The notes beneath the pieces are model-generated. The model worked only from the letters and a program-made list of their open reading frames with translations. It was not told where the DNA came from and made no database searches. From Cyanobacterium stanieri LEGE 03274 (GTDB lineage: Bacteria; Cyanobacteriota; Cyanobacteriia; Cyanobacteriales; Cyanobacteriaceae): DNA of 64,000 nucleotides. Position numbers and translations under genes: made by a program. Shown here piece by piece: positions 1 to 64,000 of the stretch (position 1 is its first letter; each line of letters starts with the position of its first letter). The DNA lies in NCBI RefSeq assembly GCF_015207825.1, contig NZ_JADEWC010000003.1, positions 1 to 64,000 of the forward strand. Reading direction: 5' to 3'.

Positions 1-336
1 GCCCCAGAGTTTGATTTAGAAAATATAGACTTAGATTTAGGAGATGAAGATTTACTTTCCTTGTCCGAAACCTTAGATTTTCAATTACCTTCAGCAAAAG
101 AGCCTTTTCCCTCCCATGAAACCTTAGATTTTGACGTACCATTAGAAAATGATGATCTATTTTCCCTCAGTAATGCCCTAGATGAGATCCTAGAATTTGA
201 ATTACCTTCAGAAAATGAGGAATCATCTTTAGAAAATAAAACCATAGATTTCGATTTGCCCTCAGAAAACGATGATTTAATCTCTCTTACTAACGCCCTA
301 GACGAAACCATCGATTTCGATTTATCCCTAGCAAAC
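1..336 (+). repeat. Imperfect acidic peptide repeats inside the CheA-like gene
   Basis: At least five copies of a degenerate unit resembling ETLDFDLPSEN recur in frame, spaced by acidic stretches containing DDLxSLxNALDE. Variants read TLDFQLPS, TLDFDVPL, ILEFELPSEN, TIDFDLPSEN and TIDFDLSL. The repetition is also visible in the DNA, so it probably expanded by local duplication. It lies before the catalytic core, where Hpt and docking segments are usual. Function unknown. Confidence 0.75.
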
Positions 337-2373
337 ATTTCCCAAGAATTACCAGACTTAGAAGCCTTGGGGCAACAGATAGACGAAGCCATCGAAGATA
401 CATTTTTGGAAATTGCCGAGGATGCCCCCGAAGAAGAAAATATCCCCCTTCCCGAACCTCAAATCATCCACACTGCACCGCAAACAGGGAAAATGGTTAA
501 AGTACCCCTCGAGCAGTTAGCCAAATTTAATACCCTTTTTGGAAAACTAATTTTGGAACGAAATCGCCTTAACTTACAGCTAGGGCAAATTAAGGATTTT
601 GGGGAGTTGATGCAACGAAGGATGAGTCAATTAGAGCGCTCTAACAAGGAATTAAGAGACTGGTATGACAAGGCATCCTCGGAGGGTTGGATAAATGAGC
701 AAGATTCCACCGCCATCAAATCGTGGAATGAACAATCATTGATGAATCAGGCTACCCTAGAAGACTTTGACACCCTAGAAATGGATCGTTATAGCGATTT
801 ACACGTCATTTCCCAAGAACAAATTGAAACCATTGTACAGTTAAAAGAGGTTAGCACGGATATTAATTTTAGTATTAATGATATTAATCAATCCCTGCAA
901 GAATTAAACCACACCATGGAATCGTTACAGAAAAACGCCACTCGCATTCAGATGCGTCCTTTTGCGGATTTGGTGAGGGGTTTTCCTCGTTTTATCCGTG
1001 ATTTGGGGGTACAATTTGGCAAAAAGGTTAATTTAAAAATTGAGGGGGAAACTACTTTACTAGATCGCACTTTTATCGAATCCCTCAGCGCCCCTTTAAT
1101 GCACCTATTGCGCAACGCTTTTGATCATGGCATTGAAGATCCCCAAACCCGCCTTCAGACAAGGAAACCAGCCCAAGGTACTATCACCCTGAGCGCCCTT
1201 AACCGCGGCACAAAAATCATTATTACTATCCAAGATGATGGGGCAGGGATTTCTTTAGATAAAATTAAGCAACGACTGCTCAAAATGGGTATGGGTAAGG
1301 GAGAAATTGCCAAGATGAAACCCTCTCAGATAATGGATTATATTTTTGAACCAGGATTTTCCACCGCCTCGGAGGTGACGGAGTTATCGGGAAGGGGAGT
1401 GGGAATGGATATAGTGCGATCGAATATTGAAGAACTACAAGGGGAAATTCACGCCTATAGCACCCTAGGAGAAGGTACTACTTTTACCCTTTCTCTGCCC
1501 TTTAATTTATCTATTTTGCGGGTGATGGTGGTAGAAACCAATCAAATGGTTTTTGCTGTGCCTGTTAACAGTGTTAGGGAAATTGTGAAGGCCGAATCTA
1601 TGGATCAAAAAAAGGTGACATGGCAAAATCAATCTATTCCTGTGGTGCGTCTGGATGATTTGTTAATTTTTAATCGTCCTTGTAAACCCTTTGAAATGCC
1701 TGGTTATCCTGTTATTGATAAATCTACCCTCTTGATTGTGGGAGAAGGAATTAACTGCGGTGCAATTCACCTTGAGCGTTATTGGGGTGAACAAGAAGTT
1801 ACCATACGGCCCATTGAAACCCATCTTTCTTTACCCCCCGGGTTCATTAGTTCCCTTATTTTAGGGGATGGCAGGGTATTACCTTTAGTTGATCCTGTGG
1901 TCATTTTTCAAGAAGCCATGGATCTACAATATGATTATGAACCACGTACTCAAATGTTTGGCTCAGATTATTATAAAGGTTTTAGGGGCGATCGGGAAAA
2001 TACTATCCTCATTGTGGATGATTCCATTAACGTCCGTCGTTACCTTGCCTCTACCCTCGAAAAAGCAGGGTATCAAGTCGAACAAGCCAAGGATGGGCGA
2101 GAAGCCGTTGATAAACTACTCGCAGGAATTTCCGTACAAGGGGTTATCTGTGATATTGAAATGCCACGCCTTGATGGTTATGGAGTATTAGAAGAAATTA
2201 AGGGCCACTCTCAATTTAAATTTTTACCCATCATCATGCTTACTTCCCGCAGTAATGAAAAACACAAAAAATTAGCCTTTAATTTAGGCGCAGATGGCTA
2301 TTTTTCCAAACCTTATAATGAGGAAAATTTATTACAAACCATCGAAAAATTAGTTAAGGTTAATTATCTTTAA
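1..2373 (+). CDS. CheA-type hybrid histidine kinase with receiver domain (5' end outside window)
   Basis: The frame is open from base 1, so 790 residues are visible and the start (and any Hpt domain) lies upstream. Order seen: an acidic repeat region (about bases 1-340), a linker and dimerisation helices, a CheA HATPase with N box LLRNAFDHGIE (near 1107-1140), DDGAGIS and GRGVGMDIV, a CheW-like domain (about 1500-1900), and a C-terminal receiver (about 2000-2360) with DDS, phospho-acceptor Asp in CDIEMPRLDGY (codon 2152-2154) and Lys in FSKP. CheA-receiver fusions of this type (PilL-C-like) drive type IV pilus motility or phototaxis in cyanobacteria. The partner regulator follows at 2756. Family call is firm; the specific pathway is inferred. 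Confidence 0.9.
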   Translation, partial: APEFDLENIDLDLGDEDLLSLSETLDFQLPSAKEPFPSHETLDFDVPLENDDLFSLSNALDEILEFELPSENEESSLENKTIDFDLPSENDDLISLTNALDETIDFDLSLANISQELPDLEALGQQIDEAIEDTFLEIAEDAPEEENIPLPEPQIIHTAPQTGKMVKVPLEQLAKFNTLFGKLILERNRLNLQLGQIKDFGELMQRRMSQLERSNKELRDWYDKASSEGWINEQDSTAIKSWNEQSLMNQATLEDFDTLEMDRYSDLHVISQEQIETIVQLKEVSTDINFSINDINQSLQELNHTMESLQKNATRIQMRPFADLVRGFPRFIRDLGVQFGKKVNLKIEGETTLLDRTFIESLSAPLMHLLRNAFDHGIEDPQTRLQTRKPAQGTITLSALNRGTKIIITIQDDGAGISLDKIKQRLLKMGMGKGEIAKMKPSQIMDYIFEPGFSTASEVTELSGRGVGMDIVRSNIEELQGEIHAYSTLGEGTTFTLSLPFNLSILRVMVVETNQMVFAVPVNSVREIVKAESMDQKKVTWQNQSIPVVRLDDLLIFNRPCKPFEMPGYPVIDKSTLLIVGEGINCGAIHLERYWGEQEVTIRPIETHLSLPPGFISSLILGDGRVLPLVDPVVIFQEAMDLQYDYEPRTQMFGSDYYKGFRGDRENTILIVDDSINVRRYLASTLEKAGYQVEQAKDGREAVDKLLAGISVQGVICDIEMPRLDGYGVLEEIKGHSQFKFLPIIMLTSRSNEKHKKLAFNLGADGYFSKPYNEENLLQTIEKLVKVNYL

Positions 2374-2755
2374 GGTTTTGTTAACAAATGTTAAAAATAA
2401 CCCCATTACTTATATAAAGTTTTTATAAAGATTTAAGTATAAATTACCAAAAAAAATAGTTTAATTAAACTTAGTTTTACCAAGGTTATAATATCGATTA
2501 AACTCTAAATAAATTGGTATTTACGGTATATTTACCACTGGTTATTATCACTTAATCTTGAAAATCAAAACAAAAAAAATTGGTAATTATTCAAAGAAGT
2601 AAATATTTCTTTAATATTTATCATAAAACCATACTCTATAATAGCTAAATAAATCAGGACACAATTTAAAAATCCAGGAAAAGTAGTTAGGTTAATACCG
2701 TTGGCATAGAAATAAAGATTGTGATCGCACAAAATTACTCGAGGAGAAAAACAAG
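2374..2755. other. AT-rich intergenic leader, no gene seen
   Basis: 382 bases between the CheA-like gene and the PATAN regulator. Very AT-rich, with the short palindrome TTGTTAACAA just after the CheA stop and a GAGGAG ribosome-binding site at about 2741-2746 before the next ATG. The minus-strand reading frame here resembles no family and overlaps the next gene's start. Probably holds the promoter and leader of the 2756 gene. Confidence 0.5.
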
Positions 2756-4063
2756 ATGAATAATAAGACGCAAAAACAACCATCCACATTTAATCCCGTT
2801 AGCATTTTACAGTTTCTTTATAAAAATAAACTAACCGTCCATCTAACATTAGAATCAAATTTAGTGACGTGGAACTTGTATTATATTGATGGTGTGTTGC
2901 AATATGCAAATCATTCATTACAATCATTAGATACCCTCGAATATTATTTAAGTGCCATTAATCCTGGTGTAGCTACAAAAATTATTAATGTCCTTAAAAC
3001 AAGACAAAACATTAACACATTACAATTAATACAAATAATACATTTACTTTCTCAAAAGCAATTTATTAACGATGAAGATAAAAGTCATCTTCTCAAAAAA
3101 TTAACTGAAGATGCCCTCGAATCTTTCCTATGGTTAAACAAAGGCGAATATCATTGGGAAAAATTAAATAAAACAGAGGTATTAAACATTAAAAATGTTG
3201 TGGGAGATAACCCCATAAATATTTCTACCACGGTTAAATCTCTCCGTATTCGTCATCAACTGTGGCAAAAATTATCCCCCGTGGCAAATTCCCCTTACCA
3301 GTGCCCAGTATTTACCAGTATTAATGATGCACAAAAAAAAGTACCCCAAGGAAAGTTATCCATGAGGGTATTAACTCAATTATCAAAATTGGTAAAAGGT
3401 GATACCACTATCCGAGACATTGCCACGGCATTAAAACAAGATGAGTTAAAAATAATCGGTTTACTTGCCCCTTATATTCACCATGGCATCGTCAATGTAC
3501 AAAAGGCAAAGTATCCTTATGATAATTTACCCACGGTGTCTCCTATGGCACAAACAATGGACAACCCAACAACACCATCATCATCGCCACAACAGGCAAA
3601 TATAATGGCTCAATCCATGGGAATTAATGGTAATCATCATTTATCTAATTCTCTCCATGGTTCATCAACACAGAATAAGTCTAAAATTATTTGTATTGAT
3701 GATAGTCCGACAATGTTGGCAACGATTAAGGATTATCTACAAGGGGATTATTTTGAGGTGGTAACGGTGGAAAATCCTATGGAGTCTCTTTCTTATTTGT
3801 TTGAAAGTAAGCCAGATTTGATTTTGATGGATTTATCAATGCCAAAAATTAATGGTAATCGTCTTTCTCAAATTCTTAAAAGTAGTTCGATGTTTAAGAA
3901 TGTTCCTATTATCATTGTTAGTGGTAATCATAAAATGCTGGATGCTCAAAAGATAGAAAGCATTGGGGCAAGGGATTTTTTAGCGAAGCCTTTTTCTCAA
4001 ACACAATTGTTAAATATTGTGAATAAACATTTACAAAATAGTTATTCTGCGGTAAACAAATAG
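2756..4063 (+). CDS. PATAN (DUF4388) domain response regulator, PatA/PilG-like
   Basis: 435 aa. The N-terminus (about residues 12-110) resembles the PATAN domain of cyanobacterial PatA-type regulators; a helical middle is followed by a low-complexity linker (MAQTMDNPTTPSSSPQQAN) and a C-terminal receiver from about residue 308. The receiver has DDSP, phospho-acceptor Asp359 in LILMDLSMPKING, the S of IIIVSG and Lys in LAKPF. There is no DNA-binding domain, so output is likely by protein contact, as proposed for PatA/PilG-type proteins. A GAGGAG site precedes the ATG. It directly follows the CheA-like hybrid kinase, a probable phosphodonor. A second PATAN regulator lies at 38235. Confidence 0.88.
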   Translation: MNNKTQKQPSTFNPVSILQFLYKNKLTVHLTLESNLVTWNLYYIDGVLQYANHSLQSLDTLEYYLSAINPGVATKIINVLKTRQNINTLQLIQIIHLLSQKQFINDEDKSHLLKKLTEDALESFLWLNKGEYHWEKLNKTEVLNIKNVVGDNPINISTTVKSLRIRHQLWQKLSPVANSPYQCPVFTSINDAQKKVPQGKLSMRVLTQLSKLVKGDTTIRDIATALKQDELKIIGLLAPYIHHGIVNVQKAKYPYDNLPTVSPMAQTMDNPTTPSSSPQQANIMAQSMGINGNHHLSNSLHGSSTQNKSKIICIDDSPTMLATIKDYLQGDYFEVVTVENPMESLSYLFESKPDLILMDLSMPKINGNRLSQILKSSSMFKNVPIIIVSGNHKMLDAQKIESIGARDFLAKPFSQTQLLNIVNKHLQNSYSAVNK

Positions 4064-4089
4064 TTCTTAAAAATAAATTAGTAACAATC

Positions 4090-4833
4090 ATGAATGTAAC
4101 TTATGATATTCCCCTAGTTATTCTCTCGGCTATCATTGCGGTGGGGGCTGGTTATTTCACCATTGAGATGTCTCAGGAGATTACGTTTAATAAGGGTTTA
4201 GAGCGTTGGAGTTGGTTAATTATCAGTGCGGTGACTATGGGAATGGGTATTTGGGGAATGCACTTTATTGCGATGACGGCTTTTTCCATTGAGCCGAAAA
4301 TTAGTTATGATTTTTTGATTGTGCTGGTATCTTTGTTGGCGGCGGTGTTGGGTTGTATTCAGGGGTTATATATCATTACTCAACCTTTGGTTACTAATAA
4401 AACCATTGTGGCGGGTGCTATTAGTATGGGGGCAGCCATTGCGGGAATGCACTATATTGGTATGGCGGCCATCAGGGTGGCTGCGGATATTAGTTATGAT
4501 CCTACTTTGTTTATTTTATCAGTGTTCATTGCGATCGCAGCTTCGTTTGCGGCCATTAAAATCGTGATTGGTTTAAGGACAGGCACAAAAGATGCTTTGT
4601 ATAATATCAAAAAAGCCACTGCATCTCTAATTATGGGAATTGCGGTATTATCCATGCACTATACGGGCATGGCGGCGGCCAACTTCAGTGTTAATTATAA
4701 TTTATTGAGTCAACAAACCACTAACATTCTTGATAGTCAAATGATTGGTTTATCGGTTGCCTTTGCAGTGTTGGGGATGTTTGCGATCGTCTATACAGTA
4801 TTGATTAATTCCCACTGGAATCGATCTGTTTAA
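4090..4833 (+). CDS. MHYT-domain integral membrane sensor
   Basis: 247 aa, almost wholly hydrophobic with about seven membrane segments. The family's diagnostic motif occurs three times, as GMHFIAM, GMHYIGM and SMHYTGM, each at the end of a transmembrane helix; these Met/His residues are proposed to bind copper and sense a diatomic gas or redox state. Unlike many relatives there is no fused GGDEF, EAL or kinase output domain: the protein ends after the last helix. It begins 26 bp after the PATAN regulator and is probably co-transcribed, so it may feed the CheA/PATAN pathway. That link is inferred from position only. Confidence 0.88.
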   Translation: MNVTYDIPLVILSAIIAVGAGYFTIEMSQEITFNKGLERWSWLIISAVTMGMGIWGMHFIAMTAFSIEPKISYDFLIVLVSLLAAVLGCIQGLYIITQPLVTNKTIVAGAISMGAAIAGMHYIGMAAIRVAADISYDPTLFILSVFIAIAASFAAIKIVIGLRTGTKDALYNIKKATASLIMGIAVLSMHYTGMAAANFSVNYNLLSQQTTNILDSQMIGLSVAFAVLGMFAIVYTVLINSHWNRSV

Positions 4834-4957
4834 ATATTATAGTATAATGTATTTTCTGGACAATTATCGCTCAAAGTAGAAAAATAACAAGCCCTCGGAT
4901 AATTGCAAACAACATATTGATTGATTCTATAGAAAAGGTTTAGCTCATTACAATAGC

Positions 4958-6844
4958 ATGACAAAGCAACAAACAAGACAGTTTGACTACGTAAAAATCG
5001 GCATCGCTTCCCCCGAAAGAATTAGAGAATGGGGCGAGCGCACCTTACCCAATGGTATTGTCGTCGGTGAAGTAACAACCCCAGAAACCATTAACTATCG
5101 TACCCTTAAGCCAGAAATGGACGGGCTATTTTGTGAGAAAATTTTTGGTCCTTCCAAGGATTGGGAATGTCATTGCGGAAAATATAAAAGAGTACGCCAC
5201 AGAGGTATTGTCTGCGAACGTTGTGGGGTTGAAGTTACAGAGTCTAGGGTGCGCCGTCATCGTATGGGCTACCTAAAATTGGCCGCCCCTGTTACCCATG
5301 TATGGTACTTAAAAGGGATTCCTAGCTATTTAAGTATTCTCCTTGATATGCCCCTACGGGATGTAGAACAGGTGGTTTATTTTAACTCCTATGTGGTGCT
5401 AAACCCTGGGAATGCGAGTAATTTGAGTAATCGTCAATTGCTCAGCGAAGATCAATGGATGGAAATTGAGGAGCAAATCTACGCCGAGGACTCCGAATTA
5501 GAAGATATTGAAGTGGGCATTGGCGCTGAAGCGGTTGAACGTCTATTACAGGAGATTAATTTAGAAGAAGAAGCCGATAAACTAAGAGAAGAAATCAGCA
5601 ATAGCAAAGGGCAAAAAAGAGCAAAATTAATCAAAAGATTACGCTTAATTGATAACTTTATCGCTACGGGTTCAAAACCTGAATGGATGGTTTTAAGTGT
5701 AATTCCTGTCATTCCCCCTGATTTACGCCCCATGGTGCAGTTAGATGGTGGTCGTTTTGCTACCTCTGACCTAAATGATTTATATCGTCGTGTAATTAAC
5801 CGTAATAACCGTTTAAAACGTCTTCAAGAAATCCTTGCCCCTGAAATCATTATCCGTAACGAAAAACGGATGTTACAAGAGGCGGTGGACGCTCTAATTG
5901 ATAATGGCCGTAGAGGACGCACCGTCGTTGGTGGTAATAATCGCCCCCTCAAATCCCTTTCTGATATTATTGAGGGTAAACAGGGTCGTTTCCGTCAAAA
6001 CCTCTTGGGTAAACGGGTGGACTACTCTGGACGTTCGGTAATTGTAGTTGGTCCTAGTTTACAAATTTATCAATGCGGTTTGCCTAGGGAAATGGCGATC
6101 GAACTTTTCCAACCCTTTGTGATTAATCGTCTCATCCGTCTGGGTATTGTCAGTAATATTAAGGCGGCTAAGAAAATGATCATTAAAGGTGATCCTAGCA
6201 TCTGGAAGGTGTTAGAAGAAGTAATTACCGGACACCCTGTATTACTAAACCGCGCCCCCACCCTCCACCGTTTGGGTATTCAAGCCTTTGAGCCTGTGTT
6301 GGTGGAAGGTAGAGCCATTCAACTCCATCCCCTTGTCTGTCCTCCTTTTAACGCTGACTTTGACGGGGACCAAATGGCGGTACACGTACCCCTATCCATT
6401 GAAGCCCAGGCGGAGGCTCGTTTGTTGATGATGGCTTGTCATAACATTCTTTCCCCTGCTACTGGTAAACCTATTATTGCTCCTTCTCAGGATATGGTAT
6501 TGGGTTGTTATTATCTCACGGCGGAAAATCCTGCGGCGACTAAGGGCGCTGGGGGTTACTATGCTAACCTTGAGGATGCTTTTAGGGCCTATGAGCAAGG
6601 GTTAATTGATTTACATGCTTATGTTTGGGTTCGTTTTGATGGGGCGGTTGATGGTAGTCACCCTGATGATAAACCCGAAAAGGTTGAACAACTCGGCGAT
6701 GGTAGTTGTTGGAAGTATTATGGCGATCGCAAAGTACGGGAAACCGCTGAGGGTGAAAAAATTGCCCAATATATTCACACTACCCCCGGGCGAATTATTT
6801 ATAACAAAACTATCATTGATGCTTTAGATTTTGAAGCTGTCTAA
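4958..6844 (+). CDS. rpoC1: DNA-directed RNA polymerase subunit gamma (RpoC1)
   Basis: 628 aa, normal for cyanobacterial gamma, which is the N-terminal part of the split beta-prime subunit. The zinc-binding cysteines are C71, C73, C86 and C89 (CHCGKY, then CERCG). The catalytic magnesium-binding motif NADFDGDQM is at about residue 465, and the bridge-proximal [13 protein letters not shown] is present. No rpoB lies immediately upstream or rpoC2 downstream: the neighbours are an MHYT gene and a convergent ABC transporter, and a good terminator follows the stop. rpoC1 is thus transcribed alone here, as it is in Synechocystis 6803. Confidence 0.98.
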
Positions 6845-6856
6845 TTGATAAACTAT

Positions 6857-6883
6857 GGGGAGGCTAATATGTCTCCCTTTTTT
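6857..6883 (+). terminator. Intrinsic terminator of rpoC1
   Basis: GGGGAG and CTCCC arms with a 10-nt loop are followed by six T residues, starting 13 bp after the rpoC1 stop. The next gene is convergent. Confidence 0.8.
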
Positions 6884-6927
6884 ATGGGAAAAAGTGTATA
6901 TTCTTTATTTTTTCACTTCTTCTGTAG

Positions 6928-9387
6928 TTAGCCATATATATCTTTTCTTCTTTGTAAAATAAACGTTATGGCAAAGTAGATAAGAGTATGCAACATTAAC
7001 ACTAACCAGTTAATGGCGAGGTTGTGCCAGGTGGAGTCATAAACCAATGATTCGGGGATTCCCGGGGCGATCGCACTGCCATCGGGTAATATAATGGGTT
7101 CAGGTATCATGGCATTAACATCAACCAATGTACCATAAGCCCCCACAGACCAACGACTAATAGTTAACCATGATAAATATTTCCCTGCATCTTCCATGGT
7201 AAATAACACCCCTGAAAAAATAATTTGTGGGATTAATAATAAGGGTAACAAACTATTAGCTTGAGTAATATTTTTTACCCCTGCAGATACCATTAAGGCA
7301 AAATTTATACTAGCAAAAATAGTCAAAAAACTGGTAATAAAAACTCCCATTGACCAAGGAATTAATTCTGAATTAGGACTTGCAAAACGGATTAAAATAG
7401 TTAAAACAATCAATAAACTTTGTAAAAATGTAACTAGCTTTAGTACCGATAATTTAGAAAATAAATAAGCAAAAATATCAAGATTTACTAACCTTTCTCG
7501 AAAATAAATATCTGCCTCTTTTACGATTTCTTGCAAAGCACCTGATAAACCGACCCAAATATTAGCACAAGTGAAAACAAATAAGACGCTAAGGGCTGTT
7601 GATGCTAACTTAGGATTATTATCTGATTCGATGGTGAAAGGCTCAATTTTGATAGCAAAACTAATTAAACTAATACCGATAGGAGCTGTCAAAAGGGATA
7701 TTAAAAGGTTTATTTTATCTCTAAAAATGATTTTGCCATACCTTTGGGTTAAGGTAATAGTTTGTTTTAATAAAGATGGTTTTACCTTTTCAGGGGTTGA
7801 TTGATAAGGGATTTTATTACCCTTTAAAGAAGTATTAGTAAAATTATAACCCGTATTATTAGCCATAGAATAAGTGGTGTGTTTTTGTGACAAATGATCT
7901 TTAATATTATCTTGATAATAGGAAGAATTTTTAAATTCTTGAGCTTTATTAATCACCGCTTCAATGGTTTCTAAATTAATATAAATATCCGCAAAATTCC
8001 CACTAGAAATATTAAAAAAGTCCATGGCTTTTTGGGGTTCACCATAATAGCAAAGATGCCCCCCTCTGCCTAAAAATACGAGGCGATCGCACATACTTAT
8101 ATTTGTAGTGGCATGGGTAACAAGAATAATGGTACGTCCTTCATCGGCTAATTTGCGTAATAATTCCATCATCTTTTTATCCAATCCAGGATCAAGCCCT
8201 GAGGTGGGTTCATCGAGGAAAAATAACTTAGGATCTGCTAATAATTCTACTCCAATGCTTACCCTTTTTAACTGACCACCACTGAGATTTTTAACCAAAA
8301 TATTCTTATAATCAACTAACTCAATTTGGTCTAACGTTTTACTGACTATTTCCCGAATATTAATATCAGGGGGTAAACGTAATTTTGCAGAATATTCGAG
8401 GGCTTCTATAACTGTTAAATCCTTATGAATAATATCTTTTTGCGGTACATAACCAATTTGATTACGATAAATATTAAAATTTTGCCGTAAGTCTTCCCCA
8501 TTAATAAATACAGCTCCCTGGGTTGTGGGTTGAATACCCAAAAGAGTACCCATTAAAGTTGATTTTCCCGCCCCACTACCTCCCACCAAAGCCACAAATT
8601 GACCAGGTTCGATGGGTAAAGATATATCATTAATAATAGTGCGATCTTTTCCTTCTTGATCTTTAACAACCCTAATCAAATTAAACGCATCTAAACGAAT
8701 ATTATCCCCTGGATCAGCGATAACTAATTTATGTCCTTGTAATACCAGACGATAAGGACCAATGGTAATTAATGAATTATGACTAATCACACAAGAGCCA
8801 TTAACTTTTTTTTCATTGACAAACACCCCATTAGCACTATAATCGGTGAGGATATAATCTCCTTTACTATTTTTCGTAATGACGGCGTGTTTTCGGGATA
8901 CCGTAGGCGCTTCTAATCGTAAATCTGCGTTTTCATCCCTACCAAGAATGATGGGTTTTTCTAATAAAGAGATAGATTGGGTTTTAGGGGGGGTAAAACC
9001 ACTATGGACTTGAGATGAATGATATTCAATAATCACCCAATCCCTTGGATTTTGACCGATTTGGATGCGATCGCCATTACTCAATAAATGACCATGAAGG
9101 GGAATTAATTTATTATTAATAAAAAGTCCATTGGAACTACGTCTTGCCCCGTTACCATCAAAAAGACGATAATTATGATTATCTTCCCGAATAAAAAGTC
9201 CCTGACAACGACTGACAATATTCCAATCATTAGGTACAACTAAATCTACCATAGTAGGGTCACGACCCAAACGATGTTCAGAGGCAGATAATTCCATTCC
9301 TGGAAGGATAATTCCCTGATTATTTAGAGTAATATAGGGATTAAGATTACTTTCAAGAACGGTATTAGAGCTAGAAGACTGGTTCAT
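6928..9387 (-). CDS. FHA-domain ABC transporter, ABCG (ABC-2) half-transporter
   Basis: 819 aa. Two FHA modules come first: about residues 28-110 (degenerate) and 145-215, the latter with LGRDENADLRL and SRKHAVI, the classic phosphothreonine-recognition signature. Next is an ABC ATPase with Walker A GGSGAGKST (about 267), signature LSGGQLKRV (about 365) and Walker B LFFLDEPTSGLD, with the downstream H-loop. The C-terminal third carries about six membrane helices of the ABC-2/ABCG type. The layout matches white/ABCG half-transporters, which dimerise. Substrate cannot be read from sequence. The FHA part implies control by, or docking to, a Ser/Thr-kinase target; no such kinase is in the window. 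Confidence 0.93.
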   Translation of the reverse strand: MNQSSSSNTVLESNLNPYITLNNQGIILPGMELSASEHRLGRDPTMVDLVVPNDWNIVSRCQGLFIREDNHNYRLFDGNGARRSSNGLFINNKLIPLHGHLLSNGDRIQIGQNPRDWVIIEYHSSQVHSGFTPPKTQSISLLEKPIILGRDENADLRLEAPTVSRKHAVITKNSKGDYILTDYSANGVFVNEKKVNGSCVISHNSLITIGPYRLVLQGHKLVIADPGDNIRLDAFNLIRVVKDQEGKDRTIINDISLPIEPGQFVALVGGSGAGKSTLMGTLLGIQPTTQGAVFINGEDLRQNFNIYRNQIGYVPQKDIIHKDLTVIEALEYSAKLRLPPDINIREIVSKTLDQIELVDYKNILVKNLSGGQLKRVSIGVELLADPKLFFLDEPTSGLDPGLDKKMMELLRKLADEGRTIILVTHATTNISMCDRLVFLGRGGHLCYYGEPQKAMDFFNISSGNFADIYINLETIEAVINKAQEFKNSSYYQDNIKDHLSQKHTTYSMANNTGYNFTNTSLKGNKIPYQSTPEKVKPSLLKQTITLTQRYGKIIFRDKINLLISLLTAPIGISLISFAIKIEPFTIESDNNPKLASTALSVLFVFTCANIWVGLSGALQEIVKEADIYFRERLVNLDIFAYLFSKLSVLKLVTFLQSLLIVLTILIRFASPNSELIPWSMGVFITSFLTIFASINFALMVSAGVKNITQANSLLPLLLIPQIIFSGVLFTMEDAGKYLSWLTISRWSVGAYGTLVDVNAMIPEPIILPDGSAIAPGIPESLVYDSTWHNLAINWLVLMLHTLIYFAITFILQRRKDIYG

Positions 9388-9615
9388 GATTGTCGTCAGA
9401 GGGAGTTATAAATCAAATAATAGCAATGAAAATTAACCAGAAGAAAATAAAATTTGATCAACTTTAAAACCAGACCATTAAATGATAAATTGCAGATATT
9501 TATCAAGAAAATTGAGGAGAAAATATAATCAGAGTGATGGGGAATAGATGAATATAGATAAAAAATGTATCTGAAAAAACTTTATTTAAGGACTAATCAC
9601 CGCTAAGATTATAAG

Positions 9616-9629
9616 GTTGTCATGACAAC
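9616..9629. promoter_or_regulatory. Perfect 14-bp palindrome upstream of ppc
   Basis: GTTGTCATGACAAC is a perfect palindrome 37 bp before the ppc start codon, in the divergent region between the FHA-ABC gene and ppc. Its size and position fit a dimeric repressor or activator site. It resembles GTA-N8-TAC (NtcA-type) only in outline (GTT-N8-AAC), so no regulator is assigned. Confidence 0.4.
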
Positions 9630-9666
9630 TAGCCCATGAATCAACATCTATAGAGAAGTAAATATT

Positions 9667-12600
9667 ATGACTTTTACCAAAACTAGCCATAAAGAAGAAG
9701 AACTAAGCATCTACTCTAACTCAGAGTTACTATTGCGCCACCGATTAAAGTTAATTGAGAATTTGTGGGAATTAGTTTTGACCAATGAATGTGGACAGCA
9801 TTTGGTAGATTTACTAGAACAATTAAAGTCCGCTTGTTCTCCTGAAGGACAAACTTCCGAAAGCCCCAAACAATCTGTTAGTAAATGGATTGAGCAATTA
9901 GAGTTAGATGATGCCATCAAGGCTGTACGCGCTTTAGCTCTTTATTTCCAATTAATTAACATTGTCGAGCAACATTACGAACAAAGAAACCAAAAAATTA
10001 TCCGTAGTACCACCACCGAAGATCAAGTAAATGGTTCTAAAATGGATAGTGTCATTGATAAATTGATTGAGGGCGAAACCGAAAAAATAGTTGTTGATTC
10101 TGGGGATAAAGATTATAGTTATTTTGAACAAAAACCCAATCCGGCTAGTGGAGGTACTTTTCATTGGTTATTCCCCCATCTCCAACAGTTGAATATGCCC
10201 CCTCAAAAAATTCAAGAATTGTTGGATGAGTTGGATATTCGTTTGGTATTCACAGCGCACCCTACAGAAATTGTCCGTCATACCATTCGCAAAAAACAAA
10301 GACGCATTTCCCAAATTTTAGAGCGCTTGGATGGTGCTGAGGAATCTTGTCGCGCCATGGGTTTAACTAATTCTTATGAAGCTGAGCATTTTCGCTCCCG
10401 TTTGATGGATGAGATTCAGTTGTGGTGGCGCACCGATGAGTTACACCAGTTTAAGCCCACGGTATTAGATGAGGTGGATTATGCCCTTCACTATTTCCAA
10501 GAGGTATTATTTGATAGTTTGCCCCATCTTTCCAAACGATTACAACAGGCTTTACATAGCACTTTTCCTAAATTGAAAGCCCCTAGTCATAAGTTTTGTT
10601 ATTTTGGCTCTTGGGTAGGGGGCGATCGTGACGGTAACCCTTTTGTAACCCCTGAAGTTACATGGTCAACGGCTTGTTATCAACGTAACCTTGTCATTGA
10701 AAAATATTTGGAATCTGTGGCGAAGTTAAATGATGTACTAAGTTTATCGTTACATTGGTCTAATGTTTTGCCAGAATTATTAGATTCCTTGGAAACCGAT
10801 CGCATCAAGATGCCTGATGTGTATGATAGATTATATGTTCGTTATCGCCAAGAGCCTTACCGCCTCAAATTGGCTTTTATCGAGAAAAAATTACACAACA
10901 CCAAGGCTCGTAATGAGGCTTTATCGAACCCTGAAACCCGTAAATCCATTAAATTAGCCACCAAGGATGATAACCTTTATCCTAGTGCTAACGACTTCCT
11001 AGATGACCTAAAACTGATTAAACTTAACCTTGAGCAAACAGGATTAAACTGTCAAGAATTAGACCATCTTATCTTCCAAGTAGAAATTTATGGTTTTCAT
11101 CTTGCCGAGTTAGATTTTCGTCAGGATTCTTCTCGCCATTCCGATGCCCTTAACGAAATCGCCCAATATTTGGGAATGTTGGATAAACCCTACAATGAAT
11201 TAAGCGAGGAGGAAAAAACCGCGTGGCTAGTGAGGGAATTAAAAACCCGTCGCCCCCTTGTGCCTAATCCAATTCCTTTTTCTGAGACTACCACCGAAAC
11301 CATTGAAACTTTTAAGGTGTTAAGGGCGCTGCAAGGGGAATTTGGTTTAGAAATTTGCAACACCTACATCATCAGTATGACTAACTATGTCAGTGATGTT
11401 TTAGAGGTATTATTATTAGCCAAGGAAGCAGGATTGTATGACCCCGTAATTGGAGCTAGTACCATTCGTATAGTGCCTCTATTTGAGACGGTGGAGGACT
11501 TAAAAAGATCCTACTCGGTGATGAAAGAATTGTTTGATTTACCCCTTTATCGTGCCTGTTTGGCGGGGGGATATGAGGAAATTCCTACCAATAGTCAGTC
11601 TAATTTGGTATTACCGAAGTTAACTCCTTATAACCTCCAGGAGATTATGTTGGGCTACTCTGATAGTAATAAAGATTCAGGGTTTATGAGTAGTAATTGG
11701 GAAATCCATAAAGCCCAAAAGGTTTTGGCAAAATTGGGTAAAAATTATGGGGTAAAAATCAAAATTTTCCACGGTAGGGGTGGCTCTGTGGGTAGGGGGG
11801 GAGGCCCTGCCTATGCGGCGATTTTGGCTCAACCGACTTCCACCATCAATGGACGTATTAAAATTACTGAACAAGGGGAAGTTTTGGCTTCTAAGTATTC
11901 CTTACCAGAGTTGGCTTTGTATAATCTTGAAACCATCAGCACCGCTGTAATTCAGGCTAGTTTGTTGGGTAGTGGGTTTGATGATATTGAGCCTTGGAAT
12001 GAGATTATGGAAGAAATTGCGATCGCCTCCAGGAAAGCCTATCGAGATTTAATTTACGAACAACCAGACTTTATCGACTTCTTCCTTTCCGTTACCCCCA
12101 TCGAGGAAATCAGTAAACTCCAAATTAGCTCCCGCCCTGCCCGTCGTAAGAAAGGTAAAAAGGATATTAGCTCCCTACGTGCCATTCCTTGGGTGTTTAG
12201 CTGGACTCAAAGCCGTTTCTTGCTCCCTGCTTGGTATGGGGTAGGTACTGCCCTACAGGAATTTTTAGCCAAAGAGCCTGAGGAGAATTTGAAATTATTA
12301 CGCTATTTTTACCTAAAATGGCCTTTCTTCAAGATGGTAATTTCTAAGGTGGAAATGACCCTTTCTAAAGTAGATTTACAAATGGCAAGTCATTATGTGG
12401 AAGAATTGGCGGAGGATGAAGATAAAGAGCGATTCCATAAGCTATTCTCCCAAATTGCCAAGGAATACTATCTGAGTAGAGAAATGGTCTTAAAAATCAA
12501 TCAACAAGAGCGATTATTGGATACTGATCCCGAATTGCAACGCTCAGTACAGTTGCGTAATGGTTCTATTGTACCCCTTGGCTTCTTGCAAGTATCTTTA

Positions 12601-12735
12601 TTAAAACGTCTGCGTCAATATGCTAATCAAGACAAAGCGGGTTTAATTCATTTCCGTTATAGCAAAGATGAATTATTGCGGGGTGCTTTACTTACCATTA
12701 ACGGTATCGCCGCAGGAATGCGTAACACGGGTTAA
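9667..12735 (+). CDS. ppc: Phosphoenolpyruvate carboxylase
   Basis: 1022 aa, within the usual cyanobacterial range. It carboxylates PEP with bicarbonate to oxaloacetate, feeding the incomplete TCA cycle and aspartate-family synthesis in the cytoplasm. Seen: the catalytic-His motif [14 protein letters not shown] (about residue 193), the Lys/Arg region [12 protein letters not shown], the [14 protein letters not shown] loop (about 701) that seats bicarbonate and PEP, and the conserved MRNTG C-terminus that reaches the active site. The gene stands alone, with a divergent ABC gene upstream and a GC hairpin and repeat element downstream. Confidence 0.98.
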
Positions 12736-12778
12736 TGAGGGTTAGATGAAGGGTGATTAGGAGTAAGGATACAATAAA

Positions 12779-12799
12779 AGTCCCCCTGAATTGGGGGCT
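12779..12799 (+). terminator. GC-rich hairpin after ppc
   Basis: AGTCCCCC and GGGGGCT arms surround a 6-nt loop, 44 bp past the ppc stop. The T-run afterwards is weak (ATTTTG further on), so it may be a 3'-end stabilising hairpin or a fragment of a common cyanobacterial repeat rather than a strict intrinsic terminator. Confidence 0.4.
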
Positions 12800-12827
12800 A
12801 TAAGGGCGATTTTGTTCGTATTATATC

Positions 12828-12926
12828 AAGTTCGGACAATTCGTTATAAATAGATTCTATCTTCGCAGTTGCTCTACCGTGTAAATTTATTGCACGGCTA
12901 ACGGTAGTTCTTTCAATCTATTGAAC
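12828..12926 (+). repeat. Dispersed MITE-like repeat, copy A
   Basis: About 99 bp, from AAGTTCGGACAATTCGTTAT to the palindromic end TTCAATCTATTGAAC. Internal arms ACCGTGTAA and TTGCACGG can form a hairpin. The same sequence occurs at 24950-25039 (inverted) and 41414-41511. It occupies most of the gap between ppc and the convergent mscS-like gene. Confidence 0.75.
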
Positions 12927-12989
12927 CAACACCAAATCTGATTAGTAAAGTTTACTATTCTTAAAACAGGATTTAGTCTAAACTGTTCA

Positions 12990-14054
12990 TCATTTAAGAT
13001 AATGTAGGGCTGTAGGATAAGCAAACTGGATTCTGGCTTCGGCAAAAGCGAATTTGATGGCAAGATTAACCTCATGTTGGGCTTTGCGATAAATTTTTAA
13101 CTCATTATTACTATGGACAAAATAAATGACTTCATAGTCGAGGCTAAAATCTCCAAAACCAGAAAAATAAGCAATATCAAAGGTAATATTTTCTAAGGGC
13201 ATAAGGGCTTTTTCGATAATTTCGGGAATTTGGGGCAGTAGATGATTATCAGTTTCATAAATGATGCCTAATTTTATTTTTGCTTGACGACTTTGCATCC
13301 TTTTATAATTTCTCAGACGAGAGCTAGTTAAGTCTGTATTTGCCAAAACTAATTCTTCCCCTGTGAGAGCTTTTATTCTGGTGGTTTTGATGCCAATGTG
13401 TTGTACATATCCCGTAAATTCATCCACGGAAACTAAATCAGAAATCTCGAAGGGGCGATCGAATAAAATAGCAAAATAACTAAATAAATCTTGTAAAATT
13501 CCTTGGGATGCAAGGGCAAGGGCAACACCACCAATCCCCAAACCTGCAATAATCGCCCCAATATCAAAACCTAAATTACTAATGGTAAATATGGCTGCCA
13601 ATGTCCAAATTACAACCCTAATAGCAGGAAAAAGGGCGTTAATATTTTTCTCGACAATGGAATTGGAATAATGATATTTTTTACTATAAAATCTAATAAT
13701 TACCCTAGATAAATCAACTAAAAATCTCGATGTACAAAAAGTAATAGCAACACTAAAAAAAGTCCTAGATAATCCTAAAATTGTTTCATTTATTTCAACT
13801 TCCTTAAAGGTTAAATAACAAATAATAAAGTAACCAATGGGAATTATATGTTTATTAATAATTTCAATAATTTGATCATCTAAGTCTGTTTTGGTTTGGC
13901 GGGTAATTTTTTTTAACTGTCTAAATAATAAATTTTTAGCAATTTTTAGAACAAAATAACTAAGTCCTAAAATTAGGATAACAATGGCAATATCTGTTAG
14001 CAAACTTTGAAAATTAGGAGAAATATTAAAAATCTGCTCCAAACTAATATTCAT
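12990..14054 (-). CDS. MscS-family small-conductance mechanosensitive channel
   Basis: 354 aa. Several N-terminal membrane helices lead to the pore-lining TM3 segment GLGIGGVALALASQGILQ, followed by the beta-domain start FSYFAILFDRPFEISDLV and a cytoplasmic alpha/beta domain: the MscS core layout. In this family the channel opens on membrane tension and releases solutes on hypo-osmotic shock; some cyanobacterial members have other ion selectivity. The gene is convergent with ppc and divergent from the oligopeptide-binding lipoprotein gene. The ATG at 14054 precedes a sensible hydrophobic N-terminus. Confidence 0.93.
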   Translation of the reverse strand: MNISLEQIFNISPNFQSLLTDIAIVILILGLSYFVLKIAKNLLFRQLKKITRQTKTDLDDQIIEIINKHIIPIGYFIICYLTFKEVEINETILGLSRTFFSVAITFCTSRFLVDLSRVIIRFYSKKYHYSNSIVEKNINALFPAIRVVIWTLAAIFTISNLGFDIGAIIAGLGIGGVALALASQGILQDLFSYFAILFDRPFEISDLVSVDEFTGYVQHIGIKTTRIKALTGEELVLANTDLTSSRLRNYKRMQSRQAKIKLGIIYETDNHLLPQIPEIIEKALMPLENITFDIAYFSGFGDFSLDYEVIYFVHSNNELKIYRKAQHEVNLAIKFAFAEARIQFAYPTALHYLK

Positions 14055-14210
14055 ATTTTATAAAGAGGCAATCGGATAAAAAAATAAGGATTTAAAGATA
14101 GGTTTAACTGAAACTAATTTTTTGGTATTTTTTACTATTTTCTATGATCTTCGGTAGAGCTATATTAGGATAACATGGGAGTTGTAAAAAAAGATTGATT
14201 TGATTAAGGT

Positions 14211-15971
14211 ATGTTTTCTAGGTTTTCCAAGATAATTAGTGGGGCTTTGGTGATGCTGATGAGTTTAACTTTATTATCGGGGTGTGGTGATGCTACTCTT
14301 GTAAATAAGACGAGGCAACAATCTCAGATAACTCAAGCTATTTTAAGTGATCCTAAAACATTCAACGCTGTTTTGTCTCAGGAGTCTCCTAATATTTTTG
14401 GTTTAACCTATGATGGATTGGTGGAGGAAAATCCTTTAACGGGGGAAATTCAACCTGCCTTGGCGCAGTCTTGGACTTTTTCGGAGGATAATCTTAATAT
14501 TACTTTTACTCTCAAGGAAAATTTAAAATGGTCTGATGGTGAACCTTTGACGGTAGATGATGTGGTATTTAGTTATAATCAACTCTATCTGAATGAGGAA
14601 ATTCCTAGTAATGCAAGGGATAGTTTGAGGGTGGGGGAAAGTCGTGCTTTGCCTACGGTGACGAAGTTAAATGATAGACAGGTGAGGTTTACGATTAATG
14701 AACCTTTTGCTCCTTTTTTAGAAAGCACAGGGTTAGCAATTTTACCTAAACATATTTTAGAGGAAACGGTGCAAGAAAGGGATCGGGATGGTAATCCTTT
14801 GTTTCTTTCTGTGTGGGGGGTGGATACTCCTCCTGATGAGTTGATTGTTAATGGCCGTTATCAGTTGAAAAGTTATTCTACTTCTCAGCGGGTTATTTTT
14901 ACGAGAAATCCTTATTATTGGCAGAAGGATGAGGAGGGTAATGAATTACCTTATATTGAAGATGTGGTGTGGGAAATTGTGGAATCGACGGACACTTCTT
15001 TGTTACAATTTCGCTCTGGCAGTTTAGATTCTATAGGGGTTTCCCCTGAGTATTTTTCTTTACTTAAACGGGAGGAGGACAAGGGGGATTTTACTATTTA
15101 TAATGGTGGTGCTGCCTATGGTACTACTTTTATGGCTTTTAATCTCAATCAAGGTTCGAGAAATGGTACTCCTTTGGTGACTCCTTATAAGTCGAAGTGG
15201 TTTAATAATGTGCAGTTTAGAAGGGCGATCGCCCATAGCATTGATCGTGATAGAATGATTAATAATATATATAGGGGTTTAGGAGAACAACAAAATTCAC
15301 CTATTTCGGTGCAGTCACCATTCTACGATCCTACCGTAGAAGGCTACGAATATAACCCTGAATTAGCCAAAGAGATTTTAATGGCTGAAGGATTTAGATA
15401 TGACAATAACGGTAATCTTTTTGATGCCGACAATCATCCCGTCAGATTTAGCCTTCTTACCAACGCAGGAAACCGCATCAGGGAATCCCTAGGCTCTCAA
15501 ATTAAGCAAGATTTAGAGCAAATCGGGGTTATCGTTGATTTTACCCCCATCGCTTTTAATGTATTGGTAGATAAACTCAGTAATTCCCTAGATTGGGAAG
15601 CCCATATTATTGGTTTTACAGGGGGAAATGAGCCTAACGGGGGCATTAATCTTTGGAATCCTGACGGTAATTTACATCTTTTTAATCAAAAACCCCAAGC
15701 AGGAAGGGAAGACATCCAAGGCCGAGTGGTTGCAGACTGGGAAAGGGAAATCGGTGATTTGTATGTACAAGGGGCAAGGGAATTAGAATTTGAGCGTCGT
15801 AAGCAAATCTATGATCAAACTCAGCAGTTAGCTATGGAATATTTACCTTTAATATATCTGGTGAATCCTTATTCTTTATCTGCGGTAAGAAATCGCATTG
15901 AAGGGGTGGAATACTCTCCCCTTGGTGGTGCTTTTTGGAATATTGAAAGGTTGACTATTGCTGATGAGTAA
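14211..15971 (+). CDS. ABC transporter substrate-binding lipoprotein, peptide/nickel type (SBP_bac_5)
   Basis: 586 aa. The N-terminus is a lipoprotein signal with a hydrophobic stretch and lipobox L22-S-G-C25, so the mature protein would be lipid-anchored at Cys25. The family-5 solute-binding fold is clear: TYDGLVEENPLTGEIQPALA, a WSDGEPLTVDDVVFSYN segment near residue 110, and RRAIAHSIDRDRMI in the second lobe. The family binds oligopeptides, nickel chelates or similar ligands for DppBC/OppBC-type permeases. No permease or ATPase partner is adjacent, so it must pair with an importer encoded elsewhere. Ligand not assignable. Confidence 0.93.
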   Translation: MFSRFSKIISGALVMLMSLTLLSGCGDATLVNKTRQQSQITQAILSDPKTFNAVLSQESPNIFGLTYDGLVEENPLTGEIQPALAQSWTFSEDNLNITFTLKENLKWSDGEPLTVDDVVFSYNQLYLNEEIPSNARDSLRVGESRALPTVTKLNDRQVRFTINEPFAPFLESTGLAILPKHILEETVQERDRDGNPLFLSVWGVDTPPDELIVNGRYQLKSYSTSQRVIFTRNPYYWQKDEEGNELPYIEDVVWEIVESTDTSLLQFRSGSLDSIGVSPEYFSLLKREEDKGDFTIYNGGAAYGTTFMAFNLNQGSRNGTPLVTPYKSKWFNNVQFRRAIAHSIDRDRMINNIYRGLGEQQNSPISVQSPFYDPTVEGYEYNPELAKEILMAEGFRYDNNGNLFDADNHPVRFSLLTNAGNRIRESLGSQIKQDLEQIGVIVDFTPIAFNVLVDKLSNSLDWEAHIIGFTGGNEPNGGINLWNPDGNLHLFNQKPQAGREDIQGRVVADWEREIGDLYVQGARELEFERRKQIYDQTQQLAMEYLPLIYLVNPYSLSAVRNRIEGVEYSPLGGAFWNIERLTIADE

Positions 15972-16212
15972 TTTTTTATGGGTTTAAGGTGCGCTGTTAT
16001 TAATCAAAAGTAACGAGGGAAAAATAATTAATCATTGTCTTGATTATTATCCCTTACAAAATATATGAAGAAATGCAACAGATTAAGAATAAATGTCACG
16101 AAAATAATTTTTTGAAACAACCATCATGAATAATAAAAACTAGCTAATTTATCAAATAGTGAGAATATAATGGAGTACTCGCTTTGATAAAAATATCAAG
16201 GAGCTTTTACTT

Positions 16213-16386
16213 ATGAAAATGATTAAAGTTTTTTCTTTATGGAGTCGTGAAAATAAAGAATCTTCAAGGATGGATAATCATCAAAACAAAGATACCCAGA
16301 ACTTAAAAAATAAAGAATCCTCTCGCTCTACATTTCTATCAAAAATAGCCGATAACTTTAAAGATAATATTCTTGATTTACGTTAA
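16213..16386 (+). CDS. Small hypothetical protein, 57 aa
   Basis: The frame starts ATGAAAATGATTAAA at 16213, with AAGGAG nine bases upstream, a strong ribosome-binding site for this genome. The product is hydrophilic and highly charged, rich in Lys, Asn and Ser, with no membrane segment or cysteine; it begins MKMIKVFSLWSREN and ends in a helical NFKDNILDLR. A bidirectional hairpin follows 18 bp after the stop. No family recognised. The site, length and terminator argue for a real gene; absence of known homology argues for caution. Confidence 0.5.
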   Translation: MKMIKVFSLWSRENKESSRMDNHQNKDTQNLKNKESSRSTFLSKIADNFKDNILDLR

Positions 16387-16404
16387 ATTTTGTTTGTTAA
16401 TAAA

Positions 16405-16421
16405 AGGGTGAAATTCACCCT
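16405..16421. terminator. Bidirectional hairpin between the small ORF and argB
   Basis: AGGGTGAAATTCACCCT is a near-perfect inverted repeat (7-bp stem, 3-nt loop) between convergent genes. Read on the minus strand it is followed by TTTTATTAA, so it may end the argB transcript; on the plus strand it is followed by CAAAAG, a poorer context. Confidence 0.6.
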
Positions 16422-16434
16422 CAAAAGCTGAAAA

Positions 16435-17319
16435 TTAAGGAACAATCATTGAACCAATACCATCATCAGTGAAAATTTCTAACAATAGAGCATGGGGGAT
16501 TCTACCATCAATGATATGAGCCGCTTTTACCCCTTGGGCTAAAGAGCGTACACAACAAGTTACTTTGGGAATCATTCCCCCAGACACCACCCCTTGATCG
16601 ATTAAGTCCCTAGCATCTTGGATTGATAACTTATATAGTAACGTAGAAGGATCATGATAGTCCTGCAAAATCCCGGGGGTATCGGTTAATAAAATTAATT
16701 TTTCAGCCCCCAAAGCGGCGGCAATTTCTCCCGCCACGGTATCCGCATTAATATTGTGGGGTTGTCCATCAAAATCCGCTGCGACACTAGATATGATGGG
16801 TACATAACCACTTTTTACAAGGGAATCTACTAAAGAGCTATCAACGCTAGTGACTTCTCCGACAAAACCAACTTTTTCACGATTTACCGATCTAGCTTGA
16901 ATTAGATTACCATCTTTTCCGCATATACCAACGGCTTTTCCCCCAGCGTTATTAATCAGGGTAACTAATTGTTTATTTACCCTACCCACCAACACCATTT
17001 CCACCACGTCCATGGTTTGAGCGTCTGTTACCCTTAATCCATCTTTGAATTGAGGTTCGATACCTAATTTTGTTAACCAAACATTAATTTCTGGGCCACC
17101 TCCATGCACTACCACTGGATTTAAACCCACGGAGGCGAGAAAAACAATATCTCTGATTACTCCTTCTTTGAGATTATCATCTTTCATGGCAGCACCACCG
17201 TATTTCACAACGATGGTACGTCCTGCAAATTTTTGTATATAGGGAAGTGCCTCGCTTAAAACTCTAACTCTAGTTGCCTCGGACTCTTTATAGTATTCGC
17301 TTTCCCTGTTTTCTACCAT
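16435..17319 (-). CDS. argB: Acetylglutamate kinase
   Basis: 294 aa, the normal size. Phosphorylates N-acetylglutamate with ATP, the controlled step of arginine synthesis, and in cyanobacteria is the target of PII (GlnB) under nitrogen excess. Seen: the phosphate-binding KYGGAAM near the start, the VHGGGPEIN substrate loop, [20 protein letters not shown] and the C-terminal GGMIPKV motif of the amino-acid-kinase fold. The N-terminal helix preceding the first motif is the arginine-sensitive, hexamer-forming type, consistent with feedback inhibition. Stands alone on the minus strand. Confidence 0.98.
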
Positions 17320-17550
17320 TATTTTTTATATTTTTTTTGTTTTACGATCATCTACTTTAATAACAAGATATTATCAAAATTGTTCATACAAAACAATTAA
17401 GCTATGTTTATTTTTCAAGTTACTATGTAGTAAATGAAATTATTCGTGATGGTTAGTTATTAACTATTTCTTGCTTTTTTACGATACTTTGATATTAATT
17501 AAAGTTAGCAAATAACATAAATATATATTGTTTATTTTATAAAAATAAAT

Positions 17551-18546
17551 ATGAATATTATTAATAAGTATAATCTAAGTTCTGATAAGAAAATGGTGTT
17601 TCTAACAGACATTTTAAATAAAGATAATGTGGAAAGCTATTTTAATCAATTTTTGTCTGATTTAATGAGTAAGTATCAGTTAAAAGCCTTAGAAGTAATT
17701 CGTTATAAACCAGAAAAAAGATGTTTAATTGAGTTTACTTTTGAAGGAGATAATAGTTTAATATTAATTGGTAAAATAAAAGCAAAAGGTACTGATTTTA
17801 AAACCTATAATTTACAACAAAAGCTATGGGAAAATGGCTTTAATAATGATTGTTTGGATCAAATTTCTGTGCCTCAACCTTTTGGTTTAATTCCTCCGTG
17901 GCAAATGTGGTTACAAAAAAAAGTATCGGGAAAAGTTTTAACAGATTTGTTTAATCCTGAGATGAATAGACAAATTATAGAAAAAATTCCCTATGTTATT
18001 CGTAAATTACATTTAGCAAACATAGCCACTGTTCATTCTCATTTGATAGTTGATGAATTGAGTATATTACATCAAAAATTACCTTTAGTTTTAAAGATTT
18101 ATCCTCATTGGGAGTCTCAAATTAAAGATATTTTGAAAAAGTGTGATTCTCTTGGTCAATTAATGGAAGAAAATCACTATTTATGTGGTATTCATCGTGA
18201 TTTTTATTTTGATCAGATTATCGTAGATGATGAGCATTTTTATTTATTAGATTTAGATTTATATTGTTTGGGTAATCCTAGCCTTGATATGGGAAATTTT
18301 TTGGGACACATAATAGAGTATAGTTTAAGAAGATATGGTCATTTTCACGCTTTTAAGGCTCAGGAAAATATTTTAGAAAATGAGTTTATTTCATTGGTAG
18401 GAGAAGACAAAAGAAAGGAGATGAGAATTTATACTATTTTGACGCTGGTAAGGCATATATATCTTAGTACCCTATTTCCTGAGCGTCAGTTTTCAACTCC
18501 TATTTTGTTTGATTACTGTCAGGGTTTGTTAACAGATTTTGGTTAA
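17551..18546 (+). CDS. Aminoglycoside-phosphotransferase (APH/choline kinase) family protein
   Basis: 331 aa. The C-terminal half has the family's catalytic loop as IHRDFYFDQII (the usual HGDxxxxN, with Arg for Gly and Gln for Asn) and the metal-binding Asp in LLDLDLYCLGNPSLDMGNFLGH-like context. The N-terminal half carries the strand KALEVIRYKPEKRCLIEF. The family transfers phosphate from ATP to small hydroxylated substrates, often sugars; resistance is not implied here. It is the first gene of a same-strand block with three glycosyltransferases and an exporter, which suggests a sugar or lipid-sugar kinase for that pathway. The catalytic-loop substitutions leave activity open. Confidence 0.8.
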   Translation: MNIINKYNLSSDKKMVFLTDILNKDNVESYFNQFLSDLMSKYQLKALEVIRYKPEKRCLIEFTFEGDNSLILIGKIKAKGTDFKTYNLQQKLWENGFNNDCLDQISVPQPFGLIPPWQMWLQKKVSGKVLTDLFNPEMNRQIIEKIPYVIRKLHLANIATVHSHLIVDELSILHQKLPLVLKIYPHWESQIKDILKKCDSLGQLMEENHYLCGIHRDFYFDQIIVDDEHFYLLDLDLYCLGNPSLDMGNFLGHIIEYSLRRYGHFHAFKAQENILENEFISLVGEDKRKEMRIYTILTLVRHIYLSTLFPERQFSTPILFDYCQGLLTDFG

Positions 18547-18724
18547 TCTAATGGATAATGATTGCTGATGAGGTTGGTTGATTTTACGGTTTTATCAGTA
18601 TTAGAGAGGATAAATATATAATTTGTATAAAGTTTACGTATAAATAGTTAGATTCAGGAACAAATTAGGGATATTTTGCTTCTTAAACAAATATTAACCA
18701 TATTTATTTACATATTATTGACCG

Positions 18725-20017
18725 ATGAACTGCAATTTTAGTGAAGAAAATAATTCTTTGACGCAATCTTTAGACACAAGCTCTAATTTTGCGATTTCTA
18801 GCTGTGGAAATTCTTCTTCTAAGCGATGGCGGATAGTGCTTTACTCCCATGATACTATGGGTTTAGGGCATAAAAGACGTAATTTATTGATAGCTCAAAA
18901 TTTGGGGCTTTCTCCTCTGAATGTGGATATTTTACTGATTACGGGTACAAATCAGAGTAATAATTTTAGTGGCGGTGATGGGATTGATTGTGTTACTCTA
19001 CCTGCTTTGTATAAAAATGAGAGGGGAAGTTATGAGGCAAAACAATGGCAGATGTCTCTTGATGAAATTGTTAAGATGCGATCGCACATTATTCTAGCAA
19101 CAATTCAAAATTTTAAACCAGATATATTAATAGTTGATAACGTGCCGAAGGGGGCAATGGGAGAGTTAAAACCAACTCTTAAATATTTAAAAAAAGAAAC
19201 AAATACCTTTAGAATTCTTGGCTTAAGAGATATATTAGACGATCCAAAAACAGTATATCAAGAATGGAAGAAAGCGAAAAATGAGAAGATAATTCGTACC
19301 TATTATAATGAAGTATGGATTTATGGAGATCCTATGATTTATGATGCCATTAAAGAGTATAAATTTTCAACGGATATTGCGAGTAAATTTCGTTATACAG
19401 GCTACTTTGATCAACGGTCAAGATTAGATTTTAGCTCGAATAAGTCTAACTTTAAACTTAATAATAAAGATTTAGCTTTATGTATGGTTGGTGGAGGGCA
19501 AGATGGAGCTAATTTAGCTTTGACTTTTGCACAAACTATTTTACCTAATAATGTTCAAGGGATAATTATTACTGGTCCTTTTATGCCCAAAGAAGTACAA
19601 GAATATTTATTAAATATAGCAAAAAATAGATCTAATTTATGGGTGTGGAAATATGTAAAAGAACCTACTTTTCTTTTAAAAGAGGCAAAATGGGTAATTT
19701 CTATGGGTGGGTATAATAGCACCAGTGAAATTTTATCTTTTGAAAAAAGAGCTTTAATTATTCCGAGAATTAATCCTCGTCGTGAGCAGTTAATACGCAT
19801 TCAAAGGTTACAAGAGTTGGGATTAGTGGATATGTTACACCCAGATAATTTAACTCCTGATTCTTTAGCTAAATGGTTAAAAGAAGAAAAAAATACACCT
19901 CAAGTACATAATTATATTGATTTTCACGGATTAAAAAGAATTCCCCTATATTTAAATAGTATTTGTCAACAAATACAGCACAAAAACTCATCTAATAAAT
20001 TTCCAATGGTTGCTTAG
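18725..20017 (+). CDS. Predicted GT-B glycosyltransferase (COG4671/MurG-like)
   Basis: 430 aa. After a roughly 35-residue Ser/Asn-rich lead, the segment YSHDTMGLGHKRRNLLIAQ matches the start of the COG4671 predicted glycosyltransferases, distant relatives of MurG (GT28). The C-terminal lobe has VGGGQDGANLALTFA and SMGGYNSTSEILSFEKRALI, the nucleotide-sugar binding region of that group. Donor and acceptor cannot be read. Second gene of the 17551-24815 block. The lead could mean translation starts at a later codon, but no better start with a ribosome-binding site was seen. Confidence 0.82.
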   Translation: MNCNFSEENNSLTQSLDTSSNFAISSCGNSSSKRWRIVLYSHDTMGLGHKRRNLLIAQNLGLSPLNVDILLITGTNQSNNFSGGDGIDCVTLPALYKNERGSYEAKQWQMSLDEIVKMRSHIILATIQNFKPDILIVDNVPKGAMGELKPTLKYLKKETNTFRILGLRDILDDPKTVYQEWKKAKNEKIIRTYYNEVWIYGDPMIYDAIKEYKFSTDIASKFRYTGYFDQRSRLDFSSNKSNFKLNNKDLALCMVGGGQDGANLALTFAQTILPNNVQGIIITGPFMPKEVQEYLLNIAKNRSNLWVWKYVKEPTFLLKEAKWVISMGGYNSTSEILSFEKRALIIPRINPRREQLIRIQRLQELGLVDMLHPDNLTPDSLAKWLKEEKNTPQVHNYIDFHGLKRIPLYLNSICQQIQHKNSSNKFPMVA

Positions 20018-20117
20018 GTAATAACTAATTATTTTGTGGGGAAAATAGATAGTAAATATAGGTTTTTAATGTAATCAAACATTATTTAGTAACACAATTT
20101 AGAATCAATCATTTATC

Positions 20118-21356
20118 ATGCAAGAAAAATCACATCGTATTGGTTATGTAGTTAAACGTTACCCTCGTTATTCAGAAACTTTTATTGTCAATGAAATTTT
20201 AGCCCATGAAAAAATTGGTTTAGATATAGAAATTTTTGCCTTGCGCCCTCCTTGTGATAGTCATTTTCAAAATATTATTTCTCAGGTAAAAGCATCGGTT
20301 AGCTATATTAAAAAGCCCACTCAAGGTAGAAAAAGCGCTTACTTAAATAGTGTTAATCCTACGGCGGCGAGTTATTTTTGGGCAGAATTGCAAGAAACGG
20401 CGGGATATATTCCTGATATATGGCAGAGGTTAGCTTTTGCGGCGGGGGAGTCTGCTAGTGTGGTTTATCAGGGTTTATGGTTGGCGAGGGAGGTGAGGTT
20501 AAAAAATATCACCCATTTACACGCACATTTTGCTTCGGTGGCGACGAGTGTAGCCCGTTTAGCGGCACATTTTGCAGATATTCCTTATACTTTTACTGCC
20601 CATGCTAAGGATATTTTCCATGACAGTGTTAATGTTGATGATTTTGCGAGAAAGTTACGGGATGCACAATCTGTTATTACGGTGAGTGACTATAACAAAA
20701 ATTATTTAACAACAAAATATGGTGCGCTGGGGCAAAATGTGCAACGAATATACAATGGTTTGGATGTTAGTCAATTTTCTTTTCAGTCTCCTGATAATCG
20801 TTTACCTCGGATTATTTCTGTGGGGCGTTTGGTGGAGAAAAAGGGTTTGTCTATTCTCGTGGATGCTTGTGATTTGTTAAATCGGTGGGGTTGTGATTTT
20901 GAATGTCAGATTATCGGTAGTGGTGATTTACACGGGGAGTTACATCGACAAATTCTTGATCTTAATTTACAGTATAAGGTTAGTTTAAAGGGCGATCGCC
21001 CCCAAAATGAAGTTTTTAAATTAGTGCAAGAATCAGCGGTATTTGTCGCACCTTATATCATCGGGAAGGATGGCAATAGGGATGGGTTACCCACTGTATT
21101 ATTAGAATCTATGGCTTTAGGTACTCCTTGTATCGCCACAGATGTTACAGGAATTCCCGAATTAGTAATCCATGAAAAGACGGGTCTTATCATACCACAA
21201 CAGGACGTAAAAAGTTTAGCTCTGGCTATACAAAAATTTTTAATAGATAAAGATTTACGGGTAAGGTGCGCTGTAGAGGCACGAAAATTAATCGAATCTG
21301 ATTTTAATATTTACCAAAATAGTCAATTTTTGCGACAAAATTTCCTTGGTAATTAA
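20118..21356 (+). CDS. Glycosyltransferase family 4 (colanic-acid/WcaL-like)
   Basis: 412 aa, GT-B fold. The N-terminal lobe starts IGYVVKRYPRYSETFIVNEI, close to WcaL/AmsK-type exopolysaccharide glycosyltransferases, with THLHAHFASVATSVARLAA. The C-terminal lobe has SVGRLVEKKGLSILVDA and the donor-binding EX7E-type segment GLPTVLLESMALGTPCIAT. Likely a cytoplasmic or membrane-peripheral retaining enzyme. Third gene of the block; about 100 bp separates it from the previous gene. An AAGGTGCGCTG 11-mer shared with two other places lies in its 3' part. Confidence 0.88.
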   Translation: MQEKSHRIGYVVKRYPRYSETFIVNEILAHEKIGLDIEIFALRPPCDSHFQNIISQVKASVSYIKKPTQGRKSAYLNSVNPTAASYFWAELQETAGYIPDIWQRLAFAAGESASVVYQGLWLAREVRLKNITHLHAHFASVATSVARLAAHFADIPYTFTAHAKDIFHDSVNVDDFARKLRDAQSVITVSDYNKNYLTTKYGALGQNVQRIYNGLDVSQFSFQSPDNRLPRIISVGRLVEKKGLSILVDACDLLNRWGCDFECQIIGSGDLHGELHRQILDLNLQYKVSLKGDRPQNEVFKLVQESAVFVAPYIIGKDGNRDGLPTVLLESMALGTPCIATDVTGIPELVIHEKTGLIIPQQDVKSLALAIQKFLIDKDLRVRCAVEARKLIESDFNIYQNSQFLRQNFLGN

Positions 21357-21538
21357 GTAATGATAAAAAAGTAAATTATTAAAGTGCAAGGAATCAGAAA
21401 TAAATAATATTGTGTAATTTGGATATTTACTGCTTGATTAAATAAATCCTAATGATTATTTTCAAATTATTTGAATAATAAAACAAAAAACGAAAAACAG
21501 TTATTTAGTATAACTAATCATTTAAATTTTAAATTATT

Positions 21539-22681
21539 ATGCGTATTGCTTATATTTGTGCTGATGCTGGTATTCCTGTCTTTGGGGAAAAAGGTTGCTC
21601 TATCCATGTCCAAGAAATTATACGTTGTTTTATAAAAAAAGGAGCAAAAATATCTTTATTTACTCCTCGTTTGGGGGGGGAAATACCTCAAGAATTTAAA
21701 GATAATATTGATATATACTTACTCCCTCCTATTCCTAAAGGGGAATTAGAATTAAGAGAAAAAAAAGCTATCTCTATCAACCACACATTATATCAGTTGT
21801 TAGAGCAAAATCATCCTTTTGACTTAATTTATGAGCGTTATTCTTTATGGAGTTATCAAGGAATAGAATATGGATATAAACATAATATTCCTACTATTTT
21901 AGAAGTAAATTCTCCTTTAATAGACGAGCAAGAAAAACACCGAGGATTATTTCATAAAATAGAAGCAGAAAATATTGCTCACAAAGTTTTTAATTTAACT
22001 AATCATATCGTTGCGGTTTCCGAAGAAATTAAAAGCTATTTAAAATCATATTTAGCCAATACTGAAAAAATTAAAGTAATTTCTAATGGTGTAAATCCTG
22101 AACGTTTTTCTGATGTTTCAAGAAATCTAAAAAAAGACATTTTTACCATAGGATTTGTAGGCACTTTAAAACCTTGGCACGGTTTAAATATTTTGCTCGA
22201 TGCTTTTAATAATTTTTATAAAAAATATCCCCAAGGAAGATTATTAATTGTAGGAGATGGTACACAAAAAGAAAAATTAATACAAGATATAAGTAATAAA
22301 AAATTAGAGGCAGTAGTTACTTTAACAGGTAAAGTTTCACCAAATAAAATACCTTTATTGCTTTCACAAATGGATGTAGGTGTAGCCCCTTATCCTGCTC
22401 TTAAAAATTTTTATTTTTCTCCTCTTAAGGTATATGAATATATGGCGGCTAGTTTACCCGTTATTGCTAGTGATATTGGACAATTAAAAACTATTATTAG
22501 TCATGATAAAAATGGTTTTTTAGTTCCTGCTGGAGATATAAATGCTTTAATTTATTATTTAGAGCAATTGTTCAATAATCCTTTGTTGGCTCAAAAGATG
22601 GGTCAAAATGGTCATAGTTATGTTATTAACAATCATACTTGGATTCAAGTTACTGATAGTATATTAAACTTAATTAAGTAA
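21539..22681 (+). CDS. Glycosyltransferase family 4
   Basis: 380 aa, GT-B fold. The N-terminus MRIAYICADAGIPVFGEKGC followed by SIHVQEI is typical of GT4 enzymes in capsule and glycolipid loci. The C-terminal lobe shows TIGFVGTLKPWHGLNILLDA and SPLKVYEYMAASLPVIAS with the conserved Glu of the donor site. A roughly 180-bp AT-rich gap precedes it. Fourth gene of the same-strand block that ends with an MsbA-type exporter; three consecutive glycosyltransferases suggest stepwise assembly of a short glycan. Confidence 0.88.
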   Translation: MRIAYICADAGIPVFGEKGCSIHVQEIIRCFIKKGAKISLFTPRLGGEIPQEFKDNIDIYLLPPIPKGELELREKKAISINHTLYQLLEQNHPFDLIYERYSLWSYQGIEYGYKHNIPTILEVNSPLIDEQEKHRGLFHKIEAENIAHKVFNLTNHIVAVSEEIKSYLKSYLANTEKIKVISNGVNPERFSDVSRNLKKDIFTIGFVGTLKPWHGLNILLDAFNNFYKKYPQGRLLIVGDGTQKEKLIQDISNKKLEAVVTLTGKVSPNKIPLLLSQMDVGVAPYPALKNFYFSPLKVYEYMAASLPVIASDIGQLKTIISHDKNGFLVPAGDINALIYYLEQLFNNPLLAQKMGQNGHSYVINNHTWIQVTDSILNLIK

Positions 22682-23051
22682 TGATCTTATATAAGATTAA
22701 TATTTTTATTGAAGTATTTATATTACTAATAAACGGAAATAATATCAAGGTGGGGTTGACATACCTATATTAGTAAACCATGATTAACACTTAATTAATA
22801 CATTTAATATTTTCATCTATTTATCATAATTTATTTACCCCATAGCACAATCAATTAAATGATTAAAAAAACATATTCAGTGAATTTTATTAAAGTCTAT
22901 TTGGTTAAATCACTGTAGTGTTATATTAATTATTTTACATTTATTATGGTAATTTACTTTTGATTAATCAATTATTTAAATTTATTCTTTTTCCTTCACT
23001 TATTCAATAGCTATAGTTAGATTTTTTTAATAAGTATTAATAGTTTAAATT
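22682..23051. other. AT-rich gap before the exporter gene
   Basis: 370 bases without a credible gene. It contains TTGACA at 22756-22761, which could be a -35 element although the matching -10 is poor, and the 12-bp palindrome TTGATTAATCAA at 22960-22971, about 80 bp before the exporter start. The exporter may therefore have its own promoter. Confidence 0.4.
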
Positions 23052-24815
23052 ATGTCAGAAAATAAAACGAAAACATTAGAGACATCCTTGCCAATTTTAA
23101 AAGAGCTACTAGATAATTTTGCCCCTTATTTAAAACAAGAAAAAATTCTCTTATTTATTGCTATTGTTTCAATTATCGCAGATGTTTGTTTACGAATCAT
23201 TGAACCATTACCCCTCAAATTTGTTTTAGATTATGTATTACAAAATAAGTCGATTAATATTCTCTATGTCGGTGAAATTAGCCCCATAACTTTACTAACT
23301 ATTTGTGCGGTGGCAGTGTTTGCCATTAGTGCTTTTCGGGCTTTAGCTGGATATGGTAGCGCGGTGAGTTTAGCCATGGTAGGCAGTAGGGTAATGACAA
23401 AGGTGAGAAATCGTCTCTATGCACATCTACAGGCTTTATCTTTGGATTATCACACCACTACGAGAAGCGGAGATTTAATTATTCGCATTAGTAGTGATAC
23501 GAGTCGCCTTCAAGAAATTCTTATTACGGCAACTTTACCTCTGGTAGTTAGTATTCTCACTTTGGTAGGCACTGTGGGAATTATGTTTTGGATAAATGCA
23601 AGGTTAACTGCTGTGGCTTTAATTAGTTTACCTTTTTTTTCTTTGGCGGTAAATCGTCTTAGTCAACGTATTCAAACTTCATCTTTACAACAAAGAAAAC
23701 GGGAAGGATTGTTGGCGGCTACTTCTGCCGAATCTATGACATCTATAAAGCTGATTCAAGCCCTTTGTTTGGAAAATGCTTTTTTTGAGGTATTTGCCCA
23801 TGAAAACGAGCAGAGTTTACGTAAGGCTATTGAAACGCAACGTTTATCAGCTTCCCTCGAAAGGATTGTTGATGTCATTATTGCCTTGGCTTTAGCGGTG
23901 GTGTTGTGGTATGGTTCATGGTTAGTGTTGCAGAATGCTTTGAGTGTAGGGGATGTTATTGTTTTTCTTACTTATCTCAAAAATACTTTTAAGCCGATTC
24001 AGAATTTTGCTAAATATACGGGGCGTTTGGCTAAGTCGGCGGCTTCGGCACAAAGGGTGTTAAATATTTTTCAGGAAATTCCTACTATTCAAGATTTGCC
24101 TGATGCACAACCAGCGCCGATGTTTAGGGGAGATGTGGAGTTTCGTGATGTTTCTTTTACTTATGGGGAGGGGCATTGTTTATTAAGGGGTGTCAATTTT
24201 CGGGTAAAACAAGGGCAATTGGTGGCTATTGTGGGGGTTTCTGGTTGTGGTAAGTCAACGATGATGAATTTATTATTACGACTTTATGAGCCTACTCAGG
24301 GACAAGTTTTAATTGATGGCCATGATATTCGGGATTATACTATTTCTTCGGTGCGATCGCAACTTAGTGTGGTATTACAGGAAACTATTTTATTTGCGGG
24401 GACAATTAGGGATAATATTGCTTATGGTATGACCGATGTTAAGGATGAGGAAATTATTAAGGCTTCCTGTCTGGCTAATGCCCATGATTTTATTTCTAAT
24501 TTACCCCAAGGGTATAATACTTTTATGGGGGAAAGGGGTGCAACCCTTTCGGGAGGACAAAGACAGCGTATTGCGATCGCCCGTACTGCCATGAATAATA
24601 CACCTATTCTCATTTTAGACGAACCTACAACGGGTTTAGATAGTCAAAATGAGCAGGAAGTTATCCAATCGTTGTTAAATTTAGCTAAGGGTAAAACCAC
24701 TTTTTTAATTACCCATGACCTTAATTTAGCTCAAAAAGCCGATCTTATTATTAACTTAGAAAAAGGTAAAGTTTCCCAAATTATTAATAATGAGTTATCG
24801 GATAAGGTGCGCTGA
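23052..24815 (+). CDS. MsbA-type ABC exporter (fused membrane and ATPase domains)
   Basis: 587 aa. Residues about 25-320 form the six-helix type-1 exporter domain. The ATPase has Walker A GVSGCGKST (about 394), Q-loop VVLQETILF, signature LSGGQRQR (about 499), Walker B ILILDEPTTGLD and the H-loop LITHDLNL. Homodimeric members flip lipids, lipid-linked sugars or peptides. Position at the end of a phosphotransferase/glycosyltransferase block supports a lipid-linked glycan as substrate, by inference. The stop codon lies inside the 11-mer AAGGTGCGCTG. Confidence 0.92.
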   Translation: MSENKTKTLETSLPILKELLDNFAPYLKQEKILLFIAIVSIIADVCLRIIEPLPLKFVLDYVLQNKSINILYVGEISPITLLTICAVAVFAISAFRALAGYGSAVSLAMVGSRVMTKVRNRLYAHLQALSLDYHTTTRSGDLIIRISSDTSRLQEILITATLPLVVSILTLVGTVGIMFWINARLTAVALISLPFFSLAVNRLSQRIQTSSLQQRKREGLLAATSAESMTSIKLIQALCLENAFFEVFAHENEQSLRKAIETQRLSASLERIVDVIIALALAVVLWYGSWLVLQNALSVGDVIVFLTYLKNTFKPIQNFAKYTGRLAKSAASAQRVLNIFQEIPTIQDLPDAQPAPMFRGDVEFRDVSFTYGEGHCLLRGVNFRVKQGQLVAIVGVSGCGKSTMMNLLLRLYEPTQGQVLIDGHDIRDYTISSVRSQLSVVLQETILFAGTIRDNIAYGMTDVKDEEIIKASCLANAHDFISNLPQGYNTFMGERGATLSGGQRQRIAIARTAMNNTPILILDEPTTGLDSQNEQEVIQSLLNLAKGKTTFLITHDLNLAQKADLIINLEKGKVSQIINNELSDKVR

Positions 24816-24949
24816 TAAAATAACCTCTATTTGGGATGGGGGTTGTTATTATTATTGGGTTGCAGGTATTAAGCTGATGAGGAGTATGGGAGATGAGGGG
24901 TGAGGGTGATAATAGTTTATGATAAATTTGTGAATCAAAATATATCTTA

Positions 24950-25039
24950 GTTCAATTTATTGAACGAATTACCATTAGCCGTGTAATTTATTACACGATG
25001 GGTGAAGATATAATTTATTTATAACAAATTATCCGAACT
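24950..25039 (-). repeat. Dispersed MITE-like repeat, copy B (inverted)
   Basis: On the minus strand this reads GTTCGGATAATTTGTTATAA through the hairpin CGTGTAATAAATTACACG to the end GTTCAATAAATTGAAC. It matches the copies at 12828 and 41414. It lies between the convergent exporter and GDPD genes and could also act as a bidirectional terminator through its hairpin. Confidence 0.75.
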
Positions 25040-25102
25040 CAACTTAAGATAATAAAGGTAGTGGCGAATAGTGATAATATTTTAAAGATGATCAAATACT
25101 GA

Positions 25103-25837
25103 TTATAGTTCAATAATTCTTAAAGTATTAGTAGTAATAGAATTAACTCCTATTTTAATAAATTGTTCGGCAGTTTTTTTATTATCAATTGTCCATAAAT
25201 GATATTCATATCCCTTAGAAATAAACTGATAAATATAATGTTTAGTAAGAAAATGTGATACAGAAGTGCTAATACCATCCGCTTTAATTTTAGCTAACTT
25301 TTTTAATAACTTCTCCGCCAAAAAATTTGATAACTTAATACTATTAATAGTTTTAAGGCTTAATAAAAGAATGGTTTTTAACTCAGGCATTTCCTGTTTA
25401 ATATATTGCAAATTACGACTATTAAAAGATATAATTACCAGCTGATTTAAATTGATATTACTATTTTTTAGTATCTTCAAAAGATAAGGTACTATCTCAG
25501 AATTTGATTTAATTTCTAAAAAAAATTTTTTTTCAGGGGGTAAGATTGCCAATACTTCCTCAAGGGTAGGAATCCTTTCATTTTTAAACCTTGAATTAAA
25601 CCAACATCCCACATCAAGTTTTTTTAATTGAGCTAAAGTAGAATCTTTAATAATTAATCTAGTATTTGCAACCCTAGCGGTATGGGTATCATGAATACAA
25701 ACAATTTGCTTATCCTTCGTTAAATGAAAATCTCCCTCAATACCATCAGCGCCCTTAGCCATTGCCAAACGAAAAGCAGAAAGGGTATTTTCTGGGCTTT
25801 CTGTAGATAAACCCCGATGGGCTATTATCATTGTCAT
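25103..25837 (-). CDS. Glycerophosphodiester phosphodiesterase family protein
   Basis: 244 aa, the size of a single-domain GDPD. The N-terminal AHRGLSTESPENTLSAF gives the catalytic His and Arg and the metal-binding Glu; GADGIEGDFHLTKD supplies further acidic ligands and CIHDTH the second catalytic His. The fold ends with HLWTIDN and the last barrel strand. Such enzymes split glycerophosphodiesters into glycerol-3-phosphate and an alcohol. No signal peptide, so cytoplasmic. It is convergent with the exporter block, so a functional tie to it is only possible. The gene upstream on the same strand ends 25 bp before its start. Confidence 0.93.
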   Translation of the reverse strand: MTMIIAHRGLSTESPENTLSAFRLAMAKGADGIEGDFHLTKDKQIVCIHDTHTARVANTRLIIKDSTLAQLKKLDVGCWFNSRFKNERIPTLEEVLAILPPEKKFFLEIKSNSEIVPYLLKILKNSNINLNQLVIISFNSRNLQYIKQEMPELKTILLLSLKTINSIKLSNFLAEKLLKKLAKIKADGISTSVSHFLTKHYIYQFISKGYEYHLWTIDNKKTAEQFIKIGVNSITTNTLRIIEL

Positions 25838-25862
25838 TACTTTTCCTCAACCAAAACTTTAA

Positions 25863-26513
25863 TTAGCCATAAATTTTAGCCAACTCTTTTCTAACATCTA
25901 AAAATATATCCCGTCGAATATAAGGATATTCCCCCACCCACAGTTTATGACGGGGAATATATATATCTGTAACTTTACTAATACGCATAAAATCAGGATC
26001 ATTAGATAATAATAAACCCTCCACCGCCTGACCACGATTAATAACCTTATGAATACGTTGTAAAGGGCTAGTAATAGTTGCCCTAAAACCGCTTTTATCC
26101 CCCACTTCTACGTTAATTTTTTTCTGCAAATTTTCCACAATAATTACTTTACCCAGTTTATCTAGCGCTGAAGCCTCATTTACCACTTCTTCGGTAATAT
26201 AAACATCCAACACCCTACCACGCCAAAAGCCCACATAGTTATAACGTCTATATTTGCCATTACGTACACTAGCCCAATATACAGGACTCCATAACCAATA
26301 TAAACCAGCCGTCACCGTCAAAATCAAAGAAATTCCTTCCGTAGCTTCCCCAAAAATCGCCCCCAATAACCAAAAAATCAACACTCCTAGCAAAGATATA
26401 AATAAATTTTTTAATAGTGTCGAAAAATTAGCCCAATAATAAGCATATTGTGTCCCCGTTGCGATCGCAGGTATCATATCATCAAGAGCTTCTTTTCTGA
26501 GGGGAATTAGCAT
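25863..26513 (-). CDS. Conserved cyanobacterial membrane protein of unknown function
   Basis: 216 aa. No function recognised. Two hydrophobic segments (about residues 35-55 and 63-82, NLFISLLGVLIFWLLGAIFG then ISLILTVTAGLYWLW) are followed by a soluble basic region with VGFWRGRVLDVYITEEVV, resembling a small beta domain. The C-terminus holds DIYIPRHKLWVGEYPYIRRD. Similar cyanobacterial proteins carry vague transporter labels, but no permease signature was seen here. It lies 25 bp upstream of the GDPD gene on the same strand, so the two are probably co-transcribed. Confidence 0.7.
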   Translation of the reverse strand: MLIPLRKEALDDMIPAIATGTQYAYYWANFSTLLKNLFISLLGVLIFWLLGAIFGEATEGISLILTVTAGLYWLWSPVYWASVRNGKYRRYNYVGFWRGRVLDVYITEEVVNEASALDKLGKVIIVENLQKKINVEVGDKSGFRATITSPLQRIHKVINRGQAVEGLLLSNDPDFMRISKVTDIYIPRHKLWVGEYPYIRRDIFLDVRKELAKIYG

Positions 26514-26712
26514 AGGAAAAAGATAGACAAATATAGTTATTAAATCAAATTTTAAACAGTTTTTAGCTAAAACTAAATATAGCTAATTATTTATTAGCCT
26601 TATAATTAATTATACCGTGAAAAATTACCGTAAAAATCTAATATTTATCATTAATTTTCCATTATTAATTATTAATTATTAGCCCATTTACCTAACACTT
26701 AAAACCTGAACA

Positions 26713-27786
26713 CTAATCGTTAATTAAACAACTTTCCAACTGCTCTTTAATTAAATCATGATCCAAATTTTGACCAATAAAAACTAACTTATTACCCTTA
26801 GATTGCCCTTCTTTCCAAATATCATCCTCAATGGTAAATCTTTTTCCACTAAGATGAAAAATATGACGATCTGCACTCTCATGAAACCATAATACCCCCT
26901 TAGCACGAAAAACATTCGCCGATAACTGATTATCTAAGAAATATTGTAATTTACGGATATAAAACGGTTTATCACTAACAAAAGAAACAGAAGTAAAGCC
27001 ATCATTATCAAGGTGATGGGAATGATGATGGTGTTCATGGTCATGGTGATGATCGTGATCATGATGATGGTGTTCATGGTGATGATCGTGATCATGATTA
27101 TGACCCTTTTCCTCCTCCGAGTCAAAATATTTATCAGACTCAAATAAACCCACACTCAAGATTAATGGTAAAGGTACTTTAGAATTAGTAGTGCGCATCA
27201 TTCGAGCATCCGTTTTCATTTCCTTGAGCCTACTCTCAAGGGTATCGACAGCATCAGAGGTAACTAAATCAGTTTTGTTAAGAATAATAATATCACCGTA
27301 AGCAATTTGACTGTAAGCCGCTTCACTGTTAAATAAATCAAGGCTAAAATTAGCACAATCCACAAGGGTAATAATAGAATCCAACCTTGTCATATCCCTT
27401 AATTCCGTGCCTAAAAAAGTCATCGCAACGGGTAAAGGATCGGCAATTCCAGTGGTTTCAACTACTAAATAATCAATTTTTTCGTCTTTTTCTAAAACCT
27501 TATAAACCGCATCAACTAAATCATTGTTAATATTACAACAAATACAGCCATTACTTAGCTCGATCATGGTTTCATCCGTAGAAACAATCAAATCATTATC
27601 GATGCCAATTTCACCAAATTCGTTTACTAAAACCGCTGTTTTTACACCCTCTTGATTTTCTAAAATATAGTTTAATAAAGTAGTTTTTCCACTACCTAAA
27701 AATCCTGTAATAATGGTGACAGGTAAACCCCTTTTGGGTGCATCTAATCCTGATGTTGATGGATTTTTTTGTTCTGCTACACTCAT
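26713..27786 (-). CDS. COG0523/CobW-family GTPase, putative zinc metallochaperone
   Basis: 357 aa. P-loop GFLGSGKTT at residues 28-36, the hallmark metal-binding CxCC as GCICC (Cys81, 83, 84), switch region VETTGIADP, base-specificity motif NKTD, and a C-terminal CobW domain. Between the two halves is a stretch with about twenty histidines (HDHDHHHEHHHH-type), usual for zinc-handling members. The B12 cobalt-insertion role is less likely because no cobalamin genes are nearby. No clear Zur-box-like palindrome was found upstream. The His region is encoded by tandem DNA repeats. Confidence 0.92.
   Translation of the reverse strand: MSVAEQKNPSTSGLDAPKRGLPVTIITGFLGSGKTTLLNYILENQEGVKTAVLVNEFGEIGIDNDLIVSTDETMIELSNGCICCNINNDLVDAVYKVLEKDEKIDYLVVETTGIADPLPVAMTFLGTELRDMTRLDSIITLVDCANFSLDLFNSEAAYSQIAYGDIIILNKTDLVTSDAVDTLESRLKEMKTDARMMRTTNSKVPLPLILSVGLFESDKYFDSEEEKGHNHDHDHHHEHHHHDHDHHHDHEHHHHSHHLDNDGFTSVSFVSDKPFYIRKLQYFLDNQLSANVFRAKGVLWFHESADRHIFHLSGKRFTIEDDIWKEGQSKGNKLVFIGQNLDHDLIKEQLESCLIND
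27022..27093 (-). repeat. Tandem DNA repeat encoding the His-rich linker of the COG0523 protein
   Basis: Two adjacent units, 39 bp (27022-27060) and 33 bp (27061-27093), both begin ATGATGATGGTGTTCATGGT on the plus strand and end GATGATCGTGATC; they differ by a 6-bp CATGGT insertion. The lengths are multiples of three, so copy-number change would lengthen or shorten the His tract without breaking the frame. Confidence 0.8.
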
Positions 27787-27893
27787 ATATTTTGTTTAGT
27801 AAATTGATATTATGGTTCAGATTTGCTTAAACTCTATTTTACAGCTATTTTTTCTGGGAGAGGATTTCACAAAGATAGTTGCTAATATTTATC

Positions 27894-29987
27894 CTAATGG
27901 GGCTCACCTAATAAAATCACTGAGCGTTTTAATTTTTTAATGGTTTGGGTTGTAACATCGCTAACGGCTAACCCCCCTGCAGTACGTCGGCGTACAGAAC
28001 GTAACATAACTAAATCAAAATCGTATTTGTTGGCGGTATGAACAATGGCTTCGGCAGGATCTTGATAACGTAGAGTTTTAATGGTTATATCGATTTTATG
28101 GCTAATGGGGGCAACCGTTTCTTGTAGTGCATTTTGAAATAAATTAATTTCATTTCGAGTCGCTTTACGATCATGAACATGAAGTAAGGTTAAGCTACCC
28201 TGATTCATTTCCGCAAAAATGGCAGCAAAACGAATAATTTTGATAATTTTTAGGTCAATATTTTTAACAGGTACTAAGATAGAACGAATATTACTAGGTT
28301 CATCTAACAAATTAACTACCGCAACGGGGCAATGGGATGACCAAAAAACGTTATCAATTAAGTTACCAAATAACCTTGCCTGAATGGTGGTTATCGGAGT
28401 CCAACCCATTAAGATGAGACTGGCATCATTTTCCCTCGCGCTACGGCTAATACCTTGGGCTACATCATCATCAATACGGATAATCGGTTTGGCGGTGACA
28501 TTCAATTCTTGACTATACTTCATAGCCCGTGATATTAATTTATCTCCTTGGGCAATGGCAAAATTTAATTCTGGCTCATCCATGTGTATGTGGGCTTTAG
28601 CCACACAGAGGGGAATTATCATTCCGGCTTCGTGTTTAGCGAGGATAGCACCCATTTCGATTAAAAATTTTTCTGTGGAGGGGTTATGGATGGGAATAAT
28701 AACTTTGAATAAATTATTTGGTTTGTCATGACCTTCAGGATAAGCAATTTTTTCTGGTGTGGCTTCAATAATATCTTCTAAATTGGTGGCAGGGGTGGTG
28801 GCAATTTGAGCGGTTTTTAGTTTTCCTGCAAATTTTTTGGTTAAAATAGGGCCGGCTAAGGAGGTGGCTAACATTAAGACAATGACTGCATTAAATACCG
28901 ATTCGGATAATAAACCGGCCCTTACCCCTGCTAGGGTGGCGGCTAAGGTGGCAGCTACCTGCGGTAAAGATAATGACCACATGGTTAAACATTGATCCCA
29001 ATTATACTTAAAACTGACCTTAGAGGCGATCGCCGCTAGAAACTTACCCACAAATAAGCCAACCACAATAGCCACCGTCAAAGGTAAATCATTAGTTAAA
29101 GTGGTGGCAAAACTAGAAATATTAAGTAATAAACCCATGGAAACAAAAAAGCAAGGAATAAATAAAGTGCTACCCACAAACTCAATTTTTTCCTTAACAG
29201 GGCCTTCCCCCACCACATCATTAACCGCTAAACCAGCCAAAAAAGCACCCACAATAATATCAATATTAATTAACTGCGCCCCCACAGAAGCCAGAAAAAC
29301 GGCAAATAAAACAAATAAGAATTGATTACTTTGTTCATCTCCCGTACGACGAAAATATTCTTTACCTACCCTATCAAACCCATATAAAACCACTAAGGAA
29401 TAAATCCCTAAACTTACTAATTGAACAATTAAACTACCTAGGGAAAAATCTCCCCCATGAATGGAAATACAAATGGCTAATATTAATAAAGCCGCCGTAT
29501 CCGTCACAATAGTTGCCCCAATGGTAACCACCACCGCTTCATTACCCACCACCCCCAAACCATTGACAATGGGATAAGCCAACAGGGTATGGGAAGCTAG
29601 TAATGAGCCAATTAACACCGAAGCATTTAAACCCATATCAAAAAATAAACCCACCCCCGTACCTACTATCAGAGGAAAGATGAAAGTGAAAACCCCAAAC
29701 CCCAAGGCACGGTTACGACTTTTGCGAAAATCGACTAAATCAATTTCTAACCCTGCCACAAACATTAAGTAAATTTTGCCAATATCTGCTAATAATTTAA
29801 CGGATTCGTTTTCAGCGTTCAGTAAACCTAATCCATCATTGCCAAATACAACCCCAGCTACCAGTAAACCAACCAAACCCGGTAATTTTATTTTTTCAAA
29901 AATAGGAGGTACTGTTAAAATTATTAGTAGGAGAATTGTAAAAGTGACGATGGGACTATCAGGAATTATAGTTAGTAAATTTTCCAT
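27894..29987 (-). CDS. Cation:proton antiporter (CPA2) with two C-terminal UspA domains
   Basis: 697 aa. The first about 390 residues form 11-13 membrane helices of the Na_H_Exchanger family, with GLVGLLVAGVVFG, an AGLEIDL motif in an early helix and ATIVTDTAALLILA. Two tandem universal-stress-protein-like domains follow (about 425-560 and 565-695), with LILMGWTP and FDLVMLRSVRRRT segments. This is the layout of NhaS/KefB-like antiporters in cyanobacteria, where the USP domains are thought to sense nucleotide. Transports Na+ or K+ against H+; selectivity cannot be read. Single gene on the minus strand. Confidence 0.93.
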   Translation of the reverse strand: MENLLTIIPDSPIVTFTILLLIILTVPPIFEKIKLPGLVGLLVAGVVFGNDGLGLLNAENESVKLLADIGKIYLMFVAGLEIDLVDFRKSRNRALGFGVFTFIFPLIVGTGVGLFFDMGLNASVLIGSLLASHTLLAYPIVNGLGVVGNEAVVVTIGATIVTDTAALLILAICISIHGGDFSLGSLIVQLVSLGIYSLVVLYGFDRVGKEYFRRTGDEQSNQFLFVLFAVFLASVGAQLINIDIIVGAFLAGLAVNDVVGEGPVKEKIEFVGSTLFIPCFFVSMGLLLNISSFATTLTNDLPLTVAIVVGLFVGKFLAAIASKVSFKYNWDQCLTMWSLSLPQVAATLAATLAGVRAGLLSESVFNAVIVLMLATSLAGPILTKKFAGKLKTAQIATTPATNLEDIIEATPEKIAYPEGHDKPNNLFKVIIPIHNPSTEKFLIEMGAILAKHEAGMIIPLCVAKAHIHMDEPELNFAIAQGDKLISRAMKYSQELNVTAKPIIRIDDDVAQGISRSARENDASLILMGWTPITTIQARLFGNLIDNVFWSSHCPVAVVNLLDEPSNIRSILVPVKNIDLKIIKIIRFAAIFAEMNQGSLTLLHVHDRKATRNEINLFQNALQETVAPISHKIDITIKTLRYQDPAEAIVHTANKYDFDLVMLRSVRRRTAGGLAVSDVTTQTIKKLKRSVILLGEPH

Positions 29988-30239
29988 AAATGTATAGATA
30001 TTTATTGAGATATTTAAAATATTTTGGCTAAATTTTAGGATGAAAATATATTATTTTTTTTGATAGCATAAGTAGTTAATTATATTCCTAAAAAACACAT
30101 AAATACCAATGGTTAATGGTTTATTTTGATGGTTCGGTAACTGTTGTGGTTAATTAGAAATTTTATCGGTGGTCAATTTTTGCTCACAATGATTATTATT
30201 TAAAGTGGTCACAAAAAAATATTATCTTCATAAACCAAT

Positions 30240-31115
30240 ATGCGTAAATTTATTTATTTTGCCCTAGGCTCTTTTTTCCTCGTAATATCCTTGGCAATTT
30301 TTAACATTAATCATCAAGTTACCCCTGCGATCGCCTCTGACTATGCCCACTACATGGCCCAGGCCCACAAAAACGATCGCCCCGTACCCACAGACATCAT
30401 CGCCGAAGCCCCAAAAATAGAAGTAGTCGGGGAAATGGTATCATATGCCGAAATTGACGGGGAAATGGTATCAGGTTATATTTCTCGTCCTGTGGGGGTT
30501 GAGGAAGCCTTACCGGGGGTTATTTTAATCCATGAGTGGTGGGGGTTAAACGATAACATTAAAGCCATGACAGATAAAATGGCCGCCGAAGGTTATGTTG
30601 CCCTAGCCGTGGACTTGTATAAAGGAAAAAGCGCCGAAAACCCCGATCAAGCCATGGAATTAGTACAAAGGGCGATCGCCTCAGGCCCTGAACTAGAAAA
30701 CAACCTTAAACAAGCCTATGACTACCTAAAAAACCAAGAAAATACCCCTAAAATAGCCTCCATGGGTTGGTGTTTTGGTGGACTATGGTCATTAAACACC
30801 GCCCTTTTATTACCCACCCAACTAGATGCCACCGTAATTTATTATGGCGGAAATATTACCACCGATCCCGAAAAATTAGCCACCCTAGAAATGCCCATTC
30901 TCGGTATTTTCGGCGAACTAGATCAAAATCCCTCCGTAGAATTAGTCCAAGAATTTGAACAAGTCCTCAAAAGCCTTAATAAAGACGTAGAAATTCACAT
31001 CTACGAAAACGCAGATCATGCCTTTGCCAATTCATCAGGCAATAGATATAATCCCGAAGCAGCCCAAGACGCTTGGAAAAAAACCACCGAATTTTTAACA
31101 ACCCATCTTCAATAA
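30240..31115 (+). CDS. Dienelactone hydrolase family protein, exported
   Basis: 291 aa. An N-terminal hydrophobic segment (residues about 4-22, ending near AIA-SDY) suggests export or a membrane anchor. The alpha/beta-hydrolase core has HEWWGLNDNI, nucleophile Cys in MGWCFGG, Asp in IFGELDQNPS and His in ENADHAF, the Cys-Asp-His triad typical of dienelactone hydrolases as opposed to Ser esterases. Natural substrate unknown; cyanobacterial members are rarely tied to aromatic breakdown. The next gene, a DJ-1/PfpI protein, follows after 87 bp on the same strand with a hairpin between. Confidence 0.92.
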   Translation: MRKFIYFALGSFFLVISLAIFNINHQVTPAIASDYAHYMAQAHKNDRPVPTDIIAEAPKIEVVGEMVSYAEIDGEMVSGYISRPVGVEEALPGVILIHEWWGLNDNIKAMTDKMAAEGYVALAVDLYKGKSAENPDQAMELVQRAIASGPELENNLKQAYDYLKNQENTPKIASMGWCFGGLWSLNTALLLPTQLDATVIYYGGNITTDPEKLATLEMPILGIFGELDQNPSVELVQEFEQVLKSLNKDVEIHIYENADHAFANSSGNRYNPEAAQDAWKKTTEFLTTHLQ

Positions 31116-31132
31116 CAAATTTTAAATCCTAG

Positions 31133-31149
31133 GGTGGGTATTGCCCACC
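31133..31149. terminator. Hairpin of the GGTGGG..CCCACC family
   Basis: GGTGGG and CCCACC arms around TATTG lie 17 bp after the dienelactone hydrolase stop. No T-run follows on the plus strand (ATCACAAAA), so termination may be incomplete. The same stem recurs after rnj (35430) and fusA (50484) with proper T-runs. Confidence 0.45.
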
Positions 31150-31202
31150 ATCACAAAAAAAATACTCAACTATAATATCACTGTAATTATTTATACTTTT
31201 GT

Positions 31203-31889
31203 ATGTCGAAACAAAAAATATTAGTTGTTTTAACCAGTATCGAAAAATATCCCACCCTAAACCGTGCCACAGGATTATGGCTAGGGGAAGCCGTCCATTT
31301 TGTCAAAAAAGTTGAAGAAGCAGGGTACAAAGTTGACTACGTTAGCCCCCAAGGAGGTTATACTCCTATTGACCCCCATAGTTTAGCCATGGCTGACAAT
31401 ACCGATTGGCAATGGTATCAAAATAAAAACTTTATGAATCGTTTAGGTAACACCCTCAAACCCAGTGACATTAATCCTGATGATTATGTAGCAATCTACT
31501 ACGCTGGTGGACATGGGGTGATGTGGGATTTTCCCGATAACCAAGAATTACAAGCCATCAGCCAAAAAATTTATGAAAATGGCGGTTATGTTTCCGCCGT
31601 GTGCCATGGCTCGGTGGGTTTAATAAATACTAAACTATCCGATGGCAATTATTTAATTAATGGTAAAAAAATAACTGGTTTTTCCAACGAGGAAGAAAAG
31701 CAGATTGAGTTAGACAAAGCCGTACCATTTTTGACCGAAGATGCGATCGTCGAAAAAGGTGGTATTTATGAAAAAGCCTCCGAACCTTGGGGAGTGTATG
31801 CCGTAGAAGATAATAGGGTTATTACCGGACAAAATCCCGCTTCTAGCGCGAAGGTAGCTGACTTATTATTGGACTATCTTTCAAAGTAA
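31203..31889 (+). CDS. DJ-1/PfpI family class I glutamine-amidotransferase-like protein (Hsp31-like)
   Basis: 228 aa. The nucleophile elbow AVCHGSVGL contains the conserved Cys followed by His; the family's Glu is likely in LWLGEAVHF near residue 30, and YYAGGHGVMWDF forms the oxyanion region. This organisation matches the Hsp31/HchA-like branch, whose members act as glyoxalase III, deglycase or chaperone. No signal peptide. It follows the hydrolase gene and precedes dapA on the same strand. Exact activity not assignable. Confidence 0.9.
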   Translation: MSKQKILVVLTSIEKYPTLNRATGLWLGEAVHFVKKVEEAGYKVDYVSPQGGYTPIDPHSLAMADNTDWQWYQNKNFMNRLGNTLKPSDINPDDYVAIYYAGGHGVMWDFPDNQELQAISQKIYENGGYVSAVCHGSVGLINTKLSDGNYLINGKKITGFSNEEEKQIELDKAVPFLTEDAIVEKGGIYEKASEPWGVYAVEDNRVITGQNPASSAKVADLLLDYLSK

Positions 31890-31906
31890 AATTTTCATAA
31901 GATTAA

Positions 31907-32032
31907 GTGTTAGGTAAGTTTAACCATTATCAATTCCTTAAGTTGTACATTGCCCATCGAATTGGTAAACTACGTAATGTAAATATAGATTTGGCTCAGG
32001 GTTGGACTAATCCCCAAGAGATATTAAATTAA
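31907..32032 (+). CDS. Short reading frame before dapA, possible small protein or gene remnant
   Basis: A frame opening with GTG at 31907 and closing with TAA at 32032 encodes 41 residues, ending HRIGKLRNVNIDLAQGWTN then PQEILN. The composition looks like a genuine protein C-terminus, unlike the surrounding AT-rich spacer. There is no convincing ribosome-binding site, and dapA starts six bases later. It may be a small conserved protein or the tail of a decayed gene. No family recognised. Confidence 0.3.
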   Translation: MLGKFNHYQFLKLYIAHRIGKLRNVNIDLAQGWTNPQEILN

Positions 32033-32037
32033 TAGCG

Positions 32038-32931
32038 ATGAGTGATTATATTTTTGGTCGAGTTTTGACGGCAATGGTAACACCTTTTAATGAGGATGGC
32101 TCTATTAATTATGGTGTGGCAGAAAAGTTAGCCAGTCATTTGGTGGACAATGGTAGTGATGGTATTGTGGTATGTGGCACTACTGGGGAATCTCCAGCCC
32201 TTGAGCATCAAGAAAAGAATGAACTTTTAAAGGTCATTAAATCCGCCGTGGGTAATCGGGGTAAAATTATTATGGGTACGGGTTCTAATTCTACTCAAAG
32301 TGCGATCGCCCTTACCCGTGAAGCAGAAAAAATCGGTATAGACGGCTCATTGCAAGTCGTACCCTACTATAACAAACCACCCCAAGAAGGACTATATCAA
32401 CATTTTGGGGCGATCGCCTCAGCCTGTCCCGATGTACCCATCATGTTATACAATATACCAGGTAGAACAGGAAAAAACCTCGAACCCGAAACCATCGCCC
32501 GATTATATAAAGAATTTGATAACATAGTGGCAGTAAAGGAAGCCAGTGGCAATTTAGAACAAGCCGCCCAAATTAATACCCTTACCGCAAATAATATGTT
32601 AATCTATTCAGGAGAAGACTTTTTAACCTTACCCATGATGACCGTAGGCGGTGTAGGAGTTGTTAGCGTAGCCAGTCATTTAGTAGGGAACGAAATTCAA
32701 TCCATGATCCAAGCCTACGAATCAGGAAAAAATAAAATTGCTCAAGATATTCAACAAAAACTATATTCCCTATTTAAAGTATTATTTTGTGACACCAATC
32801 CTATTCCCTTAAAATCAGCCCTACAACAACTAGGATGGAAGGTTGGTGGCGTTAGATTACCTTTATCTTCTATTTCTAAACAAAATGAACAAGAAGTTAA
32901 GAAAGTTCTTCAAGAACTAGGTCTATTGTAA
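32038..32931 (+). CDS. dapA: 4-hydroxy-tetrahydrodipicolinate synthase
   Basis: 297 aa, the usual length. Condenses pyruvate with aspartate semialdehyde, the first committed step to lysine and the peptidoglycan diamino acid. Seen: GTTGESPALEHQEK (substrate-binding Thr pair), the catalytic Tyr in MLYNIPGRTG, the Schiff-base Lys in NIVAVKEASGN and the GEDFLTLPMMTVGG region. An asd gene, often adjacent in cyanobacteria, is not present directly upstream. Downstream after a 591-bp gap is RNase J, a pairing common in cyanobacteria. Confidence 0.98.
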   Translation: MSDYIFGRVLTAMVTPFNEDGSINYGVAEKLASHLVDNGSDGIVVCGTTGESPALEHQEKNELLKVIKSAVGNRGKIIMGTGSNSTQSAIALTREAEKIGIDGSLQVVPYYNKPPQEGLYQHFGAIASACPDVPIMLYNIPGRTGKNLEPETIARLYKEFDNIVAVKEASGNLEQAAQINTLTANNMLIYSGEDFLTLPMMTVGGVGVVSVASHLVGNEIQSMIQAYESGKNKIAQDIQQKLYSLFKVLFCDTNPIPLKSALQQLGWKVGGVRLPLSSISKQNEQEVKKVLQELGLL

Positions 32932-33522
32932 ATATTTAAAGAATTTATTCCCTCAATATTTTTAGTATTTTAAAGTTTTTCTACACAAGAAAATAAAGGT
33001 TTTCGATTCAAAACAAAAGGAGGTTTATTTACGTAAAAAATAATTAACATATTGAAAATTAAACATAGATTACAACCCCAAGATGAGGTGTGTTTAACTA
33101 CTTATAATTAATAAATTTAGTCAGATTATTTAAGCCTAATTCACTGAATTTATAACTTGTGAAAAAAGTGACTGAATATATACGGTTTATTAATCACTAA
33201 CCAAGCACACATCCTCTTAAAATTTAGTTTATATTAAGGCTATTCAAGCTCATTAAAACTAAAATTACTGAAGAAAAAATTAAGTCAAAAAAACAATAAT
33301 ACTGTCTTAAGTAAAATCAATAAAAACTTATTTCAGTAAAATACTTATTTTGATGAAACGTACCTATTTCAGTTAACAACAAAGTATCCAAATCAAATCC
33401 TAAACTGCTTTTTAGATCTAAAATAAAACCATCTTGTAATCAGTTAAAAAAAGTATTTGAAAAAGGATAATTACCCACAGAAATCAAAAAAAAAGACAAC
33501 AATCAGACAAGTATATTAGTTT
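32932..33522. other. 591-base gap and probable long leader of the RNase J gene
   Basis: No open frame of interest and no recognised RNA family. It is AT-rich, with AAAGGAGGTTTATTTACG at about 33015-33032, a ribosome-binding-site-like stretch with no ATG after it. No intrinsic terminator is obvious after dapA. The length suggests a long 5' UTR for rnj, which could be a site of self-regulation by the ribonuclease. Confidence 0.4.
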
Positions 33523-35418
33523 ATGAATAAAGTTTACAAAATTCAAGGCAGAAAAAGAAAAACTAGCGATAAAACCACTAAACCTACCAAAACATTGAAA
33601 GATACCCCCAAAATCAAAGCCAAAAATAACGATCCAGAGCTAAAAAGTAATAAAAACGCTCTCCGAGTAATTCCCCTTGGTGGACTCCATGAAATTGGCA
33701 AAAATACCTGTATCTATGAATACGGAGATGAAATGATTGTCGTAGATGCAGGAATTGGCTTTCCTACCGATGGAATGCACGGCATTAACGTAGTATTGCC
33801 AGACATGACCTATTTAAGAGAAAATAACGATAAAATTAAAGCCTTTGTCGCTACCCATGGCCATGAAGACCATATCGGCGGTATTCCCTATCACCTCAGA
33901 CAAATTGACACCCCCATCATTTATGGACCTCGTCTTGCCATGTCTTTACTCAGAGACAAACTAGAAGAAGCAGGATTGAGCGATCGCACTATAATTAAAA
34001 CCGTTACCCCCCGAGAAGTAGTCAAAATCGGTAAACATTTCAAAGTCGAATTTATCCGTAACACCCACTCCATCGCCGACAGTTTCACCCTTGCCATTCA
34101 TACCCCCGTGGGCGTTTTAATCCACACAGGAGACTACAAAATTGACCATACCCCCGTAGATGGCGAATATTTTGATCTACACCGCCTCGCCGAATTAGGA
34201 GAACAAGGGGTTTTATGTGTGTTAGGTGACTCCACCAACTCCGAAGTACCAGGCTTTACCCCCTCCGAAAGATCCGTTTATCCCAACCTTGAAAAAATCT
34301 TCCTACAAACCAACGGACGCTTACTACTTACCACCTTTGCCACCTCCGTCCATCGGGTGAATATGGTACTAGAATTGGCTCAAAAATATAACCGTAAAGT
34401 AGCCGTCGTCGGGCGATCGATGTTGAACGTCATTGCCCACGCCCGTAACCTAGGCTATATCAAATGTCCAGAAAATGTATTTGTACCCCTTCGGGCGCTC
34501 CATAGCCTTCCCGATGAGCAAGTATTGATCCTTTGTACAGGCTCTCAGGGAGAAAAATTTGCCGCCATGACAAGAATTTCTCGGGGAGAACATCGCCAAG
34601 TAAAAATCCGTCAAGGAGACACCGTTATTTTCTCCGCTAATCCCATCCCCGGTAACACCATTCCTGTGGTTAATACCATCGATAGATTAATTATGCAGGG
34701 TGCTAATGTACTATATGGTAGAAGTTTAGGCATTCATGTATCTGGTCATGGTTGTCAAGAAGATCAAAAATTGATGTTGGCTTTGACTAAACCTAAATTT
34801 GTTGTTCCCGTCCATGGAGAACATAGAATGTTAGTTAAACACGCTCAAACAGCTCAAAGCGTAGGTATTCCTGCTGAAAATATTGTCATTGTTGATAATG
34901 GAGATACGGTGGAGTTAACCCCTGATTCCATTGCCAAAGGCCCTAAAGTGCCTTCTGGTATTGAGTTGGTGGATAATTCTGGTATTGTCCATGGTACTCA
35001 TGTAATGGAAGAAAGAACCCAAATCGCCCAAGATGGCGTGATTACCGTGGTAGCTGCAGTTAATTATCAAGGCCGACTTTTAGAAGAACCCCAAATTAAT
35101 CTCCGTGGGGTGGTTAGTAAGATTGAAATTTCCATGTTAAATCGTTTGATTACCCGTAATGTGGATAAGACTATAGGCGATCGCATCAAGAGTGCTTTAC
35201 TATTAAATGGTAATGAAGAGATCAACTGGTCTAGTATTCGCCTTGACGTGGAAGCTAGTTTAGATCGACTCATTCAAAGGGAATTGAGAAGTAACCCCCT
35301 CGTTATCTTTATGCTACAGGTTCAACCAGACATTAATGATAGTAATGACGAAGACAATGAAAAAGACAGTGATGGTAAATTTACTCGCCGTCGCCGTTCA
35401 GTGGTAACAACCCATTAA
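33523..35418 (+). CDS. rnj: Ribonuclease J
   Basis: 631 aa. A basic N-terminal tail of about 45 residues precedes a metallo-beta-lactamase/beta-CASP core: VIPLGGLHEIGKN, zinc ligands in ATHGHEDHIGGI (about residues 109-120), the GDSTNSEVPG loop, ILCTGSQGE and a late VPVHGEHRML. The C-terminal RNase J domain ends with the acidic-basic tail DSNDEDNEKDSDGKF. RNase J is a 5'-to-3' exo- and endoribonuclease acting in mRNA decay and rRNA/antisense RNA control in cyanobacteria. An excellent terminator follows directly. Confidence 0.97.
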   Translation: MNKVYKIQGRKRKTSDKTTKPTKTLKDTPKIKAKNNDPELKSNKNALRVIPLGGLHEIGKNTCIYEYGDEMIVVDAGIGFPTDGMHGINVVLPDMTYLRENNDKIKAFVATHGHEDHIGGIPYHLRQIDTPIIYGPRLAMSLLRDKLEEAGLSDRTIIKTVTPREVVKIGKHFKVEFIRNTHSIADSFTLAIHTPVGVLIHTGDYKIDHTPVDGEYFDLHRLAELGEQGVLCVLGDSTNSEVPGFTPSERSVYPNLEKIFLQTNGRLLLTTFATSVHRVNMVLELAQKYNRKVAVVGRSMLNVIAHARNLGYIKCPENVFVPLRALHSLPDEQVLILCTGSQGEKFAAMTRISRGEHRQVKIRQGDTVIFSANPIPGNTIPVVNTIDRLIMQGANVLYGRSLGIHVSGHGCQEDQKLMLALTKPKFVVPVHGEHRMLVKHAQTAQSVGIPAENIVIVDNGDTVELTPDSIAKGPKVPSGIELVDNSGIVHGTHVMEERTQIAQDGVITVVAAVNYQGRLLEEPQINLRGVVSKIEISMLNRLITRNVDKTIGDRIKSALLLNGNEEINWSSIRLDVEASLDRLIQRELRSNPLVIFMLQVQPDINDSNDEDNEKDSDGKFTRRRRSVVTTH

Positions 35419-35429
35419 TCTTTAAATAG

Positions 35430-35454
35430 GGTGGGCAATGCCCACCTTTTTTTT
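35430..35454 (+). terminator. Intrinsic terminator of rnj
   Basis: GGTGGGCAATGCCCACC (7-bp stem, 3-nt loop) is followed by eight T residues, starting 12 bp after the rnj stop. Confidence 0.9.
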
Positions 35455-35544
35455 GTCTAAAATTTTTACCTACCATAGTAAAAAACTATTCCCCGTTCTC
35501 TGTTCCCTGCCCTAGTTAGTATATTATTGAAACAGGATTTAGCA

Positions 35545-36156
35545 TCATGGCATAATGATTAAAAAAATACCAATAAATATCATTAAATAACCTGCAAAAA
35601 TATTAATTATTTTATTAGTTTTTTTTGTAAAAAATATTCTCGATTTATGGGCAATAAAAGCATAGATTAACTTTACCCCTCCTACTGTTAAGATAGTAAT
35701 TATCAGTACAATTAAAGTGTCAAGAAAAGAAATATTATCTATATCCACAAAAGCAGGTAAGAAACCTAAATAAAAAATAGTAGCTTTTTGATCTCCTAAA
35801 GTAATAAATAAACCTGTTAAAAAACTAGATAAAAGGGATTTTACATCAATATTTTCCAAACTAGCATTCTTCGTTTTTGCCCTGAGAATATTAATCCCTA
35901 AAAATATTAAATAACCAGCTCCAAGATATTTAATTAATATAAAAAAACCGCCCATGGTATCCTGCAAAAAAGATAATCCCCATAGGGCAACAATGATAAA
36001 AATAATATCTCCTAAAACAATGCCCAAGGTAGTAAAAAAACCATGGATAAAGCCACCATTAGCACTTCTTGTCGATACCGTTAATACACTCAAACTGGGA
36101 ATTGATGCCAGTATTGCCATCGCCCCAAATAAACTAACAATATTAGCCAAACTCAT
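35545..36156 (-). CDS. LysE/RhtB family amino-acid exporter
   Basis: 203 aa with six predicted membrane helices. The LysE-family pattern is visible: an early IPSLSVLTVSTRSANGGFIH segment, GIVLGDIIFIIVALWGLS, and KYLGAGYLIFLGINILRAK in helix 3. Exports amino acids or similar small metabolites; substrate not readable. It is the last gene of a minus-strand run after SppA and chorismate mutase, with its start 22 bp beyond the chorismate mutase stop, so co-transcription is likely. Confidence 0.88.
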   Translation of the reverse strand: MSLANIVSLFGAMAILASIPSLSVLTVSTRSANGGFIHGFFTTLGIVLGDIIFIIVALWGLSFLQDTMGGFFILIKYLGAGYLIFLGINILRAKTKNASLENIDVKSLLSSFLTGLFITLGDQKATIFYLGFLPAFVDIDNISFLDTLIVLIITILTVGGVKLIYAFIAHKSRIFFTKKTNKIINIFAGYLMIFIGIFLIIMP

Positions 36157-36177
36157 TTTAATAATTGATAGTTGATT

Positions 36178-36564
36178 CTAATATCGGGAAAATTGAGCTA
36201 AACTCCAATCAGGGCGTAAATTTTGAGCTTTACGCAAATAGGGATGATAAATTTCATTAGCTGGTTTAGTGGTATTGAAGTAAATTAAAACCCGAATACA
36301 ATGCTCTAAACTACCCTCTACCTTCATTTGTTGTAAGTCGAGAAGGGGTACATTCGCCCAATGGGGGCGTTCTCGTGCGATCGCAGCGGGGAAAGCCGCA
36401 TCTAAATCAGGGGTTGCAGTAAAAATAACACTAATGACATCATCATAATCAAGCTGATTACGAGCTTCAATTTCAATCATTAATTCACTAATGGCTTCTC
36501 TCATGGCTTCAAGAGAATTATTTTCTGCTGTAGTTGCCCCTCTAATTGCCCGTACTTTCCACAT
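36178..36564 (-). CDS. aroH: Chorismate mutase, AroH type
   Basis: 128 aa from the chosen start. Converts chorismate to prephenate, leading to Phe and Tyr. It shows the AroH trimer signature: VRAIRGATTAENNS at the N-terminus, a central VISVIFTATPDLDAAFPA with catalytic Arg in AIARERPHW, and VPLLDLQQMKVEGSL. The start was set at the ATG at 36564 (MWKVRAIRG) because AAAGGAG lies 11 bases before it but only 2 bases before the alternative ATG at 36573. The next step, prephenate or arogenate dehydrogenase (tyrA), is also in this window at 40564 but not adjacent. Confidence 0.95.
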   Translation of the reverse strand: MWKVRAIRGATTAENNSLEAMREAISELMIEIEARNQLDYDDVISVIFTATPDLDAAFPAAIARERPHWANVPLLDLQQMKVEGSLEHCIRVLIYFNTTKPANEIYHPYLRKAQNLRPDWSLAQFSRY

Positions 36565-36609
36565 GGGTGACATTACTCCTTTCCCGACTAAATGCGAATG
36601 ATCATAAAA

Positions 36610-37431
36610 TTAAGGACGATATAACCATAAAGGTTGTCCACTGGTTGCCATTTCAAATTCTAACCAATTAATAGCTGAACCTACCCCTGATTTTACCTGA
36701 CTACGACCATTAAGCAAACGGTTAATTAATGGTTTTGGTTCTTCGATGGTATCGCATTCGGTTTTTTCAGGATCAAGTTTAACCAACTCACAAGCCCAAC
36801 GACGGGCATCTTCTTCGCTACCGAGTCGATCTACTAAACCCAATTTTAAAGCCTGTTCACCGCTAAAAATACGACCATCGGCGAAACTTTTCACCGTTTC
36901 CACTGATAGATTACGTCCTTCGGCGACAGTTTGCACAAACTGTTCATAACTACTATCAATGAGTTGTTGTAGAATATCGGTTTCTTCTGGGGTTAAGTTG
37001 CGATCGAAAGATAGTATATCCTTATAAGGGCCAGATTTAATTACCTGAAACGACACCCCCACCTTATCCAAAAGTTTTTCCAGATTATTACCCCGAATAA
37101 TTACCCCCACACTGCCTGTGATAGTGCCAGGATTAGAGACGATATGATTTGCCCCCACACCGATATAAACCCCCCCCGATGCGGAAATGTTACCAAAACT
37201 AGCCACAATTTTTATTTTTTCTCCCAATCTCCTCAGGGCTGAATATATTTCCTGAGAATCTGCCACCGTACCTCCAGGGGAATCGATACGTAATAAGAGC
37301 GCAGGATATTTTTTTTCTTCTACAGTTTTCAAGGCTTCTAAAACCTGTACACGAGTTGATGAGCCGATAGCGCCGTTAATTTCAATTTTGGCAATTTTCT
37401 TTTTTGTGTTGGGTTTAAAGGGCCAGATCAT
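36610..37431 (-). CDS. sppA: Signal peptide peptidase SppA (36-kDa type, short form)
   Basis: 273 aa. The ClpP/crotonase-like protease fold has RIDSPGGTVADSQEIY, the catalytic Ser85 in SASGGVYIG and general-base Lys137 in KSGPYKDILS; the 52-residue spacing agrees with bacterial short SppA. Cleaves leftover signal peptides in the membrane. There is no obvious long transmembrane helix at the N-terminus (MIWPFKPNTKKK), so the protein may be peripheral, as in the shorter SppA group. First gene of the minus-strand run sppA-aroH-lysE. Confidence 0.93.
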   Translation of the reverse strand: MIWPFKPNTKKKIAKIEINGAIGSSTRVQVLEALKTVEEKKYPALLLRIDSPGGTVADSQEIYSALRRLGEKIKIVASFGNISASGGVYIGVGANHIVSNPGTITGSVGVIIRGNNLEKLLDKVGVSFQVIKSGPYKDILSFDRNLTPEETDILQQLIDSSYEQFVQTVAEGRNLSVETVKSFADGRIFSGEQALKLGLVDRLGSEEDARRWACELVKLDPEKTECDTIEEPKPLINRLLNGRSQVKSGVGSAINWLEFEMATSGQPLWLYRP

Positions 37432-37678
37432 TCTTAATTTTTTACCGATTTTTTTGATAGTGACATAAAAACTTTTCTGATTATAGCAAGGTTAAGTTAT
37501 TTTACTGAAAAAAAGAGACTAACTATGAACCCTAATCAAATTCTTGAGGTTGATGATTTCAAGATTAGAGAGGATTTTCTATAGATTAATTTCTATGGAT
37601 TATTATCCCCTTGACAGATCAACTAATTATTAAATACCATGGGCGAAAAATCATTTTATATTAATTAAATTATTCGTG

Positions 37679-38065
37679 ATGAATGCTAATCAAATTTTTA
37701 AAACATTAGTGCTTTCAACGCCCTTAGTTGTCGCCTCTATTTTTGTAAGTTTCGGGGAATCTAATTCTTCCGTTAAAGCTCAAGAAATCAGATTTAGAAA
37801 TAGTGTAGAAAGAAGTGTATTCACCACAGGGGAAAATGAACAAGTAGAATATCCCAATTTAGAAAAAAATGAATTTGGCGATTACATCATGAATTTTACC
37901 GATGAAGAAAGTGATGAAGCAGTAAGATTATTTGGTTGTGATTGTATTTCTTCCATCAATGCCGTTCGTAAAATGAGAGGTATGACTACCACCGCCGAAG
38001 GTACTCCCTTAACTCCAGACACCAGAATTGCTGCTTGTCCTCACCGACAATTTTTTGGAGTATAG
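37679..38065 (+). CDS. Small secreted protein of unknown function
   Basis: 128 aa from ATG 37679; a GTG three bases earlier is a less likely start. The N-terminus is a signal peptide: NANQIFKTLVLSTPLVVASI, with probable cleavage at VKA-QE near residue 36. The mature part is acidic and contains three Cys (GCDCIS and AACPHRQ) that may form a disulfide or bind metal. A motif SINAVRKMRGM sits between them. No family recognised. It stands alone, with a TGTGA-rich promoter region and a PATAN regulator downstream. Confidence 0.65.
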   Translation: MNANQIFKTLVLSTPLVVASIFVSFGESNSSVKAQEIRFRNSVERSVFTTGENEQVEYPNLEKNEFGDYIMNFTDEESDEAVRLFGCDCISSINAVRKMRGMTTTAEGTPLTPDTRIAACPHRQFFGV

Positions 38066-38138
38066 TAGTTATACTAAATCCAAGATTATCAAGCCCTCAA
38101 TCTACTTTTTTATTGTGGTCAGGGGCTGACACAAAAGG

Positions 38139-38176
38139 TGTGAAGTCTCGGAATTGTGATACCCTAGAAGGTGTGA
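38139..38176 (+). promoter_or_regulatory. Three direct TGTGA half-sites before the PilG-like gene
   Basis: TGTGA occurs at 38139, 38155 and 38172, with spacings of 16 and 17 bp; the outer two sit in the 9-mer AAGGTGTGA, 33 bp apart. TGTGA is the half-site of CRP-type regulators such as SYCRP1, which controls motility genes in Synechocystis, but inverted partner halves are lacking. Tentative. Confidence 0.3.
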
Positions 38177-38234
38177 CAAAATAATAAAACCATTATTAAA
38201 TTCACCGAGAAAATAACGACTGCCCAAAGAGAAT

Positions 38235-39416
38235 ATGTCTAATCCAATACCTTTTCGAGAGTTTACGGCTCTAAAACAAGCGGGATTTTTTGAAAATTTG
38301 AAACAGCCCCGTTTCAGCGGTCAACTACTGTTGACTGGAACTCGTAATAAGTGGGTATTCTATCTTTATTTAGGTCGTATTGTCTATGCTACGGGGGGGC
38401 ATCACCCTGTTAGAAGATGGCGTCGTAATTTGGTGGCAAATTTACCCCATATTCCTTCTCACATGGGAGCGATTCAAAATGATATTAATCAGCTACAGTT
38501 AGATGAGCAGAATAATTGTTGGGAATATGAGTTATTGTGTTTTTGGGTAGATCAGCAAAGGATAACCCTTGAACAAGCGGCGAAGATGATTCGTCAAAAT
38601 ATTACGGAGGTTTTATTTGATGTTACTCAGGCGATGCAGGTTACTTGTGAATTAAAACCCGATCGCACCTTACCTTTTTCTTCCCGTTTAGTGTTAATAG
38701 ATGCCGAACAGGTAATCGCTGAAGCTCAAAAGGCATGGCAGGCCTGGCAGTCAGCCAAAATCGCCGATCGCTCCCCAGACATGGCCCCGGTGATTACCCA
38801 GCCCCAAGAATTAGAACAACAAACCAACCCCCAAGTATATCAAACCCTTACTCAATTACTCGATGGACAACAAACCTTGCGAGATTTATCCGTCAGGATG
38901 AAAAGGGATGTTTTAACGGTTACTCGTTCCCTATTACCCTACGTGCAAAGGGGTTTGGTAAGGTTAATAGACATTAGCGATATTCCCGCCCCTTCTTTAC
39001 CTATCCATAACGATGGGGATGATGATTTATCCGCTAACAGTAACATTACCATCGCCTGTGTGGATGATAGTCCCTTGATTTGTCAAACCATGGAAAAAAT
39101 TATCACCGGGGCAGGTTATTCCTTTATTGGGGTGAATGATGCCCTAAGGGCGATCGCCATTTTACTGGCCAAAAAACCCGATCTTATCTTCCTAGATTTA
39201 ATCATGCCCAACGCCAATGGTTATGAAATCTGTAGTCAACTAAGAAAATTAACCTTCTTCAAACATACCCCCATCGTCATCTTGACAGGAAATGATGGTT
39301 TAGTAGATAGAGTGAGAGCAAAAATGGTAGGTTCATCAGACTTTATCGGTAAACCCGTAGATAGAGCCTTAGTGCTAGAAACCATCAGAAAACATCTCAA
39401 AATAGGAGTATCCTAA
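38235..39416 (+). CDS. PATAN-domain response regulator, PilG-like
   Basis: 393 aa. The N-terminus FREFTALKQAGFFENLKQPR then FSGQLLL and a GRIVYATGGHHPVRRW segment match the PATAN domain of cyanobacterial PilG/TaxP1/PatA regulators. The C-terminal receiver (about residues 270-393) has VDDSP, phospho-acceptor Asp in LIFLDLIMPNANGYE, Thr in VILTGN and Lys in FIGKPVD. No DNA-binding domain. It heads a trio with a CheY-like (39520) and a CheW-like (39943) gene, the pilG-pilH-pilI order of the Synechocystis tax3/pil cluster. Controls type IV pilus taxis by family; the exact stimulus is unknown. Confidence 0.9.
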   Translation: MSNPIPFREFTALKQAGFFENLKQPRFSGQLLLTGTRNKWVFYLYLGRIVYATGGHHPVRRWRRNLVANLPHIPSHMGAIQNDINQLQLDEQNNCWEYELLCFWVDQQRITLEQAAKMIRQNITEVLFDVTQAMQVTCELKPDRTLPFSSRLVLIDAEQVIAEAQKAWQAWQSAKIADRSPDMAPVITQPQELEQQTNPQVYQTLTQLLDGQQTLRDLSVRMKRDVLTVTRSLLPYVQRGLVRLIDISDIPAPSLPIHNDGDDDLSANSNITIACVDDSPLICQTMEKIITGAGYSFIGVNDALRAIAILLAKKPDLIFLDLIMPNANGYEICSQLRKLTFFKHTPIVILTGNDGLVDRVRAKMVGSSDFIGKPVDRALVLETIRKHLKIGVS

Positions 39417-39519
39417 GGGAAATATAGCAACTTCTCTATGGAAAAGGAAAAGATTGCTATATCATTGTTATGGTTTGTATATAAAGATTATGACTAATTT
39501 ATAGAGGTTAATAAACAAT

Positions 39520-39882
39520 ATGGCAAAAGTATTAATAGTTGACGATTCCTCCACCGAGAGAAAAATATTAGTAACTTATTTACAAGAAATAGGTGTTTCT
39601 ATTACTACCGCTGAAAGTGGAGAGGAAGCCCTCGATAAAATTCCTCAAATTAACCCCGACTTAATTATCTTAGATGTGGTTTTACCCGGTAAGAGTGGCT
39701 TTGAAATCTGTCGAGAAATAAAATCCAATGATAACACCAATAAAATACCCGTGATTATTTGTTCCACCAAAGGCAGTGAAATGGATAAATTCTGGGGTAT
39801 GAAACAGGGGGCAGATGCCTATTTACCCAAACCCGTTAATAAAGACGAATTATTTAGCACTGTAAAGAAATTGACGGCATAA
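39520..39882 (+). CDS. Single-domain CheY-like response regulator, PilH-like
   Basis: 120 aa, one receiver domain only. DDSS near residue 8, phospho-acceptor Asp in LIILDVVLPGKSGFE (about 52), Ser/Thr in VIICSTKGS and Lys in YLPKPVNK. The sequence is close to cyanobacterial PilH/Rcp-like taxis receivers and it sits between the PATAN regulator and a CheW-like gene. Likely competes for, or drains, phosphate from the CheA-like kinase. Confidence 0.92.
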   Translation: MAKVLIVDDSSTERKILVTYLQEIGVSITTAESGEEALDKIPQINPDLIILDVVLPGKSGFEICREIKSNDNTNKIPVIICSTKGSEMDKFWGMKQGADAYLPKPVNKDELFSTVKKLTA

Positions 39883-39942
39883 AATATCTTTGAGGAGGGA
39901 AAATAGTGAGAAATCAATTCTCAGCTACCCTCTACAATAATT

Positions 39943-40491
39943 ATGGAATCAACCATGGAAAATAAATCAAACCCATCCTTGTCAATTAACAAAGACACCA
40001 CTTCCCAAGCCTCTCAATTTTTAAGGTTTTTATTACTCCCCGACACCAATTTGATGGTTAGCCTATCACAGATTGCGGCGGTGTTAAAAATTCCCTTCGG
40101 TAAAATTGTCCCTGTGCCAGATATGCCTAGTTGGGTAATGGGGGTTTATAATTGGCGGGGGGAAATTGTCTGGATGATAGATTTAGGGCAATTATTAGGT
40201 TTTACCCCTTGGTATGAACAATCGGTTACCGCTTCTAACCATAAGGCGGTGGTAATTCACCCTAGTAACCAAAATATCAAAAGTTTAACCACTGGAGAAT
40301 TAGTGGGTTTAGTAGTAAGTGATATTCAAGATATTGAAATGTGTCACACTGATAATTTACACTCTCCCCCTGCCTCGGCCATTACTCCAGAATTAGCACC
40401 ATTTTTGCGAGGGTATTGGATAAAAGATAATGGAGAAATTATCGTAACCGTGGATGGAGATTCTATTTTTGCCGCTATGCCCAAGAAATAG
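39943..40491 (+). CDS. CheW-like coupling protein, PilI-like
   Basis: 182 aa. The CheW fold is visible from about residue 25: FLRFLLLPDTNLMVSLSQIA, then VPDMPSWVMGVYNWRGEIVW and MIDLGQLLG, with a late VVSDIQDIE strand. Couples a methyl-accepting receptor to CheA. In Synechocystis a PilJ-type receptor gene follows at this point; here tyrA follows, so the receptor must lie elsewhere. A second in-frame ATG at 39955 is possible as a start. Confidence 0.9.
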   Translation: MESTMENKSNPSLSINKDTTSQASQFLRFLLLPDTNLMVSLSQIAAVLKIPFGKIVPVPDMPSWVMGVYNWRGEIVWMIDLGQLLGFTPWYEQSVTASNHKAVVIHPSNQNIKSLTTGELVGLVVSDIQDIEMCHTDNLHSPPASAITPELAPFLRGYWIKDNGEIIVTVDGDSIFAAMPKK

Positions 40492-40563
40492 TTAAAATTT
40501 GATCAAAAAGTGGGGCAATGGGGAAAATTGACCACGGATAATTATTCCGTCTGTAATTAGAGA

Positions 40564-41400
40564 ATGAAAATTGGTATTATTGGTTTAGGTTTAATCGGTG
40601 GCTCTCTGGGATTGGATTTGACTGCCAAAAATTATCATGTGGTGGGGGTATCTCGTAACCCAAAAACCTGCTCTAAGGCTTTGCAAAAGGGCGTGGCGAC
40701 TAAGTCAGGGGTTGATTTGAGTTTACTAAAAGATTGCGATGTGGTGGTCATTGCTACCCCCATAGAATATATTATCCCGACTCTTAAAAGTTTACTCCAG
40801 TATTTATCTTCCCATACCGTGGTTACGGATGTTGGTTCGGTGAAAGAATCTATTGTCAGGGAAGCCCAAAAAATCTGTCCTAATTTTGTCGGTAGTCATC
40901 CCATGGCAGGTACGGCAAATAGTGGTATTGATGCGGTGGAAAGGAATTTATTTAATAATGCTCCCTGTGTAATTACTCCTAATGATTATACTAGGGTAAG
41001 GGCGATCGCCCTTATCGAAAAAATGTGGTTATCAGTCGGATGTAAAATATTAACCACCAGTCCCGAAATTCATGATCAAGCAGTAGCATGGATTTCCCAT
41101 TTACCCGTGATGATAAGTGCTAATTTAATTTATAGCTGTTTAGGAGAAAAGGATCAAAAAGTAAGAGAATTTGCCAAAAAAATAGCTAGTTCAGGTTTTA
41201 AAGACACTAGCCGTGTAGGAGGAGGAAACCCCGAATTAGGATTAATGATGGCAAAAAATAATCAAAAAAACATTCTTAATAGTCTTAAAAAATACCGCCA
41301 AAATTTAGATACTATTATTAATGATATAGAGTCCAACCATTGGCAAGAAATTGAGCAACTATTAACCATCACCCAAAGTAAAAGAAGCGACTTTTTATAA
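40564..41400 (+). CDS. tyrA: Prephenate/arogenate dehydrogenase
   Basis: 278 aa, the compact form without an ACT domain. The nucleotide-binding start GIIGLGLIGGSLGLDL is followed by VSRNP, DVVVIATPIEYI, TDVGSVK and the catalytic-His motif FVGSHPMAGTANSG, then VAWISHLPVMISA. In cyanobacteria this enzyme is usually an NADP-dependent arogenate dehydrogenase giving tyrosine directly. The gene starts 72 bp after the PilI-like gene but belongs to a different pathway. Confidence 0.96.
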   Translation: MKIGIIGLGLIGGSLGLDLTAKNYHVVGVSRNPKTCSKALQKGVATKSGVDLSLLKDCDVVVIATPIEYIIPTLKSLLQYLSSHTVVTDVGSVKESIVREAQKICPNFVGSHPMAGTANSGIDAVERNLFNNAPCVITPNDYTRVRAIALIEKMWLSVGCKILTTSPEIHDQAVAWISHLPVMISANLIYSCLGEKDQKVREFAKKIASSGFKDTSRVGGGNPELGLMMAKNNQKNILNSLKKYRQNLDTIINDIESNHWQEIEQLLTITQSKRSDFL

Positions 41401-41962
41401 ATTCTTTAAAATAAAGTTCGGATAATTCGTTATCAATAGATTGCATTTTCTTAGTTGCCCCACCGTGTAATGAATTAGATGGCTAACGGTGGTTAGTTCA
41501 ATTTATTGAACTAAGATATTGACATTACTATTTGTAAGTGATCAAGCGGACTTGATATAATCCGATACCCGACATCTTTACAAAGATTATTCATTGCAAA
41601 GAGAGTGATGATATATTTTCTAAATCGGATTTGGTATTAAACCTTTGATATTGAAACAATAATAACTCACTTGAGTTTGGGACAACATTTTTAGTCTTTT
41701 AAAGATGTAAACAATGGACAATTAATAGACTCATGATTATCATCCTTACTCCCCATCTTCGATACTCCTCTTTTAGAAAAAATATGCAATTTTCAATTAA
41801 ACACTATGTAAAAAAAGTAAAAATAGCTTTATTTAGTATTTAAATTTACATTTTTGCCCAATATTTATCCCTAATATAAGCATTAATTCAATAATTAATA
41901 ATTATAAATTGCATTTTGTGATTGTTTTTACAAAACTAACTATCAAGTAGAGGGATTAGCAA
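41401..41962. other. 562-base gap with repeat elements, no gene
   Basis: The first ~110 bases hold copy C of the dispersed repeat. Further on, CGGACTTGATATAAT (about 41554-41568) is nearly the inverted form of the ATTATATCAAGTTCGG that borders copy A, and AATCGGATTTGGTATT (about 41620-41640) is the inverted form of a motif just after copy A. The gap therefore looks like one or two nested MITE-like elements. A CTTGAGTTTGGGA motif near 41671 is shared with 46485. The rest is the AT-rich upstream region of the formate/nitrite channel gene. Confidence 0.55.
41414..41511 (+). repeat. Dispersed MITE-like repeat, copy C
   Basis: Reads AAGTTCGGATAATTCGTTAT, then an ACCGTGTAA / GGCTAACGGT hairpin-like centre, and ends with the palindrome GTTCAATTTATTGAAC. 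It matches copies at 12828 and 24950 along its whole length with scattered substitutions. Confidence 0.75.
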
Positions 41963-42781
41963 ATGGATTATTTATTGCCACAGGATTTAATCAACACCGT
42001 TATCGATGCGGCAAAAAGCAAATCAAGACTATCTATCAAAAACTTAATGATTCGGGGATTTTATTCTGGTGCAATTTTAGGAGTAGCCACAACCCTCGCC
42101 ATTACCATCGCCATTCAATCACAAATACCCTTTTTAGGAGCATTACTATTTCCTTGGGGCTTTGCTTCCATCGTACTTTTTGGCATGGAGTTAGTAACAG
42201 GCAACTTCGCCATTATGTGTGTGGGTATATTAGCTGGAAAAGTTAGTTTTCATAAAGCCCTTAATAACTGGTTGTGGGTTTATTTTGCTAATTTTTGCGG
42301 TTGTTTTACCATTGCACTATTGATGAGTTATTCCCTTACCGACGGCGGAATGATTCCCCCTTCTGCGGTAGGAGAAAAAATTATGGAAATTGCCATTTCT
42401 AAATCTGTCACTGTCAGAGAAATGGGTTTATCTGGTTTTACTTTATTTATTGTGCGAGGAATTGTCTGTAATTTTCTCGTATGTATTGCCGTAATGATGG
42501 GTTTTGTCAGTAAGTCAGTAATTGGTAAAATTGTTGGTTGTTGGTTTCCTATTATGGCTTTTATTGTATTGGGAATGGAACATATTGTCGTTAATATGTT
42601 TTTCTTAACTACAGGCATGGCTTTAGGTGCTGATATTACGGGTATGGATATGGTTTTTTGGAGTTTTTTACCCGTGACGATTGGTAATTTAATTGGAGGA
42701 GGTATATTTGTTGGAGCATTATTTTATATGACTCATTCTAATGTCATGCTTCGTCAAAATAAAAGTGAGACAGTCAGTTAA
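41963..42781 (+). CDS. Formate/nitrite transporter family channel (FocA/NirC-like)
   Basis: 272 aa with six membrane helices. The family pattern is visible: FYSGAILGVATTLAITIA, the pore region LFPWGFASIVLFGMELVTGN, the omega-loop helix NWLWVYFANFCGC, and a conserved pore-His segment VLGMEHIVVNMFF. These pentameric channels pass small monovalent anions (formate, nitrite, HS-, possibly bicarbonate). Cyanobacterial members are often nitrite- or bicarbonate-related, but no nir or nrt genes are adjacent. Substrate therefore open. Confidence 0.9.
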   Translation: MDYLLPQDLINTVIDAAKSKSRLSIKNLMIRGFYSGAILGVATTLAITIAIQSQIPFLGALLFPWGFASIVLFGMELVTGNFAIMCVGILAGKVSFHKALNNWLWVYFANFCGCFTIALLMSYSLTDGGMIPPSAVGEKIMEIAISKSVTVREMGLSGFTLFIVRGIVCNFLVCIAVMMGFVSKSVIGKIVGCWFPIMAFIVLGMEHIVVNMFFLTTGMALGADITGMDMVFWSFLPVTIGNLIGGGIFVGALFYMTHSNVMLRQNKSETVS

Positions 42782-42801
42782 AAATATCCACCAATCAACC
42801 A

Positions 42802-43638
42802 CTAACCCACCACATCAGGAAAAGAAAAAGCAGGGCTATGGGGAGTATTCTTCAAAGCCACCATCAAAGCATCATGGATTTTACCGTTGGTAGCTAAAAT
42901 GCGCCCTGTGTTAATATCAAATTCCGAGCCGTCATAGGCGCTAATATAACCTCCAGCTTCCTTAACGATTACCACCCCCGCGAGTAAATCCCAAGGGCTT
43001 AAGCCCCTTTCCCAATAACCGTCTAACCTTCCCCCTGCTAATTCGCATAAATCTAGGGAAGCACTTCCTGCCCTTCTTACTCCTTGGGTGAGGTGGGTAA
43101 GGTAGCAAAATTCGGCATAATTGTTATCATCGGTTTCCCGTCTATCGTAGGCGAAACCTGTCACCAATAAACTATCTTTTAATTCTTCGGTATTCGATAC
43201 TTTTATGGGGTTGCCGTTGAGGGTTGCTCCTAATCCTTTCCCAGCGCACCATAATTCTTCTCTCATGGGGTTATAAACTACTCCCACGGAGGGGACGCCG
43301 TCAATGTTTAGACCGATGGAAACGGCTGCTTGAGGGTAGCCATGGGCATAATTAGTAGTGCCATCGAGGGGATCAATTACCCATTGATATTTATGGTTTT
43401 GAGTACCACTTTTCCCCGATTCTTCAGCAAAAATGGCATGATCTGGGCAGTGTCTTTGTATTACTTTGATTACTTGCGCTTCGGATTCTTTATCTACTTG
43501 GGTAACAAGATCACCTGATCTACCTTTTTGGGCGATCGCCAATTGTTTCCCCCAATAGTGACTAAGTACAGCCCCCCCAGCCCTTGCCGCCAATAGGGCA
43601 ATATCAAGATAAATAGAAATTGATTCGTTAACAGTCAT
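42802..43638 (-). CDS. Inositol monophosphatase family protein (SuhB/HisN-like)
   Basis: 278 aa from the chosen start MTVNESISIYLDIA. An earlier ATG at 43674 would add 12 residues encoded by a TAAT-rich repeat-like stretch and is unlikely. The metal-binding motifs are present: EESG, WVIDPLDGTTNYAHGYP and, near the C-terminus, SPWDLLAGVVIVKEAGG. The family dephosphorylates inositol-1-phosphate, histidinol phosphate, PAP or fructose bisphosphate; cyanobacteria hold several such paralogs and the substrate cannot be told here. Tail-to-tail with the FNT channel gene. Confidence 0.93.
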   Translation of the reverse strand: MTVNESISIYLDIALLAARAGGAVLSHYWGKQLAIAQKGRSGDLVTQVDKESEAQVIKVIQRHCPDHAIFAEESGKSGTQNHKYQWVIDPLDGTTNYAHGYPQAAVSIGLNIDGVPSVGVVYNPMREELWCAGKGLGATLNGNPIKVSNTEELKDSLLVTGFAYDRRETDDNNYAEFCYLTHLTQGVRRAGSASLDLCELAGGRLDGYWERGLSPWDLLAGVVIVKEAGGYISAYDGSEFDINTGRILATNGKIHDALMVALKNTPHSPAFSFPDVVG

Positions 43639-43719
43639 TATGTTAATTGATAATGGATAATTAATAATGGACAATGAAACAAACAGAATAAAGATTATTA
43701 CTCTTGCCTATTGCCTTAA

Positions 43720-44202
43720 TCAGTTGATATTATATTCTTCCTTCACATAATCTAATAAACCCTGACAGGAATCAAGTAATAAATCAATCACATAATCAAA
43801 GCCCGATTCTCCACCATAATAGGGATCTGGTACTTCTGTATCAGAATAATTAGAAGCAAAATCACACATTAACTTAACTTTGTCCCTATATTTTCCTTTC
43901 AAATCCAAAGATAAAATATCATGATAATTAGCCTTATCCATAGCTAAAATTAAATCAAAATATTCCAGATCAAAATCTTCAATTTGTCGGGCTTTTCCTA
44001 CTAGCTTTATTCCTCTTTTTTTTCCAGCTTCTCTCATTCTGCTATCGGGGGAAGCACCAATATGATAACGGGAAGTTCCCGCAGAATCGCAACTTATTTT
44101 ATCTTGTAAACCCTCTTTTTCTATTAAATAATTCATAATATTTTCCGCTGAGGGCGATCGGCAAATATTACCTAAACATACAAATAATAACTTAACCATC
44201 AC
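43720..44202 (-). CDS. Low-molecular-weight protein-tyrosine phosphatase
   Basis: 160 aa. The phosphate-binding loop is C9-L-G-N-I-C-R15-S near the start, and the general-acid Asp is in EVPDPYYGG. Dephosphorylates phosphotyrosine on proteins or low-molecular-weight substrates; in cyanobacteria such enzymes act on photosynthesis proteins, and in other bacteria the Wzb type controls capsule kinases. No tyrosine kinase is adjacent. The start may be at either of two consecutive ATGs (44202 or 44199). Confidence 0.95.
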   Translation of the reverse strand: MMVKLLFVCLGNICRSPSAENIMNYLIEKEGLQDKISCDSAGTSRYHIGASPDSRMREAGKKRGIKLVGKARQIEDFDLEYFDLILAMDKANYHDILSLDLKGKYRDKVKLMCDFASNYSDTEVPDPYYGGESGFDYVIDLLLDSCQGLLDYVKEEYNIN

Positions 44203-44231
44203 AACAATTTAATTTAATTAAACAAAATTAA

Positions 44232-44252
44232 GGGCTGAAAATGTTCCAGCCC
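44232..44252 (-). terminator. Terminator-like hairpin after the YbaB/EbfC gene
   Basis: On the minus strand GGGCTG and CAGCCC arms with a 9-nt loop are followed by TTAATTTTG, 17 bp past the stop of the 44269 gene. Confidence 0.65.
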
Positions 44253-44268
44253 CTCAAATAGCCCTTAC

Positions 44269-44613
44269 CTACATTCCAGGTAATCCAAAACTACCAGTTA
44301 ACTCTTCCATTCTCTCGCGCATAGTCTCGGTAGATTTTTGATAAGCATCTTTAAGAGCGGCGGTAACACTAGCAGATAAAGCCTCAGAACCTTTACCCAA
44401 AGCCTCGTCCTTAATTTCTACCTTCAAAGGCTCTTGATTTCCACTCATGGTAACAACTACTAAGCCATCTTCGCTTTGCCCTTGAATTTCCATGGTTTCT
44501 AATTCTTGTTGGAGTTGTTTTGCTCCTTCTTGCACCTGTTGAGCTTTTTTGAAAGCCTCCGCAAGTTCTTTCATTTTACCTAAGCCTAGTCCAAATCCTT
44601 TTCCTTGTGCCAT
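44269..44613 (-). CDS. YbaB/EbfC family nucleoid-associated protein
   Basis: 114 aa. A Gly/Lys-rich N-terminus ([20 protein letters not shown]) leads to a long helix [19 protein letters not shown], a central beta sheet with [16 protein letters not shown], and the C-terminal helical [19 protein letters not shown]. The family forms DNA-binding dimers; the usual dnaX-recR neighbours are absent here, as is common in cyanobacteria. Confidence 0.95.
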
Positions 44614-44809
44614 ATTTATATACTCTTTTTACATTAACAATAGAATAACAAACAAATTTTAACACTACCTTGAGCCAATCTCTGGTTATAAAGTAATGAT
44701 TGTTTTAAGTTTGCCCATTTTCAGAACATTTTTAAACTTAAGTCAGGGATAAGGTTTCCTGGTTAGTAAAGTGAATAGACAATAATTTCAATACCTCAAA
44801 CCTAAACAT

Positions 44810-45358
44810 CTAAGCAAAAAATAAACGACAAATATAAACTGCGCTAAAAATTCCCACCACATCAGCAATTAATCCCGCTAAAAGGGCATGGCGTACTTTT
44901 TTGATACCCACGGAGCCAAAATACACCGCTAATATATAAAAGGTTGTTTCTGTTGAGCCATACATGGTGGCGGCGATTTTACTAATGAGAGAATCTGGGC
45001 CATAGATTTCTACTAAGTCACTCAGCAAACCAAATGAGCCTCCCCCAGACAGAGGACGCATGATAGCAAGGAGGAGGTTTTCAGGGGGAAAACCCAGCAC
45101 TGACAACACGGGAGATAGAATATTAAGCATGATGTCTAATGCTCCACTGGCTCGAAACATCCCAATGGCAACGAGAATGGCGACTAGATAAGGAATAATT
45201 TGGATGGCGATGGTGAAGCCATCTTTGGCGCCTTCGGTGAAGACTTCATAAACTTTGACTTTTTTGAATACGAGGGCATAGAAGGGAATACCCATTAATA
45301 GCAGGGGAATTATATATTTGGCGGTGGTGTTAAAAATATCGGCAATGGATTCAATCAT
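44810..45358 (-). CDS. SpmB-like nucleoside-recognition (Gate) domain membrane protein
   Basis: 182 aa, four to five membrane segments. The Gate-domain signature is RPLSGGGSFGLLSDLVEIYG followed by SLISKIAATMYGSTETTFYI. Related to Bacillus spore maturation protein B, but found in many non-sporulating bacteria. It follows the SpmA-like gene at 135 bp on the same strand; the two are usually a pair or a fusion and probably form one transporter or flippase-like complex. Function in cyanobacteria unknown. Confidence 0.88.
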   Translation of the reverse strand: MIESIADIFNTTAKYIIPLLLMGIPFYALVFKKVKVYEVFTEGAKDGFTIAIQIIPYLVAILVAIGMFRASGALDIMLNILSPVLSVLGFPPENLLLAIMRPLSGGGSFGLLSDLVEIYGPDSLISKIAATMYGSTETTFYILAVYFGSVGIKKVRHALLAGLIADVVGIFSAVYICRLFFA

Positions 45359-45493
45359 TATTTTTGTGTTATGAAATATTTTTGTGTTGTGAAATTGGCT
45401 TTAATTTGGGTTATTGTCAACAATAGGCTTAAGCCCATTGCCCATTATGTAGTTTTCAAAGTATTGAGAAATCTTATCTTTAATTCAGATTAA

Positions 45494-46108
45494 TTATTTA
45501 TTGAGATTTGATTCTTCTGTTTCTTGTTCGGGTATGGCAAATTTGGGGAGTTTTGAGAGGAGTTTGACGGCGGTGACTCCTGCAATGGTAGAACAGGATG
45601 TGGCGAGGATGGTGGGAATGAATAGGCTACTGGATTCTACTCCCATGAGGGCTACCACCGTGGCGGGGAGAATTAGTTGCACACTGGAGGTATTGATGGT
45701 TAAAAAAGTACACATGGCGTTGGTAGCGGTTTCGGGATGGGGATTAAGTTTTTCTAATTCCTGCATGGCTTTTAGACCCAAGGGGGTGGCCGCGTTACCC
45801 AAGCCCAACATATTGGCGGACATATTCAATACCATGGCACTCATGGCGGGATGTTCGGGGGGGACTTCTGGAAATAGCCAAACTGTGATAGGACGAACGA
45901 TACGGGCGATCGCACTTACTAACCCTGCTGTCTCAGCAATTTTCATAATTCCTAACCACAAAGCCATAATACCGATTAAACCAATGGCTAGGGTAACAGC
46001 GGTTTCAGCGCTACTAATGGCGGCCTCCGTCACCGCATCAATATTGCCATTGATTGCACCAACAATAACCGAAATCGCAATCAATCCAAACCAGACATAA
46101 TTAAGCAT
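45494..46108 (-). CDS. SpmA-like nucleoside-recognition (Gate) domain membrane protein
   Basis: 204 aa, multiple membrane helices. Typical SpmA features: an ALWLGIMKIAETAGLVSAIA helix, then a Gate domain MSANMLGLGNAATPLGLKAM and MCTFLTINTSSVQLIL. It is the upstream partner of the SpmB-like gene. A fully overlapping plus-strand reading frame of 199 codons is a shadow of this gene. The C-terminus is an acidic cytosolic tail (EQETEESNLNK). Confidence 0.88.
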   Translation of the reverse strand: MLNYVWFGLIAISVIVGAINGNIDAVTEAAISSAETAVTLAIGLIGIMALWLGIMKIAETAGLVSAIARIVRPITVWLFPEVPPEHPAMSAMVLNMSANMLGLGNAATPLGLKAMQELEKLNPHPETATNAMCTFLTINTSSVQLILPATVVALMGVESSSLFIPTILATSCSTIAGVTAVKLLSKLPKFAIPEQETEESNLNK

Positions 46109-46289
46109 AATAATTTATTTGAGCAGAAAAATTAACATTCATTTTGACACAGCATCACAAAGAAATATTAATTTTGACAACAAAAAATGTAAAGTAATAT
46201 CAAGATTTATTACTACACTTCCCCCAAAATTAAAGTCTGATCATAATCTATAGACTATTGTAATTTTTAGTAAATGAGGTCATCAGTAT

Positions 46290-46478
46290 ATGCCATATAC
46301 CACCGAAGACGGCGGCAGAATTAATAATTTTGCCCATGAACCCAAAGTTTACCAAGCTCAAGCTCCCACAGAAAACGAAAAAAGAAATAATCTTATTTTA
46401 GTTGCTGTTTCGACTATTCTTGTATTAGGGGGCATTGCGATCGCCTTTTATGCCTCCACTAACGCTCCTGTTGCATAA
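46290..46478 (+). CDS. psb34: Photosystem II assembly protein Psb34
   Basis: 62 aa. The N-terminus MPYTTEDGGRINNFAHEPKV, then YQAQAP, is the diagnostic sequence of Psb34, a one-helix protein related to high-light-inducible proteins that binds CP47-containing photosystem II assembly intermediates. One transmembrane helix (about residues 36-55) ends the protein. It stands alone with its own upstream region. Recognition rests on recalled similarity of the N-terminal motif, which is strong. Confidence 0.88.
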   Translation: MPYTTEDGGRINNFAHEPKVYQAQAPTENEKRNNLILVAVSTILVLGGIAIAFYASTNAPVA

Positions 46479-46696
46479 CTTGAGTTTGGGATAAAATTTT
46501 CTGGTTAAGACAGGGAATGGGCAATAGTTTTCATGTTTTTATTGATCGCTCAGAAATGCTCAACCTGAAACCTAACCATTGACTGAGCTTGTAATCAAGT
46601 AAATGTCTCCGTAGCTCTCGAAAAGACATAAACTACAACGATAAACGATAAGATGAAATAAGACAGTAATAATTCTTTACCATCATTAATAAAAAT

Positions 46697-47362
46697 ATGT
46701 TTTTATTTGGACTCGGAGACAAAAAACTTACCCTACCTAAACCAGAAGAAGCCCTCAAAGGTAGAGACAAAAAAATGCCCCTACCTTCTAAACACTTTGT
46801 CAACGGCAATCCCTTCAAAAGCGAATATCCAGCCCATATGGAAAAAGCCCTATTTGGTATGGGTTGTTTTTGGGGCGCTGAAAGAAAATTTTGGCAACTA
46901 GAAACAGGAATCTATCTCACCGCCGTAGGCTACGCTGCAGGTTATACCCCCAACCCCACCTATGAGGAAGTATGTAGCGGTTTAACAGGTCATAACGAAG
47001 TCGTATTAGTAGTATATGATCCTCAGATTATCAGTTATGAAACCCTCTTAAAAGTATTTTGGGAAAACCATAACCCCACCCAAGGAATGCGTCAAGGTAA
47101 CGACAGAGGCACTCAATACCGCTCAGGGATTTACACCTACTCCGCCCAACAAAAAGAATTAGCCCAAAAATCCAAACAAATCTATCAACAACAATTAAAC
47201 CAAGCAGGATACGAAGAAATTACCACCGAAATCCTTGACGCATCCGAATTTTACTTCGCTGAAGGTTACCATCAACAATACCTCGCCAAAAATCCTAACG
47301 GTTATTGTGGTTTAGGAGGTACTAAAGTATCTTTTCCCGAAACTTCCTTCGTCAAAAACTAA
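46697..47362 (+). CDS. msrA: Peptide-methionine (S)-S-oxide reductase
   Basis: 221 aa. Catalytic Cys57 lies in [27 protein letters not shown] and the YRSGIY motif ([12 protein letters not shown]) complete the family pattern, and a late [17 protein letters not shown] holds recycling cysteines. Repairs methionine-S-sulfoxide in proteins using thioredoxin. The N-terminal 50 residues ([20 protein letters not shown]) are the extension seen in plant and cyanobacterial MsrA. No MsrB is adjacent. Confidence 0.97.
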
Positions 47363-47460
47363 AAGTATCAACAATTGTGAACCTTTCTTTGGAAAGAGAT
47401 CTTTTTTAAGTTAACCTGATAATAAACCGTTTTTTTTCTTTAAATTAAATTCGAGGTCGT

Positions 47461-47601
47461 ATGTCTGATCTAAATCGTGGCATCATGAAATTTGAAGGTG
47501 CTGATAAACCAATTATTGTCGGGGTTTCCGCTTTTATCATACTCGGCAGTATTACCGCATTAATTATCTGGGCTCTCAATTCTGCCTATGCTGTTATGTA
47601 A
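47461..47601 (+). CDS. 46-aa single-helix membrane protein, possibly Psb35-related
   Basis: ATG at 47461 opens a 46-residue frame beginning MSDLNRGIMKFEGADKP, then one transmembrane helix (about residues 18-39) and a short NSAYAVM tail. A terminator-like hairpin follows 19 bp after the stop. The soluble-head, one-helix design resembles small thylakoid subunits, and a link to Psb35-type photosystem II proteins is possible, though recalled only loosely. It lies 98 bp after msrA on the same strand. Confidence 0.7.
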   Translation: MSDLNRGIMKFEGADKPIIVGVSAFIILGSITALIIWALNSAYAVM

Positions 47602-47619
47602 TCTATGATAGCCTTGACT

Positions 47620-47643
47620 AAGGGGGGTTAAATCCCCTCTTTT
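47620..47643 (+). terminator. Terminator-like hairpin after the 46-aa membrane protein
   Basis: AAGGGG and CCCCT arms around an AT-rich loop are followed by CTTTT. It starts 19 bp after the stop at 47601. Confidence 0.55.
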
Positions 47644-47689
47644 AACTAAAAAATTGAAATCAAACCATCGGGATTAACAAATAACCAAA

Positions 47690-48043
47690 GTGATTGTTTT
47701 TAAACCTAGAGAAATAGTTTGTTTAGATAATCAAAATAAATCTTTATATTGTGAAATAATTGACGTTCTTACACAACAGAATAAATGTTGGGTGCGACCT
47801 CTTATGCTGGTAAATTTTGCGGAAAAAAATACCTATGAAAAAGCCATAAAAAACATTGAAGATTTACGTTTTACCTCAGATTTGTTATGGAATACCCAAT
47901 CTTTTCGTCCGGTTTTTGATACTGAATATATTAATTTTTCTTGCCAATTGCCTGAATTTGAATTTGACGATAAAAAACTCTTAAATGCCAAAAAAATTCT
48001 CAGACACTTCATTCAAGATTTATGGTCATTTAATGATAAATAA
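47690..48043 (+). CDS. Conserved cyanobacterial hypothetical protein
   Basis: 117 aa, read from a GTG at 47690 because no ATG fits the start MIVFKPREIVCLDNQNKSLY. Soluble, with a mixed alpha/beta look: an N-terminal beta-rich half (CEIIDVLTQQNKCWVRPLML) and a C-terminal helix (KILRHFIQDLWSF). No motif or family of known function recognised. It lies between the 46-aa membrane protein and the EF-G gene; 313 bp separate it from the latter. Confidence 0.65.
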   Translation: MIVFKPREIVCLDNQNKSLYCEIIDVLTQQNKCWVRPLMLVNFAEKNTYEKAIKNIEDLRFTSDLLWNTQSFRPVFDTEYINFSCQLPEFEFDDKKLLNAKKILRHFIQDLWSFNDK

Positions 48044-48356
48044 ATCCAGAAAATAAATCTATAAAAAAAGATAACCTTTTATTATCGCCCATAGATTAGC
48101 TTCATGGGGTAACTTGTTTATATAATGTAACGCTATGATATAATCAACTAGAACATTTCAAAACCTTGAAAAATAGATATAGACAGAAAGTAATCGTCAA
48201 GCCTAGGCTAAAAACCAAAGTCTATAATCATTCAATATCAAGACTATGAATAAAGTTGCCACTAGCTAGAGTGCAACAATTTTTTTACTCAACCACCTAA
48301 AAAAATAAAACAAAATTTAGGTAAGAAAACATAAGCTGTATATTTATAGATAAATT
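48044..48356. other. 313-base leader of the EF-G gene
   Basis: A probable promoter (48114-48144) leaves about 205 nt of untranslated leader before the ATG at 48357. No riboswitch or protein-binding RNA was recognised. GAAAAATAG and AAGACTATGAATAAAGTTGCC lie in the leader without an extended frame. Confidence 0.4.
48114..48144 (+). promoter_or_regulatory. Probable promoter of the EF-G gene
   Basis: TTGTTT at 48114-48119 and TATAAT at 48139-48144 with a 19-bp spacer, the -10 being a perfect consensus. Confidence 0.45.
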
Positions 48357-50450
48357 ATGAAAAAGGACCTCGCTCGATATAGAAATATTGGGATTTTTGC
48401 CCACGTTGACGCTGGAAAAACCACTACTACAGAAAGAATCCTAAAATTAACTGGTAAAATTCATAAACTTGGCGAAGTACATGATGGAGCCGCTACCACC
48501 GACTTTATGGAACAGGAGCAGGAGCGAGGAATCACCATTCAATCCGCCGCTACAAGTTGTTTCTGGAAAGATTATCAATTCAATATCATTGATACTCCAG
48601 GCCACGTGGACTTTACCATCGAGGTATATCGTTCTTTAAAAGTTCTTGATGGTGGTATTGGGGTATTCTGTGGTTCTGGTGGGGTTGAACCTCAGTCGGA
48701 AACCAACTGGCGTTATGCTAATGATTCTAAGGTTTCTCGTATCATCTATGTTAATAAATTAGACCGTACTGGGGCTGATTTTTATAGTGTTGTGAAGCAA
48801 GTAAAAGAAATTCTGGCGGCGACTCCCTTGGTGATGGTATTACCCATCGGTGTTGAAACCGAATTTAAAGGGGTTGTGGATTTATTAACCCGTAAGGCAT
48901 GGATTTGGGATGATTCTGGAGATCCCATGAACTACACCATCGAAGATGTTCCTGCGGACATGGAAGAAGACGTAGAAATGTACCGTGAACAGTTGATTGA
49001 AACTGCGGTGGAACAGGATGAGGAATTGATGGAAAAATATCTTGAAGGTGAAGAAATTGCCATCGAGGATATTAAACGTTGTATCCGTAAAGGTACCCGT
49101 GATCTAGCTTTCTTCCCCACCTATTGCGGTTCTTCTTTCAAAAATAAAGGGGTACAATTAGTTTTGGATGCGGTGGTTGATTATTTACCTGCTCCTAATG
49201 AAGTTAATCCTCAGCCTATTGTAGATTTGGAAGGTAACGAAACTGGTGAATTTGCCAAAGTTGATGCAGAAGAGCCTTTCAGAGCTTTAGCTTTCAAGAT
49301 TATGGACGATCGCTACGGCGCCCTTACCTTTACTCGTATTTATTCTGGTGTCCTCGAAAAAGGTATGACTGTATTAAATACAGCCACTGGTAAGAGTGAG
49401 CGTGTGGGTAGAATTGTGGAAATGCACGCTAATGATCGTATTGAAATTGATCAAGCCCAAGCAGGAGACATCGTGGCTATTGTAGGGATGAAAAACATCC
49501 AAACTGGTCACACTATCTGTGATCCTAACAATCCTGCTACCCTTGAACCCATGGTATTCCCTGAGCCTGTAATCTCTATTGCCATCAAACCTACCCAAAA
49601 AGGTGGTAATGAAAAAATGGGTATGGCTCTTAGTAAAATGGTTCAAGAAGATCCTTCTTTCTATGTGGAAACTGACCAAGAAAGCGGTGAAACCATTATT
49701 AAAGGGATGGGTGAATTACACCTTGATATTAAGGTGGACATCCTCAAACGTACCCACGGGGTAGAAGTAGAAGTTGGTAAACCTCAAGTGGCTTACCGTG
49801 AGTCTATCACCAAGGTAATTAATGATAGCTATACCCATAAGAAACAGTCTGGGGGTTCTGGACAATTTGGACGTATTGACTACACCATTGAACCTGGTGA
49901 ACCTGGTACTGGATTCCAGTTTGAATCTAAGGTAACTGGTGGTAATGTTCCCCGTGAATTCTGGCCTGCGGTTAATAAAGGTTTTGAAAGCAGTATCGAA
50001 AAAGGTGTATTAGCTGGTTATCCTTGTGTGGATCTCAAGGTTACTTTAACTGATGGTGCTTTCCACCCTGTGGATTCTAGTGCGATCGCCTTTGAAATCG
50101 CAGCTAAAGCGGGTTATCGTCAATCTATTCCTAAAGCCGGTCCTCAAATCCTTGAGCCTATTATGAATGTGGATGTATTTACCCCTGAAGATCACATCGG
50201 AGACGTAATTGGTGATATTAACCGTCGTCGTGGCATGATTAAATCTCAAAATACTACTCCCATGGGCGTAAGAATTAAGGCTGAAGCTCCTTTAAGTGAG
50301 ATGTTTGGTTATATTGGTGATTTACGTACCATGACTTCTGGACGTGGTCAATTCTCCATGGAATTCTCCCATTATGCTCCTTGTCCCAAGAATATCGCTG
50401 ATGAGGTAATCAAGGAAGCTAAAGAGCGTGAATTGGCTTTGGCTAAATAA
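48357..50450 (+). CDS. fusA: Elongation factor G, divergent paralog type
   Basis: 697 aa with all EF-G domains. GTPase motifs: [21 protein letters not shown] and NKLD. The segment [18 protein letters not shown] departs from the usual AVGGVQPQSETVWRQA of canonical EF-G, and the gene is not in a str operon (no rpsL, rpsG or tuf nearby). It therefore looks like one of the extra EF-G genes that cyanobacteria carry, rather than the main translocase; a role in ribosome recycling or stress translation is possible but unproven. Transcribed alone, with a clear terminator. Confidence 0.9.
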
Positions 50451-50483
50451 TCACAATTATTCATAACTGAATAGTTTTTATAA

Positions 50484-50506
50484 GGTGGGCAATGCCCATC
50501 TTTTTT
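50484..50506 (+). terminator. Intrinsic terminator of the EF-G gene
   Basis: GGTGGGC-AAT-GCCCATC with one G-U pair is followed by six T residues, 33 bp after the stop. It is the same stem as after rnj. Confidence 0.85.
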
Positions 50507-50597
50507 ATGGTTATTTTCCGTTGAAATTTACCTTTTTTTTGTGAACTTCAGCGTTTATTATGTTAGGTTGTGGGCAGTTGTGAGGAGTTAACTGATA

Positions 50598-50798
50598 ATG
50601 AAGGCTTGGCTTGTTTTGTTTGCGTTATTGTTTGTTCTGGCTCAGTTTGGCTTATGGGTAAAGACTTTTATTGCTCCTTTGCCATGGTATATTTTTGGAG
50701 GAATTTTATTGGCGATCGCCTCTAACTATGAAAAAGCTATTACCAATATGATCAATAGTCAAATGGATAAGGTATTTAAAGGAAATAATCATGAGTAA
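50598..50798 (+). CDS. Small conserved membrane protein
   Basis: 66 aa with two hydrophobic segments (LVLFALLFVLAQFGLWV and PLPWYIFGGILLAIAS) and a short charged tail. Its last 8 bases overlap the start of rnhA (ATGAGTAA), so the two are translationally coupled and one operon. The family is common next to cyanobacterial RNase HI but has no known function; no catalytic motif is visible. Confidence 0.75.
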   Translation: MKAWLVLFALLFVLAQFGLWVKTFIAPLPWYIFGGILLAIASNYEKAITNMINSQMDKVFKGNNHE

Positions 50799-51273
50799 AC
50801 AAGGGCTACAAGAAGTAGAAATTTATACCGATGGTTCTTGTCTGCGCAATCCGGGGGCTGGGGGTTACGGAGTAGTATTATTATATGGGCAACACCGTAA
50901 GGAGTTGTCAGGGGGATTTAGTTTAACCACTAATAACCGTATGGAAATTTTTGCGGTCATCGCTGGGTTAAGCTCCCTCAAGAAAAAATGTCAAGTCAAA
51001 TTATATACTGATTCTCAATACGTGGTTAATGCCATTAGTAAAGGATGGGCGCAGAAGTGGGAAAAAAATGGTTGGAAGCGCAATGCCAAAGAAAAAGCAA
51101 AAAATCCTGATTTGTGGGCAGATTTATTGGCTCTGTGTCGTCAACATGACGTAGAATTTATCTGGGTTAAAGGTCATGCTGGTAATAAAGAAAATGAAAG
51201 GTGCGATCGCCTTGCTTTTGAGGCCGCCCATGGCTCTAATTTACCCCCCGACGAAAATTATCAATCTGAATAA
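50791..51273 (+). CDS. rnhA: Ribonuclease HI
   Basis: 160 aa. The four catalytic acidic residues are visible: Asp in EIYTDGSCLRNPG, Glu in NNRMEIFAVI, Asp in LYTDSQYVVNAI and Asp in ENERCDRLAFEAA, with the basic handle GWAQKWEKNGWKRNA. Removes the RNA strand of RNA-DNA hybrids such as R-loops and primers. Overlaps the upstream small membrane protein gene by 8 bp; ssb follows after 53 bp. Confidence 0.97.
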   Translation: MSKQGLQEVEIYTDGSCLRNPGAGGYGVVLLYGQHRKELSGGFSLTTNNRMEIFAVIAGLSSLKKKCQVKLYTDSQYVVNAISKGWAQKWEKNGWKRNAKEKAKNPDLWADLLALCRQHDVEFIWVKGHAGNKENERCDRLAFEAAHGSNLPPDENYQSE

Positions 51274-51326
51274 TTGCCTTAGATCATAGTATAATATTAG
51301 TACATTATGAGAGTGTAGGCAAAAGT

Positions 51327-51683
51327 ATGAGTCTAAACATTGTTAATTTAGTAGGTCGTACGGGTACAGATCCTGAAGTTCGTTATTTTGACTCTGGAAG
51401 TGTTAAATGTCGTCTCACCCTAGCGGTGAATCGTCGTAGTAAAAGGGATGAAGGCCCCGATTGGTTTGAGTTAGAAATTTGGGGAAAAACTGCGGAAATT
51501 GCAGGAAATTACACTAAAAAAGGTAGTTTAATTGGTATTCAAGGATCACTAAAAATTGATACCTGGAGCGATCGTAACACAGGGGCAAATCGTTCAAAAC
51601 CCGTTATAAGAGTTAGTAACCTTGATTTATTAGGCTCGAAACGGGATAATGAAAACTACAATTCCGATAATGATGAATTCTAA
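51327..51683 (+). CDS. ssb: Single-stranded DNA-binding protein
   Basis: 118 aa, short. The OB-fold is complete: NIVNLVGRTGTDPEVRYFD, FELEIWGKTAEIAGNYTKKG and GSLKIDTWSDRNTG. Little beyond the fold remains: an acidic tail of about 15 residues ending DNDEF. Bacterial SSBs usually end in DDDIPF-like partner-binding tips; DEF is the cyanobacterial variant. Short SSB genes can coexist with a longer housekeeping SSB, so this may be either one. A glycosyltransferase starts only 6 bp after its stop, so read-through is likely. Confidence 0.92.
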   Translation: MSLNIVNLVGRTGTDPEVRYFDSGSVKCRLTLAVNRRSKRDEGPDWFELEIWGKTAEIAGNYTKKGSLIGIQGSLKIDTWSDRNTGANRSKPVIRVSNLDLLGSKRDNENYNSDNDEF

Positions 51684-51689
51684 GTTTTC

Positions 51690-52817
51690 ATGAAAACAGC
51701 ATTGGTCCATGAATGGTTAACCCCCAAGGCGACGGGAGGTTCGGAGTTAGTAGTTAAAGAGATTTTAGAGCTAATAGATAATATTGAACTATATGCCCTC
51801 ATCGATTTCGAGTCTTCCAATCCTCAAAGTTACCTTTATGGACGAAAAATCAACACTTCTTTCCTACAACATTTTCCCCTGAGCAAAAACGGCATCCAAA
51901 ACTATTTACCCCTATTGCCCATTGCCGTAGAGCAACTAAATGTAACAGAATATGATTTGGTGTTATCTTCTTCCCATGCAGTAGCAAAAGGGATAATCAC
52001 CACCCCCGCTCAACTTCATATTTGTTATTGCCATACTCCCATGCGCTATGCTTGGGATTTAACCTTTGACTATCTCCAGCGCACCTCACCCCTCAAAGGA
52101 TTTTTTGCCCGTTATTTCCTCCACAAAATAAGACAATGGGATGTAATCTCAGCCCATCGGGTAGATTACTTTATCGCTAATTCCCACCACACAGCGAGAA
52201 GAATATGGCGTTGTTATCGTCGGGAAGCAGAAGTAATTTATCCCCCCGTACAGGTAGATAAGTTTCCCTTTGAGGCTCAAAAATCAGATTTTTACGTAAT
52301 TGTATCTCGCCTTGTCAGTTATAAAAAAGTATCCCTCATTGTTGAAGCCTTTAATCAACTAGGAAAACCTTTAGTTGTCATTGGGGATGGCCCTGAATAT
52401 AAATCCATACAAGCCCTTGCCAAGCCTAATATTACCCTTTTAGGGTCAGTGGATGACATAACCCTTAAAAAATATTTATCCTCCGCTAAGGCTTTTATAT
52501 ACGGTGCTTGTGAAGATTTTGGCATCGCCATTGTAGAAGCCCAAGCCTGTGGCACTCCTGTGATTGCCTATGGGCAAGGGGGAGCTTTAGAAACGGTTAT
52601 TGACATACGAACCCATCAGGATACTGGCACGGGGCTTTTTTTCTCATCTCAAACCGTAGAATCATTGGTTGATGCTGTCAATAATTTTGAAAATTTATTA
52701 CCCCATTTCCATGCCGAAAATTGTCTTATTAATGCTCAAAGGTTCAGTTTACAAAGATTTCAACAGTCATATCAACAATTCATTGATCAATGTTTATATG
52801 AATTTAGTCCAAAATAA
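51690..52817 (+). CDS. Glycosyltransferase family 4
   Basis: 375 aa, GT-B fold. N-terminal HEWLTPKATGGSELVVKEIL and CYCHTPMRYAWDL are typical of mannosyl-type GT4 enzymes in exopolysaccharide loci; the C-terminal lobe has YVIVSRLVSYKKVSLIVEA and the donor-binding EX7E region DFGIAIVEAQACGTPVIAYG. Starts 6 bp after ssb; the next gene is a polyprenyl-phosphate sugar transferase. First gene of the exopolysaccharide-like region. Confidence 0.9.
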   Translation: MKTALVHEWLTPKATGGSELVVKEILELIDNIELYALIDFESSNPQSYLYGRKINTSFLQHFPLSKNGIQNYLPLLPIAVEQLNVTEYDLVLSSSHAVAKGIITTPAQLHICYCHTPMRYAWDLTFDYLQRTSPLKGFFARYFLHKIRQWDVISAHRVDYFIANSHHTARRIWRCYRREAEVIYPPVQVDKFPFEAQKSDFYVIVSRLVSYKKVSLIVEAFNQLGKPLVVIGDGPEYKSIQALAKPNITLLGSVDDITLKKYLSSAKAFIYGACEDFGIAIVEAQACGTPVIAYGQGGALETVIDIRTHQDTGTGLFFSSQTVESLVDAVNNFENLLPHFHAENCLINAQRFSLQRFQQSYQQFIDQCLYEFSPK

Positions 52818-52882
52818 ACAATTCATCTATCACAATTTTGAGTAATAATAAAACCAACTTAATAAATGAACTATTTTCCCTC

Positions 52883-52924
52883 AATTATCGAGATATTTAA
52901 AATATTTTGTTCTCGATGATAATT
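52883..52924 (+). promoter_or_regulatory. Inverted repeat in the leader of the sugar transferase gene
   Basis: AATTATCGAG (52883-52892) and CTCGATGATAATT (52912-52924) can pair with a 3-nt bulge around an AT-rich loop. It lies 26 bp before the chosen start codon. Could be a leader stem-loop, an operator or an imperfect terminator for the GT4 gene. Confidence 0.35.
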
Positions 52925-52950
52925 AATCAGGTGTGACTAGAGGAGTAACA

Positions 52951-53652
52951 ATGACCATCAATACCCAATTTTTGTCTAGGAAAAGCGCGCGTAGCTCTAC
53001 AAAATCAAGGGCGATCGCACAATCAACCATTTCCCATAGCTATCGTTATAAAAGAGTATTTGACATTATTTTTTCCGCCACAGTATTAATAATCTGTTTT
53101 CCCATCTACTTTACCATTGCCCTATTAATATTAATTAGCTCCCCTGGACCAATTTTTTACTATCAAGAAAGAGTAGGCAAAAATTTTCAAACTTTTAAAT
53201 GTATTAAGTTTAGAACCATGGTTAAAAATGCTGATCTAATCTTAGACAAAATTTTAGCAGAATGTCCCCATAAAAAAGCTGAATTTGAAAATAATTTTAA
53301 ACTAAAAAAAGATCCTCGTATCACTTGGATTGGTAGATTTTTACGAGCCACAAGTTTAGATGAATTTCCCCAATTTTGGAACGTATTAAAAGGTGATATG
53401 AGTATTGTTGGGCCTCGTCCTCTTGTCCCCAAAGAGCTTTGTATGTATGGTAATAAAATTGATAAAGTATTAACTATCAAGCCAGGGATCACAGGATTAT
53501 GGCAGGTATCGGGAAGAAATGATATTCCTTATAATCGTCGTATTTTAATGGATGTTTATTATGTTATGAATAATAATTTTATGTTTGATATTTGGATTGT
53601 TCTTAAAACTATTGCGGTGATGTTTTTTACTAAAAATAATGGAGCTTATTAA
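52951..53652 (+). CDS. Polyprenyl-phosphate sugar phosphotransferase (PF02397)
   Basis: 233 aa. The start is set at ATG 52951 (MTINTQFLSRKS) because AGGAG lies 5 bases before it; the GTG at 52933 lacks such a site. One transmembrane segment (VFDIIFSATVLIICFPIYFT) is followed by the catalytic cytosolic domain with PIFYYQERVGKNFQTFKCIK, LDEFPQFWNVLKGDMSIVGP and a late PGITGLWQVSGRND. Transfers a hexose-1-phosphate to undecaprenyl phosphate, the first step of capsule or exopolysaccharide repeat synthesis. Confidence 0.94.
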   Translation: MTINTQFLSRKSARSSTKSRAIAQSTISHSYRYKRVFDIIFSATVLIICFPIYFTIALLILISSPGPIFYYQERVGKNFQTFKCIKFRTMVKNADLILDKILAECPHKKAEFENNFKLKKDPRITWIGRFLRATSLDEFPQFWNVLKGDMSIVGPRPLVPKELCMYGNKIDKVLTIKPGITGLWQVSGRNDIPYNRRILMDVYYVMNNNFMFDIWIVLKTIAVMFFTKNNGAY

Positions 53653-53750
53653 TTTTTAAATATGGGTTTATTTTAGGTTATGGAGAAGCTAGAAAATATA
53701 CAGTATTTAGGCATACTATAGCTATCCCCAAAAAACCTATTTATAATAAA

Positions 53751-55148
53751 TTATTTTGTAATATTTCTAGGAGCTATTTTTTGACCTTGATAAAATCTTT
53801 TTTCAATTTTTCCTAGATAAAAGTAACTGACAATACTGATTAAATTAACGATCACTATTGAATAAATAATTACTGGAGATATATTCGGGAAATTAAGAGA
53901 AATCATCGGTAAAAGTGACCAAATAATAGCAGTAAAAATGATTAAAATTTGACGAATGTTTTGAATATTGTTCAGTGCCTGACGACAACTAGAACATTTT
54001 TCTGTATGGGAATGATAACGCTCTAATAAAATATCGTGGGTAGGGGTTGCTGGTAAGTCTTGATTAGGGAATAATTCGGCATTATATTTATTTATCCACT
54101 GTCTAAATTCGGTTACATATAAATCTGCCTTAGTGGGTAAGTAACAGGCTTTTTCATATTTTTCGCTACCGCCTAATTTTTCTAAGTATCGCTCTTGATA
54201 ATGGAGGAAAATTTGATCATCTTCAAGGATAGCATTTTGATTAAGATGGGAATACCAACGAGGGGTTAATTTGATAAAAAATTGAGGAATTTTTGAGGAA
54301 AATTGGAAGGGAAAACGAGCAAACAAACGGCATTTTCCTTTACTAATAGGAGTAGCATAAACCACCGTCATGGTGCGTCCAAATTGTTTAGAGGTTAAGT
54401 CGTGCCACATTAAATTGGGGGCAACAAAGGTAGTATATTGACTGCCTAGCTTACCTTTTCTTGGCCCTTCTTGCCATACTCCATTAAAGCCTTGCCTATT
54501 ACTACTGATAATTTCTAATTCTACCGTAGAAACGTTGGAGCGATCGCCCACAGAACCATGATGAGTATAGGGGATATGACTAGAATCTAAAACATTTTCC
54601 AATAAAGTGAGGGCAGAATAAGGAATATCCCGAAAAGTATTTAACACCAACCATTTATCCTTATCTTCCTCCAAAGGATCTACGATGGGAATAGGAGTTT
54701 TATCCGCATTATCAGGATCACCAGCATAAACAAATAATAAATCCTGCTCAACCTTACAAGGATAAGCCTTCACACAGGCACGGGAAGAAGTATGCGCCCG
54801 TTGATTTTCTTGTTGTTGGGGTATCACCTCACAATCTCCCTCCCCAGAAAAAGCCCAACCATGGTAAGGGCATTCCAACAAACCCTCCTCATTAATTCTC
54901 CCTTCCGTTAAAGGCGCTAAACGATGGGGGCATTTGTCGGTAAATACTCGCCATTGAGAAGTTTTTTCCTCCCACCAAATTACAATATCTTCCCCTAACA
55001 AAGTAAAAGAATTAGGTCGATTTTTTTGCAAATCCTCCACAAAAAACACAGGATACCAAACCTCTTGATAATTAAAATTATCTTCATCCTCTCCCCCCAC
55101 AGGTAAAACTACAGGGGCTTTTGCTTTTTCTAGGGTAGATTGTGTCAT
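53751..55148 (-). CDS. Rieske [2Fe-2S] non-heme oxygenase, PAO/Tic55-like
   Basis: 465 aa. Rieske cluster ligands in CPHRLAPLTEG and CPYHGWAFSGEG near residues 80-110; the mononuclear iron ligands lie in ENVLDSSHIPYTHHG. Late in the protein a CSSCRQAL motif (CxxC) and two transmembrane helices (IFTAIIWSLLPMISL and SIVIVNLISIVSYFYLG) match the pheophorbide a oxygenase / Tic55 / protochlorophyllide oxygenase group of cyanobacteria and chloroplasts. CxxC makes thioredoxin control plausible. Substrate unknown. It interrupts the exopolysaccharide region and is on the opposite strand. Confidence 0.92.
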   Translation of the reverse strand: MTQSTLEKAKAPVVLPVGGEDEDNFNYQEVWYPVFFVEDLQKNRPNSFTLLGEDIVIWWEEKTSQWRVFTDKCPHRLAPLTEGRINEEGLLECPYHGWAFSGEGDCEVIPQQQENQRAHTSSRACVKAYPCKVEQDLLFVYAGDPDNADKTPIPIVDPLEEDKDKWLVLNTFRDIPYSALTLLENVLDSSHIPYTHHGSVGDRSNVSTVELEIISSNRQGFNGVWQEGPRKGKLGSQYTTFVAPNLMWHDLTSKQFGRTMTVVYATPISKGKCRLFARFPFQFSSKIPQFFIKLTPRWYSHLNQNAILEDDQIFLHYQERYLEKLGGSEKYEKACYLPTKADLYVTEFRQWINKYNAELFPNQDLPATPTHDILLERYHSHTEKCSSCRQALNNIQNIRQILIIFTAIIWSLLPMISLNFPNISPVIIYSIVIVNLISIVSYFYLGKIEKRFYQGQKIAPRNITK

Positions 55149-55242
55149 AGGAATTAATTTTAGTAACTATTACAAAATGTTAACAAAAATCCATCCCTGT
55201 CTAAAGTTTAATTACTTTTATTGACAAAATAACATATATGTG

Positions 55243-56235
55243 CTAGTTAGTTTCGTAATAATTCTTATACCAACTTACAAATCTTTCGATGCCCTCCTCA
55301 ATGGAAGTAGTAGGTTTAAAACCGACATCTTGAATTAAATCATCAATATCTGCATAGGTTGTTGGCACATCTCCCGGTTGTATGGGTAAGAAATTCTTTT
55401 CTGCTTTCATACCCAAACAATTTTCAATAACTTCAATAAATCTAGTTAACTCAACGGGTTGATTATTACCTATGTTATATATCTTATAAGGAGGAATTTT
55501 GCTTCTATCCTCAGCTGTTGATGATTGAGGAATATGATTCATCACCCTAATAATTCCCTCCACAATATCATCGATATAGGTAAAATCTCGCTGCATTTTG
55601 CCATAATTAAAAACCTTAATCGGTTTTCCCTCTAAAATAGCCTTAGTAAATAAAAAGTATGCCATATCAGGTCTTCCCCAAGGCCCATAAACGGTGAAAA
55701 AGCGTAATCCCGTACAAGGAATATGATACAGATGACTATAGGTGTGTGCCATTAATTCATTGGCCTTTTTGGTGGCGGCATATAAACTAACAGGATTATC
55801 GACATTGTCGGAGGTGGAAAAAGGAATCTTTTTGTTAGCCCCATAAACTGAGCTAGAGGAGGCGAAAACTAAATGTTTTATGCTATTGTGGCGACAGCAT
55901 TCCAAAAGATTTACAAAACCCACTAGGTTACTATCTACATAGGCATGGGGATTTTCGATGGAATATCTTACCCCTGCTTGGGCGGCTAGATGTATTACAA
56001 AATCAAATTGATTGTTTTTAAATAACTGTTCTAAATTTTTTCTATCCGCTAAATCTAGTTTATGAAAGGTGAAGTTTTTTTGTGTTTCTAATTCTTGTAA
56101 TCGGGCTGTTTTGAGGGAGGTATCGTAGTAATCATTCAGATTATCTATACCGATAACAGATTCTCCTTTGGATAATAATTCTTGAGTTAGATAAAAACCA
56201 ATAAATCCTGCGGCACCTGTTACTAATATATTCAT
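55243..56235 (-). CDS. NAD-dependent nucleotide-sugar epimerase, probable UDP-glucuronate 4-epimerase
   Basis: 330 aa, extended SDR family. NAD-binding GAAGFIG near the N-terminus, [19 protein letters not shown], the conserved [18 protein letters not shown] and catalytic YAATK, with Thr/Ser in FASSSSVYG. The NDYYD and GVRYSIENP motifs match UDP-glucuronate 4-epimerases (CapI/LspL type), which make UDP-galacturonate for acidic polysaccharides. The call between UDP-glucuronate and UDP-glucose epimerase rests on motif recall. Near the SRP RNA gene. Confidence 0.9.
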
Positions 56236-56307
56236 ATTCTAGTTAGTTTGGGGATATGCTTTTTTGTATTTTATGATGATAATTGATACTGGTAATGATT
56301 GTGGTAG

Positions 56308-56337
56308 TTGAAATTTACCTTTGCAATGGGCTATAAT
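56308..56337 (+). promoter_or_regulatory. Promoter of the SRP RNA gene
   Basis: TTGAAA (56308-56313) and TATAAT (56332-56337) with an 18-bp spacer; transcription would begin about 7 bp downstream, right at the start of the SRP RNA. Confidence 0.7.
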
Positions 56338-56344
56338 ATTAACT

Positions 56345-56440
56345 GACTCGGACTTATGCGGTTTCGACGCTCAAACTTTGTCAGGACCGGAAGGTAGCAG
56401 CAATACGGGATGCTTGAAATGGGCGTAAGATTCGGGTCTT
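56345..56440 (+). ncRNA. ffs: Small signal recognition particle RNA (4.5S type)
   Basis: The SRP domain-IV core is unmistakable: GTCAGGACCGGAAGGTAGCAG then CAATACGGGATG, with the GGAA tetraloop and Ffh-binding internal loop. Flanking arms GACTCGGACTTATGCG and GCGTAAGATTCGGGTC pair to close a hairpin of about 96 nt. Pairs with Ffh to target nascent membrane proteins. A T-rich run (CTTTTTCTC) follows near 56452. The ends are estimated from base pairing and promoter position, good to about 3 bases. Confidence 0.95.
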
Positions 56441-56448
56441 TGATGATC

Positions 56449-57495
56449 TCACTTTTTCTCTACGTCAAAAATAGGTGCGATCGCCCTTACTGTTCTAGCT
56501 TCTCTCCATTGCCAATGGTTATCCTGCCCATGATTTTTAATATCTTCAATGGTTTGATCTATTAATTTTGGTATTTGGGCAAAATCTGAAAAGTTGTAAC
56601 CAATTTTGACAGGATGATTAACCTGATGATGAATTACGGGGTAATCAGAGGCAATAATATGACAACCAGCCGAAGCCGCATCGCTAATTACCCCACTGGC
56701 ACGGTAAAAATAACGCTCTTGGTCGTAGTGTATGATTAGTATATCGATTTGCTGTAATACTTTTAAATAATCTTCTTCTTTGGTGGTGTCGAGCAAAGTT
56801 GCTTTTACTTCATCGAGATAGGCTGGTTTTTGCCCTAGAGGTGTACCGATGATTAATTCACATTGATGATCACTATCGGTAATATACTGTTGTATTTTAT
56901 CAAGGATAAGGGCGATCGGTTTATCGGGGCGAATCATGCCTACTACCCCAATTTTGATAGTTTCATTTTCCGATAATCTTTCTCCTAATTTTAGCCTTGG
57001 TGTTACTTCACTAAGAATAGGAAGGGGCATTAAATATTTACAATAGTCAGGAAATCTGTATTTTTCAGGAATTACATCATCATCAATTTCTAGCAAAACT
57101 ACTTTTAAGTTTCTAAATAATTCTAGATAAATTTTTAGATAAATAAAACCTAAATATTTTATTTTACTATTCATCGCAAATTGTTGATTACCATGGAGAG
57201 TAAGAAAGGTTAATTTTCCTCTCAATGCCAGTAGGGGTAGTAAAAATAAGCAATGTTGATTATAAAATTCAAAGACAAAAATTGAGTCAATATCTTTAAA
57301 TTTAAATGCTCTTAATCCCATGGCAATATGACGATATTCCCGTCTGATTTGTAACCCAATTTGATAGGGAAATAGTTTACTAAGTTTTAGTAACCAATTT
57401 GGTAGCTCTGTTTCTAAGGAGATAAAGGCGATCGCACTTTGATTGTATTCAGGAATTAAAAGTAAGTCTTTTAAACAGGGGTGCATTAACTGCAT
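56449..57495 (-). CDS. GT-B glycosyltransferase-like protein
   Basis: 348 aa. The C-terminal lobe is GT4-like: TIKIGVVGMIRPDKPIALIL, LIIHYDQERYFYRASGVISD with a following SAGCHIIASDYPVI, the donor-binding region. The N-terminal lobe has FLTLHGNQQFA. No membrane helix is certain (LFLLPLLALRG is short). Likely adds a sugar in the surrounding exopolysaccharide pathway. Its first 22 codons and upstream region are duplicated at 58630-58834, beyond a toxin-antitoxin pair, so its promoter region has been rearranged. Confidence 0.75.
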   Translation of the reverse strand: MQLMHPCLKDLLLIPEYNQSAIAFISLETELPNWLLKLSKLFPYQIGLQIRREYRHIAMGLRAFKFKDIDSIFVFEFYNQHCLFLLPLLALRGKLTFLTLHGNQQFAMNSKIKYLGFIYLKIYLELFRNLKVVLLEIDDDVIPEKYRFPDYCKYLMPLPILSEVTPRLKLGERLSENETIKIGVVGMIRPDKPIALILDKIQQYITDSDHQCELIIGTPLGQKPAYLDEVKATLLDTTKEEDYLKVLQQIDILIIHYDQERYFYRASGVISDAASAGCHIIASDYPVIHHQVNHPVKIGYNFSDFAQIPKLIDQTIEDIKNHGQDNHWQWREARTVRAIAPIFDVEKK

Positions 57496-57634
57496 AGTAT
57501 TTCGAGTTAGTTAGAAAAACATTTTTGCTCAATCAACTAATTTTAACTACTTAGCCTGGTAATTTTCTCGAAATCTCCTCTGTTTCTAAGGAGATAAAGG
57601 CGATCGCACCTATTTGTAAATGGTAAAGTGCGAT
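57430..57634. repeat. Direct repeat, copy 1, covering the start of the glycosyltransferase gene
   Basis: 205 bp matching 58630-58834 at a constant offset of 1200 bases. The visible mismatches are TTCGAG/TTCAGG at 57503-57505 and CACC/CACT at 57610. It begins inside a HIP1 site (GCGATCGC, 57428-57435) and ends at GTGCGAT within GTGCGATCG. Weaker similarity continues to about 57660. Confidence 0.95.
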
Positions 57635-57697
57635 CGTAACTCCGCCTTGGATGTCTGATTGATGAGTTGTAGAACTTTGAGGAAATGACACAGGAAA

Positions 57698-58231
57698 TTA
57701 CGATGGTTGAGATATAGGAGGAATTGTGCCTTTATTTAACCAATTAATAGCTAAATAAGGATGAACAATATGAATATTATAATGAGGAAAATCATAAATA
57801 GCGTGCTTGTTTGGAATAATGGTTTTCACATCTTTGTTGAGAAAATCCTGAAAATTAGCAGTTATCAATAGATCAGCTTTTCCAGCTACAGCAGTTTCTA
57901 AAACTTGTTGATCTTCCAAGTCATCAATAGCAAGAACTCCTGTACCGCCTAAGATTAACTGAGGATTACTAAGCTGAGCGTAACTAGAAATAATATTGAC
58001 ATAAAAAGAAGCATCCTCAGCGAGGGGAGTTAGTCGCAATAAAACTTGTTCTAAACGATTTAACATTCCCCAAGAAATAATAAGTTCTACTTTTCTTGAA
58101 TAACAATGCCCATAACGAACAAAATCAACAATACTTTGACAAGCAGAGTTTTGATTACCTTTAATATCAGCTAATAATGCTGCACACCAAATATTCAAAT
58201 CAAGGCATAACTTTAAAGGCTTACACATCAC
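57698..58231 (-). CDS. PIN-domain toxin (VapC-like, COG1569 type)
   Basis: 177 aa. PIN-type acidic residues are visible: LCLDLNIWCAAL near the N-terminus, DDLEDQQVLETAVAGKADLL and ITANFQDFLN near the C-terminus, as in the family of putative toxins that are RNA-cleaving endonucleases. Its start overlaps the end of the antitoxin gene by 11 bp, a typical toxin-antitoxin layout. The module sits between two 205-bp direct repeats. RNA target unknown. Confidence 0.88.
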   Translation of the reverse strand: MMCKPLKLCLDLNIWCAALLADIKGNQNSACQSIVDFVRYGHCYSRKVELIISWGMLNRLEQVLLRLTPLAEDASFYVNIISSYAQLSNPQLILGGTGVLAIDDLEDQQVLETAVAGKADLLITANFQDFLNKDVKTIIPNKHAIYDFPHYNIHIVHPYLAINWLNKGTIPPISQPS

Positions 58232-58568
58232 CAGTTAATCCGATAGATGCGGATAAAATATCATCTTCTGTTTTCAAGCTACTTAACCATTCTTGATCTA
58301 TATTTTCAGCAATTCTTTTTTGGGCTAATTTGTATTGATGATGTAACAGTACTCTGGTAATGTCTTGACTAATTTCGAGCCATTGTGATTTTGAAGCAAC
58401 ATTAGTTAATTGCAATAAAGCCGACCAAGCATTAGGTGGTAAGATAGAACCTAATTTAATGGCCGTACTTGCAATTTGAGATTTTGAACGATTTTCTTTT
58501 TTTGACAAAGCGGTAATTCGTTCTGAAGTTTCCATATCAACATGGGCAGAGAGAGTTTTTCCCATCAT
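58221..58568 (-). CDS. Antitoxin, ribbon-helix-helix-like N-terminus
   Basis: 115 aa, upstream of and overlapping the PIN toxin gene. The first ~40 residues, TLSAHVDMETSERITALSKK then ENRSKSQIASTAIKLG, match the beta-strand plus two-helix ribbon-helix-helix DNA-binding pattern of antitoxins; the rest is helical (ITRVLLHHQYKLAQKRIAEN) and likely wraps the toxin. By family it should repress its own operon. A second in-frame ATG follows the first directly. Confidence 0.82.
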   Translation of the reverse strand: MMGKTLSAHVDMETSERITALSKKENRSKSQIASTAIKLGSILPPNAWSALLQLTNVASKSQWLEISQDITRVLLHHQYKLAQKRIAENIDQEWLSSLKTEDDILSASIGLTGDV

Positions 58569-58629
58569 TTTTTCTAATTTATATAGCTTCTATGGTTTCT
58601 ATAGAAATTATAGCTTATATCTCTTTGTT

Positions 58630-58834
58630 GATCGCACTTTGATTGTATTCAGGAATTAAAAGTAAGTCTTTTAAACAGGGGTGCATTAACTGCATAGTAT
58701 TTCAGGTTAGTTAGAAAAACATTTTTGCTCAATCAACTAATTTTAACTACTTAGCCTGGTAATTTTCTCGAAATCTCCTCTGTTTCTAAGGAGATAAAGG
58801 CGATCGCACTTATTTGTAAATGGTAAAGTGCGAT
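58630..58834. repeat. Direct repeat, copy 2, orphan copy of the glycosyltransferase start
   Basis: Same 205 bp as 57430-57634, including 22 codons of the glycosyltransferase with its ATG (58693-58695 on the minus strand), which here has no gene behind it. It fills most of the 353-bp gap (58569-58921) between the antitoxin and the acyltransferase. The border sequences are TGATCGCAC at the left and GTGCGATGG at the right. Confidence 0.95.
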
Positions 58835-58921
58835 GGTCATTGTGCTTTTGATGTCCGACTCATTATTATGATGAGAAATCATAGAATAAGTAAAATACAA
58901 AATATATTATGATGTGCCAAA

Positions 58922-59400
58922 ATGTTACAGTCAAAATTAATATCAAAGACTAAAAGAATACTAAAAACATTTCTTAACCCTCAAAGTAAAATAATGATGT
59001 ATTACAAAATCTCACGATATTTACATAATCGAGGGTTTTTATTTTTAGCAGAATTAGTTAGATATAAACAAGCAAAATATGGATGTTATATCTCTGAAAA
59101 ATCTATAATTGACGAAACAGTAGTTTTTCCTCATAGTGTCGGTATTGTTATTGGTGAAGGAGTAGTGATAGAAGAAAATGTCAAAATATGGCAGAATGTC
59201 ACTATCGGTAGTCATGGAAAAAAAACAGCCCTCAGGAATATCCTTACATTGAATCGGGAGTAAAAATATTTGCAGGAGCTATTATTATAGGGGGAGTAAG
59301 GGTTGGAAAAAATTCTATTATTGGAGCGAACTGTTTAGTGTTAAGTGATGTACCAGCAAACACTACGGCAGTGGGGATTCCCTACAAAAATAATAAATAA
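58922..59400 (+). pseudogene. Hexapeptide-repeat acyltransferase (serine acetyltransferase-like), frameshifted
   Basis: The first frame gives 113 residues (58922-59263), with SVGIVIGEGVVIEENVKIWQ and NVTIGSHGKK, the start of a left-handed beta helix, then goes out of frame. One extra base at the A8 run (59218-59225) restores a continuous 159-residue protein reading YPYIESGVKIFAGAIIIGG, VRVGKNSIIGANCLVLSDV and ending at 59400, eight bases before murB. The whole is a CysE/WcaB-like acetyltransferase as found in exopolysaccharide loci. The break could be a real mutation, an assembly error or slippage at the A-run. Confidence 0.85.
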
Positions 59401-59408
59401 TACAGACG

Positions 59409-60293
59409 ATGAATTTACCAAAAGAGATACAAACAGATATTTTGTTAACTCCTTACACTACTTGGAAAATAGGTGGAAAAGCAAAATATTTTACTGAACC
59501 AACTCCAGAAGAACTACCTCAAGTGATAAAGTGGGCTTTCACCAATAACATACCTACATACTTTATTGGTCGTGGTTCAAATCTATTAATAGATGATGCG
59601 GGATTACCAGGGTTAGTAATAGTAACTCGTAATTCTTTAACTGATTTGCAAAGAGAAGATGATGTTATCATCGCTGGAAGTGGTGTTTTTTTGCCTCATT
59701 TGTCACAGTTTGCCGCCAAACAAGGTTTCTCTGGTTTTGAATTTCTGATTGGTATTCCTGGAACCGTGGGAGGAGCTATAGCTATGAATGCCGGGCTTAC
59801 AGTATTCCGTCCCCGTGAAATGACATCCATTGTCAAGGATTTTGATGTTTTGAATCTTGATGGCAGTGTTGAAACCCTAACGATGAAGGATATTGATGCA
59901 CAGTATCGACAAACAAATTTATTGGACGGGAAACGCCTAATTGTAGAAGCTCGTTTTATATTAGAACACTCGGGCGATCCTGAAGAAATAAAAAAGAATA
60001 CATTTGCCCATCTCGCAGAGCGTAAGCGTAAGCAACCTTTAGATAAACCCACAGCAGGAAGCACCTTTAAATCTCCCCGCGGTAGTAAAAGTGCTGGATG
60101 GTGTATTGAACAAGCAGGTTTAAAAGGTTTTCAGATTGGGGGTGCAAGGGTAAGCCCCGTTCATGCAAACTGGATTGAGAATTTGGGCAATGCCACATCC
60201 CATGATGTCCGTGAATTGATAAACCATATTCAAGATGTTGTAAGAGAAAAAATAGGAATTAATTTGGAAACAGAAGTTTGTTTTTTGCCTTAG
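59409..60293 (+). CDS. murB: UDP-N-acetylenolpyruvoylglucosamine reductase (MurB), type II
   Basis: 294 aa, the short (type II) MurB. FAD-binding segments YFIGRGSNLLIDDAGLPGL and GIPGTVGGAIAMNAG are present. Catalytic residues seem kept: Tyr in DAQYRQTNL, Ser in PTAGSTFKSPRG and Glu near the end in LETEVCFLP. Reduces enolpyruvyl-UDP-GlcNAc to UDP-MurNAc. It lies in an exopolysaccharide-type locus next to a MurA-like gene, which is unusual for a housekeeping peptidoglycan gene in cyanobacteria. Confidence 0.95.
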   Translation: MNLPKEIQTDILLTPYTTWKIGGKAKYFTEPTPEELPQVIKWAFTNNIPTYFIGRGSNLLIDDAGLPGLVIVTRNSLTDLQREDDVIIAGSGVFLPHLSQFAAKQGFSGFEFLIGIPGTVGGAIAMNAGLTVFRPREMTSIVKDFDVLNLDGSVETLTMKDIDAQYRQTNLLDGKRLIVEARFILEHSGDPEEIKKNTFAHLAERKRKQPLDKPTAGSTFKSPRGSKSAGWCIEQAGLKGFQIGGARVSPVHANWIENLGNATSHDVRELINHIQDVVREKIGINLETEVCFLP

Positions 60294-60321
60294 AATGACT
60301 CCATAACACAACTGTGAATTT

Positions 60322-61593
60322 ATGAAAATGGCTAAAAATGTAAATAAATTAATTCTTCATCCTTCACGGTTAGAAGGGAAAATAAAAGTCGGTGGCGCTA
60401 AAAATTCTGCCCTTCGTTTATTAGCAGCATCTCTACTTACCTCATCTCCTGTGATTATAAAAAATTATCCTAGCACTCTACTTGATGTTGATATTCATGT
60501 TGAAATGTTAGAAGTGTTGGGAAAACATTGTAAATTAATAAATGAAAATGAAATCGAGATTACCGAGCTTCGCTTTCCTTCCTCACACTTGATTTGGAAT
60601 AAAAGATCCATTCGTAATACTCTTTTGATTTTGGGAGCTTTAGTCGCCCGTACAGGGCAAGGGAAAGTTCCATTACCAGGGGGGTGTCAACTGGGCGATC
60701 GTAAATATGATCTTCACATAATGATCTTAAAATCTTTAGGTGCTAAAGTATGGCAAGAAGATAATTATCTTTGTGCAGAAATTTCAGGAAACAAAAAACT
60801 TCAAGGCTCAGATATTTATCTGCCTATTCGTTCTACAGGAGCAACTGAAAATAGTATTATTTGTGCGTGTTTAGCAGAAGGTCAAACCCGTATTTGGGGT
60901 CCTCACATTAGACCTGAAATTCATGATTTAATCAATTTTTTGCGATCTATGGGGGCAAAAATAGAAGTACGAGGTCAAGAAAGTATTATTGTCGAAGGTG
61001 TAGAACAATTAGGAGGTACAACCCACGAAGTAATTCCTGACAATATAGAAGCTCTTACATGGCTAATTGGTTCTGCTGTTACCAATGGCGATGTTGAAAT
61101 TGTTGATTTTCCTTTCGAGCATTTAGAAGTGCCTCTTATTCATTTACGTGAAAGTGGAGTCCGTTTTTATCGCTCCGAAAATCATTTGATAGTGAGAGGA
61201 TCAAAATGTTATCCCATCGACATCAGCACCGGTCCATATCCTGGGATTAACTCCGATATGCAACCTCTTTTTGCTGTACTAGGTGCCATGGCTCAAGGAG
61301 AAAGCCGTATCATTGATCTACGCTTTCCAGGACGTTATGCTTATGCACAAGAATTAGCAAAGATGGGAATGATTTATCAAGTGAAAAATAATTTATTATT
61401 AATCGAAGGAGGAAAAAATCTTCAAGGCAATGAAGTAAAAGCTCTTGACTTGAGGGCTGGAGCAGCTCTAATGATAGCCAGTCTCATTGCTAATAGTCCA
61501 ACTACTATTACTAATGCTTGGCAAATATTTAGGGGATACGATCAGCTGGAGAAAAAATTGACCCAATTAGGAGTCAATTGGCAATCAGATTAA
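60322..61593 (+). CDS. murA: UDP-GlcNAc 1-carboxyvinyltransferase-like protein (MurA), divergent
   Basis: 423 aa, the normal MurA/EPSP-synthase fold length. Conserved: Lys-Asn in VGGAKNSAL, catalytic Cys in VPLPGGCQLGDRKYD, the Asp in PGINSDMQPLF, DLRAGAALMIASL and the Arg in FRGYDQLEKKL. Less usual: IDLRFPGRYAYAQELAKMG where canonical MurA has ENRFMHVxEL. The enzyme adds enolpyruvate to UDP-GlcNAc and looks active. Paired with murB 28 bp upstream and followed by glycosyltransferases. It may be a second, pathway-specific MurA or the sole copy; this window cannot tell. Confidence 0.9.
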   Translation: MKMAKNVNKLILHPSRLEGKIKVGGAKNSALRLLAASLLTSSPVIIKNYPSTLLDVDIHVEMLEVLGKHCKLINENEIEITELRFPSSHLIWNKRSIRNTLLILGALVARTGQGKVPLPGGCQLGDRKYDLHIMILKSLGAKVWQEDNYLCAEISGNKKLQGSDIYLPIRSTGATENSIICACLAEGQTRIWGPHIRPEIHDLINFLRSMGAKIEVRGQESIIVEGVEQLGGTTHEVIPDNIEALTWLIGSAVTNGDVEIVDFPFEHLEVPLIHLRESGVRFYRSENHLIVRGSKCYPIDISTGPYPGINSDMQPLFAVLGAMAQGESRIIDLRFPGRYAYAQELAKMGMIYQVKNNLLLIEGGKNLQGNEVKALDLRAGAALMIASLIANSPTTITNAWQIFRGYDQLEKKLTQLGVNWQSD

Positions 61594-61714
61594 CTCGTCA
61601 TAATCTTTTTAAATAATCTCCCTATATTTTTGTGTTCCGCTAAGGTATAACCGATCGATAATGTTTAAATTACTTCGTAAAAAAAATATATATTAAAGTT
61701 CTCATAAATTCAAT

Positions 61715-62824
61715 ATGCATAATGAAGTCAAGCCAAAAGTAGCTTTTTATTTAAGAATGCTTTCTGGAGGAGGAGCAGAAAAAGTAATAATCAATCTAAC
61801 CAAAGGGCTTGTTGAAAAGGGAATTACGGTTGATTTGATTTTAAATATACCAGCAGGTCCTTATTTAAAAGAAGTATCTCCTGAAGTAAGAATTATTACT
61901 CTTGGCACTCCTAAATTATTAAAGGGCTTACCGAAGCTAGTTAATTATTTAAAAAAAGAAAAACCTCAAATTCTTTTTTCTGCAATGCATTACAACAATG
62001 AAATTGCTATTTGGGCTAAATACTTAGCAAGGGTAAAAACTAAAGTTATCGTATCTGAACATAACACTTTGTCTGTTCATGCCAAAAATCAAACGGGTAG
62101 TGAAAAATGGTCTCCATTATTCGCAAAACTATTTTATCCCTTAGCGAATGAGATTGTTACTGTGTCTCATGGTTCTGCTAAAGATTTAGCCAAAGTGACA
62201 GGTATCCCACCGTCAAAAATAAAAGTAATTTATAACCCTGTTATTACACCAGAATTATTAGCAAAAGCCCAACAATCAATCAATCATCCTTGGTTTGAGG
62301 CCCAACAACCACCAGTGATTTTAGCGGTCGGTAGATTAAATCAACAAAAAGATTATCCGACTCTTATTAAAGCATTTGCAAAAGTGAAACAAATAAAACC
62401 TTGCCGTTTAATGATTTTAGGTCAAGGTCCTGAAAAGAAAAAACTTAATGATTTAATTAATCAATTAAATTTAAAAGAAGACATAATCTTACAAGGTTTT
62501 GTCGAGAATCCCTATGCTTATATGAAAAAGGCAACAATGCTAGTACTATCTTCTCAATGGGAAGGGCTTCCCACCGTTTTAATCGAATCTTTGGCTGTTG
62601 GTACCTCTGTTGTCTCAACTAATTGTCCTAGTGGTCCAGAGGAAATTCTTGATCATGGTAAATACGGTACATTAGTACCTATTTTAGATGTTAAACTTCT
62701 TTCTGAAGCAATACTGGATATTTTATCAGGAGAAATTAAATCTATTGATACAGAATGGTTGGAACAGTTTACCTTAGCAAAAGTTACGCAACAGTATGTA
62801 GATCTTTTTTCTGTTCCTCTTTGA
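61715..62824 (+). CDS. Glycosyltransferase family 4
   Basis: 369 aa, GT-B fold. The N-terminus VAFYLRMLSGGGAEKVIINL, then TKGLVEKGITV, is typical of GT4 enzymes that add GalNAc, GlcNAc or fucosamine-like residues in O-antigen and capsule loci. The C-terminal lobe has ILAVGRLNQQKDYPTLIKA and LVLSSQWEGLPTVLIESLAV, with the conserved donor-binding Glu pair. About 120 bp after murA on the same strand. Confidence 0.92.
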   Translation: MHNEVKPKVAFYLRMLSGGGAEKVIINLTKGLVEKGITVDLILNIPAGPYLKEVSPEVRIITLGTPKLLKGLPKLVNYLKKEKPQILFSAMHYNNEIAIWAKYLARVKTKVIVSEHNTLSVHAKNQTGSEKWSPLFAKLFYPLANEIVTVSHGSAKDLAKVTGIPPSKIKVIYNPVITPELLAKAQQSINHPWFEAQQPPVILAVGRLNQQKDYPTLIKAFAKVKQIKPCRLMILGQGPEKKKLNDLINQLNLKEDIILQGFVENPYAYMKKATMLVLSSQWEGLPTVLIESLAVGTSVVSTNCPSGPEEILDHGKYGTLVPILDVKLLSEAILDILSGEIKSIDTEWLEQFTLAKVTQQYVDLFSVPL

Positions 62825-62919
62825 AGGTATAAGCACAAAATGAATGTATAAATGCGCTTGTTTTGTTATTTAATTTGAGCAAATCACATATCATTAAATA
62901 ATTATACTTCCCAGCAATC

Positions 62920-63939
62920 ATGACAAAAAAAGTAACCATTGTAACTTGTACTTTCAATAAAGGCGAGTCTAATAGAGCCTCACTACAAAGTATCATAGAT
63001 CAAACTTATCAAGATTTTGAGTACATTATCGTTAATGATGGTTCTACTGATAACACAAAAGAAATTTTAGATGAATTTACGGCACTCGATAATCCTCAGT
63101 TAACAATAATTCACCAAAAAAATAAAGGATTTATTGATAGCCTAATTGATACTTTAGAAGGAATTGATACCCCTTATATTGCCATTCATGGTGCGGGAGA
63201 TATTTCTCATCTAACAAGACTAGAAAAACAAATTGAACTATTAGAGTCTGACTCTTCTATCGGTGCTGTTGGCTGTCACGTAAGAAAATTAACACATGAA
63301 GGAAAAACTATAAGAACAACTAAAGATAAGAAAAATAAACTGTTAATAAATGATCCTCAAGAATTATTTTTTGGTAACTACTATACACATGGAGAAGTAA
63401 CCTTTAGGCGTTCAACATATATTCAAACTGGAGGTTATAGACGTTTTTTCAAATATGCTCAAGATATAGATCTATGGTTGAGAATGCTAGATTTTTCCAA
63501 GTTGGCAAAAATTGACTCTATTCTTTATGAACAAATATATATGCCTAATAGTTCAGTGGCTTCTGATTACAAAAAAGTGGAGTATCAAGCTAAGTTATTT
63601 TGTTTTGCCGTGTTTTTGTCAAAACAACGATTACAGGAAATTTCAAACCCCATTGAAGCAAAATGGGATAAGTTATTTGAAGAATTTTGTGATAATCTTG
63701 ACGACAAGGACAAAGACTTTATCAGTGGCAGAATAATGGAAACCGCTGGAATCAATTATATTCAAACTCGCAATAATGCTGTATTAGCAAATGCCGCCCG
63801 TAGAGTCCTCACAATAAACCCTGAAAATCATCCTTCCAAACGATATATAAAATTAAGAATTTTAAGTATTATAGATAAATTTGGAGATACTAAATTTTGG
63901 AAATTTTTAATTAGAAAACTATTCAATACTTTCTATTAA
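62920..63939 (+). CDS. Glycosyltransferase family 2
   Basis: 339 aa, GT-A fold. Nucleotide-binding start VTIVTCTFNKGESNRASLQS, then IVNDGSTDNTKEILDEF; the metal-binding DxD position appears as GAGDISHL, the first acidic residue being replaced, and a late KYAQDIDLWLRMLDF is typical of inverting enzymes with the catalytic Asp. No membrane helices, so cytoplasmic. Last gene of the window; the locus may continue beyond. The final 61 bases hold no gene. Confidence 0.92.
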   Translation: MTKKVTIVTCTFNKGESNRASLQSIIDQTYQDFEYIIVNDGSTDNTKEILDEFTALDNPQLTIIHQKNKGFIDSLIDTLEGIDTPYIAIHGAGDISHLTRLEKQIELLESDSSIGAVGCHVRKLTHEGKTIRTTKDKKNKLLINDPQELFFGNYYTHGEVTFRRSTYIQTGGYRRFFKYAQDIDLWLRMLDFSKLAKIDSILYEQIYMPNSSVASDYKKVEYQAKLFCFAVFLSKQRLQEISNPIEAKWDKLFEEFCDNLDDKDKDFISGRIMETAGINYIQTRNNAVLANAARRVLTINPENHPSKRYIKLRILSIIDKFGDTKFWKFLIRKLFNTFY

Positions 63940-64000
63940 AAATACACAACCTGATATGTATAAAAATTATACTTAATGTTATAAATACTTCCCTGTTTGA

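Follow-up and report, generated by a model that had tools for sequence, protein, structure and literature searches.

A second MurA–MurB pair in a polysaccharide locus of Cyanobacterium stanieri LEGE 03274 as a candidate source of lactyl-ether sugars

The locus and its genes

The window analysed here comprises 64,000 nucleotides of Cyanobacterium stanieri LEGE 03274 (contig NZ_JADEWC010000003.1). A preliminary description made from the sequence alone placed a MurB-like and a MurA-like gene in it, and the list of open reading frames and the profile scores confirmed both as real and correctly positioned. We name them murB' and murA'. They lie among the following features:

51690-52817, + strand: GT4 glycosyltransferase, in the wider polysaccharide region
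52933-53652, + strand: undecaprenyl-phosphate hexose-1-phosphate transferase (RfbP/WbaP type; NF052601, 383.6 bits), candidate initiating enzyme
55243-56235, - strand: NAD-dependent sugar epimerase, UDP-glucuronate 4-epimerase-like by eye
56449-57495, - strand: glycosyltransferase with a weak GT1/GT4-like match (19.8 bits, below cut-off), in the wider polysaccharide region
58922-59263, + strand: front part of a hexapeptide (serine-acetyltransferase-like) acyltransferase (Hexapep 22.3 bits, a fragment below the cut-off of 27)
59409-60293, + strand: murB', UDP-N-acetylenolpyruvoylglucosamine reductase paralogue, 294 aa (TIGR00179, MurB_C, FAD_binding_4)
60322-61593, + strand: murA', enolpyruvyl transferase paralogue of a rare, apparently mobile clade, 423 aa (EPSP_synthase PF00275, 246 bits)
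61715-62824, + strand: GT4 glycosyltransferase, 45% identical to a GT4 that follows the Anabaenopsis pair after about 8 kb
62920-63939, + strand: GT2 glycosyltransferase, candidate transferase of the lactyl sugar

Both murB' and murA' are intact and 28 bp apart. The flanks are largely as first described, with an acyltransferase upstream and a GT4 and a GT2 downstream, except that the acyltransferase frame is not a whole gene: it is broken near an A8 run (59218-59225) and the rest continues in another frame to about 59400. It is homologous to acyltransferases adjoining MurA' in three loci (L012, L076 and L085). Profile scores place around the pair the glycosyltransferases and the polyprenyl-phosphate sugar transferase of an exopolysaccharide locus, the latter being already part of the preliminary description. 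As also claimed there, no ddl, murC or fts gene appears in the lists of reading frames for the window and the 40 kb that follow it. No Wzx or Wzy was recognised in the immediate 14 kb of the cluster when these lists were scanned by reading, and a scan of the locus for promoters and terminators gave no signal above that of shuffled sequences. Agrobacterium and Sphingomonas encode epimerases near their pairs that are 49-52% identical to the one here. Judging from the comparison with the Anabaenopsis copies, murA' and murB' are under strong purifying selection (dN/dS of about 0.07 and 0.12, values that are rough because dS is high).

A second set of genes

The genome encodes a housekeeping murA elsewhere (C2:43297-44541; above the cut-off with 587 bits) and a housekeeping murC-murB on C10. 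The pair at 59409-61593 is therefore a second set, and the housekeeping role that the preliminary description would have accepted for sole copies is ruled out. A further 'murA' match, at C10:3836, is AroA-like (30% identity, in a frame that begins as an EPSP-synthase). In all four further MurA' genomes that were examined, a housekeeping murA is likewise present.

The preliminary description had proposed trees of these proteins. In ours, MurA' separated from the housekeeping MurAs as one clade (support 100/100), with 52-77% identity within it and no more than about 40% to MurAs outside it. Besides this genome, its carriers are Anabaenopsis, Bacteroidota and Alphaproteobacteria, where the gene is often plasmid-borne; it was absent from 385 other cyanobacteria sampled. 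The Anabaenopsis locus is disrupted by an IS. We read the window pair as horizontally acquired and the MurA' clade as mobile. Viral contigs gave 20 pattern matches, none of them a true relative.

In all nine lineages, from three phyla, a MurB gene adjoins MurA' or lies within 2 kb of it, with glycosyltransferases around. Most of the nine also have Wzx/Wzy/Wzz-type genes in the surroundings: Wzx/Wzy were found beside MurA' in L012 and L078 with Pfam, and Wzy in L014 (Pfam) and L077 (annotation). Several copies have UDP-uronate genes nearby. Since the clade occurred in no other setting than next to MurB and glycan genes, the earlier proposal of a lactyl sugar destined for an extracellular glycan gains support from genomics, i.e., from the second copies, the clade and its context. 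An insensitive peptide-pattern scan returned no species that we recognised as a producer of lactyl polymers.

The GT2 family accompanies MurA'-MurB' in five of the nine lineages, while three of the nine copies adjoin a GT4 instead. Among the compared genomes, the closest relatives of the window GT2 are encoded adjacent to MurA'-MurB' or in their vicinity in Rhizobium, Qingshengfaniella, Sphingomonas and Agrobacterium. These best matches outside the window are MurA'-linked, three with 125-143 bits and the broken Agrobacterium copy with 66; the next best match within the C. stanieri genome scored 38 bits.

Conserved catalytic residues and a changed predicted substrate pocket

MurA' scored just below the equivalog cut-off of TIGR01072 (380.8 against 392.7 bits) and failed NF009470, which we take to be the model of the Gram-positive MurZ (331.8 bits against a cut-off of 552). 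The catalytic set is complete, as first described: the window protein keeps the PEP and catalytic residues K27, N28, R98, C122, R127, D312, D376, R378 and R404, and their equivalents (K22, N23, R91, C115, R120, D305, D369, R371 and R397 in E. coli numbering) are kept in 10/10 MurA'. The preliminary description had also singled out a changed C-terminal motif. The change is present (IFRGY for IDRGY), but the residue varies between F, Y, D and E within the clade; hence it is not diagnostic, and we discarded it as the key change.

Other positions separate the clade cleanly. V161R, V163T, E188R, R232N and V327R, among others, are fixed in all ten MurA' and found in none of 16 housekeeping sequences. 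In the window protein the UDP-GlcNAc contacts P121, V122, V163, V327 and R232 are replaced by K, Y, T, R and N, of which T, R and N occur in all ten MurA' and K and Y in nine of them. These contacts are those predicted from an alignment with E. coli MurA and its listed binding-site residues. The AF2 model of MurA' (pLDDT 89) has a TM score of about 0.9 to UDP-GlcNAc-bound MurA. By this alignment the clade-wide changes are located in the predicted substrate pocket, which argues for an acceptor other than UDP-GlcNAc; we regard such an acceptor as somewhat more probable than not. A uronic acid is a speculative candidate, and an unlikely one taken by itself, suggested by the arginines gained at E. 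coli positions V161, E188 and V327 and by the UDP-uronate genes near several copies.

MurB' passes TIGR00179 (229.6 bits, cut-off 144.5) and has the PF02873 and PF01565 domains. Its catalytic residues R167, S218 and E289 (equivalent to Arg159, Ser229 and Glu325) are kept in 10/10. The position of Asn233, a diphosphate contact (PMC12844806), is S or R in 10/10 MurB' (Ser222 in the window) and N in 29 of 31 housekeeping MurBs, and a conserved Leu near it is lost in all ten. In the tree, the MurB partners of MurA' fall in three groups. A single co-inherited clade was rejected by an AU test that was run after the tree had been seen and that involves long branches (p = 0.0095). MurB was thus apparently paired with MurA' more than once.

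Proposed function and alternatives

We consider it quite likely that the pair is an acquired specialised module, which would supply a nucleotide-activated 3-O-lactyl-ether sugar for an exported polysaccharide, with reactions, acceptor and polymer as we infer them. With PEP as donor, MurA' would attach an enolpyruvyl group to a sugar-nucleotide hydroxyl. MurB', an FAD enzyme, would then reduce this enol ether, leaving a lactyl ether, just as happens when UDP-MurNAc is made. The linked glycosyltransferase (the characteristic GT2 in five lineages) would then place the acidic sugar into a lipid-linked repeat unit begun by the polyprenyl-phosphate sugar transferase. Because the active sites keep the chemistry and lose the usual sugar pocket, in a sugar-polymer context found in nine lineages, the lactyl sugar is probably made for exported slime and not for the cell wall. 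A more specific version is tentative: a mobile cassette adding a lactyl group to a sugar nucleotide that is not UDP-GlcNAc (e.g., UDP-uronic acid to give 3-O-lactyl-glucuronic acid), with a dedicated GT2 and a MurB recruited independently at least twice. Such a cassette would provide bacterial polysaccharides with a general genetic route to lactyl-ether sugars.

The pair might instead make ordinary UDP-MurNAc for a muramic-acid exopolysaccharide or capsule, a supply uncoupled from peptidoglycan. Enzyme order and chemistry would be the same, the modelled fold is nearly identical to that of UDP-GlcNAc-bound MurA, and muramic acid is reported in the exported glycan sacran (PMC8199723) and in the capsule of Vibrio vulnificus ATCC 27562 (PMC7247339). 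Yet every such cell already has UDP-MurNAc, so that a second pair would add flux only, the pocket substitutions are fixed across three phyla, and none of the three MurB' groups retains the Asn that contacts the diphosphate. We judge this reading unlikely. A redundant or condition-specific peptidoglycan pair (for dosage, stress or fosfomycin tolerance), comparable to the MurA1/MurA2 (MurZ) duplicates of Gram-positive bacteria, would fit the MurA/MurB annotation and the intact catalytic residues. It is very improbable given that MurA' falls below both profile cut-offs, has a changed pocket, is rare and mobile and always occurs with MurB and glycan genes; moreover, the Cys targeted by fosfomycin is kept, which leaves no rationale in resistance. 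The broken acyltransferase and the lack of a recognised Wzx/Wzy in the immediate 14 kb would suit a pseudogene or a passenger, left from an acquired polysaccharide cluster and with no current function, but two intact, closely spaced genes under purifying selection make this the least credible of the readings.

Returning to the specialised lactyl-sugar module, we found in the literature no report of murA or murB in exopolysaccharide, O-antigen or capsule loci, of genes for the lactyl sugars of such polymers, or of the biochemistry or polymer composition of any MurA' carrier; a paper on Klebsiella cps loci has no murA/murB. So far as we found, the MurA'-MurB' cassette has no earlier description.

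MurA and MurB are taken to mark peptidoglycan synthesis, and fosfomycin targets MurA. If a MurA clade has departed from peptidoglycan, this would explain the source of lactyl-ether sugars in some capsules and slimes. Annotations naming these genes as cell-wall enzymes would then need correction, and the signature GDRKYD, RSTGATEN, PGINSDMQ and DLRFxGRY would predict lactyl polymers from sequence.

Comparison with known systems

The expected product is of a known kind. Besides the muramic acid of sacran and the V. vulnificus capsule, 3-O-lactyl-GlcA (nosturonic acid) occurs in polysaccharides of V. alginolyticus and Nostoc commune (PMC5983295); the parts of the accounts available to us neither name biosynthetic genes for these polymers nor report a MurA' in the strains. 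The exopolysaccharide of Cyanobacterium aponinum is reported to contain GalA, GlcA, fucose and sulfate; neither muramic acid nor lactyl groups are mentioned in the text.

With housekeeping MurA (TIGR01072), MurA' has in common the modelled fold and the PEP and catalytic residues, including Cys115; it differs in its identity of 36-40%, its score below the equivalog cut-off, its pocket, its link to glycan genes and its patchy distribution. MurB' resembles housekeeping MurB (TIGR00179) in family score, FAD domain, Ser proton donor and Arg/Glu carboxylate contacts, whereas it lacks the Asn233 equivalent and the nearby Leu and apparently has several separate origins. Gram-positive MurA2/MurZ is likewise a second MurA copy in one genome, but it acts in peptidoglycan, and MurA' fails its presumed model. 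Another precedent is NikO, the nikkomycin enolpyruvyl transferase, a MurA relative that works outside peptidoglycan on the nucleotide acceptor UMP (PMC6801904). It differs from MurA' in its antibiotic pathway, its acceptor and its sequence (PDB 4fqd; 23-24% identity in the fold alignment), and resembles it as a MurA relative that has departed from peptidoglycan to another nucleotide acceptor, as we propose for MurA'.

Genomic context and copy number of the pair

The window carries a MurB and a MurA gene (hereafter murB' and murA', as for their polysaccharide-linked relatives in other lineages), separated by 28 bp on the same strand, within the following region:

52933-53652, polyprenyl-phosphate hexose-1-phosphate transferase
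55243-56235, - strand (opposite to the pair), UDP-glucuronate-4-epimerase-like gene
58922-59263, hexapeptide acyltransferase, front ORF (remainder in another frame to ~59400)
59409-60293, + strand, murB'
60322-61593, + strand, murA'
61715-62824, GT4 glycosyltransferase
62920-63939, GT2 glycosyltransferase

The preliminary description had set the two genes between an acyltransferase and two glycosyltransferases, in a region with a polyprenyl-phosphate sugar transferase and away from ddl, murC and fts genes. The two genes lie where it put them, with the acyltransferase upstream and the two glycosyltransferases downstream, and the ORF lists of the window and the next 40 kb contain no ddl, murC or fts. 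By eye, this region also holds a pheophorbide a oxygenase-like Rieske gene (53751-55148) and, adjoining the acquired cassette, two small - strand genes resembling a PIN-type toxin and a ribbon-helix-helix antitoxin (57698-58568). The acyltransferase gene is broken: its front ORF stops shortly past an A8 run, where the frame changes. This may reflect a true mutation, slippage or an assembly error; phase variation or a pseudogene is also conceivable.

The pair would be housekeeping if these were the only murA and murB of the genome (3.19 Mb, 67 contigs, completeness figure 100%, a cyanobacterium by gene content). This is not the case, because the genome holds a separate standard murA on contig C2 (587 bits, above the cut-off) and a standard murB immediately after murC on contig C10. 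MurA' and MurB' are respectively 39% and 40% identical to these housekeeping copies. A third murA-like match was rejected as AroA-like.

Distribution and phylogeny

MurA' is rare and scattered. The window genome was the sole carrier among 60 near relatives and then among 386 genomes of the phylum, where the remaining matches scored at most ~345 bits (vs 811 for MurA'). When 84,980 species genomes were scanned by peptide pattern, the carriers retrieved were Anabaenopsis elenkinii (77% identity), Fluviicola chungangensis (63%), Sphingomonas sp. Leaf20 (59%) and a Bacteroidales MAG (59%). MurA' is also plasmid-borne, at 57-61% identity, in Rhizobium, Qingshengfaniella and Agrobacterium sp. MA01 (next plasmid match, 39%). 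Sampling 336 alphaproteobacteria added one more carrier, G586, whereas 394 other Bacteroidota yielded none. All four pattern-scan genomes have their own separate housekeeping MurA. Given these rare, scattered carriers, the clade looks to have spread horizontally.

MurA' formed a single clade against 15 housekeeping MurAs (support 100/100). Their MurB partners fell instead into three groups (cyanobacterial, alphaproteobacterial and Bacteroidota) and were united in 0 of 200 bootstrap trees. A single partner clade, with the set defined by linkage, was rejected by an AU test picked after the tree was seen (p = 0.0095, after removal of four long branches and of one row with an odd placement). The simplest reading of these sequences is that MurB was recruited repeatedly to the same MurA', in which case reduction of the enolpyruvyl product would be required. 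Both murA' and murB' are under purifying selection.

Partner genes

In 9/9 lineages a MurB gene adjoins murA' or lies within 2 kb, in either order. Glycosyltransferases surround the pairs, and most loci also have genes for a flippase, a polymerase or chain-length control. The most compact cassette, that of Qingshengfaniella, consists of acyltransferase, murA', murB' and GT2 amid unrelated metabolic genes. An acyltransferase of the window's type adjoins the pair in four lineages (window, Fluviicola, Qingshengfaniella, G586). The best outside relatives of the window GT2 are all in MurA' loci: Rhizobium (143 bits), Sphingomonas (128, 18.5 kb from the pair) and Qingshengfaniella (125), vs 38 bits for the second-best GT2 of the window genome. 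In Agrobacterium a broken copy lies 4-5 kb downstream of murA' when the circular plasmid is read through its origin; the in-frame stops of this copy (L142:1-1500) appear to reflect breakage or misassembly at the record start. Three lineages (Fluviicola, the Bacteroidales MAG and G586) have a GT4, not a GT2, after murB'.

Two further features were observed. The MurA'-associated GT2s (62920-63939 and loci L076, L078 and L089) have GAGD/GSGD where GT2s usually carry a DxD-type motif. The Anabaenopsis locus has a partial murB' duplicate behind murA' (L011:11275-11735) and transposase-like genes on both sides.

Active sites and proposed function

We numbered MurA residues by an E. coli reference sequence checked for its length and key positions; positions 91, 120-124, 160-163, 305 and 327 are annotated in E. 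coli as UDP-GlcNAc contacts. K22, N23, R91, C115, R120, D305, F328, R331, D369, R371 and R397 are kept in 10/10 MurA'. A total of 26 positions are fixed in all MurA' yet absent from 16 housekeeping sequences, including V161R, V163T, E188R, R232N, F302I, P303N, T304S, V327R and N330G; P121K and V122Y occur in 9/10. Docking studies place Arg91, Arg120, Lys160, Glu188, Arg232, Val163 and Val327 within the UDP-GlcNAc pocket (PMC11628175, PMC10816260). MurB' keeps the equivalents of Ser229, Arg159 and Glu325. At the position of Asn233, which contacts the diphosphate (PMC12844806), 10/10 MurB' carry Ser or Arg and 29/31 housekeeping MurBs carry Asn. Catalytic residues kept beside changed acceptor-side residues indicate, at the sequence level, that both enzymes retain their chemistry and alter the nucleotide-sugar end, MurB' doing so in all three groups.

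Most likely, MurA' would convert PEP and a sugar nucleotide into an enolpyruvyl sugar nucleotide, which MurB' would reduce with FAD/NADPH to a lactyl ether, as the intact catalytic residues suggest. Gene context points to a linked glycosyltransferase that would then most likely pass the lactyl sugar onto a polyprenyl-linked repeat unit, with subsequent export of the polymer. We infer the sugar acceptor from gene context too. A uronic acid is one tentative candidate, because MurA' gained Arg and UDP-glucose dehydrogenase or UDP-glucuronate-epimerase-like genes lie near three pairs (Sphingomonas, Agrobacterium, Bacteroidales MAG); the argument carries little weight, as glycan loci often contain such genes.

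We found no report in the open-access literature of murA/murB homologues assigned to exopolysaccharide. AlphaFold predicts for MurA' (mean pLDDT 89.2) a fold like that of UDP-GlcNAc-bound MurA (TM ~0.9). NikO is a MurA relative able to shift to a different nucleotide acceptor (PMC6801904). There are reports of muramic acid in sacran, from Aphanothece sacrum (PMC8199723), and in a capsule of V. vulnificus (PMC7247339), as well as of 3-O-lactyl-glucuronic acid in the EPS of Nostoc commune and V. alginolyticus (PMC5983295).
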